Assembly: GCA_011109175.1 (NCBI GenBank)
Contig: RDEW01000008.1
Location: 67,228-131,227, forward strand
Direction: 5' to 3'
DNA: 64,000 nucleotides
Source: Dicyema japonicum
Taxonomy: Eukaryota; Dicyemida; Rhombozoa; Dicyemidae
Part shown: positions 1 to 64,000 of the stretch, one piece after another
Position numbering within the stretch: the first letter of the stretch is position 1
Layout: every line of letters begins with the position of its first letter
The notes under the pieces: generated by a model
The model's input: the letters and a program-made list of their open reading frames with translations, nothing else
Database searches by the model: none
What the model was told of the DNA's origin: nothing
Position numbers and translations under genes: made by a program

Positions 1-359
1 TGTTGAACATCTTGTTGCCATGGGCATAAAGGGAGGACCTCGAAGGACGAATAAAAGTTCCTAAATCTAACCATCTGATTGAGGGTACTCAGTTCGAAGA
101 AGATATGAAGATTAAATGAGGAAAATGGAGGTGTTGAACATTGAAATATTTTAAATTTTTTATTAAATAAAAAATTAATTAATAAATAATAATTTAGTAA
201 AAAAAGAATTTTTAAATGGTGGAACCAGAACAGCTTGAAAAACGTTTTGCCAGACTTCTTTACCTTAAGACATTCAAATGTTTACAAAACCTTTCAGTAT
301 TCGAGCAACCCAAGTATATTTTCTAAGAATATATATTAACAGGTAAGAAGTGCTGGGAA

Positions 360-440
360 AAGGGCTCAAATCTTGTTGTTCACATACCGACTGAAGGTTC
401 CACGCATCTACGATGCTTTGGCTGACGTGTGACGCCATCA
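360..440 (+). repeat. tRNA-derived SINE fragment (body only)
   Basis: The stretch around 390-440 (GGTTCCACGCATCTACGATG then GTGACGCCATCATCAGTG) matches the internal body of the SINE that is complete at 52252-52581. The tRNA-like head and the 3' tail are missing, so this is a truncated copy. Confidence 0.7.
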
Positions 441-1216
441 TCAGTGAACACCTAACAATAATGGGGAGGATGAATTTTACTCCAAGCACCATGGTGAGTT
501 TCATCAGATAGTCGATTGAGAGGTTGAATTAATCCTTTAAATGTGTAGAAAAAATTAAAAAGCACTCCCGAGAAAACATAAAATTAGTTAAGTTTCCCTT
601 GTGCCGTATTCCGAATCATCCTCTCCGTCAGCTCCGACCATGATCTTCCGTTGCTCATTTGTTTTCTAGGTAGTCCATGTGTCCGCCATTTCCATAATAA
701 TGTCAGATGCTGCCCACACTATTGCAACACAGCGAATCAGATCCTGATGGACTGAAAATCCGAAACCATAATGTCGACAGACCAGTGGAGGGTAGATAGG
801 TGGAATCTGCCAAACAGTTCTGTTGATTGTACGGTCGTTTTTGTCTCTTGCAACAGCAGATAAAGATGTCATATTTTATTATATCGCATGCCAGTTGGTG
901 TTTCTGTAAGGTAGTTTAAGTCCTCTGCAATTACAAGATCCCAGAGTGAACGAAGTCGGTAAGGAATACGATTAAGACATAATGCAATAGAGGCGTCGTC
1001 ACCACTTCAACCAAAAATAAATGTGTAGAGAAAATAAAGCATATAATTCGTTAGTAAATAAGACTCACGGATGTCGGTTATTTCTTTAGTGATGTCTCAA
1101 ATCTCCAATATTACAAAATTTCTTAATTTGACGATTAAATAATGAAATACTAATTTAGTAAAATAAATGTACGTTTTAAAGTTGTTAATAATTACTATTT
1201 CGTGAATTTTAACAAA

Positions 1217-2458
1217 ATGCCTGAAAGTAAAACAGTTCTTTCTAGAAAAGAAAAGACTTTAATGAAAAAGCAAGAAACTCTAAGGAGAAAACAGAGACAT
1301 TGGAGAACAAGGAGAACGAGAAACTAGAAAAACTCCGACTAAGTCTGGCTCAGCAGGAATATGAAGAAATAGCTACTTTGAAGAAGAAATATTTGGAATC
1401 TGAATTGGAAAAGATTAGAGACTCCATGATGTTCAGGAGCCCTTACGTCCCCATCAATACCGAACCATACGTCCCCAAATATAAAAGGCTGGAGGATGTT
1501 GATATCGAAAAGGAACTCATAGACTCGAATACCATTCGTAAGAGCAATTCGAAGACCATAAAGAAACTATACGACACTATAAAGAGAAAGGTGAAACCAG
1601 GCAAGCCATCGAGTTTTGACGCCATGACGATGATTGCTACTCTTAAAAAAAACAAGAAGAAAAAAGACGAAACTGAAATTGAAAATCAAAAAGAAATGCC
1701 CATTGAAGAGCCCCTTGAATTCCTCTTGAAGAGATTATTGATCTGCCTTATGAAGAGTCTCATGATGAGCTTCGTGAAGTGTTTCTAACCACTGAGAAGG
1801 CTCCGTCGGAAGAAATTGACTTTGAGGGAGTGGAAGACAAAATTTACTTTTGGAAGTACTTTGGAGCCATTTCAAAATACTCCGGCTAGTACCCCTTTCA
1901 TTCTACCCTTGGATGGCAAACATTTAGAACAGGGAGTATTTCAGGTACATTCCATGTTAATAGGAGACCGTTGGATATACGCAGAGTAGATTCTCAAACT
2001 TCGATTCACTGACGACAACTTTCGTTAGAACTACACGGAAAGTGGAAAATCTTAGAAAAACGAATATTCCTAATATGGCTATTTTCTTGGCCATTATTGG
2101 TATGCTGAATATTGACATTTTAGGATTGCTCGGAATCATCCTATTCCCACTCGCATACTACGAGTGGACAGGCACCAAAGGGGCTGCTAAGGAGGTTCTG
2201 ATAAAATTCCAGGACAAACAAGTCCACGCGAAATACACGACTAGTCCAGCTGCCGGGTGGTACGAATACCAGGACAAACAGAATCAAAGTAAATACATTA
2301 TTGGGGAAGACATCCGAGGACTTGGAAAGTACGGCCCATCAAGATATCTCATCAAAACTAAGGAAGCGGGGGACATTATGTACGAACTATACGAACAGTC
2401 CCATGGAAAGGATCACTACATATTCGATCAATACGTGGAAATCAGATTTATCCGTTAA
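1217..2458 (+). pseudogene. broken host-like gene: coiled-coil N-terminus, membrane segment, unknown C-terminal domain
   Basis: I do not recognise the family. ATG at 1217 (MPE) can be joined across a 19-nt GT-AG interval (1227-1245) to a long Lys/Glu-rich frame (KRKDFNEKARNSKEKTETLE and onward) predicted as coiled coil to about 1720. Coding character then continues in other frames: EEIIDLPYEESHDELREVF (about 1722-1850), FILPLDGKHLEQGVFQVHS (about 1890-1975), and a final frame to the stop at 2456-2458 with a hydrophobic segment (IFLAIIGMLNIDILGLLGII) followed by a soluble tail rich in Tyr, Lys and Gln. At least three single-base shifts separate these parts, one at a TTTT run near 1850. It could be a recent pseudogene or an intact gene with assembly indels. 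Confidence 0.55.
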
Positions 2459-2514
2459 ATTAGTCGACATTACTTTTTACCGATAAATTGGTTATTTTAC
2501 TTCCACGTGGTCAT

Positions 2515-2600
2515 AAATCTAAGACATAACAAGGTACCCTATGGGTGTCATGTCACTGACAATACTTAGTGGGTTCGACTCCCCTAATGGCTAATTGATC
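2515..2600 (+). repeat. tRNA-like promoter remnant (old SINE head)
   Basis: A B-box-like GGGTTCGACTCCC lies near 2571-2583, at about tRNA spacing from a weak A-box-like segment. There is no cloverleaf-quality acceptor stem, so I read it as an eroded SINE head and not a tRNA gene. The following 2600-3480 holds nothing I can assign. Confidence 0.3.
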
Positions 2601-3489
2601 GAAGATTTCTCCTTGTTTTCTACAACCCTCTTCCTCCATTCTATTATGGTAGTGTAAGATGGCGAGCTTTGTTTTTTGGTCGTAAACCGATGCTTGACTC
2701 TCCACCCCCGTCTATGAAGCCATCATAAGCTACTCTTGGAATGGAACTGCATCGTTCCCCCTTTAGGTGTGTCGAAATGCAATCAAATACGGACTCTTGG
2801 ATCACTCACCTTGAACACTCTTGCTTTGGCCCCGCTCACTCTGAAGAGTTATGGGAGTGGTCAGGATGCGCAACTAGGAGATTGAAGGTCGCTGGCTTCC
2901 TAAAGGTCTGTGAAGCTTATCTAAGTAACTACTCCATGGGGACTACTCCATAGTGTACATAGTCATCGAGCAAGTTATATCCCCGATGATAATCCTCCCC
3001 CTCTGGTTCAAGAGAATTTGTCTTCTAATAATGGCTATGTTAGGCATCGAGTACACACATTCCTGACTCGATCGAGTTCCACGTGGTGAATTGAGGATGT
3101 CAAGATTATGAGAACTTTAATGTCTACATTATGTCATGGGGATGAAACTCATCTTATTCTCCTTTTTCCATGGGGGTGAAACTCATCTGTCGATTGTTTC
3201 TCCTTATCTCACAATCAAGAGGATGTCTCCAGAACTAGCAAATGTCATTTCCACAGACTTTCTACACTCTTTGCAATAGCTGTCACCTACCACCTCAATT
3301 TTCGATAATTAACCACTCGCTAACTGGTTTCTCCCCATTAATGATCTACTTAACTAAATGAAAGAGTTTGTTGAGTAACCTCAGCCTCACTAAATTTTAG
3401 AAGACCACGGCTATTAGTAGGCTGAAGCATATGCCGGTCACTCCAGTAGATCGGCAAACTTTGGCATGGTAGACGGACAGTGTACTAGT

Positions 3490-3660
3490 TCAAGACATTC
3501 CAGAACTCGTGCGGGGAGATGAGGCCGATTCCAGAAGTCGTTGCTGGGTAAAGAAATTGTCTCTATGTAGAATGAATAGTTAAATCCTTTCGAATTCCAG
3601 CCATGCATTGAGCGTCTCCTGAGTAGAGTGGATCCAATGACGCCATCAAAGAGAAGGAAA
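3490..3660 (+). repeat. dispersed repeat family B (GATCCAATGACGCCAT end)
   Basis: A segment running from CATTCCAGAACTCGT to GTGGATCCAATGACGCCATC recurs at 29095-29235 (same strand) and, as the reverse complement, at 7095-7195; a weaker copy is near 33660-33730. All copies share CATTGAGCGTCTCCT-like and GACGCCAT blocks. The GACGCC block is also present in the tRNA-SINE body, so the families may share a core. Non-coding, probably a SINE. Confidence 0.55.
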
Positions 3661-4498
3661 AGAAATTTTCAAACAATTATCCACATAGCACCGCATGACG
3701 CCACAGCGTCTGGAATGGCTATGAATGATTTGTTGCTAATGTCTTCGCCATGTCTCAGGTATCCAGCACCCAATCAAAGACGTCAGACATGTCTTTACTG
3801 AAGTGACAACCACTCACAAAACTCAAGTCTCTCGTGATTCTTAACTAGATTATTCAAAAAATCATTTTCAATGAATCTAAAATTATTGATTTGTTGATTT
3901 TTGATCGGGGACAACCGTAGGTACTCTTGGTCTGGCTAGATCTCCACCAGTTTGTTCTATCAACATCAAGCCACTTTTGTCAACAAAGATTTCTGTATGG
4001 AATGGTCACAGGCGATGACAACCAAGAAACATAGCAAATGAAGAGATGCATCTCTGAAGGGCTATCAACTGCGTTTAACGGGACTGTAACTCCATGATCC
4101 ACCTCGAAGTACTTGAGATCCAAACAGTAACCCCAGACCTCTACAACTGACAAATTTGGCGGGTCAAAGATTCAATTTAAAAAAGCCGTTAAACCTAAGC
4201 ATCATGGTGTTCTTTGAACATACACGTTTTTACCACGCGAGTAAGGCCACGTGGGTAATCTTCTTAGCGTTAAAGCTTTTTAGCTTAGATATGTGTTTAA
4301 ATTCAGTTATTAAGTAAATGTCTCCACCACGTGAATAAAATTTTCTCGGTGTTCCCGAATAGTAAAATGCTAGAAGATTTTTGCAGGGTCACTCATTGGA
4401 CGTCTGGTTGAGCGCAGACCGTTGGAATTAAGAACTATCCTACTGGACTGTTATTTGGCATCACAATTAGGTATCCCCTACTTTCAGTTGAGGTAGGT

Positions 4499-4790
4499 TT
4501 ACATGGAAAACAAAAATAGAGTTAGCAGCTCTGATTGCATAGTCAAGATAGTACGAGGAAGCAAATAGCCAGCAACATTGCAGAGGTCAATTGATCGAGC
4601 TGAGATAAGATTTCCTAGTTGTTTGAGAGATTTCCCGAGAGCTCCATGGTTTCCATGGCAATAGGAACAAACGTCATTGGTGAGATCAGCATATTTCCGG
4701 TACTTAAATATTTCGGCCTTTTCAGGGCTGAATACGACTCTGAAGATAGTTGAGCCAACTGAACACTCATACGATGAATGGTTGAACATC
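4499..4790 (-). pseudogene. 3' fragment of an RLE-type non-LTR retrotransposon
   Basis: The minus-strand frame contains SPEKAEIFKYRKYADLTND followed by HGALGKSLKQLGNLIS. This matches the C-terminal tail of RLE-bearing non-LTR proteins (pattern AEKAxxxKYxxL...ETxGxxGxxxxxLxxLGxxI), also seen at 36255-36530 and 38226-38395. It lies back-to-back with the larger plus-strand element that begins about 4800. The first bases of the window (TGTTGAACATCTTGTTGCCA) resemble the junction at 4778-4800, so the same element end may recur there. Confidence 0.6.
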
Positions 4791-4809
4791 CTGGTCGCCA
4801 GTGGACGAA

Positions 4810-6795
4810 CAGATCCCTACTTGCTCTAGAGAATTACCTAGTCTGATTATTTCTGAGGGGGACGTGAAAGATGCGATCCTCTCATTCGCCCCAAGCAGCA
4901 GTGGGGACTTGACGGACTCCGTCCAGGACACCTAAAAGACTTAATTGATCAGAATACGGGGAACTCTGGTGTTCGGCTATTATCGGCTATAACGAGGTTA
5001 ATCAACAGAATGCTTTCCGGAAGATTACCAGAAGCAATCCGTCATATTATGTTTTCCGCCAAGTTAATTGCCTTTGATAAATGTGGAGGAGGAATTCGTC
5101 CTATTGCTGTTGGGTTTGTTTTTCGTCGATTGGCTTCTAAACTTGCTAGCAGAGCAATCCTTCCGATGCTTGTCAAACAACTGCGACCAACCCAAGTAGG
5201 GGTCGGTACTCCTGGTGGATGTGAGGCGGCGGTTCATGCCGTTCGGATGTTTACTGGAAACAGAACGAACATGCCTTGTGTGGTCCTCAAGATTGACATA
5301 AAAAACGCCTTCAATACCATACGGCGCGATGTAATTTTGGAAGATTGTCTTACCCATTACCCGTCTATATATAATTATGTTCATTGTTCGTATGGAAAAC
5401 CGTCCAGTCTTGTACATGGGAAATACTTCATTCCCTCGTCGTGTGGGTTCAACAAGGAGACCCACTAGGACCGGCATTGTTCTGCCTCGGTGTCGACCGT
5501 GTCATGAGATGCCTTACTACTCCGCTGAACGTGTGGTATTTGGATGATTGCACCCTGGGAGGTCATCCTAACAATGTATATGACTGTCTACAGAGATTAC
5601 TAACCAATTGGATACGCTTGGTTTAAAGCTAAACGCATCCAAATGCGAAATTGTTAATTATGGATTCTCCCGATATGAATGGAATCGGATCCTATTAATG
5701 TTTCGGGGGATTATTCCTAAAATATCGGAAATCGAGCCGGATCATTTGGAAATACTTGGATGCCCTCTGGCTGAAACTGGAATTAACGACACTCTGTTGG
5801 CTAAAGAACAGCAACTAAGAAAAACTTTTTTACGCCTTGGGATGCTGGATGCACATACCTCTCTTTTTCTCATGAAAAACGCTTTATCCACGCAGAAATT
5901 AAATTACGTCCTTCGAGGAGCTCCATGTTACCTGAAAATGCAACAACTCGGGACGATTGACTCCCTATTCCGGTCTACGACCGAACGTATTACTAATGTC
6001 GAATTCGACGAACAAGGATGGGAACAAGCAACCTTGCCCGTTCGCTTTGGTGGACTCGGAATTCTCTCACCATCTGATTTAGCACACCCGGCATATCAAT
6101 CCTCATTGGACTCCAATCAGAATTTGATCATGATGATTCTCCAGCTCCAATCAGAGTCGTCAAAGATCGAAAATTTGGTACACCCTAAAGTCAAACAACC
6201 CGGGCAAAGACACCTTTATGAGTAGGATAAATACGAGAGGCTTTTGAAAATATCTGACCAACACCGACGAGCCTGTCTTTTAACTGCAAGATGCGAGTGG
6301 AGCGGGGCTTGGATCAATGCCCTACCATTGGAAACGTGGGAACTCACCTAGACGATGAAACGGTCCGCACCGGAGTCTCCATCAGACTTGGATTGAAAGT
6401 TTGTCAACCCCATGAGTGCCGATGCGGCCGGAAGGTCGACTGCTATGGACATCATGCCCTTTCTTGTCGAAAAAGCGCAGGTCGATTCGCTAGACACAAG
6501 GCTATAAATGAAGTGGTGAAGCGCGCCCTCGAGTTGGCGGGATACCCATCCATTCTAGAGCCAACGGGCTTGAGTAGGGATGATGGGAAGCGACCCGATG
6601 GAATTACTGTCTTCCCCTTCTCTCGGGGCAAATGCTTAATTTGGGATGCTGCCTGTACTGACAGCTTTTCCCAGTCGAAACTTTTGAGGTCGGCAATGAA
6701 AGCGGGAGAGGCCGCCCGTTTATATGAAAACTCAAAAATAAAAAAATACAGCAGCCTCCTAAACCGTTTCCATGTACAGCCAGTGGTCATCTAGA
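4810..6795 (+). pseudogene. RLE-type (R2/NeSL/HERO-like) non-LTR retrotransposon: RT plus endonuclease, frameshifted
   Basis: Reverse transcriptase domain: KIDIKNAFNTIRRD (motif with catalytic Asp, about 5293-5335), QQGDPLGPALF (about 5453-5490) and WYLDDCTLGG (catalytic YLDD, about 5536-5565). The thumb follows with LPVRFGGLGILSPSDLAHPA (about 6035-6095). The C-terminus carries CRCGRKVDCYGHHALSC, a Cys/His finger, and then GKRPDGITVFPF...LIWDAACTD, the PD-(D/E)XK core of the restriction-like endonuclease, ending near 6794. Frames change near 5455, 5610 and 6225, so it is dead. Elements of this class integrate by target-primed reverse transcription. Neither a full 5' end nor a poly(A) tail is evident. 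Confidence 0.85.
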
Positions 6796-7084
6796 CAAGC
6801 GGAGTCTTTGGCCCCAAGACGGTCTCTTTCCTTAGAGCACTTGGATGTCTATTGACCAAATCCTAGAGGGAGCGTCGGGAAACCGAGTGGCTTTTCCAAG
6901 GGATATCCTGGCAGTAGTCAGAGGTAACAGCCACTCGATCATATCCGCTGGACTCAGTAAATGTTCCCTAATAATAAAATGAATACCCAAAAAAAGGACT
7001 AATCCTTGTTAAGAGATCACCAACGTTGTTTGATCCCTAACCTTTATTTGATCCAATAATCTCATTTTTGTTTACTCAGAGATC

Positions 7085-7195
7085 AGTCCATCGTGATTTC
7101 TAGCACCGTTTTATGCATTGGCTTCTGGCGTCATCTGATCAATCTTATTTTAGAGACGCTTAATGCATGGCATGCATTCAAAAGATCCATCTCTT
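7085..7195 (-). repeat. dispersed repeat family B, reverse copy
   Basis: On the minus strand this reads GCCATGCATTAAGCGTCTC then TTGATCAGATGACGCCAGAA, aligning with 3600-3645 and 29190-29225. No coding content is visible. The flanks (6800-7085 and 7200-8330) are otherwise unassigned, apart from an open minus frame at 7602-7805 with no recognisable domain. Confidence 0.5.
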
Positions 7196-8337
7196 CATTT
7201 CACCGACTATTTTGCCCCCGCCTATGAGTTCTGGCTTCGACCCCAGCTTATCCTTTGGATCACTCTGTTTAGATGGAGGCTCTATTGGAACACATCAGGA
7301 TCACTAGATTAGTTAGTTCGGCTTTACCCCGGTCTTTGGAATTTTTTCATGTTATTTAAAATTATAGAGTTTAGATCTCTTCTGACAAGTGGACGAGGAC
7401 AAAGTCTCTCTAGAGAACAGATAATAATCGTCTCTAATACGAATATTTTTAGATGTCCTTCTCGTTTTTAAATTTTTCATGTGTTTTTTTAACTCAGAAA
7501 CCAGAATAATGTAAAAATAATCTTTGCGGATCACTCAGAAATTAGAGACCACGAAGGCAGGTCCCCACTTCAGAATAAGGTATAAATAATATTGGTTGAT
7601 CCTAATCACGGACCTCACCAATTTTTAAGAGACCAGAAACTAGAATGCGGTAAATGCTGGTAGCTCGCATAGACCGGTCACTCTCGACGTGGTGGATTGA
7701 CAAGTTCTGGACATTTAAGGTGTACTTGATGTCGACTAGGAGAGGTTCAAAAAAACAGAGGACATCTTTCACATCGTCTAGTAGAAAAACCAGGTTTACC
7801 AGCATACTTCCTGGAAGAGAAGATTCAGAATGGCAGATTGGGGCACTAAAAATTAATCTGTTATTGAATTGGGAGTGACGCTATTGGTCGGTAAACCCTA
7901 TATCTTAACCTCGTGGAGGTGCTTCTCTATCAACAGGAGGAGTTGATAAATTGGGTTTCCGTAAGTCATACCTTCTATGTGTGACGGGGAAGTCTGCTTT
8001 TTTATGAAAGCTTAATCCCTTCCTGTCGACCGTTCTACCACATCGACAAGGACGTTCTGGACAAACATCTCGCCTAAGTCGCTACAAACAATTCCTTCTG
8101 AGACACTTCTATTCTAAAGATGGGTCACTAAACAGTGTACGGGAATACCGCTCGACCTCGACTCAGAGTTAATGTTGAGAAACTTCTCGAGTCATTCCAG
8201 AACGCTCTCCCGCTAAAATCGTCTCACATAACCATCTTATTTCTTTGTGCCCATCTCTAATCATATTAAATCTAATAATCCACAACAAGCTTACAAACTC
8301 CTTAACTAATAATCCACAAATTAAAACATTAAAATAA

Positions 8338-9439
8338 CTAAGAATCATCAAACTCCACTTCTCCGTGAACCCTGATTCTATACAAACAGGTATATCTGTC
8401 ATTCCCATAATTACTAGTAAACTCAAACTTGAGAATACTCGTCGTTATTGGTTTCTTACAATAATGCAACAGGTACCTCCACCTCGAAGAACTGAATAGT
8501 CGGGAACTTATCGTCCACCAAATACTCGTACTCACCAACCAAATCAGGAAGACTGTCTACCTCCGATATCATAGAAAACACGGAAAACGTCCTCGGGGCT
8601 GATTTCTGGTCCATGGAAGAAACCAGGCGACTGTGCGCGTGCTCATAGCTTAATCCAGTCACTGTGATCGACCCCCTGAGTCTGATTATCACAAAGCCAG
8701 AGGTCCCATTCATGGCCCAACAACTCCAGGCCAATTGCCAGGCTAAAATCAATAACCAGTCAAACTGTGATGATGCCACGTGGGTCAGAATATCTCTTAT
8801 TTGATAGAAACCCCATAAACGAATATGCCTCATAGTAACCCTCGAACGACGGGGAGTTCGATAAAATCACTCCACCACCCGTTACTACTGCGAAATCGGC
8901 TCTCCCTGTTTTGTCTCCGTCATATTTGGCTATGGCAGCCTCAATTTTATCGTCGATGTACTGAAGTGGAGTGAAAATATTACTTTTGAGTATATTTTGT
9001 TCGACGGGAGAGGCCAAACTGACCACATCTGCGTTCTTTTCGACCTTTTTTAGTCTGTCCTCGAACATTTGGCTGGTTGATCGACAGACCTGGTTCTGTC
9101 TGTTTAATTCCGCAATCTGACGTTTCAGGTCGTAGATTTCACCGAAGAGTTCCATAATCCGACTCTCATTACTGATCTTAACTTTGGAGACCACATAATG
9201 ATCCACCAACTGACTGAATGAGTTAAATTTGATGAAGTTTTCCCCAAAGTAGACTTGAGATGAGTATACGACTCCGGCAATGGCCAGGATGACAAATGCC
9301 AGAAGCCAGAAAGTCGAGGACTTAAATTTATTCCTGATTTGAACATTAAAGAGTACAAGAAATTGAGGAAGGACAGTCTACTTAGTGAGCCGTCGAGTTC
9401 TCGGACATAGTAGGAGTCGGAAACTGAGTACCTTGACAT
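8338..9439 (-). CDS. SUN-domain protein (inner nuclear membrane LINC component), three ultrashort introns
   Basis: SUN proteins span the inner nuclear membrane and bind KASH peptides. Start ATG at 9439 (MSRYSVSDSYYV); an in-frame ATG at 9544 is an alternative. Introns: 9334-9356 (23 nt), 8743-8765 (23), 8455-8476 (22). A membrane segment (TFWLLAFVILAIAGVV) lies near residues 34-50, a coiled coil (MELFGEIYDLKRQIAELNRQ) follows, then the SUN domain: GRADFAVVTGGGVI, CWAMNGTSGFVIIRL, FSVFSMISEVDSLPDLVG, and the diagnostic end GNDRYTCLYRIRVHGEV. Without the lesion it would be about 340 aa, short for the family. At 8714-8742 the conserved PGNCWAF-like motif is interrupted: the frame reads PGNW, then resumes at CWAM after a shift equivalent to 11 extra nt. 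This is either pseudogenization or an assembly error. Confidence 0.85.
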
Positions 9440-9970
9440 GTTTGGCTTAGGACAGTTCGGTTTGTATCTGTTCACATACGAAAGACTGACATTAATAAAC
9501 AAACTACCTTTCAGAGTATGTATAATTTGTTTTGTTAGGATCATTAACAACTTTTTGCATTAATTAGCTTTTATTTATTTATTTTTTTTAAAATATTTTT
9601 ACTTTTTAGTAAATTAATATTTTAATTAAATTAATCATGACCTTCATATATTCGATAATAAAATATTAAAACTCTACATTTATTAAAATGAAATAATTTA
9701 CGGTAGTATAGCGATAACGGCTAATTACGTTGATAAACCGTCGTCACGTGGTATGATAATTTGTCTATGTTGTTTATGAAATCATGATCAATAAATCTAC
9801 TATCTTTGCGATGATTACTGTAATTGATTTAATAATTGTATGGCATGTCTGATTGGCTTGTTATCTTGGTTGATAATTCTTTTAGCTGACCAGACTTGTC
9901 TCCAAAAAGAAGTATTTATTCTCTACTTTACTTAAGCTTCCCCACGACACTAATTTTTTAATTTTTTCCA

Positions 9971-10278
9971 CCATATGAGTGAATCAAGCAAAAGAGGTAG
10001 AATTGCTTCTTACAAGAATTCGTGAAGAGTACAAGTTAATACAGCAGGTCCCCGATTTAGTACGCCAAATTTTCAAATACACAAAAAACCGAGGGATGCT
10101 CCAATGAACTGATCTCTGAATCAACTCTATTTACCCCCAAACTCCCTTCAAGTGAAAGAAACCGGTACCTTGAGAAACCGAAAGCTAACTCGTCCAGCGC
10201 AGAAACTCGTCTTATGACCGTCTTGAAAAAAGTAGCGGCAAGAGTTCTATTAAGATGGCTGATATGTGCATTCACTGT
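9971..10278 (+). CDS. candidate host gene fragment, helical with C-terminal hydrophobic end
   Basis: Unrecognised. One frame reads AKEVELLLTRIREEYKLIQQ then VPDLVRQIFKYTK. At the AAAAAA run near 10082 the coding signal passes to a second frame: EGCSNELISESTLFTPKLPS and onward to LMTVLKKVAARVLLRWLICA, with a stop at 10276-10278. A single-base indel in that A run would join them. The end is hydrophobic and could anchor in a membrane. Immediately downstream the minus strand has an open stretch beginning MKDEIALLELDRVRRVEVDR (about 10450 down to 10345), also unidentified. Confidence 0.4.
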
Positions 10279-10621
10279 TTATAATTATTGAAATCCTTCC
10301 CACGTCATAACCACCGGGATGATTTTCTATTTGGAAGTCATAAAGGATCGAGACTCTCCCCAAGATGGTCGTATATTCTGAATCTGTCTACCTCAACTCG
10401 TCTGACGCGATCCAACTCCAACAAGGCAATTTCATCCTTCATTTTTTCGTGTATAAAAATATCTAGTTATTGGCTTGAATTTCGTTTTCAACGATTTTGG
10501 GTGGATATTGTGGACTCACTGATATGACTTTAGTCTCTTGACTTCCTGAGTCCATACTTCAAAATGGACATATCTTACGACCTCATCATATCTTCTAAAG
10601 TAATCACTGTCTAACATTTAC

Positions 10622-11016
10622 CACATCTAGCGGTCAAGTGGTCAACAGAGAAGCTCAGAACCGAAGAAAACGGGCAGATAAAGCCGCAAAAAACGGTGAT
10701 ACGGGGCAGAATGACTATAGCAAAGACCCACTTAAAAGTTGAAGACTTCCAATTTTCAGGAATTAGAAATCTTAATGAGTTTTCGTCGTTATTGGTTGAC
10801 CATACCCCCTTCAATACCCTACTCAGAAGAATAACGCATTCTCACGTAACCTCCCTCAATACCGCGGGATTTAATCCTGACCTGTTTTTTTTCATTCACG
10901 TATTAAGTCCACCTGGTAGCTTCCATCTTTTTGAGGAACTCCTATACAAACAAGTCGTTTTTTCTGAGCCTAGAATACGCTTGCGGATTCTCCCGCTCTC
11001 AATCAGCGCAGAGTGA
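10622..11016 (+). CDS. uncharacterised ORF, partial
   Basis: An open plus frame runs about 130 codons (VKWSTEKLRTEENGQIK ... LLRRITHSHVTSLNTAGF ... SEPRIRLRILPLSISAE, stop at 11014-11016). Residue composition looks coding, but I recognise no domain. An upstream ATG at 10562 (MDISYDLII) could be joined by a GT-AG interval ending near 10639, which is not certain. A 22-nt GT-AG stretch inside the ORF (10738-10759) is not needed to keep the frame open. Confidence 0.4.
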
Positions 11017-11930
11017 GTGGAAGTGATACAGACTCGATACCTCACAGTCTTATTGAGATTTCTGAAACGAAGACTCAGTTCACTGTTACAGAAAACACTA
11101 ACGTCATTTGACTTATCAGCCTTGTGTGTTCTGGTGGCACCTTGACCTCAGCTAATGCATCTCAAAAGAATTATTCACCGGGGTAATCTCCCTTCTTAGG
11201 AAATGTTCAGTGCGGAAAAAGGAACATTTAGATGTTGCAACCCGACTTTAAAAAATCGAGGGAGACCGAGTAAGGTCAAATTGTTGATCCAGAAATCTGG
11301 AGATTCTTCGAAAAAAAGCGGATAACTGGGTGAGTGGGAAAAGCATAACTGGCGTAATCAGAGGAACAATTGTAACGTGGATATCTACTCCCAATTCAAA
11401 TTGTCTATCTACCTGTTATGTAGCATACCCACAGTGTCCTCCCACGCCATCACATAAAGAATAGCTTTTCGTCGATCCTACTCTGTTGATTCTATGCAGA
11501 GAATTTCCAGGTTTTCGGGAGTTAGCATATAAGCTGTAATGGTTATGACCCCCAATAAAAATAAGAATGAATAATTCTCGACCATTGGAGTGATGTCACT
11601 CATCAGTGTTTCACACATATCACTGACTACACTAACAATCCAACAAGTTCATGTACATCACTCATATAGATTTCTAAGATTATATCTTTTATCCCCTTGT
11701 ACTTGGCCTCCAGCAATGACCACGTGATAATAAGGGTCCCGAAGTCTTTTTAACTAGTGATTGAGCACATTGAACATACTTCCACTGATGATCACCCATC
11801 CACATGTGTAAAGTAATGTTGCCACCACAGATGAGTATCCCCAGATATACAGGTAGAGGTTGAGTTAATTAGCAAATAATTAAAGGACGTGGAGTTCCCA
11901 GCATCACGTCCATGCATGTTCTGAGAACCC

Positions 11931-11940
11931 CCCCCCCCCC
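11931..11940. repeat. poly(C) homopolymer run
   Basis: A run of about ten C bases, very unusual in this A+T-rich sequence. It sits in an unassigned interval (11020-12170) that contains no gene I can support. Confidence 0.8.
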
Positions 11941-12173
11941 ACTGAAGTAGTAAAGAAAGGGATTTTTAGATGCCGGCAAGAGATTGTAGGTCCCCTGAGA
12001 TAGGTGGATTCCACGAAACCTCCAAGGAGCTGAAGAGGACAGAAACCAAACAAGCGAAGAGAGGATTCGAGCGACACCACTAAGCTATCCTAGTGGACAC
12101 AACAACCCGAATTTTGTACTAAAAGAACGACAAAATGTCACAAATAGCGTAAAAACAAAAAGTTTAGTAAAAA

Positions 12174-12942
12174 TCACTTTCCAGTCAATTCCCTTTCCTT
12201 CAATTTGAACACCTCCAATCCAATTTCTTCGTATTTTTTATTAAGGGAGTGAATCTATAATAATCAAGTCACAAACGCTTTCTCTCGCCTGCTTCAGTAG
12301 ATCCTCACTCTCCCCTTTACTAGACCGATCTTTTCCATGCCTTCATTCCTTACCTGCCTCATTTCCACCTTGGATTTCTCATAGAGGGCCTTTGCCGACT
12401 TTACTAATTGCAGACGTCTCTCAGTGGTAATCTTTGGGATAGGTATATAAATCCGTTCGTCCTCTTCCTGGGGATTAATGCAGAAGCCAGAGTTTGTTAG
12501 GGCCTTCAAGGCTGATTTTAAATACAACGATAATTCAAATTACAACTTCTTTGGCGGAGAAATCGATGACCAACAGATTTGCTGATTTTCCGTAAATTCT
12601 GGCGACTTCCCCCAATTTGATGGGCTGACCTTCCTCCTCGGACACAACAAGGTCCACGAAATTTGCTTAAATGAGGACCAAATGTAACCAGGGATGTATC
12701 CCAGGCTTAGTTGTCGGGTGTATTTGAGTTTCAGTGAGGAAATACAGTTAGAAAAACTGTCTTCTAGTTCCTCGTAGTCCACAATGTGCGAGGTCTCCAT
12801 AGAAAATGTGACTTTTCCTGAAATTATTAAAGTTTAAACCAATTTTGGGTTTTTTACCCTTTTTGCTAAGGTAGAGACGATTATTCAGCAAGAATGAATA
12901 TTTTAGAAAATTTGGCCCACCAAAAGCAAATCTAGAAAGCAT
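12174..12942 (-). CDS. MRRF: mitochondrial ribosome-recycling factor (RRF family)
   Basis: RRF, with EF-G, splits post-termination mitochondrial ribosomes. ATG at 12942 starts a basic, Ser/Phe-rich leader (MLSRFAFGGPNFLKYSFLLN) fitting a mitochondrial presequence. Introns: 12818-12839 (22 nt), 12666-12688 (23), 12255-12276 (22). The spliced frame gives LEDSFSNCISSLKLKYTRQL, VDLVVSEEEGQPIKLGEVAR, then the RRF signature ALKALTNSGFCINPQEEDER and IYIPIPKITTERRLQLVKSA, KVEMRQVRNEGMEK, and the end helix HSLNKKYEEIGLEVFKLKER. Two points are unresolved: the junction at about 12503-12545 lacks a good GT-AG solution, and an AAAA run at 12325-12336 appears one base short. The end (stop 12174-12176) is well supported by the last intron. 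Confidence 0.88.
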
Positions 12943-14214
12943 CACAAGACTAAATTTAAAAAATTTTAATATTTGAAAATAATATTATAATATTTTCAAT
13001 TTTAAATACTTTTGTCTCCCTTATGACTTTTTGAAGTGTTGTCCCATGTGTCCTAATTAGTTGGGAGTTCGATACCGCTGTTTACCTGGTCGAAGGATTC
13101 CTTACTGGTAAAATGCTTTCTCCAAATCTTACAGGGGTCATGTTATCAACCTGTATCAGGAGACGCCGGTGTCTGGCCTCAACCAAAAAGGATCTATATC
13201 TTTCTACCCCATTGGAGGAGTTCTCATACTGCCGGAGATGGACTGACTTGTTCCTTGGAAGGAACATGACTTATTCCGACCCTGTGAACTGGATATAGTG
13301 GCGGATCAAGTCATCTTCGAGTTCCTTGTTAGGAGCATGGCAGCGTGGGTTATCCTACTCTAGTATCTACCTGTGATGTGAGAATACAGAGAGTGCGTGC
13401 GTGGGACCACAGGAGGGACACTAAACAAAGATGAAAAGCTTATTTAGAGAGGCTAGGATTTTCTAATGGTACTGGTTTTTTAATAATTCAATGGTCTTTT
13501 GGTCCTTAAGACCGTAGCAGATTTGTTCAGACACCCACATCGAATCTCCCCAGCTCATGATCTCAGGGGACCAAAAGCTATCTATTATCACACACCGATT
13601 TATTTATTTACACCACCACGATGATATCAGCTCGTAGAATCATGTCGCTTTGATCGATCTCCCTCTAGAGCTACCCTAGGAAAAAAAGTACATCCCCCTT
13701 TTCTAGCTCTGCTTTGACCAATTTCAAGTCATCCCGGGTTGCAGGATCTCCTATTTTAACGAATTTATTCTTTTACCCCAGTTTTTTCTTGTGAAGGAAA
13801 CCGGTGGTTAACGAAAGAGTAACAATCAAAACAAACACTCCCATAGAGCAGTCACATGTATCTGATGTGGTGTAGAAATTGAAGAAGACCATGAAATGAA
13901 GAGTAGAAGAATCTAGAAGGCAGGAGGTAGTCAGCGATGGAACTTATTGTTAGATTGGTTTTCATATTGGTCACTCGCTAGTGAAGAAAACTGTCTCCGT
14001 GTTGGGGGTTCGTCAAATTTACAGGCAAATTCTATTCGACTCAGTAATGACTTGTCTCTGATTTTCTAGAAACATGCCATTGAGAGGTTTGGGCTGAATA
14101 GGGAGTTGTGCCTCTAGCTGACCTCACCAAAAATCCGCACAGAGAAAAACCTTCACAAATGTAGGGGATTGTTCATTAAATCCGTGTTATTACCGAAAAC
14201 TGTCTCTAAATGAT

Positions 14215-15010
14215 GTGGAATTTCATAAAACTGAAGAAGAAAGAATATTTGAAGCATTGGGTCTTTGGGGAGGACTGTGTTTTAATATCCAAGTTGCTTC
14301 CCTAATGGACCACGTGGATGTCGTAGATGAGTTGTTCAGGCTTATTGAACTAACAAACTTTTTAACGGCCTGAAAAATTTGTCTGTAAACTTGCCAAATT
14401 TGCTGCTTCATTAAAAAATTCGTTGTTTCTAGTAGTCACAAGGGTAGATCAGATGAGAGACTCAACGGAAGGCAACAATGTCCTCTACTTTGGTCTGATT
14501 GATTCTCTTATTCGACTAGTTGTCTCCAATTATGTCTTTATTTGTCAGTTCTCACTGTATTTTTAGGTTCAATTTTCTAACCTAAAAAAGTGGCCCGGAA
14601 AAAAGTACGACTGTGACCCCCAAATTAGAAGAAGTTCATTCCAGCTTGTAAAATATGAGGATGGTGGTCACTGCTATAGAGTATTTCTGCATAAAGTCCT
14701 ACCTCAGACAGCTCTCCTCAACGTAAGGACATGCTCTACAGTTTTGATACGTAAACGTTGAATCAGATAACTCCCCCATTGTGAACTTTGAGCATTTGCT
14801 GAACGATACTGAGAATAATCCGTTATTTATGCTGTTATTCTCGGTAATAATGGAATCCGCCAAGATTTGGGAGAGATTTTTTCGGAATTTGAGGAATTAG
14901 TCTCTGAAGTGAATTGCATGAACTGTGATCGAATGTACCACCGTTTTTGGTTTCTCCCATCTTTCGTCGGCGGAATTTTCACTGAAAGGCCCAACTGAGA
15001 GTTGACCTCC
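14215..15010 (+). CDS. unidentified host gene, fragmentary coding segments
   Basis: Several plus-strand stretches look coding but I cannot name the product. 14215-14373 reads EFHKTEEERIFEALGLWGGL then DHVDVVDELFRLIELTNF. 14441-14565 reads DQMRDSTEGNNVLYFGLIDS. 14567-14761 contains LKKWPGKK joined by a 24-nt GT-AG interval (14605-14628) to SSFQLVKYEDGGHCYRVFLH. 14840-15001 reads DLGEIFSEFEELVSEVNCMN then CDRMYHRFWFLPSF. A further open stretch lies at about 15225-15360 (RKNKIYTSFNETRFVYKNQN). The intron of the usual length supports a real host gene. Exon limits and start are not resolved. Confidence 0.4.
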
Positions 15011-15769
15011 AAAAGGGAGTCGAATTCAGTTTGGGCTGAGGAGGGGAGTTTATATGTTATGAAATCTTTCGACTTTCTGGCATTTCCCTACAACAGTCAC
15101 CAAGGATGTTCTCCGTCAAATCGAGTACCCTTCTAGTGTTAAGTGAATGAAGGTTTCTATACCTGAAATATTCAACTCTCTTCCCAAACCCACGTGGGAT
15201 AAGGGAAAGCAATCTTTTAAAGAATTTGTTGAGTCGTAAAAATAAAATTTATACTTCTTTCAACGAAACACGTTTTGTCTACAAAAACCAAAATAATGCT
15301 GAGTCTCTCTCCTTTAAAGCAGAATGCAGACCAAGGGATGAAGGGAACCTGCTTATGTGATGGGGCGGGGGAGAGAATGATTCTATTTCTTGCCCATTTG
15401 CACTGAGGGTTGCCCATAGGTGGACCACGTGACGCCATGCTAACAACATTTATCATCTGAATATGACAAGGGTGATAAGAAGAACCGGGATCCAATTAGC
15501 TGACATTCCAGGTCAGTGACCTTTTTTGACATTCCACTAAAAATCAAGCAAAACTTATATTACCGATTTGGGGAGTTCTTTGGCGAATCGGAAGGAAGGG
15601 ATCACTTGTTCCCGGAAGCTATGTTCTGGCAATCACCCAAGAGCGATTCAAATTCTGGCTCAATGACATGAAGGGAGATATTGATCCCTTATCCATCCTT
15701 GTTGACACTAACACTGCACGGACGTCGAGCTGACACTTCACTTGTGAGACTGATAATTTGATCTTAGAT

Positions 15770-15830
15770 TTGACAGCATCAGATGCACCACTGTCTGGGT
15801 TAGAATCCCGTCTGCTTCATATTAGTTAGT
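15770..15830 (+). repeat. SINE-like tRNA B-box remnant
   Basis: GGGTTAGAATCCCGTC near 15797-15812 resembles a pol III B box. A similar element, GGATTCGAATCTCCCCCAG, is at 16323-16341. Neither is part of a foldable tRNA in my reading. I take both as eroded SINE heads. Confidence 0.3.
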
Positions 15831-16526
15831 TACCCCCGATTTCGCCAATATGTAGAGGGTCGGCTTTTCTGATAGGATTCTTCTGGAATCTCCATCAACG
15901 GTCGCTTTCGAGTCGTCTATTGGGGGTTTGTGGGGAAGTTGGTTACTATCTTTTTATAGCAACTAATAGACTCTTCTTCATACAAGGACCTGCCTTTCGA
16001 GAATCCCTTTCCTCCCAAACTCTATTCTTTTGTCTTACACCGATGACCTCTTTATTGCAGCGAGGCATGTAAGACCTGAGGAAACGATACGAAAGGACAT
16101 TGTTTCATGACAAACTGTAGTGGGAGCTAGGCATGGACGCCGTAATTAGACAATAACCACCATATTCTCTTTCTTGTGACTACACGGGATGTCCACTTGT
16201 CTTAATGTGGGTAAAAGACTTTGGCTTTCTTTTTTTCCCATGAACATGGGCGTGATAACTGGCTCAGGAGACGTCAGAAACCCGAGGTACTGAACAAAAT
16301 ATGTGTTGGATGCACTTAGGGTCCGGATTCGAATCTCCCCCAGCCCAGAATAAAAAGATCCCATAGGATCATGCCAGAAGCTGCAGAATAATAGTTATTA
16401 TTGATCCCACATCGACAAAGGGAGGTCGAAACCGGCGGGGACGGGCATCTTGAACGGAGTCTGGCGATAGTTACTAAGCCTCTATGCATGCTACTAATAT
16501 TTGGTCCTCGATTACGTCACAATAAT

Positions 16527-17041
16527 TTATTTTTGTAATAAATAGCACATGTGTTCCTTCCACTTATCCTTCCTGTAAAATCTTTTGCTGCATCTTTCGC
16601 AATAAAAGGGATAGTAGGAGCTGTGGCTCATTAAATGTCTCTTGAATGCTTTTATTGTCAGTATTTTGTCGCAGATTGGACAGATCTTGTACCTCCGTGA
16701 GCTTGACGACACTGTTCTCTGTCCTAAATTGAATAGGAGACCTTACTATTACTTTTTAGGGGACAGAAAGCTTCCACGATGCAGTTTTGCGACAAAGTCC
16801 GTGTCCACTCGAGCATCTTTTGGATTTCACTGTGAATTCTCAAATGTTGGGTCCTCATAAAGTTTAGAAAGTCATCCTTGTCTTTATTTTGGATTATTTG
16901 AAAATATATTCTTTGCAGCAAATCCATATACTCTCTGAATTTTGACAAAACCAAAACGTGAGATTTGTTGAACTTTACGAATAAATCTATTTTACACAAC
17001 CCCCTACCAAATACTAAATCCGAGTCTTTCTCAGGCCTCAT
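16527..17041 (-). CDS. small C2H2 zinc-finger protein, one 29-nt intron
   Basis: ATG at 17041 (MRPEKDSDLVFGRGLCKIDL). The frame runs through HVLVLSKFREYMDLLQRIYF to FCPLK, then a 29-nt GT-AG intron (16724-16752), then RQRTVSSSSRRYKICPICDK. Two classical fingers follow: CPICDKILTIKAFKRHLMSH (Cys-x2-Cys-x12-His-x3-His) and CERCSKRFYRKDKWKEHMC, which ends His-x-Met-Cys and so has a C2HC-like second finger. Stop at 16527-16529. Spliced length is 161 aa with no frame error. A nucleic-acid-binding role is inferred from the fingers. The N-terminal 95 residues match nothing I know. Confidence 0.7.
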
Positions 17042-17205
17042 TCGCCTTATTTCTAAAAACGCTGTATTTTATATTTGACAAATGTGTCAGAATTGATAAC
17101 GATGACATACTAAGTAAAAATTTATCAGCAATCTAATTAAAATAGTGCATTCTAAATGTGGCCAGTTAGTTTTTTGTGGAGTGTGTGGTAACCCTGGGTG
17201 AGGCG

Positions 17206-17640
17206 CTATTGTAGGACTCCACTGAGGGAATGGCCAAAGGGTATCAAATTGGGGTCGTAGTTATTCTTAAGGATTGTCATTCTGGGGACGATTGGTCGTT
17301 CAGCTCCAATTCGCGTTACTTGGAAGTTACTTGGTAGGGGTTTGAAGTGGGGACTAACTTCTATTGCACAGAAGTTTCTTCATTCCTCCCCTGAGCATAG
17401 ATGGTGAAAAACTCGGGGGACATTAGTGACCTGAAGATCTTTACTTGATATAACACTGGTTTGACTGGAGCAAATGCAAAACACCTGATGTCCTCGATAC
17501 AAGAGGTCACAAGAGAAACCAAAGAGCTGTTCAATGTATTAAGGCCGCGCATGTCATTGACACATCTCATAGACTTGTTCCCATACGAAGAGATAACTAT
17601 AATGGATTTTGGCGGGCAAACAGGAATTAAGTCTGCATAG
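17206..17640 (-). CDS. unidentified host gene fragment
   Basis: Minus-strand coding character in two frames. Upstream: PPKSIIVISSYGNKSMRCVN ... SLVTSCIEDIRCFAFAPVKP ... VKIFRSLMSPEFFTIYAQ. Downstream, after a two-base shift near 17350: PHFKPLPSNFQVTRIGAERP ... ILKNNYDPNLIPFGHSLSG, ending at the stop 17206-17208. Composition and length look like a conserved cytosolic protein, but I cannot place it. Confidence 0.4.
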
Positions 17641-17934
17641 CATAACAGGTGGAAGTTATGGCGACTATGAAGTGGTGGAATGTACGCACTTGGTTATGGC
17701 AGTACAAAATTAAGGATTGAATCTTTTCACTATTTATAAAACACAAATATTCGTCTTATTTTTTGCTTGTTGAGTTGGAAAGGACAAATCCTTGACACAC
17801 ATATATTTTTCAGAGTGGAGTGATGCGGTGGTATAGTGAGACGTTCGGTATTAATAATTGGCCTTTCACGAGAGCCACAATGCTTAAAGGTCCACATGGG
17901 CAGGACGCACACTTTAATTTAGACCAGTGTTTCT

Positions 17935-18280
17935 CAACGTGGGACGATTTTGAATTAAAGATTTTTAAACCATAAAATGAAAAATTTCAAAGACCATGGT
18001 AACACAAAATAACTACTAACATGAACCATGCGAACGCCAATAGAGACCTCAATTTGGCACTATGTTCTTCCCAGAGCCCACAAAAGTACGTTTTGGGCGT
18101 AGGACTTGATGTTCGTAGTCGCACAGGGCCTCTTGGACTATGCGGATTAGGAAATCCACTGGCATTGATAAGTGTCCATGATATATTTATAATTAAAATT
18201 AATTTAATAATTTAAATTTTAAATTTATTAAGGAAAAAAATGAGCAAATGGTCATATAGTGGTCGCCCTAGTTGCGTTGC
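17935..18280 (+). mobile_element. hAT terminal inverted repeat plus dispersed repeat
   Basis: CAGTGTTTCTCAACGTGGG at 17935-17953 is a typical hAT (Charlie-type) left end. No transposase follows. At 18240-18272 the sequence TGAGCAAATGGTCATATAGT recurs at 49264-49297 with a few changes, followed in both by GTCGCCCT/GACCGCCCT, so this is a second, non-coding repeat. From 18300 to 21100 I see no supportable gene. Confidence 0.5.
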
Positions 18281-21137
18281 TATTATTTCTCCTGATTGAA
18301 GATTTCTTTTCCTAGAAACAGAACGGATACTCTATAATTTCTTAGATCATGGGAGAGGTGAGATTATGTGACGCATTCAAAAAAATTACGTATGCTGTTA
18401 AAGATCATTTCAAAGTCTTAGAAACTACAATAAAGGGGAGTAGGGACTGTTTGGACACACCCTCAGAATAGGTTCGAGGGTACCTGCCAACGATGTAAAG
18501 GGTGCATACTTTGAGTGTACTCGAAAATCTAGGATGCCCTAGATACAGCTGGAATTCAAAAATAAAGCTACATGAAGCAGTAGACTAGAAGCTCTACACG
18601 AAATCACATCCTGGGGTAACTCACTGTTGAACCATTAATAAAACCACTGTTCAGAGGACAAAAAATCCTATAATCCTTTTCCCTTGCTTATGGTCCCTGC
18701 TCAAATTACTACAATACTGAGCAGGTCCTCGATAAGCGGACTCTCCTCATTCTCCATAAACTGGTCGAAAGTCGGGTGATCTTTGTAATAACGGTTGTAT
18801 CAACACAGAAAAGAAGATCAACGTGCATCAAAACCTTCATTCTGGTCTTCAAGGAGCATCAACGATTCTTACAGAGGGAGTTCAGGTTCAGACATGGATT
18901 TCGCTGAAATTCACGGAAAAGTATATCCATGAGGACGGAAAAAGAGTTTGGGAACTTCAATAGATCGATTAGTACCCTTATTCCATAATTTACAAAGCAG
19001 GGATTCCATGTCCTGAGCTAATCTGCATAAAGAGCACGTGATTGTGATGTCATTTATTGGAGAGGACGGTTTGTCTGTCCATTTGTTGAAGCAAATTCAA
19101 CTTGGTGGTTCCTTGGGATGCGACTATACGTGAAGTGTGTTCTCATAATGAGGAAGTTATACCACGTGTATCATTTGGTACATGCGGATTTGATTGAATT
19201 GCCTTGAATTTTTTCAGAGTGGACTGTAGGAATGTAATAGGTACCCCATGTTGTGATTTTTGTCTTCTATAGGAGGAATAATGCTGTGACCTTACTTATT
19301 TGGAAGTTGTTCGACTTTGTGGTAAATCCAATATTTGTGAAAGAGAGGATCAGTTGGAGATGATTATGAATCTTTAAGGCCTCCCAGATTATGACTTGGA
19401 TAAAGTGTCTTGAATACTGATATCCCCCGAAATCTGGATGATCTAAAGCAGGCATGTCAGATACGAGGCCCTTTTCAAGCAGGCGTGCGGCTATGGTAAG
19501 GGTTACACAAAGGATTTTTATTTAGTCGACGACATTGGACTCTTATCCCCCCATCATCAAAATGAGACCACCAAAGAAAAGCAATGGATTTCTGTTATGA
19601 CCTTTCTACGTGGTCAGAAGATGTTCATACGGTCCCCCTTACATACGAACGTTTCCAGAACAACGGTACTGTCCTTCAAGGTGCGTGCTTCCACGTGTTT
19701 GGCAGAACACTGGGCGCTTACGTCCATAACATGGTACTGAAATTGTGACCCCATTTAGAATGCATCTTCAGTTAAGGAGAAAAGAAAACATTAAGAAAGA
19801 CGGGTATTTCAATAAAAATGGGAACTACAGTGCTTTCTGGTTAATTTCAGAGATAAATACTTAGTTTGTAATAACAGCATTGCCACACCAAAATACTACA
19901 ACTTACCATCGATCTTTCGACAAATTCGTGGGCCTAATGCGTGTTTCAGACTCGAAGAATTGAAGGCTGTTGACACAGAAACAAGCATGTTTTACAGAAA
20001 TAGAGCAAGCCAATGTCGCTTCTGTTACTGCAAGCTATGAACTCAACCGAATGATCCACATGAGTGGCAGATCGTAAGGAGAGTGAAATCAACAAAACCT
20101 TCTCAGAGAAAAGGTGTTGTGGTGAACTTTGGATCTTTTTTGAGTTTGGTATGCCTGATCTAAATGATGCTGAGAAGGAGTTTGATTTGGTTCAGAATGG
20201 AGATATGGACGCTGTATTGGGTTTTCTGATTTTAGATTAACTACGTGAGTGTTGTTGGCCTTAACGTCTCTGCCCCTTAGGTCGATGGGAGTGATTCTCT
20301 GAGACTTCTTTATGTGAAGAGGTTGTGGGTGGTGAGAATGAGAGTGCGAAGCTATTTGTAACTCCCTGTATAGCGGGATTTTATTGTGGAAGTGATCTTT
20401 GATACATATATGTGTTTCTCGCGGAATGTCTGAAATTTGTTAACAAATGTAAGAAAAAATCAACCTGAAAAGCCCAACTGGGGTGTGGATAATCGGGAAC
20501 CTTTCCGTGCTGAAAAACGATGCTGACACTCTTGGAGTTCCTAATCTGAAAGAATAACAGAGGAAGTCTGACCTAACGTGATCAGGAGATAATCCGAAAG
20601 AGACATTCCCTAACGGATCAAGGAGGCGAAGTTTTTGTTTGTTTTGTCTGTTTCTCCTCTTTCCCTTCCTATTGGAGCGACCTCATATGATCCGCCTGTA
20701 TAGGTGGCGCCCAGTGTCAGGCTGGCACAAAAAAAGGACCATTTGCTCACCCTCACTCCACTGGAGGGGTTTCCTCAACTCCAACTAATTGACGTCTTTT
20801 TTCCTTTGCTGATTCCGTTGGACTCTTTCTGTAAAAGTGGAAACTGCATACACTCAACTAGTTGTTTACTATAACTTCTTTCTCGGTGTATTTTGGATTA
20901 ATAGCACTTTGATCCAATCAAACCTTTTCTGTGTTACAAAAATCAGTGAGGTCCTTAAATTGGCCCAAATTGTCCCTGAACTATTTGTGAATTTGTGAAT
21001 TTAAACATCTGGGTACTTCATATTTGCAAAATATTCAATAAGATTACGATTTTTCAGAGAGTTCCGGATCCTAATCCCCCTCTACACTAGAGTTTTTCGG
21101 ACGTCTTGGAAAACCGGATCACCTCATGCACTGGAGA

Positions 21138-21225
21138 TCTCCGCGAACGTCGCTGGCTGTTTGAGCGAATTTCGCTCGCAATTCTGAGAGGGAACAGCCA
21201 CGCAGTGAGGGCGGGAGCTAACTAA
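21138..21225 (+). repeat. dispersed repeat with internal palindrome
   Basis: Contains GAGCGAATTTCGCTCGCAAT, a near-perfect hairpin, followed by CTGAGAGGGAACAGCCACGC. The reverse complement of the same unit is at 57003-57090 (CGTGGTTATTCCCTCTCAGG ... GAGCGAGATTCGCTCAAATA). Non-coding. Confidence 0.65.
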
Positions 21226-21907
21226 AACTTTCGTCTACTTTATAATATTTGGATATTTCTTCAAAGTGATCTACAAATCCTTCTAGGTCAGGTTGTTCGT
21301 CAGTTATCATTTCCCCGTGTAATTTATGCATTCGAAAACCAAGCGTAGTATCAAGTTAAGGAAATTTTAACGATTGCATGTCTTTGTTGAAGGAATATAA
21401 TTTTAAGATGTCTTTGATGTGGACTCTAGGGAATTAATAATATTATTCACTGTTTTTTTGAAATTCGAATATTAAATAAATCAGAAAATATGTGAACGAT
21501 TTTTGGCTCGATATTCGCTTCTTTGTATCTCAAAATTTCGAGTTTTTGGAAACAATTAAGCCTTTTTCTAACACATGGTAAAATTTTTAGTTTGAAATTT
21601 TGATTTTTAATGAAATAATTGAAAACTATATTTTGTGCTATTAAAAATATATTTTATGCTTTTTTAAAATGTGTGGCCAATTGAGATTTCTTAGGAAAAT
21701 TGGCTTTTTTGAACCTTTGACGTGAACTTTCAGCCATAAATTGGCCAATTTGAGGATTGGACAATTAGAGGGACTTCACTGTCCTACGTTTAATGTTCGA
21801 AATATTTATATTCAAATCAATTTGAAATGTTTTGTGAATTATTTTATGAGTAATCTACCATACGAAATAACAATCAATAAATTAATAAAAGAATCACTCA
21901 AATAAAC

Positions 21908-24241
21908 TTAATGGTCATTAATGTAGTTCTGGGATTATAAAAATGACAACTTTGTAATTTCTTCGAAAAATCTCGGCATAGTGATGAATCTCTTTCATAT
22001 TGGATAGTAAGCATACATTCTCAATTTTTATGATATTGTCATGTGAAATTAACTTGCCCATAAATACACGTGCTAATGTAAAAATAAAAAATAACGTTCT
22101 AATGTTGTTAAATTAGCACATTTCCAGACAGCCTAAAGCCAAATTCGCTCATCTAAGTTATCATTGAATAAATTTATCGTTGACATTAGTGATCTACCAT
22201 AAAAATAGAAAATAATCTTTTATTGAATTCACATTGGGCTTCATAAGGATATTGTCTTATAAAGCGAACAAGTTTATTCAGAATGAGTTCTTGTGGATTC
22301 AGATCACTGAAGTCAGAATTAATAAATATTGGCAAAACATCATTAGGATCACTCAACAACAGGCAGAGAGAACTCAAAATTAAATAGCGATGATGAAAAT
22401 TGAGCAAAACGGAATCCATGTCTCTTTTAAGTAAAGCAACAAAATTACAATAAATAATTTATTAGACCGCTCCTTCTTATTAATTTTCTAGCCTTTGCAA
22501 ATTTAGTCAGATTATCCAAAAATAAGTCAAGTGGATAAAAAATATAATCGCATAAAAAATATAATTCGAGAAAATAATAAAGATGTTCAATACCGCCAAG
22601 ATCAACAAACAGATTAACATTCTTTTCATTTTCGTCTGAGTAAAATATTTCAATTACCTAAAAGATATTCCAACGTGTTGAGAGAAGCGTATAAAGGAGT
22701 TTTGAATATTTTAAGAGGCTCAAGAAAAAACTAAAATTATTCTGTTTTAAACCTTGACAAGGCCGGAATAGCCAAGATAGGCAAGAAATTCAATGCTCAT
22801 ACTTTTCATGATAGAGCGACAACAACCAAACAAATCATTTTCGAAGTCATACCAAGAATCCATTTGTGTTAACATGAATGACAGTGCAGGAAACTAAAAT
22901 GAGTAATAACTAACGAATATAGATATCTCCCAGGGTTTTAAACATAACAACAACTGAATGCATTCCACAGAAAACTAAAAATTTAAATTATTGATACATT
23001 ACGTGCATCATGAGTACCATCAATAAACTCAAGAAAAATGTCATAAATAATACTAAGGATAATTTCCACTCATACCAGCTATTAGCATAGGAAATTGCCT
23101 GGTTATTGATTATGTTAATTAAAATTATTCTAAAATAGAAATATTAAATTACATAATGAAGAGGAGACATTTTTTATAATTTTCACTCTTACGAATAAAC
23201 TAAACCTAAGTCTTCAAAATACTTTCAAAAATTTATTTAATAAGTTATTTTGAATTCTGAAATTCATTCGAGAAATCTCTGCAAAAGTTTCACTTGCTAA
23301 TTTTTTCTTATTTACGAAATGTAAAACAGACCTGACAAGGTTATTTAAAATTGATTCCGGATTATTCTATGTTATTTTATCAAATGTACCGAATTGGTTA
23401 TATTTTTATTAAAATTTAAAATTGTATAAAAATGAAATTTTTTCAATCCCTTTTTTGCAAAATGGCTAAAATTGTTCAAATAAATAACTCAGATATGTTG
23501 CTTAATATTTCCTCGTCGATAAAATATCCTGATAAATCTACAAAAGTAAGATTTTCGGTCTTTTTAAATAATGAGATGAAATTACAGTCACATCCCTCCA
23601 AGTATCCATCACTTGTATGCACAAAATGACTAGATTTGAGGGAAAATCAACTTTAAAGACTCCGGACTGTTAATGCTTGCAGCAAATTCCGTAAAATCAG
23701 TAATTAAGACATTGTGAAAATTTACACGTTCCAGTTTATCAATTATTTTTAGTGTACTATTATACATAGTCGTCGTTCTGTTTACTCCAAGGAGTTTGAG
23801 AAATTTTATATTTTTAAATCCAGTCATGAATAGCTGATGTAGCAAATCTGGGTCATCATAATGCAAGAGTGTGAATGATTTGACCTCATTCGGGGAAAAT
23901 GCCAATATAGGATTCTTTGTTGTTGAAATAATCCTTCTTATTGTAATATTGGATAAATTTGGATAAACTTGAATCATCTTAACAACGTCGTTAACGTCAA
24001 CATCTTCACCAGTCAATTCAATGTAAAAAATTGACCTGTTTACTACATCTGAAATTTTATATAAACTTGAATCTTGAAAAGATAGGTTTTTCTTAGGACG
24101 TGAATTCAAATATTTCAGTTCATTAAGGATTCTTTTGGAAAACATTTTTTTAGACTTGTCGTTTAATTTTATATATTTTTTATCTTCAAAGTTTGTTCGA
24201 ATATTATTAATGCATAATGCATATAATGAAGGTGTTTCCAT
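21908..24241 (-). CDS. ZYG11-family CUL2 substrate receptor (LRR + armadillo), 14 introns mostly 21-25 nt
   Basis: ZYG11 proteins recruit substrates to CUL2-Elongin B/C ligases. ATG 24241 (METPSLYALCINNI), stop 21908-21910. Inferred introns: 23630-23651, 23466-23488, 23367-23389, 23200-23222, 23130-23152, 23053-23075, 22975-22997, 22894-22914, 22731-22752, 22636-22657, 22424-22448, 22133-22197 (65 nt, the exception), 22073-22095, 21929-21950. The exons sum to 1974 nt = 658 codons, in frame throughout. The N-terminus resembles a VHL-box/LRR region (NLSNITIRRI, ENLTFVDLSGYFIDEEIL). The C-terminal half aligns with human ZYG11B as I recall it: NTLEYLLDENEKNVNLFVDL then GGIEHLYYFL, DLFLDNLTKFAKARKLIRRS, NKLVRFIRQYPYEAQCEFNK, AVWKCANLTTLE. 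657 aa versus about 744 in human. Orthology needs a profile search; the gene structure itself is strongly supported by frame closure. Confidence 0.87.
22133..22197 (-). other. 65-nt intron of the ZYG11-like gene (outlier length)
   Basis: GT at 22197/22196 and AG at 22134/22133. Removing 65 nt joins NKRLFSIFM to AVWKCANLTTLE in phase and makes the whole gene divisible by three. The interval still contains a frame (FNDNLDERIWL) resembling the family sequence just before AVW, ending in TAG. It may therefore be an exon now skipped because of that stop. Confidence 0.5.
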
Positions 24242-24378
24242 TTTATAATAAAAATTAAATATATTTTTTGATCTTATATTTTTTATCTTCAAAGTTTGTT
24301 CGAATATTATTAATGCATAATGCATATAATGAAGGTGTTTCCATTCTATAATAAAAATTAAATATATTTTTTGATCTT
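24173..24378. repeat. 103-bp tandem duplication covering the ZYG11-like start codon
   Basis: Two adjacent copies differ at very few positions (for example TTTTATAATA versus TCTATAATAA after the CCAT). Each includes the minus-strand ATG and the first 20 or so codons. The second copy lies upstream and enters the first in another frame (minus-strand ORF beginning MHYALIIFEQTLK), so transcription may meet two start codons. Confidence 0.85.
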
Positions 24379-24809
24379 TATATATTTTTTAATTATATTT
24401 ATTATTTTAGTTTCATGAATATTTATTATAACCTTTTTATGATTAACTTGACCCGCGTTCGTTGTGTTCACCAAATGGATTTAAATTCGTCTCAGTACAG
24501 ATTGGGTAGTGGTCCTCTCAACTTTACTCATCATTCATGGAAAGCTTATCTCAGTATTGAGAGATATGAGTAATATAGTCAAGGCTGACAAGATAACTGA
24601 AGTTGCATATGCTGAGAAGTGAACTTTATCCCCCATCAAAAGTTGGCACTCGAAGAATTACTCAGTGGAAGGTCATAATACGTAACCTAAAGTCGGAAGG
24701 GTCACAATACTTTCGTTAAACCGATCATTTTGTACAATGGAAGGACCTGGGGTGCATCAGAATCTGAACTGAGGACCCTTGAAGCATTCCTTTTGACAAC
24801 TCCACCGCT

Positions 24810-25600
24810 CTGTAACTCTGAAGGTAAAGTGAAATCAATATCGTCTGCAAAGTAAGAAGAGCATTATTTTCGGAGATCGGACATAAAAAGGTTGAATAGC
24901 GAGGAAGATAATGCAGATCCTAGTGGGACTCCATTAGTAATGAGACGGATTTTAGATCTCATGTATACACGTGCCCTCCATCCTTTAGGAGGTTTGTGAT
25001 CAAATGTTTAAGTTTCTTTGAGATCTCCGATTGAAAGATTTTCCTGGACAGTACCTGTCTCAAAACGGAGTCGAAAGCCTTGCAGATATCAAGCAAGCAG
25101 AGTTTTAGAATGCCTCGGCTTATTTTAAAATCCGTCCATAATGACGTTGGTCAATGATTTATGACATCCGAAAGGAGAGACACAACTCTGAATGACGGTG
25201 GATCATCTATTGGTCTTCCATGTTTCATTATGGCCGAATATGTGCATTTTTCCAAAGTGATGGTATCACATTTTGATTAATCGAAAAGTTGAAGATCGAC
25301 GTTAGGAAGGTATCTCCAAGATTCTTTAATAGAATGACTTGAATGTCATTAGGGAAGCGAGAGTATGTGGTTCTTGTGGAAAGTAGTGTATCCCCCATAT
25401 CCATCGTAGATTAGCAGGATCTGACACACTTTTCAGTTTTCTGCGTGAAAGAGAGGTCATCCGACATCCTGTGTTCTTTGGATGAGATTTTCCTGTAGAA
25501 GTTTATCAGGACGTTCACACCTCTTAGAACGTAATCCTCTCTAAGCAAAATCTCTCTCCCTTTTCCACGTTTCGAATAGCTTCACCACTTCTCCACAGTG
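24810..25600 (-). pseudogene. Jockey-like non-LTR reverse transcriptase fragment
   Basis: On the minus strand: CLLDICKAFDSVLRQVLSRK (motif A, about 25090-25030), NGVPLGSALSSSLFNLFMSD (motif B, about 24950-24890) and a FADD-type box (YFADDIDF, about 24850-24830). Stops and frame changes occur throughout. The 3' part is followed on the plus map by a SINE-like tRNA remnant at about 24770-24815 (minus strand GAGCGGTGGAGTTGTC). Confidence 0.7.
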
Positions 25601-25817
25601 CAATATCGATTAACTGTTGTAAGTACATGATTCCACTTACCCATTGGGTCCTGAGATCTTTGGCCTTTATTTATTCAAGCTCTGAGCCGGAATTTCATCG
25701 CAGGGTGCTCCGATTTAATTTTTTAGATGATTTTTTTATTTAATCAGGGTCATCTTCCCATGAACACTCTATGAATTCAATAAGCGTCAGCTTCTAAGAT
25801 TATGTGATAAAGTAGGT

Positions 25818-26380
25818 CAGTTGTGGCCAACCGGTCGATCGCGGCAGGTATTTTTTTGTCTTTAAATTATTATAAAAAATATTTATCAATAATAAAGTTA
25901 ATATTTTACACGTGGTTTGTTAAGAGTAAGTCGAACAATTAAAAAAATCTTTTTTTTTAGCTTTGAAAAATTTGTTTATTCGTCAAAATCTGCAACAATT
26001 GCATCATTGCGAGTGACTCACCTTGCAAAACACAAAGAACTTTTCACTGATGATAATATTTTAAAATCATATTTTTGGGAGGTGTTGATTAATTTTTTGA
26101 TGATATGAAAAATAAACAAAAAAATTACTAATTGCATTACAATCACGCAACTCTCAAAACAGTCCGTTGTCAGAAGGGCTGAAAACATTTCCGACAATCT
26201 TTTTTCTCAGCTAAAAAAGGATCTGCACGCATGTTCATGTATTTCTCTTCAGTTAGACGAATCAAACGATGCGATTGATATCGCGCAACAATGTGTATTT
26301 TTCCGTTTAATTTTCCATTTTTTGGAAATCGTTAAAATACAGCCGAATTTCATGGACAATCGATTGAAATAACGTCTTGA
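25818..26380 (+). mobile_element. hAT transposon relic (ZBED5/FAM200-like), left end and N-terminal transposase
   Basis: The left end CAGTTGTGGCCAACCGGTCG at 25818 is a hAT-type terminus. Downstream plus-strand fragments read IASLRVTHLAKHKELFTDD (about 26006-26062) and, in another frame, SVVRRAENISDNLFSQLKKD (about 26163-26222) then ISLQLDESNDAIDIAQQCVF (about 26240-26300). The LDES box corresponds to the first acidic catalytic residue of the hAT RNase-H fold in ZBED5/FAM200 relatives. The rest of the transposase is lost. Confidence 0.75.
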
Positions 26381-26918
26381 TTCATCTTCTTATTAATATT
26401 CGATTTTTAGTTAAACCTGTCGTTAGACACATTAAAACATATTCTGAACGTCTTGTAGTACTTTCGAGTTCTGTTAAGTGTTTAAACATATTCCGGTATA
26501 TTTTTCTAATTTTGAAAGTCATAAGGAATGTATTGAATTCAGATCCCTGCAAATGATGATCTCGTCGAAGGTTGCCAGTATTTATAGGCTTGGCAGAATA
26601 TAGCTCGTCGGACACGATCCAAGAGGTGGAACGTTAATAGTCACAAAGGCATAGTCTTCCTTTTGTTGTCAGGAGGGAATTGTTTTGGAAACCTCAGTAT
26701 CTCCAAAAATTTTTTTCACATCCAAAGAGATGTCTCAGGTTCTTGAATGAATAGAGTGAGTAGGCCTCCACCTCCTCTCTTACCGATCCATTCTATAGTC
26801 TTGTACCCAGGTAATGGAGGAGTGGGGTCATTCCGAATGAGTTTAGAATTTTAAATCATAGCCACGTAGACCTTCTTGTGAGACCAGTTCCATGATCTTC
26901 CCCTCAATCTTGTTAAAT

Positions 26919-27161
26919 TCAATTGAAGATCAGATAAGTGACTTTCCCGTCTGCGGGAATATGCGATCTTCCATGAGAGGCGTGATCCAGGCTGTCGAGA
27001 AATTGATCGAAATTTACGATATTTCCTGATGTTAAACGAAGCAGTTGAAAATGATAAATTGAGAATGCTGGAAATTCTCTGATGGTTTTTCCTTCATTAA
27101 AATGCCCAATAATCATTTTTTTACGAAATCTGATAAATGTTTTTTTCCGGGAACCGCACAT
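26919..27161 (-). CDS. uncharacterised ORF
   Basis: 80 codons open (MCGSRKKTFIRFRKKMIIGH ... YHFQLLRLTSGNIVNFDQFL ... HIPADGKVTYLIFN). Plausible coding composition, no family recognised, and no ultrashort intron is needed. Another unidentified open stretch is on the plus strand at 27708-27980 (VKLFDSKDLTANLLNGRRGM ... TTKLVEKYSPLLCTTGITS). Both are weak calls. Confidence 0.25.
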   Translation of the reverse strand: MCGSRKKTFIRFRKKMIIGHFNEGKTIREFPAFSIYHFQLLRLTSGNIVNFDQFLDSLDHASHGRSHIPADGKVTYLIFN

Positions 27162-28265
27162 AGCCTACATTTAGAATTCACGCCAAAAGTGAGCAATTTT
27201 TTGTGTCACGCTATTTTTTAATTTTGCTTTAAATTCGTTAAATAAAGCGAATATTTAATTTAAAAAATAAAATTAATAAATGAGCTCAAAGATTTTAATT
27301 TTATTAATTTTCAAATAAAAAGCATGAAAATATTGATGAGCAATTTTCATTGACCGGTACAAAAAGAAAATTGAAGTGAAGAGTATTTCAATTGTGTCGA
27401 TCTTTAATGAATTCTAATAAAAACTGAAAAATATGGTCCGTAGTGATGTGGAACAACATATCACTTATTGAGTTAAGGTCAAAAAATATTAATGAGATTT
27501 TGTGAATATATGGAGAATGTGTTTTTTTAATTTTTGTTTGACACTACGATGACATCAATGTGGACGGACAAGGAGGGCTGTAAATAAGGGATAAGATTAC
27601 TACTCTCAGCTAATTTTAATCTTTGCCTCTACCGCTTCAAGAGAAGTCTATTAACGACAACGTACCCTACAATGTTCAATTCTGAAAGTTACGTTAACTG
27701 ATGTTAAGTGACCTGTGTAAAGCTTTTCGACTCGAAGGATTTAACTGCGAATTTGCTCAATGGACGCAGAGGGATGATAATATCTGAAACTACCAAGTTG
27801 GTTGAAAAATATTCTCCTTTACTGTGTACCACGGGGATCACCTCTGTCATTCCAAACTGCGAAACACCATGGTTAAACTCGGAAGATATAATCTTGCATT
27901 TAGAGATGATCCCAGCCGTTAGACAGAGACTTAGTAACACATTTTATTGTTGGGTACACTTTTTTAGATACTTAACCTAAGAATATGAAATTGTAAAAAA
28001 CGGTGGGATATATTATAAAAATAATTTTATTATGTCCGTGTCTTATCAAGAATTGTTTTTCTCGGCTAAAATGCGTCGTTCTCGATCTTCCTTGGGAATT
28101 TAAACTCGAAGATAACTCGTTCGATGTGTGGGGACAAACAGAGACGGCCTTGTTCTAAGGAATCTGTGTATTCTGAATTTTCCATTGTGACGTCATCGAC
28201 ACTAAATAGCGCTTGGGGTTGGAGATAGCACTGGTGTCTACATCTGTTGTGGCATCGTCGAGATA

Positions 28266-28529
28266 CTAGAGATTTAGCTGTGCATCAAATGATCTCACAG
28301 CATCATCAATTTTCAGGAAAAAATAAGAGGGGTCTGAGCGGATCTCCTTGTTGGACCCCGGTTTTTGATTTAATAAATTCAAAGAATAAATTTTGTTAAT
28401 ACCTGTCAATCCTTCGATGCGCTGCGACATCAATTCTGAAGTTAAAACTTTCCAAGTGGTAACAAATAATTCACGTTTCCTAAACGCAGTTAGGTATATA
28501 AAATTATCTTTTATTCTAAAAACAACCAA
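28266..28529 (-). CDS. uncharacterised ORF, possible multi-exon gene
   Basis: MVVFRIKDNFIYLTAFRKRE ... TWKVLTSELMSQRIEGLTGI ... SDPSYFFLKIDDAVRSFDAQ to a stop at 28266-28268. Coding-like residues continue on the minus strand below (SNPKRYLVSMTSQWKIQNTQ, then SVCPHIERVIFEFKFPRKIE, to about 28075) after a gap, which suggests further exons. I recognise no family. Confidence 0.35.
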   Translation of the reverse strand: MVVFRIKDNFIYLTAFRKRELFVTTWKVLTSELMSQRIEGLTGINKIYSLNLLNQKPGSNKEIRSDPSYFFLKIDDAVRSFDAQLNL

Positions 28530-28665
28530 CTTAGTGAAGGTAATAAAAAGTGATCAACTATAAATTTTTGCTCCAATTCTTCCTCGTTCAGATCAATCAC
28601 CACTCCAAGTCCACCCTGCTGACATGAACTCTGCTTCAACTATCTACTTCATATCTGTCTTTAAT

Positions 28666-28959
28666 ATGGATACTCTCAAAGGTCCATTTCAACAAAAAGA
28701 TTGAGTATATGCACTTATTAGAGAAGCAATTGAAAAGCTCCCATATTTTAATAACATCGGAAATCACGCAATTCAAAAAATAATGATGGCTTTGACTCAA
28801 CCCTGCTACTATTGCTTTCGTTCTAATAAAATATTCTCACCTTTAACTGAAGCAATTTATGAAGATACAATATCTGAAGTAGGACGACTGGGTCCAGAAC
28901 TGCATGAGCTCAACGAATCAATTAACTTGAACTTTATTGCAAGATTGTGTAATTTGTGA
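28666..28959 (+). CDS. small gene with one 24-nt intron, N-terminus like the ZYG11 box/LRR region
   Basis: ATG at 28666 (MDTLK), then a 24-nt GT-AG intron at 28682-28705, then VYALIREAIEKLPYFNNIGN ... IQKIMMALTQPCYYCFRSNK ... TEAIYEDTISEVGRLGPELH, stop 28957-28959. 89 aa, in frame after splicing. The opening TLKVYALIREAIEKLP resembles the opening of the 24241 gene (PSLYALCINNIRTNF), so it may be a truncated paralogue of an LRR/VHL-box protein. That relation is inference. It may continue in exons I cannot find past 28959. Confidence 0.5.
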
Positions 28960-29094
28960 TATACGTCGTATTCAAAAACCTGGGAACGACCCAGAGTCAT
29001 ATCGATCGGCTCCATTGTTTTGCTCAATAACTATTTACTAAATTAAAATTATTCCAAAGACCAAGGGTAACTAAACTAACTCCTTGATCCTAAC

Positions 29095-29240
29095 TAGTTC
29101 CAGCATTCCAGAACTCGTCTCCAGGTAACGACATTGTCCCCCGGGGAAGAATAGTTGGATCCTCTTGATGCTGGCCAGGCATTTGGGGCCTCCTCAGTAA
29201 GGTAGATCCAATGACGCCATGCGGCCAATATTATTGGTCT
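29095..29240 (+). repeat. dispersed repeat family B
   Basis: CATTCCAGAACTCGTCTCC ... GGTAGATCCAATGACGCCAT matches 3495-3645. Same orientation, probably a non-autonomous retroelement. The interval 29240-29830 is otherwise unassigned. Confidence 0.55.
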
Positions 29241-29831
29241 CCATTAGTTACTAGTTATGGAGAGCCTTGTCCTTTTGAAAATAGAAAATGTTATATACCT
29301 TTCTAACATAGGTTCGAAGTAGAAAAATCAACATTTATTATCTTCTTTGACAGACAGCATACTTCTCTCTGGACATAGTAAATTATTTTTCGACATGTTT
29401 CTCGCTCAATCGAATCCATTATCGATTCTCATTCGGAAGATCTTCCAAATTTGAATGTCTGAAAGGCTCAAACTTTGGTCGGGTAAGTTCCTTAATCGTC
29501 GAAGGTGCTCTGCCTACCTAAATCGCCTACAATCTGTCTCGACTTCTACCTAATGGTGTAGTCTAAGAATCTTAATCTGTCCCATTATTATTCAAGTGAT
29601 TATTTGAAGACCTTCCAATACCAGGAGTTAAAATAACATTTAAAAATTTTTCCCAATTAATCTTTAAATAAAAATAAAATTTTTCGCTTTTTGAATGAAA
29701 AAGATACCGATCTCTCAAAACAAAACTTAGAGATTGTTAATGACTTGAGTAGATAGACTGCTCTTATCAACCCGACCGCCCAGACGCGATGACATAACAA
29801 AAATAACTAATCATTGGAATAAACAAATTAA

Positions 29832-30627
29832 TTAAGACAATAATATAATATTTCCCCTCTTATCCCACATAGTCTCAATAAAATATGAAAATTAGCCAGT
29901 TGATAACCAAACTGTTTCTAAACGTTAAACTCACAAATTACCAATACTTTGGCCTTTTCTGGGGTTAAAACGTCCCCCACTGAGCACAAATGGTAATCAG
30001 CAAGCAATACAACCTTACCTGAAAATTAACACAAGCATAACCATTCTCTAATGAAGTGGGGAGACCCAATGTCCTCAAGTAGGGCTCAATCGAGTGAGGA
30101 AACCTATCCAGTACTCCTGACTCCAAATCTACGTCCACCGTGGACTTGAAACCGGCACAGGCATATGTAGGGACCATTACTTTGGCAAAATATCTATAAT
30201 AAGTACCACAGTTACTTTATAATGTCTTCCTTAGTCTGATTAGTGAACAACAGCCCTCGACCACCTGAGATTAGAGATGAGATCTTGTGCAGTCCAGGAA
30301 ACAGTTCCTCTTCCGGATTGGTCCCTAATGCCTTCGCCATGACTTTTTTCTTCCCAAAAAAGATTCTGAAGTGATTATAAACACAACCTCGAATCAGTTA
30401 AACCCACTCTGACATCTCTCATTGCTGAGTTTAAGAAGTTGTGCGCTGAAAAGACAAACAGATGGTCATATTTAATGATGGCATCGCGAATCCACAATTA
30501 GGTTAAAGATTATACGTTTTCTATTAGGTCCTGTTTGTGTTTAGCTCCTTTCTTTTGTGTTTGCGTTAAATTGACTTGTTTTTAGTCGCTAATAGATACC
30601 TTTAATCTTCCTCTTTGATTTTGGCAT
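29832..30627 (-). CDS. MRTO4: MRTO4, ribosome assembly factor (P0-like), six ultrashort introns
   Basis: MRTO4/Mrt4 is a nucleolar relative of P0 that holds the P-stalk site on pre-60S particles. ATG 30627 gives MPKSKRKIK, matching the MPKSKR start of the family. Introns: 30575-30599 (25 nt), 30495-30515 (21, GT...TG), 30366-30387 (22), 30194-30215 (22), 30019-30041 (23), 29918-29941 (24). The spliced frame gives VNLTQTQKKGAKHKQDLIEN, WIRDAIIKYDHLFVFSAHNF, RIFFGKKKVMAKALGTNPEE, SLISGGRGLLFTNQTKEDII, DRFPHSIEPYLRTLGLPTSL, VLLADYHLCSVGDVLTPEKA, KVLKQFGYQLANF, a close fit to the human protein. Near the end (about 29880) a TTTT run seems one base short before IETMWDKRGN. The second intron has a non-AG 3' end. 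Confidence 0.92.
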
Positions 30628-30779
30628 GAAGTAGAAGGAAACACGTGAAATTTAAATAATTTTATATTAATAAATTTTAATTTTTTAATAAAAATAAATT
30701 TTAATTAATTTTACTACATTAATTTAATTTTACATTTTTATTTACTAAAATAATTTTGAGTGATGCCACTGCGTGCTTG

Positions 30780-31262
30780 TGTTGGATCGATGGATGATTA
30801 TCGGGCCAAGCTGAGAGTCTTATTGAAATTCGCCGGGCCTCCTTGACGAAAACAGCTTGAGGATCGGGGTGTCACTGCGCCTAGGATTGGACATGTGCCA
30901 GAGACACAAATGCTGTTGCGGCGGGGACGTTGATAAGAAAGGATTACATCCACTCTCTTGCCGACTGAGTGCTGGTCGAGCCCCACGTTACGCAGCCCTC
31001 AATGACATCATCTTTCGAGCCCTCAAGGCTGCGGGATTTCCGGCCCAATTGGAATCATTGGGCTTAGACAGAGGCGACGGGAAGAAGCCGGATGGAATGA
31101 AGTTATTCTCATACTCCTACGGAAAATCACTTGTCTCGGACGCAAAGTGTGTGGACACCTTCTCAGGAGCCAGATTGCTGACGGCGAAGCAGCCGACCAG
31201 GCGGAGGTCAAGAAGATCCATAAGTACGAGTCCATTACCATTTCGCCCCCATTGCTAAGAGA
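30780..31262 (+). pseudogene. RLE domain fragment of an R2/NeSL-like retrotransposon
   Basis: GVSLRLGLDMCQRHKCCCGG ... GLHPLSCRLSAGRAPRYAAL carries the Cys/His finger; GKKPDGMKLFSYSYGKSLVS then DAKCVDTFSG is the PD-(D/E)XK core. It is the same family as 6290-6794 but clearly diverged. A frame change near 31190 passes to ADQAEVKKIHKYESIT. The RT part is absent. Confidence 0.75.
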
Positions 31263-31600
31263 CAACTGGAACTGTAGGCGCAAAGACGGAAGAAATACAA
31301 TTTTCGTTGATTGAAAAGTTATTTTTTGGGAAGGCCATGATTGCATAGAGGCCTATGTTTTTCAGAACTATTGCAGGGATTCCGTCCGGACCACAGGAAT
31401 AAGTCGACTTTTGACCCTTGACCATATTCTGTACGTTCTCCACAGAGAGGACAATCGGGGAGGTGGCTCTTTTAGGTTTGAGGACTAGGATGGATGGACC
31501 TTCGAATTTCTTGTGTGGGATAAAACTCGTGGAGAAGTAGTACTTCATAAGTTTGTTTAGGAAGATCTTGTTCTCATTTTAATCACGTGTGGCCGGGTTG
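31255..31600 (-). pseudogene. Jockey/CR1-like RT N-terminal fragment
   Basis: Minus strand: KPKRATSPIVLSVENVQNMV then KGQKSTYSCGPDGIPAIVLK, the fingers region (K-S-x-GPDGIPxxVLK) that precedes RT motif 1 in Jockey and CR1 elements. It breaks off at about 31255 where it abuts the plus-strand RLE fragment. Confidence 0.65.
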
Positions 31601-31914
31601 TCAGCGTTACTAAAGCTTCTAAGTGTTTTACACATTGTTGAAAGAAAGTTCTGTTTGTTTAATTGTTTAAATTAGGTTTTTTCCAAACTTTCTCTTGTTT
31701 CTTTTTTGCATTGTTCCTGATCTCTCGTTCTAATGTACGAATTCTCAATCTTGTTTCCCAGGATTGTTTTTGGAGGCTTTTTAAGTAATTTCTTTCTTTT
31801 ATAAGTGGATCGGCTCTGGGGGAAGAATAATCCAACAATAGAAATTATTAATATTAATTTTATATTTTAAGTAATAAAAATTAAGAAATATTTAAATTAA
31901 AACGTGGCTTTAAG

Positions 31915-32435
31915 TGTGTCGGTTTTTATCTAGCATTACAAGCCCCCTCGGCTCTGCCAGAGGATTATCCAATGCTGACATTAATGGTAGCTGATTTAAT
32001 CATGCTATAACATTCATTACAATACAAATTACTCAAAATTAGTAAATTAATAAGGCTAAAATTAATTTTTTCCGTAATTTCAGCAGTTTTTTCAAAGACA
32101 GTGATTCTACAGCAGAAAATGGTTCCTTAATCTATAAAGAGGTTATGAATTCGAGCATATATAGAATATTGAAAGTGCCAAATCAGAGATCTAAAGTTAG
32201 GTTATTAGTAAATCGATACCACCCAGAGGGATTTTGAGATGAAGCTCTTTGTGCCGTTGGAGAACTGATATTTGATTTGCTATGAAGGATATAGAAACTT
32301 TCTCCACGAGGATATTGTCCACATCAAAAGTCTGGAAGCTTGACGCAGCCAGACTTCTACATGTAAGGTAACTAACATACTATTAATGAATCGAAAAAAT
32401 AGCGATCTTATCTAAATTGCTTAATTTTAAGGATT
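31915..32435 (+). repeat. dispersed repeat, inverted copy at 51875-52900
   Basis: From CATTACAAGCCCCCTCGGCTC (about 31935) through AATGGTAGCTGATTTAATCA, GCAGAAAATGGTTCCTTAAT, AGGGATTTTGAGATGAAGCT to TAGCGATCTTATCTAAATTG (about 32415), the sequence matches the reverse complement of 51880-52880. The other copy is split by a SINE. It contains no intact ORF. It directly precedes the hAT dimerisation fragment and may belong to the same transposon. Confidence 0.8.
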
Positions 32436-32757
32436 CGAGGAAGCTTTAAGAGTTTTGGTTCAGTTTTCAACGACTTATCTCTGTGAAAATGGATTTTCTG
32501 CATTAACAAGTATAAAGCATAAAAAACGCGCGAACCTAATGTATGTGGAACAACACCTTAGTTTATCCCTGTTAAGGACAAGGCCAAATATTACAGAGCT
32601 ATGTAAGAGACATCAGCCTCAACCATCTCACTAACTAGCATTTTATTTTTTTATATTAGTAAAATACTGATAATTGTTACAAACTATATAAGGGTTCCGT
32701 ATAAAATAAAAAATGTAGATAGGGATTTCGTTCTCTCAAAAAGGTTGGGAACCACTG
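32431..32757 (+). mobile_element. hAT transposase C-terminal dimerisation domain and right TIR
   Basis: The plus frame reads EEALRVLVQFSTTYLCENGF then SALTSIKHKKRANLMYVEQH, LSLLRTRPNITELCKRHQPQ PSH stop (to about 32634), the C-terminal hAT dimerisation domain of ZBED5/SCAND3/FAM200-type transposases. GGTTGGGAACCACTG at 32743-32757 is a hAT right end. Upstream catalytic regions are lost or replaced by the repeat at 31915-32435. Confidence 0.85.
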
Positions 32758-34152
32758 CTATAGATTAACCTGAGTGTACTGAAGTCTACCTCTAGTCATT
32801 AATGCATCCCTAAAAACAACACACGAAGCCATCAACTTTTAAAAATGTCTTCCTATTTCAAATCTCCAGGTTTCCAATGCATCTTAAGGCGAGAATGAGT
32901 TATATCAATCCTGAGGACATAATAGAAATTATCTTAATTTCGGTACATCAACTGATCGACCATTCAATACGTTAAAAAGAGACTTTTATTTCCAGCTCTC
33001 TTGATATCCGATTTTTGCTTATGATTTGTATAAAAATGCTCTCAATCAACTCGTTTCGGTTATCGATACTTTTTTATGAATTATCGAACATAGGGCGTAA
33101 AAAATTAGTGAGCTGTATTCAAGATCCAAAAATTTCAGCAGCGTGTGGCTTGAAGAAGAATTGTCTTCAGTTATTAAAATGATTAAAAATAAAAATTATT
33201 AAGCCGATATCAGTTTTCCAAGAAGTTTTGATAATTTGCTGGTTAGGTAGATCTGCCTGTATGAAGCAGGTTCTTCCTCCAGTTTTCCAACTTTCAAAAC
33301 GGGTTCGATAAAAAAGTTCTTCCAAATCTTGGAAATAATATTGTAGTTATAGACAGTTAAATATTTGCGTCACTATGCAAATATAGCAAATTGCATAGTG
33401 ATTTAGGTGTTTTGGATGAATTGAAGATAGTTCTTTAATCTGGCGAAACCTCTGAGATCTGCTTGTCTGAGAATAGTCTTTGGTAAGGTTACTTCTTCGG
33501 TTTATGGGCACGTACTTTGATATCCAGGTGTTTCGAGGGTGTCTTGAAGATGATCGTAGTGTAATGTTTCATAAGTAGGTTAGGGTGTATATGACAAATG
33601 TGTTCTGGATAAGTATTACCGGTTCCATTTGCATCTTCCAACTCCGATTTAAATTATTTTAGTGTTTTCCAGAATTGATGGGATGAACTTTTCCCGTTGA
33701 GGCGATTGACCAGATGACGCCATCTTTTAGTCTGGTGGTCTTTTATGCTCTAGTTGATACTTTTATTTAGTTGTCTGATGGTTTTCAAGGATTTAAAGTA
33801 AGTCGGATGACATCTTTTCATAAGGTTCCTTTGTTTTATGAATGTAAGTGTCCGGGAATTGAGGGTAGGTATAAAATTCGTGAATATAAACTTATACTAA
33901 AAAATAACTGACAAAGTGTTGTGAAGGTTATATTGGAAAAAAATTTTCTAATCTATGCTCAAGTGTAAGCGCAGGCATATCGACGCTATGGACGGTGAAA
34001 TATTGAATTAATAGGTTAATAAGCACAAATTCCGTAAATTTATGTGATAATTCTGATGTACAATTCCATTATTTTCACAGCAATATTGTTCTACAATGAT
34101 CGAGGAATGCAACAATCTAAGAAACATTGATGATACGCTGTAATATTTAAAA

Positions 34153-34365
34153 TTATTTATTATCACAGAAATTGGAAAAACTGTCAATTCGGCAGAAATC
34201 CTGAACGTAGCTACTTTTCAGAGATAACAACTCTTTCTGTTCAAAACATATTTTTACTTCCCGGAGATATTTTATCATTTGATAAAATGATTGTTTATCA
34301 ATTGTATTAAAATATAAATTATTTATAGTTATTTCAGAGATGATCATAGTTTTGAACCTATTCAT
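34153..34365 (-). CDS. uncharacterised Leu/Ile-rich ORF
   Basis: MNRFKTMIISEITINNLYFN ... YQMIKYLREVKICFEQKELL ... QDFCRIDSFSNFCDNK, stop 34153-34155. Spacing of Leu/Ile with Asn hints at LRR units, but the stretch is too short to call. The surrounding 33000-34150 and 34380-35480 are very A+T-rich with nothing else supportable. Confidence 0.25.
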   Translation of the reverse strand: MNRFKTMIISEITINNLYFNTIDKQSFYQMIKYLREVKICFEQKELLSLKSSYVQDFCRIDSFSNFCDNK

Positions 34366-35499
34366 TCTAATACCTTTCCAATTAGTATTACAACATTGTT
34401 TTACATATTTTAAATTGATAGAGCCTTGAAATTTTGTTACGGACTGATATTTATTGATATTGATTTTGCAGAAACACTAATAAATCTTCTCATTATGTAA
34501 GTTGTATTATTAATTTATAGTATTTTTCCTACTGATACAATTATACAATCTTTTGTGGTAGCTGTTTCTAATCATGTTGAATTAAACGAGTACTTTTTAA
34601 TAATGAATTAGTATTCTTGTATTATGTATTGATCCAATGAACAACCCACAAGCGTATAAAATTATATTTAGTTTAGATATAATCCTAATATAGGGGATTC
34701 TATATATTTAAAAAATAATATAATGTAATTGTTTGATATTAATATAATTAGGACAAACGGCAAATCAGCAAATCGTATATGTAATTATAAATATTATTTC
34801 AGGGTGCAGTGCAATAAGAGACTCAAACAATGTGCTTGGCATGTGTAGCAAGCGTAATTAATTAATGCTAACATGACTATGGAATATAGGGATTTTCTTT
34901 AGAAATAAGATTTGGTTAATTTATTCAAATTAATTTATTTATTCAATTTTATTACGTGTTTTGAATAATATATTTATTTTTTATTGCTTTTAATATTAAT
35001 AACAAAATATAATATGGAGGCTTGGAAAAGGTTAAATGATAATTAATAAATCTTGAGTTACTTCAGATGCTTCATGAATATTTCAAAATGACTTGACGTT
35101 AATGAATAATTATAGAAAAGTTATCCAATTATTTAGGTTATCGATAAGTGGTGAAAAATATGGACATTTATGTCTAAACAACGTAAAAATTTCAATAAAA
35201 GCTAATTCGCCCTGTAATGTTTTTATTGTCTAATAAACTCTACAGAAAGATGTCAAAAGCCAATTAAGTGCTCCAATTAGCTAGATTTTTTATTCTCATA
35301 ACGTTTTCCTCCCATTAGTCATATTTATAAAGATCAGTTGCACAATATAAACCTCAATCGATGTTCTACACCGATGCCTCTGGAGAAAAATGCAAAAGTG
35401 GAAAGAGCATCGATTGTAGATGAATGGTGTTTAGTTAAATTAGTTAAATGCACTCCTGCGTTTTTCATTTAATTTATTGATCTCAGAACCACAAGAGAA

Positions 35500-35740
35500 T
35501 TTATTTTTTAAATGTTGTCCACTCTGATTCTCTGGAAAGAACCATTATGCTGAGCAATATTACTGGGAAGAGAAGACCTGGCCGACCGAGGACTCGGTGG
35601 CTATCCACGGTGGAAGACGTCACGGGGATGCCTATATCAAGGCTACTCCAAATTGCAACGGATCGGGGAGAGTGGAGAAACTCGTTCATGAGATCTCCAA
35701 GAATTGGACACGACTTAATTGGACAACATAACATAGAACC
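35500..35740 (+). pseudogene. RTE/BovB-like retrotransposon 3' fragment
   Basis: DSLERTIMLSNITGKRRPGR then PRTRWLSTVEDVTGMPISRL is the characteristic C-terminal tail of RTE/BovB-type proteins. It is nearly identical in nucleotides to 44636-44830 and 47945-48160. Strong 5' truncation is typical of target-primed insertion. Confidence 0.8.
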
Positions 35741-36254
35741 ACAAGAAAAAAATCAGAGTTATTGTCTACATTAAGTGATTCTGATATTTATTTTGGAATT
35801 CTAGATTAATCTGCACTTTGGCCTGCTAAGAGGATCATTCAAAGAACTTATGCTCTTCACCAACACAATTGAGGCAAACAATGTTGTTTCGTTGGGGCTC
35901 ATGAGTATCAAACAGAATTGTGTGAGAAGAGATGAGGTGTTGCCTAATCTCAGTCGAAATCACATATACTAGAAGGAGGACAAGTTTGAAGACTTGATCT
36001 GGAGGTAACAGCTAACGTGACCAGGAAGACTTTCTCACATTTGAAGCTTTCAGATTCCGCGACACCTCCGCTTGTCCTCGATTGGGAGACACCTAAGGAT
36101 CCCGATAGACTACGGAATTGCCTTGGATCAGTTAGCATGACTGTTCTTACTTCATAAATAAAATCCGTAAGTACGAATCACTCAGGGATAACTACCACTT
36201 CATTCCTATTTTTTTAGAACAAATAATTAATTATTTAAACGCAAAAACTAACAG

Positions 36255-36530
36255 TTAGCAACTGCTGGCTGTTATCATAATTGAAAAAGCATTTCCCCTT
36301 ACGATTTGTAAGGAAATGCGCTCAATGAGACAGCTCCCTTCTCTACTATCATTTTTCTTTTCGCGATGAGCGAGCCGATATTGTTCATCAGGGTCAGTGA
36401 CCTGCTTCCAATTATTCCTGTCGTTTCGAATGCCACTTGTTCGAAGATGAATTGTCTTCCAAGACATGCGTATTTTTTTATCTTTAGGATCTCAGCCTTC
36501 TCAAAAAAAGAAAACAAAATCCATTGCACG
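36255..36530 (-). pseudogene. RLE-type retrotransposon C-terminal fragment
   Basis: Two minus frames together give EKAEILKIKKYACLGRQFIF, EQVAFETTGIIGSRSLTLMN NIGSLIA, then IERISLQIVRGNAFSIM and a stop. This is the C-terminal tail that follows the endonuclease in R2/NeSL-like proteins (VAxETTGxxGxxxxxxLNxIG ... QRxSxxIxRGNA). A one-base shift separates the parts near 36350. Confidence 0.7.
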
Positions 36531-36599
36531 CTACTCGCACGCTGCGCGTTGTGGTCGTTGTGGTGCTATAAGAAAAAGAAAAGAAAAGGAAAATCAGAA

Positions 36600-37270
36600 A
36601 GAAGATGCAGCAAACTGCTAAAGAAGATGAGGACGTAATTAACCGTGTTTCCATAACGTCTCTTCCCTTTCTAATCTGTGGCAAAGCAAACGAGAGGAAA
36701 TTCGGCATTCAATGTTCCTATTGCCCCAATTTTGGACACCTTGGGTGCTATAAGCCACGACTCCTTTTCTTCTATGGACAACCCCATGTTTCACGGACAT
36801 GAACTTTTTAAAAGCCATCGACGAGAAACTGAGGACTGCCGTTGAAGAAATGCTTAACATTTCCTTTGATAAAACTGGCTAGGTCCAATACAAACTACCT
36901 CTTCGCTACAGAGGAATCGGAATACGCTGACTACTAAAACTCGCCCTCTAGGGTTTTCTATCTTAGACATATGCTTCCAGTGGTCTCAACGCCAGATCCT
37001 GAGCTACATTTACGGATCGGACGCTGAACCAGTGATATGCATGGCTCGTGAAATCTGGACATGACTGAGTGTTGGATTCCCATAAAAGCACCAATAAACA
37101 ACGAGAATGTGACAAGCTTCTATGATCAAAGATCATAAAAGAGATAAAACCTGTGCTTGATCAGCATCGTCTGGCTTCTGCATAGACGAAAGAGACTGCA
37201 GCCTGGCTCAGAGCTTTACGATGTACTTCACTTGGACACTATTGGATGACAACGCGACGAGGATTGGGGT
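36600..37270 (+). pseudogene. RLE-type retrotransposon relic: PHD-like finger and RT thumb
   Basis: 36650-36760 encodes ICGKANERKFGIQCSYCPNF GHLGC, a PHD-like Cys/His finger common in retroelement N-termini. 36886-36950 reads YKLPLRYRGIGIR, matching LPVRFGGLGILS of the 4.8-kb element. 37157-37255 reads LDQHRLASA then KETAAWLRALRCTSLGHYW, the segment that precedes the RLE finger. Several stops intervene; most of the RT is gone. Confidence 0.6.
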
Positions 37271-37670
37271 TTCCGTTCTTTCAGATTCACAGCTTTTAAT
37301 ACTCTTGAAGTTTTCCGCACCTCCTTTATCAGCTGATTAAATCTGTATAGCCATCCATTGGAAGCAGTGAAATCTTGATTTGAATTTCTATATGCAATTT
37401 TACGTGCAATTAGCTTTAAGGTTGACCCACTGAGTGGGAAACCTTTCGACCTGAAATTACGAAAAATCTCGTAAATTTTGAATTTCAATTCGGATCCAAT
37501 TCTCCCTTCCGATGTTGAGAAGCCCTGAGATAAGATTCCTTCCCTTTTCTTTTTTAGTCGGTATAGCATTCCTTTAGAAATGTTAAATCTTTCACAAATC
37601 AATTTATCCTTATAGAGACCTGACTGTATATCCTTGCAAATTCTGATCTTTTCAGAATAACTTTAAAAAT
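37228..37670 (-). pseudogene. pogo/Tigger transposase relic (CENP-B-type DNA-binding N-terminus)
   Basis: Minus strand: KLICERFNISKGMLYRLKKK (helix-turn-helix) and, after a linker, FTASNGWLYRFNQLIKEVRK (CENP-B HTH, F-x-ASNGWLxRF). The catalytic DDE part is absent. It shares this architecture with the 49.8-51.7 kb element but is a separate, diverged copy. Confidence 0.75.
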
Positions 37671-37689
37671 TGATAATTACAATTCCTTA

Positions 37690-37985
37690 CCAGGTTAATT
37701 AGCTTATGTTACGGGTTCGATTCTTGCTGCTGTTCACCTGGTGGAAGGTTCCACGCATCTACGATGCCAAAAGGGTTTGACGAGTGACGCCGTCATCAGT
37801 GGATACTCACTGCGGAACTGAATTGTCTAGAAAGGACCCACAAAAAGAAAAAGAAAAAAAAGAAGTGAAGATCTTGGTTCTGCGATTAGTTAAAATTAAC
37901 TGTTCTTTACTTAAATAAAGTGTGTGTCTTGCCTATGCGGAGCTATAGATATCATGACTCTCGTGAAAAGGCTATTAAAAAAATC
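37690..37985 (+). repeat. tRNA-derived SINE, 5' part of head diverged
   Basis: B box GGGTTCGATTCTTGC (about 37712), then TGTTCACCTGGTGGAAGGTT CCACGCATCTACGATG, GACGAGTGACGCCGTCATCA, and the A-rich/AGAAAAAG segment, ending ATGACTCTCGTGAAAAGGC. Closely matches 52290-52565 and the reverse complement of 62020-62270. Confidence 0.85.
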
Positions 37986-38225
37986 AAAAATTATAGAAAT
38001 ATATTAATGAATCGTTTATGATAATATAAAATCTTTCCCCAGTAGGAGGTTTAGTTCTTTAAAAATCATCGTATTTTATAAAGATGGCAAAAATATTTCC
38101 CCAAAAAAAGGTTTCCCCGCTACTTGGGTTTCCCCAATTCGGGGTCGCACTGTACATACCTTGCCTGGGACGCCACCTGTGTCGATTCCTCTCTTCCTCC
38201 AACCTCTCAACGACAGCAACTGACC

Positions 38226-38395
38226 CAGGCTCAGTCTCGGAGAAAGCTGAGACCCTAAAGATAAAAAAATACGCATTTTTGGAGGATTATCGGACGAATG
38301 CTTGTTTCGAAAAAATGCGACTCCCGCAAAAATTTCTGGTTGATACTGAGGCTCGAAATGGATCAAGGGAACGCCCTCGCAATCCAGGCCTCTAA
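38226..38395 (+). pseudogene. RLE-type retrotransposon C-terminal fragment
   Basis: SVSEKAETLKIKKYAFLEDY, the same tail motif as the copies at 4499-4790 and 36255-36530, fused in frame to unrelated sequence on both sides. Short, no other domain. Confidence 0.5.
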
Positions 38396-38889
38396 CTGAA
38401 AACTTTAGATGTTGTCTTTTTTCAAAAAATTAACATTTCAAGAAAAAAATAAGATTGAAAAAAGCGAATAGAAAGATTGTTAAATGTCATTAGACATTTT
38501 ATCAATTCTTTTTATTTTGTCATTGCTTAATGGGATGGTCCTCAGTATTTTGAAGAATTTTTTTTATAAAAAGTCGTGAATAAATCAAAACATGGCTAAT
38601 AACACTCTCTGTTATCGAATGGGGATTATCTACAAATTAAAATATATAAAATAACCAGATTTTGCAAATTATCTCGCAACTTTGTATGAATAAACATTTT
38701 GAAATATATTTTTATTAAAAAGAGAAGTATGTGTTTTTATTTTCATAATTCTATTTTAATTCAAAAAAAAATTTTATGCTTTTTTCCAATTGAGCTGGGA
38801 TGTTTACGCTTTAAATGTTCTATTAAGCGAGATAGCTTCATTGACTCATTGGAAAATACTGTATCACATTGCAAACAAAGCGGTTTATG

Positions 38890-38992
38890 AGGATCCTGAG
38901 ATTTTTAATAAATCCAAAAGAAATTTATTCCTCTTTATTTATTCCTGAGATTTTTTAATAAATCCAAAAGAAATTTATTCCTCTCTAACTTT
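38890..38992. repeat. tandem duplication of about 50 bp
   Basis: CCTGAGATTTTTAATAAATC CAAAAGAAATTTATTCCTCT occurs twice in a row with one extra T in the second copy. Non-coding, A+T-rich. Confidence 0.85.
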
Positions 38993-39539
38993 TTTTGTCA
39001 AGAATCATGTGTTAGAATTCACGCTAATAATTTTAAATGAAATATGTCATAGTTTTAATATAATTTAAATAATATACTGCTTTGAGCACCGATCTCTGCT
39101 CCTTCTAGTCAAAATACAGTTTGGAATTCCCTGTTTACACTGACTTCTCCCATTCTGAGATAAGCGGAAATTATGATGCATAGGTTTATCGTTGTGTCCA
39201 TGAGGTTGAAAATTGTAAACTGAATTTTTGGACAAACAGGATACAAATGTCTCTGTTTAGTTGTATTTCCTAGGAAACGTGCAGACATCTGAATTACATT
39301 ATATGTCATTGGACTGAGAAGGAATTCTATTAATGTCGTTGTACCTCAGTATAGAATAGAAACGTTGATTATCATTATAAATTCTCATGTTGATAGATTT
39401 TCTTTTAACAAAGAGCTTTACTTTTTGATTATTAAAGAATCTAGGATCTGTTATTTTTTCAATTCAGCTCGATTATGTTCTCACCTACCAGAAAATTGAA
39501 CCCTTGCAGGAACCATAATACTTATAAGCTACTCATGTT

Positions 39540-39865
39540 CAGGAAAACCGGATTACGCAGTGTAATAAGCGCCGGACCAAATCCCGATGGTCATGGGCTC
39601 GAATCTCGCTGCTCTCCATTTCGGTCATCTACGATGTTTCTGTAATTTACGAGCGCGCCGTCACCGGTGATTTATCATTGGGGGACCTGATGTCTCAGGG
39701 ACTCAGTGGGAGCAAAAAAGAAAAGAACCAGAAGTTAAGAACATCTTCACGTCTCTGATTAATGTCTTGATTAACTGTTCTTCACTTTTTAAATAAGTGT
39801 GAATTCTGCCTAAGCTGAGATGAGTAATGGAAACATTACTACTTCTGACGGAAAGACTAAATTAT
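39540..39865 (+). repeat. SINE subfamily related to the tRNA-derived SINE
   Basis: B box GGGCTCGAATCTCGCTGCTC (about 39597), a body with CATCTACGATG and CGCCGTCACCGG, an AAAAAAGAAAAGAACC stretch, and GTTCTTCACTTTTTAAATAA GTGTGAATTCTGCCTAAGCT. The order of blocks is the same as in the 52252 SINE but with many changes, so this is an older subfamily. Confidence 0.65.
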
Positions 39866-40329
39866 ATATGCGCAGGAAACTTTAAAGTAAAAAAGAACAG
39901 TTATGCTAGCCAATCGTTGAAAGGCGGTAAAAGCATGTTGTTAAATTATAGTAGACAATCAGGTTTTCCTATGAGCTATCACTAATAAAGGCATCACTTG
40001 TCAAACCAAATTTTTTGATATTTATTTAAAAAATTCAAACAATAAAATAGCGTAAATTCGTATGTAGAATTTTATTAACCTTGAATTGGTAGAATCTCTC
40101 ATCCTCAGAATTCATATACACATTATCCTCAAAATTCGTTTGCAATTTAATTGAGGAATCGCCTAACAGCATGATTGTTTCCATGATAAAATTTGACATT
40201 CAAAGACAAATTCTACTTTTATTGCCATCGAACGCCAGAATTATTAAGAGTTGGGTAAATCATGCCGTCAGAATATCGATTATTTCTTTTATGACCCAGT
40301 GGCTCCTTGGAGGTGTCTATCCCTGGCAG

Positions 40330-40470
40330 CAATGACAATATTATCTGAATAGAAGAGTATAATACAATTTTTTATTTTTATGTTGTAGTATACCGCGCAT
40401 AAATAGATTGAACAATCCCGACAAGAAAGGAGAAGCTTGAGGTACTCCACCGGAAAGTGATCGAGTCTAA
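40330..40470 (-). pseudogene. Jockey-like RT scrap (motif B region)
   Basis: Minus strand: GVPQASPFLSGLFNLFMRG, a decayed version of GVPQGSxLSPxLFNLFMxD, followed by a mutated YADD region. Nothing else of the element is recognisable. Confidence 0.45.
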
Positions 40471-40865
40471 AATTATATTTGCTTGCATTTCAATTATTCT
40501 AGTATTCCGTTCAGGAAAATTTCCAACAAAAGTTTAATATTCTTGAATATTCGTACTCAAAATATGTTTTGAAAGAATTTTTGGCCTCTTTACGTTGATT
40601 GAGAACAGGAACGATCGTTTATGTGTTCTAATTGCATCGGATCCTTTCGTAATAAATTGAATGAGAGATCCGAGATAAATGTAGTGGAATGTTTGGTCCA
40701 AATCCGTGTTATATACATTATAGCTTATATTCTGTTGGTTTCGTAAAAACTTGGTTTGTCTTTGTTTCTTGAATAGACGCATAATATGGAGATTGGCTAG
40801 TTGGTTGCTAACTAGTGGCTTAAAAATAGTGCTTGTGAATAAACAAAAGGCACGTTGAACTAGCA

Positions 40866-40964
40866 CTACTTCCGACGACCTATAATGTCGATATTATGGT
40901 GGTTAATGAAACGAAACTCAACAAGGATAACAGCCAGATACTGAAGGAATATCAAACTGTAGAT
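40866..40964 (+). pseudogene. non-LTR endonuclease (APE-type) scrap
   Basis: NVDIMVVNETKLNKDNSQIL resembles the catalytic ETxL/N block of apurinic-type endonucleases in Jockey/CR1 elements. It is cut off at 40965 by a hAT end. Confidence 0.4.
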
Positions 40965-41165
40965 CAGTGGTTCTCAACTTTTTTTCCCGCAGCCATCCAG
41001 TGTCCTGAGAAGAAACCTCTCGGACGTTCCCTGAATGTGGAAAATTCAATATGTCCGAAAAATTCTTCCATGACAGCATTGCAGGGTGTTTCTACACCCA
41101 TCAATAGAATATGTCCAAAAAGGCGCCCACTACACTACCAGATAAGTTCCGACAAACCGTTGTTT
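40965..41165 (+). mobile_element. hAT terminal repeat and flank (non-autonomous relic)
   Basis: CAGTGGTTCTCAACTTTTTT at 40965 is a canonical hAT/Charlie end, inserted in the endonuclease scrap. The right end was not found before the RBM48 start at 41245. Confidence 0.6.
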
Positions 41166-41244
41166 TTTAATTAGTAAATGCATTAAAAGTGAGAAAAATT
41201 ATAAATAATTGAATTTAATTATAAACAATAAATAATAAATATAA

Positions 41245-41919
41245 ATGCGTTGTAACAATTACATAGTGCCTACTGAAAGACTAAAGCATCACAATAAATC
41301 AAGAAAATGCAGAAATCGTCCAAAATACAGATCAGGTAAGAAGGAGACATCTATCAAAGTATATTTTAAATAGATTAGTCAAGGCATACACAATACTTCA
41401 GGAATCTCGTTTTATACTTGTTCAAGGTGTCCCTTCAGTCTCTTCAGATGATGACTTTTTTGCAATTTTTGACAACCTAAGAGACAAAATAGAAGTATTT
41501 AGCAAACTTGATGACTTTCCCTACTCAGAAAAATTCACATATACTTACTGGATTGCATTTTCTAATATAAATTATGCCAGGTAACGAAAATAAGGAAATA
41601 AGGGCAATTTAAGAAGAATTTTGACTGTTTTGAGTTCTTTGGGGGATTACTACACATAACATATTCTTTTGAGTCTGAGAAAGTAGGAGACGTGAGGTCA
41701 AAGATTAGGCAGAGAAGACAGGATGTTGTCAAAAGATTAGAATTTTTGTGTCTCTGAATTGTTATTATTTTAGACAAAAATGATGAAACTTTAAAAAAAG
41801 AAATAGTTTGTGAAAAACCATTAATTGGTCCGTGTTTTCAGCCTACGGACTCTTCTCTGTTGGATAATATTAAAAATAAAATAAAAATGGTAACTTTTGC
41901 ATTAAATGTGTTTAGATAG
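41245..41919 (+). CDS. RBM48: RBM48, minor-spliceosome RNA-binding protein, three short introns
   Basis: RBM48 (with ARMC7) acts in U12-type splicing. ATG 41245 starts MRCNNYIVPTERLKHHNKSR KCRNRPKYRSGKK, the family's conserved N-terminus (HH...C..RPxYR.G). Intron 41359-41383 (25 nt) restores AYTILQESRFILVQGVPSV, the first RRM strand. The RRM continues IFDNLRDKIEVFSKLDDFPY, YTYWIAFSNINYA; intron 41581-41602 (22 nt); FFGGLLHITYSFESEKVGDV; intron 41750-41773 (24 nt); and YKNDETLKKEIVCEKPLIGP with DSSLLDNIKNKIKMV, like the conserved vertebrate C-terminus. Stop 41917-41919. The phase across the second intron is off by one base, so one indel or a mutation is present there. The protein is about 200 aa, shorter than the human one, lacking its central low-complexity part. 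Confidence 0.88.
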
Positions 41920-43039
41920 GTAAACAAAATGATAATATGATTTGTATAATATGTTTTGAAAGTTAAAATTACTTATTTTTTATTAAGAGTTTATTGAACA
42001 ATAACTTTAACTATCGGATCCTTAAAACATGCTCTATTACAAACATATAAAAAATAGCAAAAGATAAGGTGCTATTTTTTGGTGTTTAATATCACTGTTT
42101 TGATTTACAATTAAGAAAAATATGAAAACAATTTATTAGGGAACAAGAAAATCAAAATAATCCAACTGATAAAAATGAATGGCTGTTTTCCCTTACAACT
42201 GCCAGAGATCCTTTGGAACAACCATTCTGTTTCCCGGCGCTCAATGCGAAATCGTTCTTTTTTCTATTTTTTCTGTTGCCAACCCATGTGGTTTGAGTTT
42301 GGCAGTTGTTGAAAGGCCATGTTGCACAGAAACAAATCCAAACTTCGCAGTAGTCTTCCAGATAAGTTACCCATTTCGTTGTTTTCAACGCAGTTTTCAT
42401 CAATATGTCTAATTCCCGCTTTGGAATTCAAGTCTCCAGCAAAAAAACAGCGATTCAGTGAGTATCTCTAAATACATTTAGTATTCAGTTAATACAGATT
42501 AGCTATTAGACGACAGAGCTGTCTGCTTCAGAAAAATGAGGTCCTTTAGATGTCCACCGGGGAGACTATAATGTCCTCCACTTCAGTTCGGAGCGAAAAA
42601 GAGAATTCTATCTCTATTTGAAGGACTTTACGGCGAAGATCAATACTCATCAACCAGATCCAACCCCGACGAGTCCTTCTGGTACAACACAATTGTTGAA
42701 AGGGATCTTCCTATTTTCTCCCTGATCAAATTCACTGATGAAGATTACCATTATGAAACTCTTCCCCCTAAGAATAAAGTGATGTAGGATGCAAATGGAA
42801 GAGGGCTGACCTACTTCTCTTCCTCTCTTTGTAAGTCTCTCATCTACCAACATCCAATGTGATGTCCTCATAATAATCGCAATGAAAGTTAAGCACAATG
42901 TTGGATTACAGGATTTGAACGGAAGGATGCCTGATGAATATGGAATGATATGCAGTTGGTTATCAGGAACGCTGTAATAAAACATTTTAAATACGAACGC
43001 CGGCCAATGCTCTGAGTGGCTCTCTGTCAACACCCTAAA

Positions 43040-44850
43040 CATTGCTGAGCTCGTAAAGCTGCTAAAGTCTCTGGGAATATAGACGAGATAAGAAAACTTA
43101 ACTCTGAATTCAAAAAGGCAGCCAGGAAGGATAAAGAAGACTACTGGAGGTTACACTGCAAAAAAATGGAAGATGACTATAAGAGAGGTCACACCAGGAA
43201 TGCGTATTTACAACTAAAAAGATTACGAACCTCACTTTACGAAAATGATGGGCAAAATCAAGGACAAGGATGGTGTTGAATTTCTAGGTCAACAGAACAT
43301 CCGAAATCGTTGGAGAGAATATACGGAACGGCTATATTCAGAAATTGTGCCCACCCATATGTGTTGATGAAGCAAAGTTGGGTGAGGGGCATAAAATCCT
43401 TGAGGAGGAATGCGTGTAGGCTACACGGCACGAAGATCGACAACATCTCAAGCGAATTGTTGAAGGCTATACCAGTGACAGCTATCACCAGTCTATGTCA
43501 AAAAATTTGGGAAACTGGTATTTGGCCACGCGAGTGGAAAATATTTATATTTATTTTAACACCGAAAAAAGGCGATAACAAACTGTTCAAACTATCGTAC
43601 AATAGCCTCAATTCCCCACGTCAGCAAAATACTTCTAAAGATAATACAACATCGTCTAATGCCAAATGCCGAAATGAATCTACCGGATGTCCAAGCAGGT
43701 TTCAGGAAGGGACAAGGCACAAGTGACCATATAGCAAATGTCCGGTGGATTATGGAGAAAGCCCATGAATCTCAAAAGAATGTATACATGTGCTTCATTG
43801 ACTATCGGAAAGCTTTTGATTTCGTTATACATGACAAGCTTTAAAAGAATTTGGATTCGATGCCCATCTGATATTACTTATCAAATCTCTTTATAAGGAT
43901 AAAGAAGCTACTGTTAGAACAGTGTATGGAGATACCGATTGGTTCAAAATTGGTACAAGAGTAAGACAAGGATGTTTATTATCTCCCATCCTATTCAATA
44001 TTTATGCCGAAATGATCATGACTGATTTAGATACTATCTCAAATAACGGGATGAAAATTGGAGGCAGGAAATCAATAATTAGCGCTATGCTGCGACATAC
44101 AACCTTACTGGCTTAAACAGAGGATGGCCTCAGGGAGTTGATTATAAGATTCGAGAAGAGAGCGCCGTCTTTTGTTTGTTGCTAAATGTCAAGAAGACCA
44201 AAATTATGATGACTGCTAATAATGGAACTAAAAATTGGGAATGAGAAAATAGAGAGTTGTCGATGTTGTCTGTTGTCTTTCTGGGATATTTAATTAATCG
44301 GAATGGTGACGGAGGCTTGGAAATCAAGAGGCGAATTGCCATGCGCCTTCCTGAGAATGAATAGAATTTGGAAAAGCAAAGATATTTGATTAAGGACCAA
44401 ATGCAGACTGGTTGCAATCGTGTTCCCGGTTTTTTATACGGCGCAGAATCATGGACATTGAAAAAGGCGATAGGCGAAGAATTAATGCTTTTAAGCTGTG
44501 GTGCTGGAGGAGGTTACTAAGAATCCCTTGGACCTCCAAAGTAACAACCATCAATGTACTCAAACGGGCGGAAACGGACATTTTGCTAGAAAGAATCGTA
44601 AAACACAGATTGGCGTTCTTTGGGCATGTTGTCTGCTCTGATTCCCTGGAAAGAACCATTATGCTGAGCAATATAACTGGGAAGAGAAGACCTGGTCGAC
44701 CGAGGACACGGTGGCTATCCACGATAGAAGACGTCACGGGAATGCCTATATCAAGGCTACTCCAAATTGCGACGGATCGGGAGAGTGGAGAAGAGATCTC
44801 CAAGGGTCGGAACGACTTAATTTGGATAACATAACATAATAAACCAAAAA
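43040..44850 (+). pseudogene. RTE/BovB-like non-LTR retrotransposon, 5' truncated and frameshifted
   Basis: GKIKDKDGVEFLGQQNIRNR WREYTERLYS (about 43252-43340), ISSELLKAIPVTAITSLCQK (about 43445-43505), DVQAGFRKGQGTSDHIANVR WIMEKA (RT motif 1 region, about 43686), MCFIDYRKAFDFV (motif A Asp), VRQGCLLSPILFNIYAEMI (motif B), then the C-terminal LWCWRRLLRIPWTSK, FGHVVCSDSLERTIMLSNIT GKRRPGR. The catalytic YADD at 44083-44100 is destroyed by small indels (reads LRYAATYNL or MLRHTTLLA). Upstream 42400-43040 is unassigned. Confidence 0.85.
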
Positions 44851-45385
44851 TCACAAAAAATTAAATGGAATACGTGGCATTGATCCCATCTCTTTAAGTA
44901 TCCGTCTGATCTTTGCTCGGTGTTTGTCCCGAGATCAGACGCATACCTTGTTTGGCGTGTTATAATTATGTTAGTGTCAGCTTACAAACTTATTTCTTTA
45001 AATATCGATTAAATCAATGAGTGACTAGAAACCACATAATGAAACAGTATAATTTGTCATATAAAAGATAATTGACAGCAGCCTATTGATACCACTTAAA
45101 CTCGAATAATCATTAAGAATATGACTAATTGGTCACGATAGTGTCGATTGCCTCATAAGTACACACAAATAATCCCAAATGTATTAAAATCAAAATTATT
45201 AAAGTTATACAATATATTAATGATTAATTAAAACCACGTGGGACAACATGGTCTCCAATCTGTTGGTGGAAATGAATCAGATAAACAATTAAATAGCACC
45301 ACAACTATCACAAACGCTACCAAAATCATTTCCACTAACCTTCTTTAGTTGTTATCTCCCATAGGTAGTTGGTTAAGGTCTAGCA

Positions 45386-46179
45386 TTAAACTCCCATTAG
45401 AATGCCTATAATACAAAATAACCCAAAACCAGAAATAAACCCGCCTAAATGTCCAACGTATCCAGTCGTAGAGTTTGGATCATTATAAAATTTGTTCAGC
45501 GACATCGAGAAATCCAAGACAACTAAGGTAAATTAATAATAAACTTAAAACAAATAGAATGGCAACACGGAAATAGGCCACTCATCAAAATACACAATAT
45601 TCCATATTTCTTCGAAGAATTCATTTCCTTCCAATTCACAATAACATTCGCTAGATGTGCTCCCAATAAAGCATATCCCCCACCACTCGCACCCACAAGT
45701 GGCAGAATATCAAACAGAGATGAGCGAAATGAACCGGCCAAAAACCCCAGCCATGTAAATGACCGACAATTCTCCAGGAATGTACCATCTCTAATGGAAT
45801 GCCATACAAGAGTTGGTAAACCACATTAAATGATATATGGAGATAACTACATAACCAATATGATTACCCAGAATGAAGAAGCATAATATGAAATAAACCT
45901 CCAGCACTCCTGTCGACGATTAGCCAGCCAAATTAGTGGAGTTCTGGGTCCCACCCCTCCTGAATGCACTTTTACCTCGAAGATAGTCCCCTGTAACTGA
46001 ATGCCGTAAAAAATAAAGATCGCAATTTCCACCAGACTTATCAGTAACATAAACAAAGGTGGAGGACAACACTTGTAGTACTCTAAGTAGTTCTCAGCCT
46101 GTCCTGGAAGTCCGACTGACGAAATTGTGAGATAAACAAAGCTGTTTGAAACGATCCAACTGTCTATAGTCCACATCAT
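45386..46179 (-). CDS. rhomboid-family intramembrane serine protease, with several single-base shifts
   Basis: Rhomboids cleave membrane proteins with a Ser-His dyad inside the bilayer. From ATG 46179: YYKCCPPPLFMLLISLVEIA IFIFY (first membrane helix), TPLIWLANRRQECWRFISY, then a 21-nt GT-AG intron (about 45849-45869) joining MLLHSG to YLHISFNVVYQLLYGIPLEM VHSWRIVG, then VGASGGGYALLGAHLANVIV NW with the catalytic Ser (about 45672-45700), LFVLSLLLIYLSCLGFLD, and GYVGHLGGFISGFGLF with the catalytic His (about 45440-45465), stop 45386-45388. At least four one-base shifts (near 45880, 45760, 45738, 45570, the last two in T runs) break it. Both catalytic residues are preserved, so indels could be recent or artefacts. 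Confidence 0.85.
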
Positions 46180-47712
46180 CCTCAGCTTTTATTCAACTGT
46201 TATCAAAATAGAAATATACAAGGCTTTCAGTTCTTGAAAACTAATACGCCCATCCGATTCCGATCTGCTTCCATAATAAGCTGAGCAAGTTGTCTTCTGT
46301 TAAGAAATTGACGAAAATGGGAGGATTTGAGGCTGCTTTAAGAATAGACACAGAAATATCGCCTGAGTTTCTACAGTATAATATGAATGTGTACAAAAGG
46401 GTCTGAACTTTCTATAATTATTAGTTTTATTGATTTACTCGTAAATAGTCGGTCGTATCTGAGTTTGGGATAAAAGGAGATTCCTCCGAAGATGATGGGC
46501 GGTCCAAATTTAATTTTTTCGTTGAAACTATCAGCAGACTTCATTACAGACTGAAAAGTGCCGCTCGCTATTTATGTAGTTAAAAATTGAATAAACAATT
46601 TATTATTTTTAAATAAATTAATTTTAATTTAAATCAAATAATTACTTAATATAGTGTAATAATTAAATTAATCACAATACACATATATTTTATTAGTTAA
46701 ATTCAACGCGTTTATTTTTAAGCAGTGCTTTAACTAAGAGGTTAGGATCGCCTGAATGCTCCCTCTGATCACCATAATATTTATTAGTTTATCCTTACCA
46801 CAATATTCTTGTCAATAATTGATTGATTATGAGTAATATAAATTGATTTATTTATTAATTTATGTTTATGTAAATTATATGTTTTATTACCAAGAGACAA
46901 ATGTAATTCTACAATTAATTCCTCACTGTAACGAAATAAATTTGTTTTAATAAATATTTTACTTTTTTTAAAGGAAAACAATTTATTAACATAAACTAAA
47001 GTTGCTGTGACAGCTATCCATTATGGACCCGATGTGGTTTGAGCATAGTACTTCTCATAATCGCGAGCCTATTGTTCTGGAAAAGGCATCGCGTCATTCT
47101 AAGAGATAAATTACAAGTAACTAAATCTTGTCAGTTTTTTTTATAATATCCATTCTGCGCCTATGGATCGATACATGAAGATCAATGGAAATGATTTCCA
47201 CGGTTCTTTTCAATATTTATATTTCTTTTCAACTTTTTCAAGTACACTATCTCTTAGTACACTTATGGAGATATAACAGATTCACATGTCATTGCATAGG
47301 AAATAACACAACCTTACATTTATTTTTTAACATTTTTTGTTTCTCCACAATAAATAATCATAATCCAAGGAAGAACCCAAGGGGAGAAAGTCAGTCTGCT
47401 TGTATCGACCAAATCTGTCGTTCAATCCCTATTACAAACTTCAGCCTTCCTAAGAGAGGCGAAGTAAATTGCCCTCTTCTGTCTCATCACACATCCTACC
47501 GTCGCGAAGATTACTTATTTCGTAGGGAAGAGTTTTCATAATGGCAATCTTCACTTCATCACTTTATTCCTAGGCTGAAGAATTGTCCATAGTGAATTGG
47601 TCAGGGAGATAAGTAGTTTCCGTAGTATAAAAATGCTTTAAGAATTTTACGATTTTGGCTCTAATTTTTTAAAGAAAAATTAAATTATTATATTTTTAGT
47701 GGAAAAAATATG

Positions 47713-48168
47713 TTAATGCAATCGTGTTCCCGGTTTTTCTATACGGCGCAGAATCATGGATATTGAAAAAGGCGGATAGACGAAAAATTTGATGCTTTTG
47801 AAGCTGTGGTACTGAAGGAGGTTACTAAGAATCCCTTGGACTTCCAAAATAACAAACATCGATGTACTCAAACGGGTAGAGACTGACATTTCGCTAGAAG
47901 GAAGATCGTAAAACACAGATTGGCGTTCTTTGGGCATGTTGTCCGCTCTGATTCACTGGAAAGAACCATTATGCTGAGCATATTACTGGGAAGAGAAGAC
48001 CTGGCCGACCAAGGACTCGGTAGCTATCCACGGTGGAAGACGTCACGGGAATGCCTATATCAAGGCTACTCCAAATTGCAACGGATCGGGAAGAGAGGAG
48101 GAAACTCGTTCATGAGATCTCCAAGGGTCGGACACGACTTAATTGGACAACATAACATAACATAGTGG
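47713..48168 (+). pseudogene. RTE/BovB-like 3' fragment
   Basis: Near-copy of 44415-44840: CAATCGTGTTCCCGGTTTTT opens it, and HRLAFFGHVVRSDSLERTIM LS then GREDLADQGLG (frame-shifted by a two-base loss). It ends shortly after CGACTTAATTGGACAACATA ACATA. 5' truncated. Confidence 0.8.
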
Positions 48169-48309
48169 AAAAAATAAATTTTAATTAGTTTTTTTTCTAT
48201 TTAAAAATTTATTTGTTTATTATTTTTTTAAAATTTTAATGTGGAAAATACATTTAAACCATGACTAATACATTCAAAGTGGATAAACAATTAAATAGAA
48301 CTCAGGCTA

Positions 48310-48510
48310 ATGACGTTCAATGTACGTGGAATATCGAAAGATTGGACAAGGAAAGTACTTTGTGACGATCTCGAGAAATACAAAATATCTATTGGCTGCC
48401 TACAAGAGACGAAAATCGAAAATAGACGCGATGAGACATGGAACAACTACCGACTGTTTCTCTTCCCAACAAGCACTACGGCATGGATGCAAATTTTCGC
48501 CAGATGGAAT
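48310..48510 (+). pseudogene. RTE-like endonuclease N-terminal fragment
   Basis: MTFNVRGISKDWTRKVLCDD LEKYKISIGCLQETKIE: the start of an APE-type endonuclease (TxNVRGL...L...I...CLQETK with catalytic Asn and Glu). It breaks at about 48450. It follows the 3' fragment at 47.7 kb, so the two are separate insertions and not one element. Confidence 0.75.
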
Positions 48511-49263
48511 GAATGATTGGATTTTTTCGAAATTTTCGCCAGGTAAAGAATTTTGACAAACCTAAACTTCTTTATTCAAAATCAATATATTTCGATTGAT
48601 CACGAGCCCAGTGTTCTGGAAGAGTCATCGTGTCATTCAATGGTCTCCTTCCAGCATTCCTGCACCCGCTTGATCAGCCTAATAAACATTGCCATGCTAT
48701 CATTAGAGGTAACTCATATTGCATGTTCAATGCCTGCAGACCACAATGGAGCCAGTTTTAGCAGTTTAGGGACTGAGTCTCTGATAACGCGAATTTCTAT
48801 GCATCAGAGGTATACTCCACAGCCACCGCAATAATTTTCGGTAGAGTGTTGCAACAAAAGCATCCAAATTCATGAGATTTCTAAACAAGCCCACGTACAA
48901 CCTTCAACTTCTGCTATAAAAAAGTTGAGTGGTCTGACTTCAGTAATTTCGTTGATATGTAATTGGTCAAGATCTCTTCACCACAAATACATTCGATAAT
49001 GAAGCCGCAAAAATTATCAGTGTGACTATTCAAAAGGCTGACAACATATTTATTCTATTCTCATCATACACGAATTTTTATACTCTCAATTCCCAAACAC
49101 TTACCCTTATTAAAGAAGAAACCTTATGAAAGACTTATAATCTTTGAAATTATTCCTTCAGGAATAGTATCGCCAACTAGCAGAGTACCAATTACGTGAA
49201 CCGGTAAGGCATTTAAACAGGAATTTATTATTGAAATAAATTTTTTTAAATGTAACATAAAAA

Positions 49264-49330
49264 TTGAGCAAATAGTCATATAGCGACCGCCCTGACTGTG
49301 TGCCTATTCATTCTTACAAAATTTTATGAA
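49264..49330 (+). repeat. copy of the 18240-18300 repeat
   Basis: TGAGCAAATAGTCATATAGC GACCGCCCTGACTG corresponds to 18240-18275. Non-coding. The neighbourhood 48830-49770 has no gene I can support. Confidence 0.5.
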
Positions 49331-49776
49331 AAAAACGGCCCGTTACCTTTTATGGGCCTCAAATTTTTTTTGTGGATTGGAATTTTGAGTTTTTGTGGCC
49401 AACTAACCATTAGGCTAGTTGACCATTATAGATTCAACTATATAATTAAATATTGATTAAAAAAAATTATTAATGAATTTAGTTAGGTTAACGCTGATGG
49501 ACAGTTTAAATATCATGAGTTCTGCCTCGATGTCTTCATTTGGGTATTTCTTAAACCGGTAATTTACAATAAGCAGAAAATAGAAAGAAAAGTTATATTG
49601 TGGAACATTGTACTCTTAATGTATCATTACTTCATGATCTGAGTAGTCTAATGTAATCTACGAAAGTCCCATTTCTTTTTGGAATATTCATCTTTTAAAA
49701 CAAGAGATTAAACGCTTCTAAGACGTTGCGGATAAAATCGTCCTCAAACGTAAGATAGCGCTGTAAATTGCAAATA

Positions 49777-51679
49777 CAGTCGAACCCCGCCCCAATAAAA
49801 CCCCCGCCTTGAGGCACCCTCGCTTTTTGGGGCGATTTTATTTTCTAGTACATTTTCCATTAATAATTTCCAAATTTGGAAATTATTAAAACCCCAGTAT
49901 GGGGCACTTTACTAATTTATTTTAATATTTTATTACATAATATTATTTTGAATAATATTATTTTTGAACACGTGATAATTGTCTTTGTGTAATGCCTTCC
50001 AAAATTTCTATTGAAACAAAAATTAAAATTGCAAAGTGTCTACAAACTTCTTCTGAAAGAGAAGTTGCAAAAAAATTCAAGATAAGCAAAGGCACTATTT
50101 CCCGAATCAAAAAAAACATTTCTTCTTTCATTAATACCGGATCAGTCATTTCAAGATTAGTTCAAATAGATGAAGTTAAACCAGTTTCTAATGAAGTCAA
50201 TCAATTTGAAAAACTTGACGAATTAACTTTTAATGCTTTTCGTCGTTTGAGGGATGATTCCTTTTCTATTTCGGGTACTTTAATCAAAGCCATCGCGAAA
50301 AAAATATCGACAAAATTGAATTATTCAACATCTTTTAAAGCCTCAAACGGTTGGTTAGACAGATTTAAGAAGAGACATGATCTGGTTTTTAAAGCCATTT
50401 GTGGTGAAAAAAATTCAGCAGATAAAAGTAATTTGGCAAATTTTTTCTTTCAATTCGATAATTTGTTGAAAACTTATGGTCATGAAAATATTTTTAACTG
50501 TGATGAAACATCATTGTATGTTAAAAAATTTCCTTCAAGATCTTATGTCGAATCTATAGAAACATGTCATGGTACAAAATTCAGTAAAGAAAGAGTAACA
50601 GTTCTCCTTTGCTGTAATGCAGCAGGAAATAAATTAAGACCCCTTGTTATTGGAAAATACAAATCACCACGTTGTATGAAAAGTTTGCTTAATTATATTT
50701 TAACATAGATTTTGATTGTGAAAAATTCGGTATTTTATATGCAGCGTCAAAAAATTCCTGGATGAATAGAGAAATTTTCAAAATGTGGCTTTCAAAGATT
50801 AACGACGACTTTCTCTCACAAGATAGAAAAATACTTTTAATAATGCTACATGCCATTATTTATTGGAATACTCAAATTTTAAATTGTTTTTTCTTCCGAA
50901 AAACACAACATCTTTGATTCAACCTTTAGACATGGGTATAATAAAGTGTTTTAAAGTACATAAACTTCCTAATGGATTTTATGATCAATTTGGAAGAAGA
51001 TACAACAATTAATCTTAAATCTTTGAAAAATATAGATATGCGACAGATTATGGTACTTGTTAAAAAAGCGTGGATGGAAGTTAAAGAAGCAACAATAATT
51101 AATTGTTGGAAGAAAATTGAGGAAAATAGAGAAGAATCAGTTGAAGATAAAAATTGTGGGGAAGAACTCCTGGAAGAAATAGTATCTGAAGTAATATCTG
51201 AAGAAAACGAAGATCTAGTCAAGAGTTGCGAGTTTTATAATGGAGTTGACACAGAGGACAAAACAACGATATCAGAAACTTATGAAATGATGGATAAGTT
51301 AGAAAATGTAGCTCAAAATACATCTTTTGAGACATTACAAAAATATTATGAGTTTAGATTTCAACTTGGAAAAGATCTAAGAAATAAAAAAAATTTGAAA
51401 TTGACTGATTATTTCAAAAAAATGCTTTAAAAATAATGATTTGTTAATTAATAAAAATCGAATAAAAAACATAGAATAAAAATCTATCAAACTATAGAGC
51501 AAAAAATCACAACTTATTTTATAAACACTTTGGAAGAAGTGAAGAAGTTCCTTTTTCGCAAAGTAAACAAAAATTTAAGTTAAATCAACCATAAATCAAT
51601 AGTTTGAACCAAACCCCGGTTTTGGAGGGCACCCCCGCTTTTTGGGGCACTTTGATGCCCCACCCCGGGGTTTCGACTC
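49777..51679 (+). mobile_element. pogo/Tigger-like DNA transposon, nearly complete, with TIRs and TA duplication
   Basis: The left end CAGTCGAACCCCGCCCCAAT (49777) and the right end, reading inward GAGTCGAAACCCCGGGGTGG (from 51679), are imperfect inverted repeats. Both are flanked by TA (49775-49776 and 51680-51681), the target duplication of the Tc1/mariner superfamily. The ends contain GC-rich CCCCGCTTTTTGGGGC-type blocks quite unlike the A+T-rich interior. The transposase lies inside on the same strand. Confidence 0.9.
49992..51430 (+). pseudogene. pogo/Tigger transposase, two frame breaks
   Basis: ATG 49992. HTH (EREVAKKFKISKGTISRIKK, residues about 18-37), CENP-B-type second DNA-binding domain (SFKASNGWLDRFKKRHDLVF, about 115-134), then the DDE domain beginning IFNCDETSLYVKKFPSR with the first catalytic Asp; the first frame stops at 50708. 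Conserved sequence resumes in another frame with FKLFFLPKNTTSLIQPLDMG IIKCFK (about 50878-50955), and from 50972 in a third frame (TINLKSLKNIDMRQIMVLVK KAW) to 51430. The DNA(P/A)xH segment (about 50843-50860) is degraded. The transposase is therefore probably inactive, though its ends look recent. Confidence 0.85.
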
Positions 51680-51874
51680 TACTAAGAAGTCTATCTGTCT
51701 GGCTGTTCGGATTAATCTCTTTATACTTTGCCTACCTTTCTCGGAAACCCGAGAATTATAAATTTACTAGTTAATTGGCCCAAAACTCAAAGTAATTGCG
51801 TATTTTTTTGTCCATGTGTTCCTTTATGAGTCTACGACTACCAATCCTAGAAAGCTCCCTAGAATCCAACTGGC

Positions 51875-52900
51875 ACTATAAATAAGCAATTTACACAAGA
51901 TCGCTACTTTTTCGATTAACAGTATGTTAGTAATCCGTACCTCTCTAACACGCAGAAGGCCAGCTTCCATCAAGCTTCCGGACTTACGGATCGGAGAATA
52001 TCCTCGTGGAAAAAATTTCTATATCTTTCATAGCAACTAAAAATCACTTATCCAACTGCAAGAGCTTCATCTCAAAATCCCTCTAGGAGGTATCGATTTA
52101 CTAATAATCTAACTTTAGATCTCCGATTTGAAATTTTCAATAATCTACATATGCTCTAATTTATAACCTCTTTTATAGATTGAAGAACCATTTTCTGTGG
52201 TAGAATCACTGTCTTTAAAAAATTGCTGAAATTACGGAGAGATATAATCATGAGCCGGGTGGCTTAGTGGTTAGGTGTCGGGCTTAAGTGGCTTAGGCTA
52301 CGGGTTCGAATCTCGCTGCTGTTCACCTGGTGGAAGGTTCCACGCATCTACGATGCAGAAATGGTTTGACGAGTGACGCCGTCACCAGTGAATACTCACT
52401 GCGGAACTGGATTGTCTAGAAAGGACACTCACACAAGAAAAAGAAAAAAAGAAGTGAAAATCATTCCTTGGTTCTACGATTAGTTAAAATTAAACTGTTC
52501 TACTTAAATAAAGTGTGTGTCCTGCCTATGCGGAGCTATAAAATACTATGGCTCTCGTGAAAAGGCTTTATTATTATTATAATATAATCATTATGGCTTT
52601 CGTGAAAGTGCCTTAATAATAATAGTGGATCGCTTAAATAAAATAAACTACTGGGAGCTTCCAATTACAGTGTAAGATCCCATCATTTTACTTTAGAAGT
52701 AAATATATTTCATCATCTCAAATCTGTTCGAATAAGATAGAAATGTTTACTTGTGTTTACTTTTAGCTTTACAGATTTACTAATTTTGAGAAAGAATGTT
52801 ATAGCACGATTAAATCAGCTACCATTAATGTCAACATTGGATAAACCTCTGGCAGAGCCAAGGGGGCTTGTAATGCTAGATAACAAACGACACCGATTCC
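51875..52900 (-). repeat. dispersed repeat (reverse copy of 31915-32435), split by a SINE
   Basis: Reads on the plus strand as TCATCTCAAAATCCCTCTAG (about 52066), CTGAAATTACGGA (about 52225), and after the SINE ACTAATTTTGAGAAAGAATG, GATTAAATCAGCTACCATTA, CCTCTGGCAGAGCCAAGGGG GCTTGTAATG (to about 52875). Aligned with the other copy, sequence on the two sides of 52242-52620 is contiguous, which dates the SINE as later than this repeat. Confidence 0.85.
52252..52581 (+). mobile_element. full-length tRNA-derived SINE with 10-bp target-site duplication
   Basis: Flanked by ATATAATCAT at 52242-52251 and 52582-52591. The head GAGCCGGGTGGCTTAGTGGT (A box TGGCTTAGTGGTTAGG) and GGGTTCGAATCTCGC (B box, about 52304-52318) show a pol III promoter. 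The body has GGAAGGTTCCACGCATCTAC (perfect-hairpin-like GGAAGGTTCC), GACGAGTGACGCCGTCACCA, an A-rich AAGAAAAAGAAAAAAAG stretch, and a (TTA)n tail. A second, decayed tail follows at 52592-52625 (ATGGCTTTCGTGAAAGTGCC), suggesting insertion next to an older copy's 3' end. Confidence 0.92.
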
Positions 52901-53045
52901 TAGACGACTTAAGAATCCGATTCGCTAGACGCTAAAATATTCCTGGACGATTCCCTAGGCGCAAAGAAGCCAGACGTCTCAACAACGAGTGGAACACAAA
53001 AAATCCTAGGCTAGAACCGCGTACTTTCCCTGTTTTAACCTCTTG
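52890..53045 (+). repeat. dispersed repeat shared with 57095-57240
   Basis: Shared blocks: CCGATTCCCTAG-like opening, GGCGCAA, CCAGACGTCTCAAC, GCGAGTG-type, AAAAAATCCT, and CGCGTACTTT. No ORF. Probably the same family as the palindrome-bearing repeat at 21138-21225, since at 57003-57240 the two occur side by side. Confidence 0.65.
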
Positions 53046-53462
53046 ACCTTTTCAGCAGCCGAACAGGGTCCAGAGAAATCTGGAGTAAATTTCAAAGAAC
53101 TATTAGGTAAATTAGTTCTTTTATTTTTAATACGTTTCAGATATTTCCTGGTAAAGCTATTTTTGTTGAAAAAAATAAATATTTAAATAGAAGCCAATAT
53201 GCGAACCAGACATTCAAGAAAATCCCGAAACTTGCAATAAAAGTGTTTTATTTCTATTATTAAAGATTGTGAGTTACGGATTAAAGTTGAGAGGAAATAT
53301 CTTCTCCGTATTATAAAATAATTAATAGAAAGATAGGAGTAAATCGATCAAAGTATTAATTAGTTTTAGTTTCCTTAGATAAAATTGATTGTTGATACAA
53401 CCCGATAAACAATAAATCCCTGGTCTTCATAAAAAATCGGACGTAGTCCTCGCTCGGAAGCC

Positions 53463-53840
53463 ATGATGACCTCAAAACGCAATAGGTCATCCAGATATCA
53501 CAAATACGACCTTCACGCAAGTGAGCTTTCGCTTCTCTACGATTGTCAAGTAAAGATTATTCCACTGGTTATGGAGTTATCTCGAAATGCTTCAAAAACT
53601 ATATGGATGAGCTGTCTGTTGAAGGAGCAACGAGAACTTACATCCAGTCAGTTGTATTTAAAAGGCTCTCGAAAGCATGCTAATTGAACACAAACAGGAT
53701 TAAAGTTTCTGATGAAGAGTACACCTCTGCTACCTCTCAACGTGTAAAACTGGCATGCCGTGAGGACATCCCACAGGACTCTAACAGAGATATTTTGACT
53801 GACTCTGATGTGGAAATGAGAATACCATGGAGTTGATGGC
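53463..53840 (+). CDS. unidentified host gene fragment
   Basis: MMTSKRNRSSRYHKYDLHAS ELSLLYDCQ opens at 53463. Further coding-like stretches follow in other frames: YMDELSVEGATRTYIQSVVF KRLSKHA (about 53602-53680) and RIKVSDEEYTSATSQRVKLA then REDIPQDSNRDILTDSDVEM RIPWS, stop near 53836. A short intron between about 53550 and 53600 is likely but I could not fix it. Family unknown. Confidence 0.4.
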
Positions 53841-54269
53841 ACACTCTTCTTCTAAGAGAAGGAAAAGGATTACTAGCAATCTGGATTAAAATTTTATTAA
53901 TTAGATAATTTACTCGTTTTGCTTGTTAATCATTTGGTTTTCTTTTATTGAATTTTTAAGGATATATTTCAATTAAAAATGTTAAAAGGGGACTTATTTT
54001 AGGAAGATTGAATTGCCATGCTGTTTCCTTCAATAATAGCTATAGAGATACTCTCGAGCCACCCAGTCTCACGTAGATACTTGGTCACCCTTTTATGAAC
54101 TATCATCCGCTTTTGGGTCAACGTCTCAAGAGAAAATGGGACAAACAAGCGATCCTTCGAAACGCTTCGATACTTCCTCCTCTTTTGATGATTTTTTAAT
54201 TAATTTTATTTTTGACATTGAAGAATCGCGTCTACGGCTTGATCACGACAATGTTCTCCTAGTCTCGAC

Positions 54270-54430
54270 GATGTAAAGAGAGCTGATGGACTTTTCAGTA
54301 ATGGTCTACAGGTGGTAAGACGGTCCATGTTTTGTTTCAATCGTGAAGTAGCATTCTGGATGTTCACATCGAGTGAAACTGTGACGATGTCGTCAGCATA
54401 AATGAGAAGGATGTTTGGTTTGTAGAGAAA
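54270..54430 (-). pseudogene. Jockey-like RT fragment with YADD
   Basis: Minus strand: LYKPNILLIYADDIVTVSLD then VNIQNATSRLKQNMDRLTT. This is RT motif C (YADD) with its following helix. Motif B debris (LFNLFMGDFS) is in a neighbouring frame at about 54430-54460. Confidence 0.65.
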
Positions 54431-55099
54431 TCTCCCATAAATAGATTGAATAAAAAATGGAAACTATGAAAATCTTTGGAAACATCATTAAGAAGTTGAG
54501 AAATATATTTGGTGTCCGATGCAAACAAGATCCCCCGACCGCTATTGAGGATAGGAGTCATTCAAACTGAATTTGTCATTATCCTCGTCTAGTTTCGTTA
54601 AGAAGTAACCATTATTGATTACAATTTTCCTGGAGAAGCTTTTAGGCGGTTATTGAGAATCAAAAAAAACCAGGTTCACTGTCTCTATTATGGTTCGTAT
54701 GATCTTTATCTGGAATAATGAGATCGTCAGGGAAGGACAAAATGATTGAGTTTGGGGTAACTAAAAGACGAAGGGAGGTAAATGATTTTTTTGGGATTTC
54801 TTCTATTGCTGTAGGGTTTGATGATTTTCAGTTTTCTTTGTGATAAAAGTTCCGACTTCCTTTGTTCTTTGTGTGAAACGGATTCGATTTACTGTTGTAA
54901 ACACGATCCACTTCAACTTTTGGTTTCTGAGCTCTTTGGCCTTTATTTCATTATTCAATGCTCTGATCCGAAGTTTCATTTCTTAGGTGATCCGGTTAGA
55001 TTTTTTGAGATGATTTAGTTCTTTAATTTAATCACGAGAAAGGATAAGGAATATCGTCTAATTAAGTGATCCCGGTGTCCACACCAGTTCTTTTCCTGT

Positions 55100-55345
55100 A
55101 GTTAATTTTGGTTTGATATCCTGCCCGAGGAGATGATCAGGAGACTTTGCCATCTTGAGGAAGTCCCAGTTGCGTTTATCTTGAGGATGTATTCCATAAT
55201 TGTGGGAACGTTTAGTGTTCTCCGTAGTAACGAAGTGGACACCTTTTTCGACGATCTCATTAATATTCTGAGACATCGGTTTTGTAACACCTCCAGCTTG
55301 CTCCGAGCTGAGAGTGATAACGGGCCAATCCATGCAGCACAAACG
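55100..55345 (-). pseudogene. Jockey-like element C-terminal fragment
   Basis: LQNRCLRILMRSSKKVSTSL LRRTLNVPTIMEYI matches the C-terminal QNRxLRxIxGxxxxxxxxxLHxxLxxP block of Jockey RTs. Because it lies upstream (minus-strand sense) of the YADD fragment at 54.3 kb, the two cannot be one element in original order. Confidence 0.65.
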
Positions 55346-55999
55346 TACTCGATACTCTGTGGAACAAATTATTTATATAGAAGCTCTAACGATTGGCGGG
55401 AAGATATTGGGGAGTGCATAAAAGCCTTGAGAATTCCATTTTTGGATTCTCGTGGTTACCAGGTCCACTTAATGAGTGAATGAAAGGAGAGGATCCAGTA
55501 TCTCAAAAAAATGAAATGGTCTTCTTAATGGGGTTCAGGGAATTATACAATTTTATTTCTGGCGTTGCCCGTATTTCTTTTTGTTATGAGGTAAACGTCG
55601 TTACATGTGACTTTCCAGGTGATATATTTAGCCGGTTCTTAAAGAACCAAACACCCACCAGGTTTAATGTCTCTTCCACGTGTCGTCTTCTCGACTCTTG
55701 GATATTTTACTGCAATCAGTTGGATTAATAAAAAAAATTTCTATTTTTATCCATTTTGATATTTACCAAAAACCTTATTGGAAACCCTGGAATTCATTGG
55801 GAATCTATAAAGAACCACTTAATATGTCGCGAGCGCTGAGCGTGATGACAGTGCCAACATCTGTCATGTTAATTGCAAATTAATCAATTCTTAAGTTTCG
55901 GAATAATTTGTGCATTTTTTTTAAATAAAATCATTATTTTTACTAATAGAAATTAATCTTAGGTAACGCACTAATCACGTTGTTCTGATGCCTTAAAAA

Positions 56000-56965
56000 G
56001 TTACCACAAAAATACTGAAGAGTACAACATAATAAAATCCATCCTCGAAAGACACGAACTGAATATATTAGCTTCTCGGAAGTTCAAACTAAAAAAGAAA
56101 GCTGAAAACTTCGTTTTAATAAACAGAAAGCTCTATCTTCAAGATTCTTCAACTAATCATAGGCTTGTAATTGCCTCAACCAACACAGAGGAGATGCGGA
56201 TAATTGCAAAAGAGATCCATGACGCTAACATTGTGGACACAATGCATTAGAAGAATTGTATGGAAAACAATTTTGTTTTGTTAAAAGAAATGTCATTCGT
56301 CAGGTGCTAAGAAACTGCGATATATGCCAGTCTGCAGTGCCACTGAAACAATATGACGATGAGAGTCATATTTTTGCTGATGTACAAAATGAGAGATTTC
56401 AGGTTTATATGATTGATCGAAAAATGTATAAAATTATGTTATTTTCAAGGTTTGTAAATGATAATGATCAATTTTCTTGGTTGTTGACTGTCATTGACGT
56501 CTATTCGAGATATGTCATCACAAGGAATCTTAGAAATAAAAGTGGCAAAGTCGCTGAAAAATTAAACGACATTTTCATGGATTATGCAGATATTTACAGT
56601 CTGATAACGGGACAGAATTCAGAAATCTTCACATTTCTAATTTATGTGAAGAATTCGAAATTACTCAAATTCATGGAAGGCCAAACATTCCTCAGAGTCA
56701 GAAGATAGTTGAACGATTTAATTAGACGATCACAAGAAGTTTATCCAAATTGATGACTTCGGATGAAAAAAAGAGTGGATAAAACACATTAGAAAGGCGG
56801 TATTTTTGTACAATCAGAAAGCTCGTCATGTAAATTGCATTTTTTATTTTTTAGGCATTAGTCTATTCAAAAGATATCGTGGTATTCCTGGATTCCACAC
56901 AGTTGAGTAATCAGATGTTGAGAAAAATCCAAAAAGTTTTAAAATGGAAGAATTGGAAGTATTTT
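56000..56965 (+). pseudogene. integrase (rve/KRBA2-Ginger-like) relic with H2C2 zinc finger
   Basis: Fragments: KSILERHELNILASRKFKLK, LVIASTNTEEMRIIAKEIHD (H2C2 His region), VIRQVLRNCDICQSAVPLK (Cys-x2-Cys of the finger), DNDQFSWLLTVIDVYSRYVI TRNLRNKSGKVAEKLNDIF (catalytic core around the first Asp: VIDVYSRY), then MTSDEKK and IKHIRKAVFLYNQKARHVN in another frame. Stops occur at about 56248 and 56707 and further shifts follow. No LTRs or long TIRs were found, so I cannot tell a Ginger DNA transposon from a domesticated or retroelement integrase. Confidence 0.75.
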
Positions 56966-57002
56966 ATTGAAGAAAGAAAATAAAGTAACGGTTATATAGA
57001 AA

Positions 57003-57245
57003 CTGCCCTGCGTGGTTATTCCCTCTCAGGATAGCGAGCGAGATTCGCTCAAATAACCAGCAGCGCTCACGAGGGTCTCCTTTTCGTGTAGCGATCCGAT
57101 TCCCTAGACTAATCAAGAATTCCAGCGTCGCAGGCGCAAGGGAACCAGACGTCTCAACGGCGAGTGTACAAACAAAAAATCCTTGGACAGGAGCGCGTAC
57201 TTTTTTCCGTTCTCGGTTTTCTCAGGCACTCTGGAGTAGGTTGCA
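57003..57245 (-). repeat. composite dispersed repeat (palindrome unit plus 52890-type unit)
   Basis: 57003-57090 is the reverse complement of 21138-21225, and 57095-57240 matches 52890-53045. The hairpin GAGCGAGATTCGCTC (about 57041) is retained. Non-coding. Confidence 0.65.
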
Positions 57246-57829
57246 AGAAGCAAATGTGTCGGTGCAGGTTATAATTATTTTTAAATTTTAAGTTAAAAAC
57301 TCGATTTTTGGAACAACCTCGGTTTTAGCTTGGTGCTTAAAATCGAAGTCGGACTGTATAAAGTAAAATTCTTTATTCTTGGAAAACAGCAGTTACGAAA
57401 TTTTAGAGGTAGCTTCATAATTTTTTTGTTCAACCAAAACTGTTCTAATGTGAGATTATCATTTTTATGTAAACCTTTTGATGTCTCATCAATTTGAAAG
57501 TTTGGGTAAGTTAAAAACATTCCGTGTCTCCCTAGTTTGCATAACTAATCCAGGATCTACCTTTTGCTGGAAACATTACTACACATTTGAGTTATCTATT
57601 TTAAAATTACAAAACAAAAGCAAACTCACTTGTATGACAGTGTTTCATTACAAAACTAAACTTGTGGAAGTCACAGTTTTTTTCAGTTAGGAAAATGAAA
57701 TTTGGTTCAAAACTCAAAACCCATGCCAATTTTGAATCTGTACTCACATTCGCTTAATATGAGAGTCACCAGGAGTTATTGTTAAAAGAGTTCCAAGATT
57801 TAGTGATTTCTCATTATTTAATGACAATT

Positions 57830-57995
57830 TGCATTATTCTCGAAGATTAGACAATGTTCGGTTCTACATATCTGTGAACAGTTGTTTTCCTTTATTAAAT
57901 CAGCAACATCTCAGAGAACAAGGCTGACTGATGAACATTTGTCATTTCTGAACTGGGTAGGAACTGCAAATACAATAATGTCATAAAAATAGGCG
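57830..57995 (+). pseudogene. hAT transposase dimerisation domain (GTF2IRD2/EPM2AIP1-like)
   Basis: Plus strand: STYLCEQLFSFIKSATS-type sequence (reading HICEQLFSFIKSATSQRTR then LTDEHLSFLNW) with a stop after ANTIMS near 57984. CEQLFS...LTDEHL is typical of the GTF2IRD2/EPM2AIP1 branch of hAT, which differs from the copies at 25.8 and 32.4 kb. Confidence 0.7.
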
Positions 57996-58840
57996 CCAAA
58001 CCTCTGGAGCCGTTGAGTCGGCTTGCAAATTATTAAATACACTTCAATAAGATTACGGTGTTTTCAGATTTGTTATGTGGTACGCTTGTATTCACAAAAT
58101 ATCTTATGCGCCACCTTGAACTTTTTGAGTTTGACATGCTGCTTTAAAGAACTTTTTTTTAATTTTTTGGTTCCTTAGGACCAACTATGGAAGAATTTCA
58201 GATAGCGACCCGATTTAACAATTCAGTAAAGATTGTCTCTCTTCCTAAATGCTATCAAAACTAGGGTTAATATCTTACAGAACCATTCAATTGTTTTATA
58301 TTCAATCATATTTATTTTAATTAACCGATTCATTGTGTGACAACTAAATGTTACAGACATTCTTAACGGATTTATCACTAATGAACATTTCTTGGTCTAC
58401 CCTATTATAATTCCATCATCTATTACCATTGGGAAGATGATAAGAGTTATATTCAAAATAAATTACGAGGAATCCATACATAGTTTGCTCCTACAGTGTA
58501 CATCAAATTAATATCTTTAACAGAGATCTTTCTTATGTCTGGGTATAACATCAAAGATGTTCTGAAGATCTCGTCATTATATGTTAATCTTACAATTGAA
58601 TTACAAATAATATTAAAATATTTATGATTTTAAATAAAAAATAATTTATTATATTCGTTTCCAACCTTCCTGGAATTTTAAAAATTGTCTGAGAGACTTG
58701 ATCGACTGTTTTGTGATTTTATTTTTATAATAAAATTCATGATCAGTCATTGAAAGTTCAACTTGATTAGTCATTTTAACATCATCGAAGAGTTCTATGT
58801 TAAATACATATTCAAACCAATATTTTCTTCATTTTCACAT

Positions 58841-59935
58841 TTAACTGAATTTTAACAAATAAATATTACTATTTCTATTTAGCATTAATGAGAAATAGTC
58901 TCCAAATGGAGACTTGCTTTGAATGGACAAAGTTAACTTTTGTAAGGCAACATCAACTGTCTCCTCCTTCTCAATCGAAATATTGTTAATTGATAATATT
59001 TGGTCTCCTTCTTTGGCCCTTCCATCCTGATATATAGAATAATAGTCACTTTCCATACTGCTCCCCCACGTAATATTGAGGAAATGTAGATTTTGGAAGA
59101 ATCATCATTAAGCTTTTTTAAACAAACTCCCAATCCTGCGGACTGTGTTTCAGAAAATGGAACAAGAAGTGTGATTCTGTCAGTAAATATCTAAATATTA
59201 TCAAAAAACACATTATTTTCTCGAAAACGACCAAATTTAAAATCAACAAATTCGCCAGTTTTAATTTCCTTTAGTAAATCGCATACTTGTCTTTTATTCA
59301 TTTCAAATACACTTTGTTCCCCAATCTAATAACATCAAGCCTACAACCATAAGTATTCTATCCCCCACTTTAAGTCCAGATTTTCGACAATTGTCGCTCA
59401 CAAATAACTTTACATATTTACTAAACCCACGTGGATAAGTTGGTTGTGATGATAATACAAAACCAAAGCCAAACTCGTCTGTATATTATACAATTGATAC
59501 ATTTTTGTAACTTTATGTCAACGACAGTCCATTTGTAATATTCAAAATCGTATTCCTCCCCCTTTATTGGATGTTTACAGATCAAGGTGGATCTGGAAAA
59601 TTCTAATCTAACAAGATCTGTCTCCATTTCTTCGATAAATGTTTGATAAGCACTTTATGTATACCATAAATTTACAATGTGGATGATTTCCCTGAAAGAC
59701 TGAAATTATTTATTTTGAGTATAATGTCTCCAAGCTTTAGTATTTGTGTGGAACCTAACTTTGATACTTGGAATCCTTGAAAGATACTGAAAGTAAACGA
59801 CAGAGATAACTTATTTTTGTTATAAAACGCCAAAACGGAGACTCCTACTAATTCCTGTTGAGTCATGACCACCTTAAAACTGGTAAAATTATAATATCAT
59901 AAATACACTTGCCTATCGTTGACACTGCTGGGCAT
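58841..59935 (-). CDS. three-PDZ-domain protein with six or seven ultrashort introns
   Basis: PDZ domains bind C-terminal peptides of membrane proteins, so a scaffold role is inferred. ATG 59935 (MPSSVNDRQV), stop 58841-58843. Introns: 59880-59906 (27 nt), optional 59787-59810 (24, keeps frame either way), 59653-59675 (23), 59479-59500 (22), 59326-59347 (22), 59191-59211 (21), 59027-59058 (32). Frame closes without error: 315 aa, or 307 if the optional intron is real. PDZ1: GFQVSKLGSTQILKLGDIIL KINNFSL. PDZ2: EFGFGFVLSSQPTYP ... KSGLKVGDRILM IGEQSV. PDZ3: GLGVCLKKLNDDSSKIYISS ILRGGA joined to DGRAKEGDQILSINNISIE. The (L/V)GDxIL cores are intact. Which known PDZ protein it corresponds to is unclear. 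Confidence 0.85.
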
Positions 59936-60029
59936 TATCATTGGCTACGAATTTCGTGTTTAAATTTTATTGACACCTGTAATATTACGGCATTCGCATT
60001 ATAATGATTTTATTAATCACTAACAATTA

Positions 60030-60344
60030 TTATAATGATCGGAGATTTAATATCAATAAATTTGAAATTCCATGGAAATTAATTTGTTTGGACATGATAG
60101 AACTTGTGTCTAATATTGTCCAATAGGCAAAACCAATCTTTTTAGTAAACTTCCCCCAATCATGGAATACATTACGGAACGCCACCGGGACTTCCAACGT
60201 CTCCTGACACCCCCTCGGGCCGGACATCATACTATACATGGATACCTGCCCGAGATACGAGAAGAAACCTTCCCCGTCGTCGAGATTAATGCGGGACTCC
60301 AAAACTAACCACAGGTAAAGGACTAATGTGGACACCGGGTTCAC
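60030..60344 (-). CDS. uncharacterised ORF
   Basis: Open minus frame: LVLYLWLVLESRINLDDGEG FFSYLGQ ... GPRGCQETLEVPVAFRNVFH DWGKFTKKIGFAYW, stop 60030-60032. The central part looks conserved-protein-like, but I do not know it. An upstream exon is likely, since the start is not a convincing one. Confidence 0.35.
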   Translation of the reverse strand: MNPVSTLVLYLWLVLESRINLDDGEGFFSYLGQVSMYSMMSGPRGCQETLEVPVAFRNVFHDWGKFTKKIGFAYWTILDTSSIMSKQINFHGISNLLILNLRSL

Positions 60345-61252
60345 TTAATTAGACGATAAGTCTTATCTTCTTTCTCGTGATTTCGGGGTTAATATATTAA
60401 ATCTTAATTGTTTCTTAAAATAAATGACAGGTAATAGACATAAATGTGATTGACAGTGATAATTAAATCTAACCAAACACATAACAACCAAAAGAGTACA
60501 TTATATCAAAAACCAATTATTATATATACGACCCATACTTATAAGAGTGGGAATACTGGGGATGAGAGACCAAAGATAATAAAAGCAAACTCCTTTCAAT
60601 AAATAGTCGTTTATAAGAATATGTAAGAATATATCCAAATATCAGACAATCTATTAAAAGTTTTCTTTTAGATTATCTCCTAAATATGTCTGTGGTATGA
60701 CAAATAAAATCTAGTAATTGCACGTTTTACATGTTGCTTTTGTACGTTAAAACATTAATGACTATGATGTACTGATGAAAATTTTAAGAGATAGAGGAAT
60801 GAACTACGGGTTTACAAATCATCAAGAAAATTATCTAATAAATTAATTTTTTAATTATTATAAATATTTGCTTTAGGTTTTGTAATCTTTTATCACGTGT
60901 TTTTTACTGTTTAGCGATCCCTTGTCCTCGGTATCCATCTGACTGATTTAAAGAAGTAAATTTAACTCATTGATCGAAGCGAACTCCTCGAAGTATGAAG
61001 AAGTATATCTAAGGCCAGTATGGATATCTATCAATTACGGATAACGTCTTCCAGGGCCAACAGCCACAAAGAGATTTACGTGATGAAGTAAACAAGAGAA
61101 TTATGGTCGGGGATATTCGAGGAACGCTACGGACACAGTTCCACTTATGGAAGACGGACTATAAAAATCTCCCTAAGGCGCCCGCCGGTTCCATACTATC
61201 TACGCACAACAAAAATAAAGACAGACACTCCATGCTTGTCTGACAAATACAA

Positions 61253-61786
61253 TTGGATATTTCTTATTTTCCAGGACCACGCTCAAACTATGTAAAGGAT
61301 CTTGTCTTTGTTGCTGTTGTTGATGCTTGGAGCATTTTACCAGCTTTAAAATTGTCACTGATCACATTTGATTTGTTAAAATTTTCTGAACTATTTTTGC
61401 AATCAAATTGCTTGCATTCGAAAAACCATTTGATCTGACCGATTGCTAAAGTAAGTGTATTTAGACGTCTATCTTCCTAAGTCTCTTCTAACGCAACCTG
61501 TGATCTCCTAAACCCCGAAAAATAATGATTCTGGGCGGATATGAGGACGCTATTCATTCGACAACAGTTTTATGACCAGAATACCAGACGCGATAAAAGC
61601 CAAAATGGTGAAACTGGACATCTGCAACACGACGATATTTTTTATCGAGGTTTCCATTGTCAGGATTCCAAAGATAAGCAGAATTATTAACCTCTCATAT
61701 GGTCGGCCGTGCACGCTGCTCCTTGACGAGCACATTCTCAACTTCAGAATCGGTGTTTGATAAGGACTATTAATCTTAAGGATCAA
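61253..61786 (-). CDS. uncharacterised minus-strand coding segments with a membrane helix
   Basis: 61786-61550: PYERLIILLIFGILTMETSI then MSSFTILAFIASGILVIKLL SNE, stop. Two hydrophobic stretches, so probably a small membrane protein. Lower, about 61435-61290, reads WFFECKQFDCKNSSENFNKS ... AGKMLQASTTATKTRSFT in another frame. I cannot join the two or name them. Confidence 0.35.
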
Positions 61787-62001
61787 TTCCTCTTACGCAA
61801 TCACCAAATCTAGACGACGCAACTATTAGATGAAACTAGAAAGCTGTGACGACCAAGGTCAGCTCTACCCTCTTTGTTTTCTTATACTCGGACTGAACTC
61901 AAATTCCTCAAATCCAAGATTATAAACGTGGCATGCTCGAAGGAAGACTTTTCACGAATTGCAGGAAGTACCTCGCCTGCGACACCATCAAACCTTACAA
62001 T

Positions 62002-62313
62002 AATAATAATAAAGCTTTTTCACTAGAGCCATAATATTTATAGCTCCGCATAGGCAAGACACACACTTTATTTAAGTAAAGAACAGTTAATTTTAACTAA
62101 TTGTAGAACCAAGGAATGATCTTCACTTCTTTTTTTCTTTTTCTTGTGTGAGTGTCCTTTCTAGACAATCCAGTTCCGCAGTGAGTATCCACTGATGACG
62201 GCGTCACTCGTCAAACCCTTTCTGCATCGTAGATGCGTGGAACCTTCCACCAGGTGAAACCCGTAGCCTAAGCCACTTAAGCCCGACAACTAACCACTAT
62301 GCCACCCGGCTAA
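62002..62313 (-). mobile_element. full-length tRNA-derived SINE with 12-bp target-site duplication
   Basis: AAACCTTACAAT flanks it at 61990-62001 and 62314-62325. On the minus strand it starts AGCCGGGTGGCATAGTGGTT, carries the B box, the GGAAGGTTCC block, GACGAGTGACGCCGTCATCA, an AGAAAAAGAAAAAAAG stretch and a (TTA)n tail. Very similar to 52252-52581, so both copies look young. Confidence 0.92.
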
Positions 62314-62852
62314 AAACCTTACAATGACATCAAAAAAAACTGAGGCGCTAAAATATGCGACCTTAAAAGAACAATTCGTCATCAATCCCATAATAGCAAA
62401 ACCTCGGATCATAGGACCAAAATTATTTACTCTTTTACGTGCCATCAAATCTTTGACAGCAAAAAGGACAGTCGGTAAGAAGGATAGCTGATTTATCTAA
62501 TTTCCATACAAATTATTGGAGAGAATGCGGTCTCAAACAAGAAGCTTGACTTAAATACATATTTTTTTGTTTCTTAATAAAATTTATTAATTTACTGAGA
62601 GGAGATTATCCACTCTATATTGTTGTCAAGGAGATCCTGCTTTGAATAAAAACCTGGCTACTCTCTCGCAGTCTTGACGTCTACATACTTACACTATAGA
62701 TACCTAATTGACTTCCCTCTGGCTAGGTCTGGGAAGAATCACATTCCGAAAGACAAAGAGCATGGCATCAACATCCAACTTTAGTCTTCTAGTGCAGAAC
62801 AGTGCTTGCACAGCCTTTTCCTTTGCTCTTCGATGTCCTTCAGGTATGATCC

Positions 62853-64000
62853 TCAACCATCTACTGCAATCCCCAGGTATTTCAGGGATGAAACTCTCGG
62901 TGTACGAAGAGTGTAGGGCTCTTTCTGATGCCTACCCGGCCTGCTATCCTCAAGTAACTGGATTTTTCCGTGGAGAGTTTCATGCCTCTCCGATTGCACC
63001 AACCCTGAACTTTGTCGATAAAAGCTCCTAGTCGCCGCTCTGAGAGGTATGCCTTCAGAGACGAATCCAGGATTAAAGATGTCATCCGCGTATATCATCA
63101 GCTTGGTCCTGACGTCTTGCGGTGACGGAAAATCTTCCATAAATACGTTGAATAACAGGGGGCTTAGAATAGATCCCTGTGGCACTCCCCTTTTAAACGA
63201 TATACCATCAGAATATCTTCCACCGACTACCACGTGAGATATCCTCCCAGTCAAATAGTCTTTCAACCATAGGAACATTTGTTTAGATATCTTTGATCGT
63301 ACAAGTTGACAAAATAAGGCTTTGTGCCATGCACTGTCGAACGCCTTTGAGATGTCAAGGCAAACAAGGCTCAACTGCTTTTCTTCTCAAATGTATTTGT
63401 AATTTCGTAGTTTAGTGAGTATACAGACGGAAATCCATTGGTAAGGTCGTAGAAAGTTACTTTCTTCTATAAACCGATTCAATCTCTTGAATACAATCCG
63501 TACCATAATCTTTGATGTAGAACATAAAAGGCTTATTGGCCTATAACTGAGAGGATCCTTCCTCGACTTTCCAGGTTTGAGGATCATCTTCACAATAGAA
63601 CGCTTCCATAACGGAGAAACATGTCTGAGCATAAAACTCGAGTTATACATCTTTTGTAGAACAAATAGTAGTTCATCAGACCCTTCTTTAAACATAATCA
63701 TGGGAATGCTATCGAATCCAGGAGCCTTGTTTTTGCACTCGCGTATAGCAGTTCTGACTTCTGCCAGAGTGATTTCCTTTACCAAACTTTCCAGATCGCC
63801 CATAGAGTATTCCATAGAATTAGATATCTCCTGAAAATTTTCAGGTATAATACTAACAGGGTCAACTCTTTGTATATTTCCAGTTGTTTTCTGAATACCG
63901 AAAGTACTCTTTCCAAGGAAATTGTCCTTCCCTCTTGATAGGCCAGCACAATATTTTTTGCCTTTAAATTTCCATCAGTAAGCCTTCTGTACATTTTCCA
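62853..64000 (-). pseudogene. Jockey-like non-LTR retrotransposon RT, runs off the window
   Basis: Minus strand: EITLAEVRTAIRECKNKAPG FDSIPMIMF (fingers), ILKPGKSRKDPLSYRPISLL CSTSKIM (motif 1-2), then after a frame break at about 63375-63420 LVCLDISKAFDSAWHKALF (catalytic Asp), RGVPQGSILSPLLFNVFMED F, and LMIYADDIFNPGF with an intact YADD. A further frame with CNRRGMKLSTEKS and upstream linker fragments (63779-63994) complete it. The 5' end lies beyond 64000. The catalytic boxes are well kept, so this is among the younger RT copies here. Confidence 0.85.

Follow-up and report, generated by a model that had tools for sequence, protein, structure and literature searches.

A probably decaying member of a large ZYG11/ZER1-like gene family with very short introns in Dicyema japonicum

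Does the minus strand of the window, the whole 64-kb stretch of Dicyema japonicum DNA analysed here, carry a complete animal gene interrupted by 14 introns, thirteen of them very short, as a first-pass annotation proposed? A chain of intervals that is picked because it yields an open frame can mask genuine damage, as this locus shows. The answer given here is built on comparison with related loci of the same genome. The reading that we consider very likely is that the locus is one damaged copy of a large ZYG11/ZER1-like family in a dicyemid genome. Its tiny introns would be spliced normally, working copies of the family would probably be CRL2-type receptors, and the copy in the window is probably a recent pseudogene.

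Intron positions shared by related loci

Between the ATG at 24241 and the stop at 21908, removal of 14 GT-AG intervals leaves 1974 nt, or 658 codons including the stop, and a protein of 657 aa. Along the chain 24241-21908, the intervals measure 22, 23, 23, 23, 23, 23, 23, 21, 22, 22, 25, 65, 23 and 22 nt. This reproduces exactly the thirteen intervals of 21-25 nt, the single one of 65 nt and the frame that had been annotated. If left in place, 12 of the 14 intervals introduce an in-frame stop, and the remaining two (23075-23053 and 21950-21929) change the frame, which agrees with the claim that each removes a stop or a frame change. A fewest-introns search without guidance gives other chains of 12 or 13 introns, including 46-nt and 28-nt intervals; these were set aside, and the annotated chain is favoured because relatives of the locus back it.

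The relatives come from a search of the 657-aa protein against its own genome (64.67 Mb in 191 contigs), which returned at least 82 matching pieces at E ≤ 0.01, with 67 of 335 candidates scored. Grouped by hand, these pieces fall into 66 places including the window, and 60 of them, again with the window, were fetched. An additional PF22964 piece at C152:97354-97524 lies outside the 66 places, so the family is probably larger. Two nearly identical loci, L064 (at the tip of contig C155) and L065 (within C159), may stem from a single locus that was assembled, and so counted, twice. Introns in the 59 relatives were called automatically with our own protein-to-DNA aligner, which was given the protein and was blind to intron positions. 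It modelled 686 short introns, and 544 of these fall exactly at one of 13 window positions, in the same phase. The features of the locus, with the fraction of covered relatives that share each intron's exact position and phase, are:

21908..24241, minus strand: family copy, ZYG11/ZER1-like, from the ATG at 24241 to the family stop position at 21908
23652..24241, minus strand: exon 1, 196 full codons plus 2 nt
23630..23651, minus strand: intron 1, 22 nt, phase 2, exact in 49/57
23466..23488, minus strand: intron 2, 23 nt, phase 2, exact in 40/57
23367..23389, minus strand: intron 3, 23 nt, phase 0, exact in 50/57
23200..23222, minus strand: intron 4, 23 nt, phase 0, exact in 50/56
23130..23152, minus strand: intron 5, 23 nt, phase 2, exact in 22/55 and within 4 aa in 34/55, a weaker class
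23053..23075, minus strand: intron 6, 23 nt, phase 2, exact in 53/55
22975..22997, minus strand: intron 7, 23 nt, phase 0, exact in 13/55 and within 4 aa in 41/55, with poor alignment around it
22894..22914, minus strand: intron 8, 21 nt, phase 0, exact in 50/55
22731..22752, minus strand: intron 9, 22 nt, phase 0, exact in 49/54
22636..22657, minus strand: intron 10, 22 nt, phase 1, exact in 42/53
22424..22448, minus strand: intron 11, 25 nt, phase 2, exact in 43/53
22073..22095, minus strand: intron 12 (13th interval of the chain), 23 nt, phase 1, exact in 40/50
21929..21950, minus strand: intron 13 (14th interval of the chain), 22 nt, phase 0, exact in 39/39

Intron position and phase are kept in relatives down to 34-39% amino acid identity, the most distant standing at 34%, and only introns 5 and 7 have exact matches in fewer than half. 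At the exact positions, lengths in relatives run from 18 to 29 nt with a median of 23, and 143 of 540 are divisible by 3. Divided by 3, the lengths leave every possible remainder, and the flanking frame stays intact. Most introns at family positions (585 of 619) cannot code, since 447 have a length not divisible by 3 and a further 138 hold an in-frame stop, leaving 34 that are readable as coding. Across all family models, 573 of 632 introns measure 21-25 nt, and the full modelled spread is 18-32 nt under a set limit of 32 nt. Thirteen of the 14 annotated intervals combine the GT-AG ends, conserved position and phase, and intact exon frame of U2-type introns, which is strong evidence that they are genuine spliceosomal introns; the fourteenth, of 65 nt, falls away, as relatives code through it.

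A family gene typically has some 14 spliceosomal introns, each around 21-28 nt long and in a set place, and ordinary GT-AG splicing would remove these 21-25-nt introns from the RNA in a lineage with genome-wide intron shrinkage. Introns of this size can be checked without RNA through conservation of their positions in about 60 gene copies. The several hundred natural near-minimal variants also provide material on which letters the spliceosome needs.

Similar introns occur in other genes. A SUN-domain gene on the minus strand of the window, at 8338-9439 (PF07738, E 1.3e-27), contains introns of 23, 25 and 22 nt. The domain match encloses the 22-nt intron, at 8476, and the 23-nt and 25-nt introns were placed by the fewest-introns path. 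Read by eye, 24-nt phase-0 introns appear in a tubulin gene (L082), which we take to be of the beta type, and in a Pax-type paired box (L081, C13:1407700-1408150). The latter also shows a frame change near ETGCFER/IGGSKPRV without explanation, so this locus may be imperfect; a homeodomain match lies close by at C13:1407366. Homeodomain matches number 67 in this genome and PAX matches fall at four sites, which mark it as an animal genome and uphold the annotated animal origin of the gene. As a genome-wide intron marker, the pattern GTAAGT...TTTAG proved useless, with 23 matches against 155 for a reversed control.

Published data fit this picture. Introns in Dicyema Pax6 and Zic genes averaged 26.2 nt in 2007 (n=16), and the Pax6 paired domain of dicyemids carries a phase-0 intron (PMC2222250); a median of 27 bp was given for Dicyema sp. 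in 2019 (PMC6543705). The D. japonicum genome paper reports 67.5 Mb, 36.7% G+C and a mean intron of 38.2 bp (PMC6736024), compared with 64.67 Mb here and a window mean of 36.8% G+C. The loci studied here thus share the dicyemid traits of very short introns in conserved genes, a small genome and a G+C content of about 37%, and their very short, uniform GT-AG introns, including the short phase-0 intron in the paired domain, resemble those described in these sources. The family median of 23 nt lies slightly under the published 26.2-nt mean and 27-bp median, a comparison across other genes and counting methods that is not like-for-like. A dicyemid fits these data best, and on that reading introns of about this size are known for the group and are not new.

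Elsewhere in the window, an Rfam scan of the 64 kb found nothing. Open frames that by eye resemble reverse transcriptases or transposase-related proteins lie at 4857-6794, 30827-31258 and 49968-51430 on the plus strand and at 25096-24959 and 62853-63974 on the minus strand.

Relation to ZYG11 and ZER1

The annotated likeness to ZYG11 does not emerge from the 657-aa protein alone, which gives nothing beyond one spurious match in Pfam and no match in the PDB. A single-sequence search of a large protein set (7,999 and 7,615 candidates) likewise has no match at the cut-off; because eukaryotes may be sparse in that set, the null says little about absence. The likeness appears with a profile of nine family proteins searched against solved structures. 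Some 230 residues of the C-terminal half match the ZER1 ARM domain (E 4.5e-13), and ZYG11B is matched at E 5.6e-8. PF22964, the ZER1-like family, is found in 8 of the 9 members (best E 4.2e-12), so that a ZER1-type C-terminal ARM domain is seen both in the profile and in individual members.

Homology in the ARM region is observed directly, and the question is how much of the receptor comes with it. The gene structure could be right and the family still be a general ARM-repeat family without a ligase role, its likeness to ZER1 reflecting the shared ARM-repeat fold only. We regard this as unlikely, though it has several points in its favour. The profile match is limited to the ARM half: against solved structures, the LRR and VHL-box parts give no profile match. 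The middle of the protein looks LRR-like by eye, and 1 of 9 members shows LRR_4 at E 0.83. Another ARM protein, outer dynein arm-docking complex subunit 2, ranks above ZYG11B at E 4.9e-9, and beta-catenin-like protein 1 appears at E 0.0035. A counterpart of the Cul2-box proline (P51 of ZYG11B) is not evident in most copies: 6 of 56 have a P in the stretch from query residue 24 to 45, a part not aligned to ZYG11B. Most residues of the degron pocket differ as well. Against this reading, the top 7 of 28 structure matches are all ZER1, the alignment keeps shared spacing along its roughly 230 residues, and PF22964 recurs across members. Additionally, a BC-box pattern lies within the first 14 residues in 50 of 56 loci; in the window copy it reads SLYALCINNI, at residues 5-14 in exon 1. 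In ZYG11B, L18 and C22 touch Elongin C, and their spacing equals that of L6 and C10 in the family, at the very N-terminus in both (PMC13201589).

The preferred reading remains that the family probably works like a ZYG11-type receptor. Working copies would be transcribed and spliced, and their proteins would probably recruit substrates to a ubiquitin ligase of the Cullin-2 type. The N-terminal BC box would dock on Elongin C, while the C-terminal ARM repeats would hold a target and present it for ubiquitination.

The degron pocket differs from that of ZER1. Five residues named for the ZER1 pocket are W552, N553, D556, N597 and E600, and alanine at W552, D556, N597 or E600 abolishes binding (PMC9741652). 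These residues were mapped through the alignment of the family profile with ZER1, whose spacing agrees with the published residue numbers. At the position of W552 the family has W in 5 of 54 loci, at N553 it has N in 1 of 54, and at N597 it has N in 27 of 53. D556 is the sole pocket residue of the five that is mostly kept (D in 44/54), whereas E600 is never retained (E in 0/53) and is replaced by K in 46/53. The charge of the pocket may have flipped: the acidic E600, which in ZER1 holds the N-terminal amine of the substrate, is mostly lysine while its acidic partner D556 stays. Across the 53-54 loci compared, most of these pocket residues are lost and, on this alignment, the family does not belong to the Gly/N-degron receptors in the sense of PMC9741652.

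The 65-nt interval and the state of the window copy

The 65-nt interval is where the annotated chain departs from the family. In 45 of 60 models, though not in the window copy, a short intron of 21-28 nt sits exactly at query position 589. The window retains its remnant, and further lesions lie beside it and at the start of the gene:

22133..22197, minus strand: 65-nt interval, overlapping the remnant intron and family coding sequence, and not an intron in relatives
22194..22216, minus strand: remnant of the short phase-2 intron of query position 589, its donor now AT rather than GT
22133..22135, minus strand: in-frame TAG at a site where 52 relatives show W (46), R (4) or L (2), never a stop
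24172..24377, minus strand: tandem duplication of 2 x 103 nt, 99% identical, in perfect register and spanning the start codon

The interval begins within the remnant intron, whose donor letters at 22216-22215 are AT rather than GT, and ends on the TAG at 22135-22133. In relatives the corresponding stretch is protein-coding and conserved; in L038 it reads SMKSTINLLNANTDERIWLWAVWTCANL. The first-pass annotation had named a conserved alignment that treats an interval as coding as the finding that would count against it, and for 22197-22133 such an alignment exists. When the 65-nt stretch is translated as coding, the window protein matches PF22964 at E 8.3e-4 and 18.5 bits, below the curated cut-off of 27; the 657-aa version, with the stretch spliced out, has no PF22964 match in Pfam. 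Judged against its relatives, the 65-nt interval 22197-22133 is not an intron.

The gene can consequently no longer be called complete, with the donor of a short intron lost, a TAG in the family's coding stretch and a duplication over the start codon. The nonsense codon falls about 56 codons ahead of the family's end. Upstream, the duplicate copy provides an additional ATG at 24344 with a 29-codon frame, and its 99% identity indicates that the duplication is recent. Together, the lost donor, the nonsense codon and the duplicated start codon make the window copy probably a recent pseudogene. The model of this copy has one frameshift and one stop, both at the 65-nt spot, and none elsewhere; the copy is still almost clean, and has probably lost its function.

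Alternatively, the window copy could be functional. After loss of the donor, the new TAG would double as an acceptor, so that splicing out 65 nt (22197-22133) would skip the damage, giving a 657-aa protein about 19 residues shorter in the ARM domain. The chain of 657 codons is indeed open, without any other frameshift or stop, and dN/dS against the nearest relative, L033, is 0.141/0.287, or about 0.49. That relative (C170:143593-147193) lies about 12 kb past the window's end on the opposite strand, and its model contains 7 frameshifts and 3 stops. However, a length of 65 nt is far beyond the modelled range of family introns, the stretch removed is a helix that bears the conserved DERIWLW motif, even the weak PF22964 match vanishes from the resulting protein, and the start-codon region is duplicated too. 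We hold this rescue to be improbable and keep to the reading of a recent pseudogene.

The short-intron part of the chain is beyond chance. The segment 23651-22198 was required to stay open using only intervals of 20-25 nt that start with GTA or GTT and end with TAG, CAG or AAG. The real segment permits such a path, with 11 introns; none of 300 dinucleotide shuffles does, with any number of introns, and their median reach is 32.5 nt. Among segments of the same length tiled over both strands of the window, with one frame per start, 1 of 180 permits a path, and since that one lies on the SUN-domain gene it counts as a genuine hit, not as background. With 20-25-nt introns alone, the frame of 24241-21908 fails to reach the stop, because the 65-nt interval is needed to jump the lost donor and the nonsense codon. 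The notion that the intervals are not introns and that the chain is an artefact of searching an AT-rich, frameshifted pseudogene is highly improbable: AT-rich DNA is rich in GT and AG and many relatives do bear real lesions, but the shuffles, the conservation of position and phase in distant relatives, the lengths in every residue modulo 3 and the like-sized introns in tubulin, Pax and SUN genes all stand against it.

Expansion, decay and comparison with known receptors

Many members of the family carry lesions. By automatic count, 4 of 60 models are full-length and lesion-free (L029, L048, L049 and L070); 8 carry one lesion, 38 carry two or more and 10 are partial. Such counts can only overstate the damage, since frameshifts are inserted by the aligner where relatives align poorly. 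L029 (C140:224216-227816) illustrates an intact copy: it encodes 668 aa, has 14 introns that measure 21-28 nt, and shows neither frameshifts nor stops. The median dN/dS over 384 family pairs is 0.59, but values close to 1 or higher occur among some close pairs, which points to weak constraint on part of the family. From these comparisons, the family looks fast-evolving and partly decayed. Outside the family list, ZER1-like matches at C137:1898292-1899157 seem to belong to a more conventional ZER1-like gene, which may be the ancestral-type receptor.

In the freely readable papers searched on gene family expansion in dicyemids, no report of this expansion turned up, and none was found that treats ZYG11 together with dicyemids. 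The words "ubiquitin" and "zyg" are absent from the main text of the D. japonicum genome paper, which gives 5,012 predicted genes (PMC6736024). The expanded receptor family is the less expected part of the result, while the intron size is known biology. It gives a starting point for asking why so small a gene set devotes dozens of loci to a single protein type.

As a tentative proposal, which we would not yet call likely, dozens of ZYG11/ZER1-type receptors with a charge-flipped degron pocket could form a new, diversified ligase set. Such a set would no longer read Gly/N-degrons and would perhaps be aimed at the animal's own proteins or those of its cephalopod host, under fast gene birth and decay. 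The CRL2 substrate receptors ZER1 and ZYG11B are encoded by few genes, whereas the family described here has dozens of copies. ZYG-11-like genes have also expanded in nematodes, zeel-1 being an example. What these nematode genes and the dicyemid family share is a ZYG11-like family copied past its ancestral receptor, and this likeness does not imply a toxin-antidote role for the dicyemid genes.
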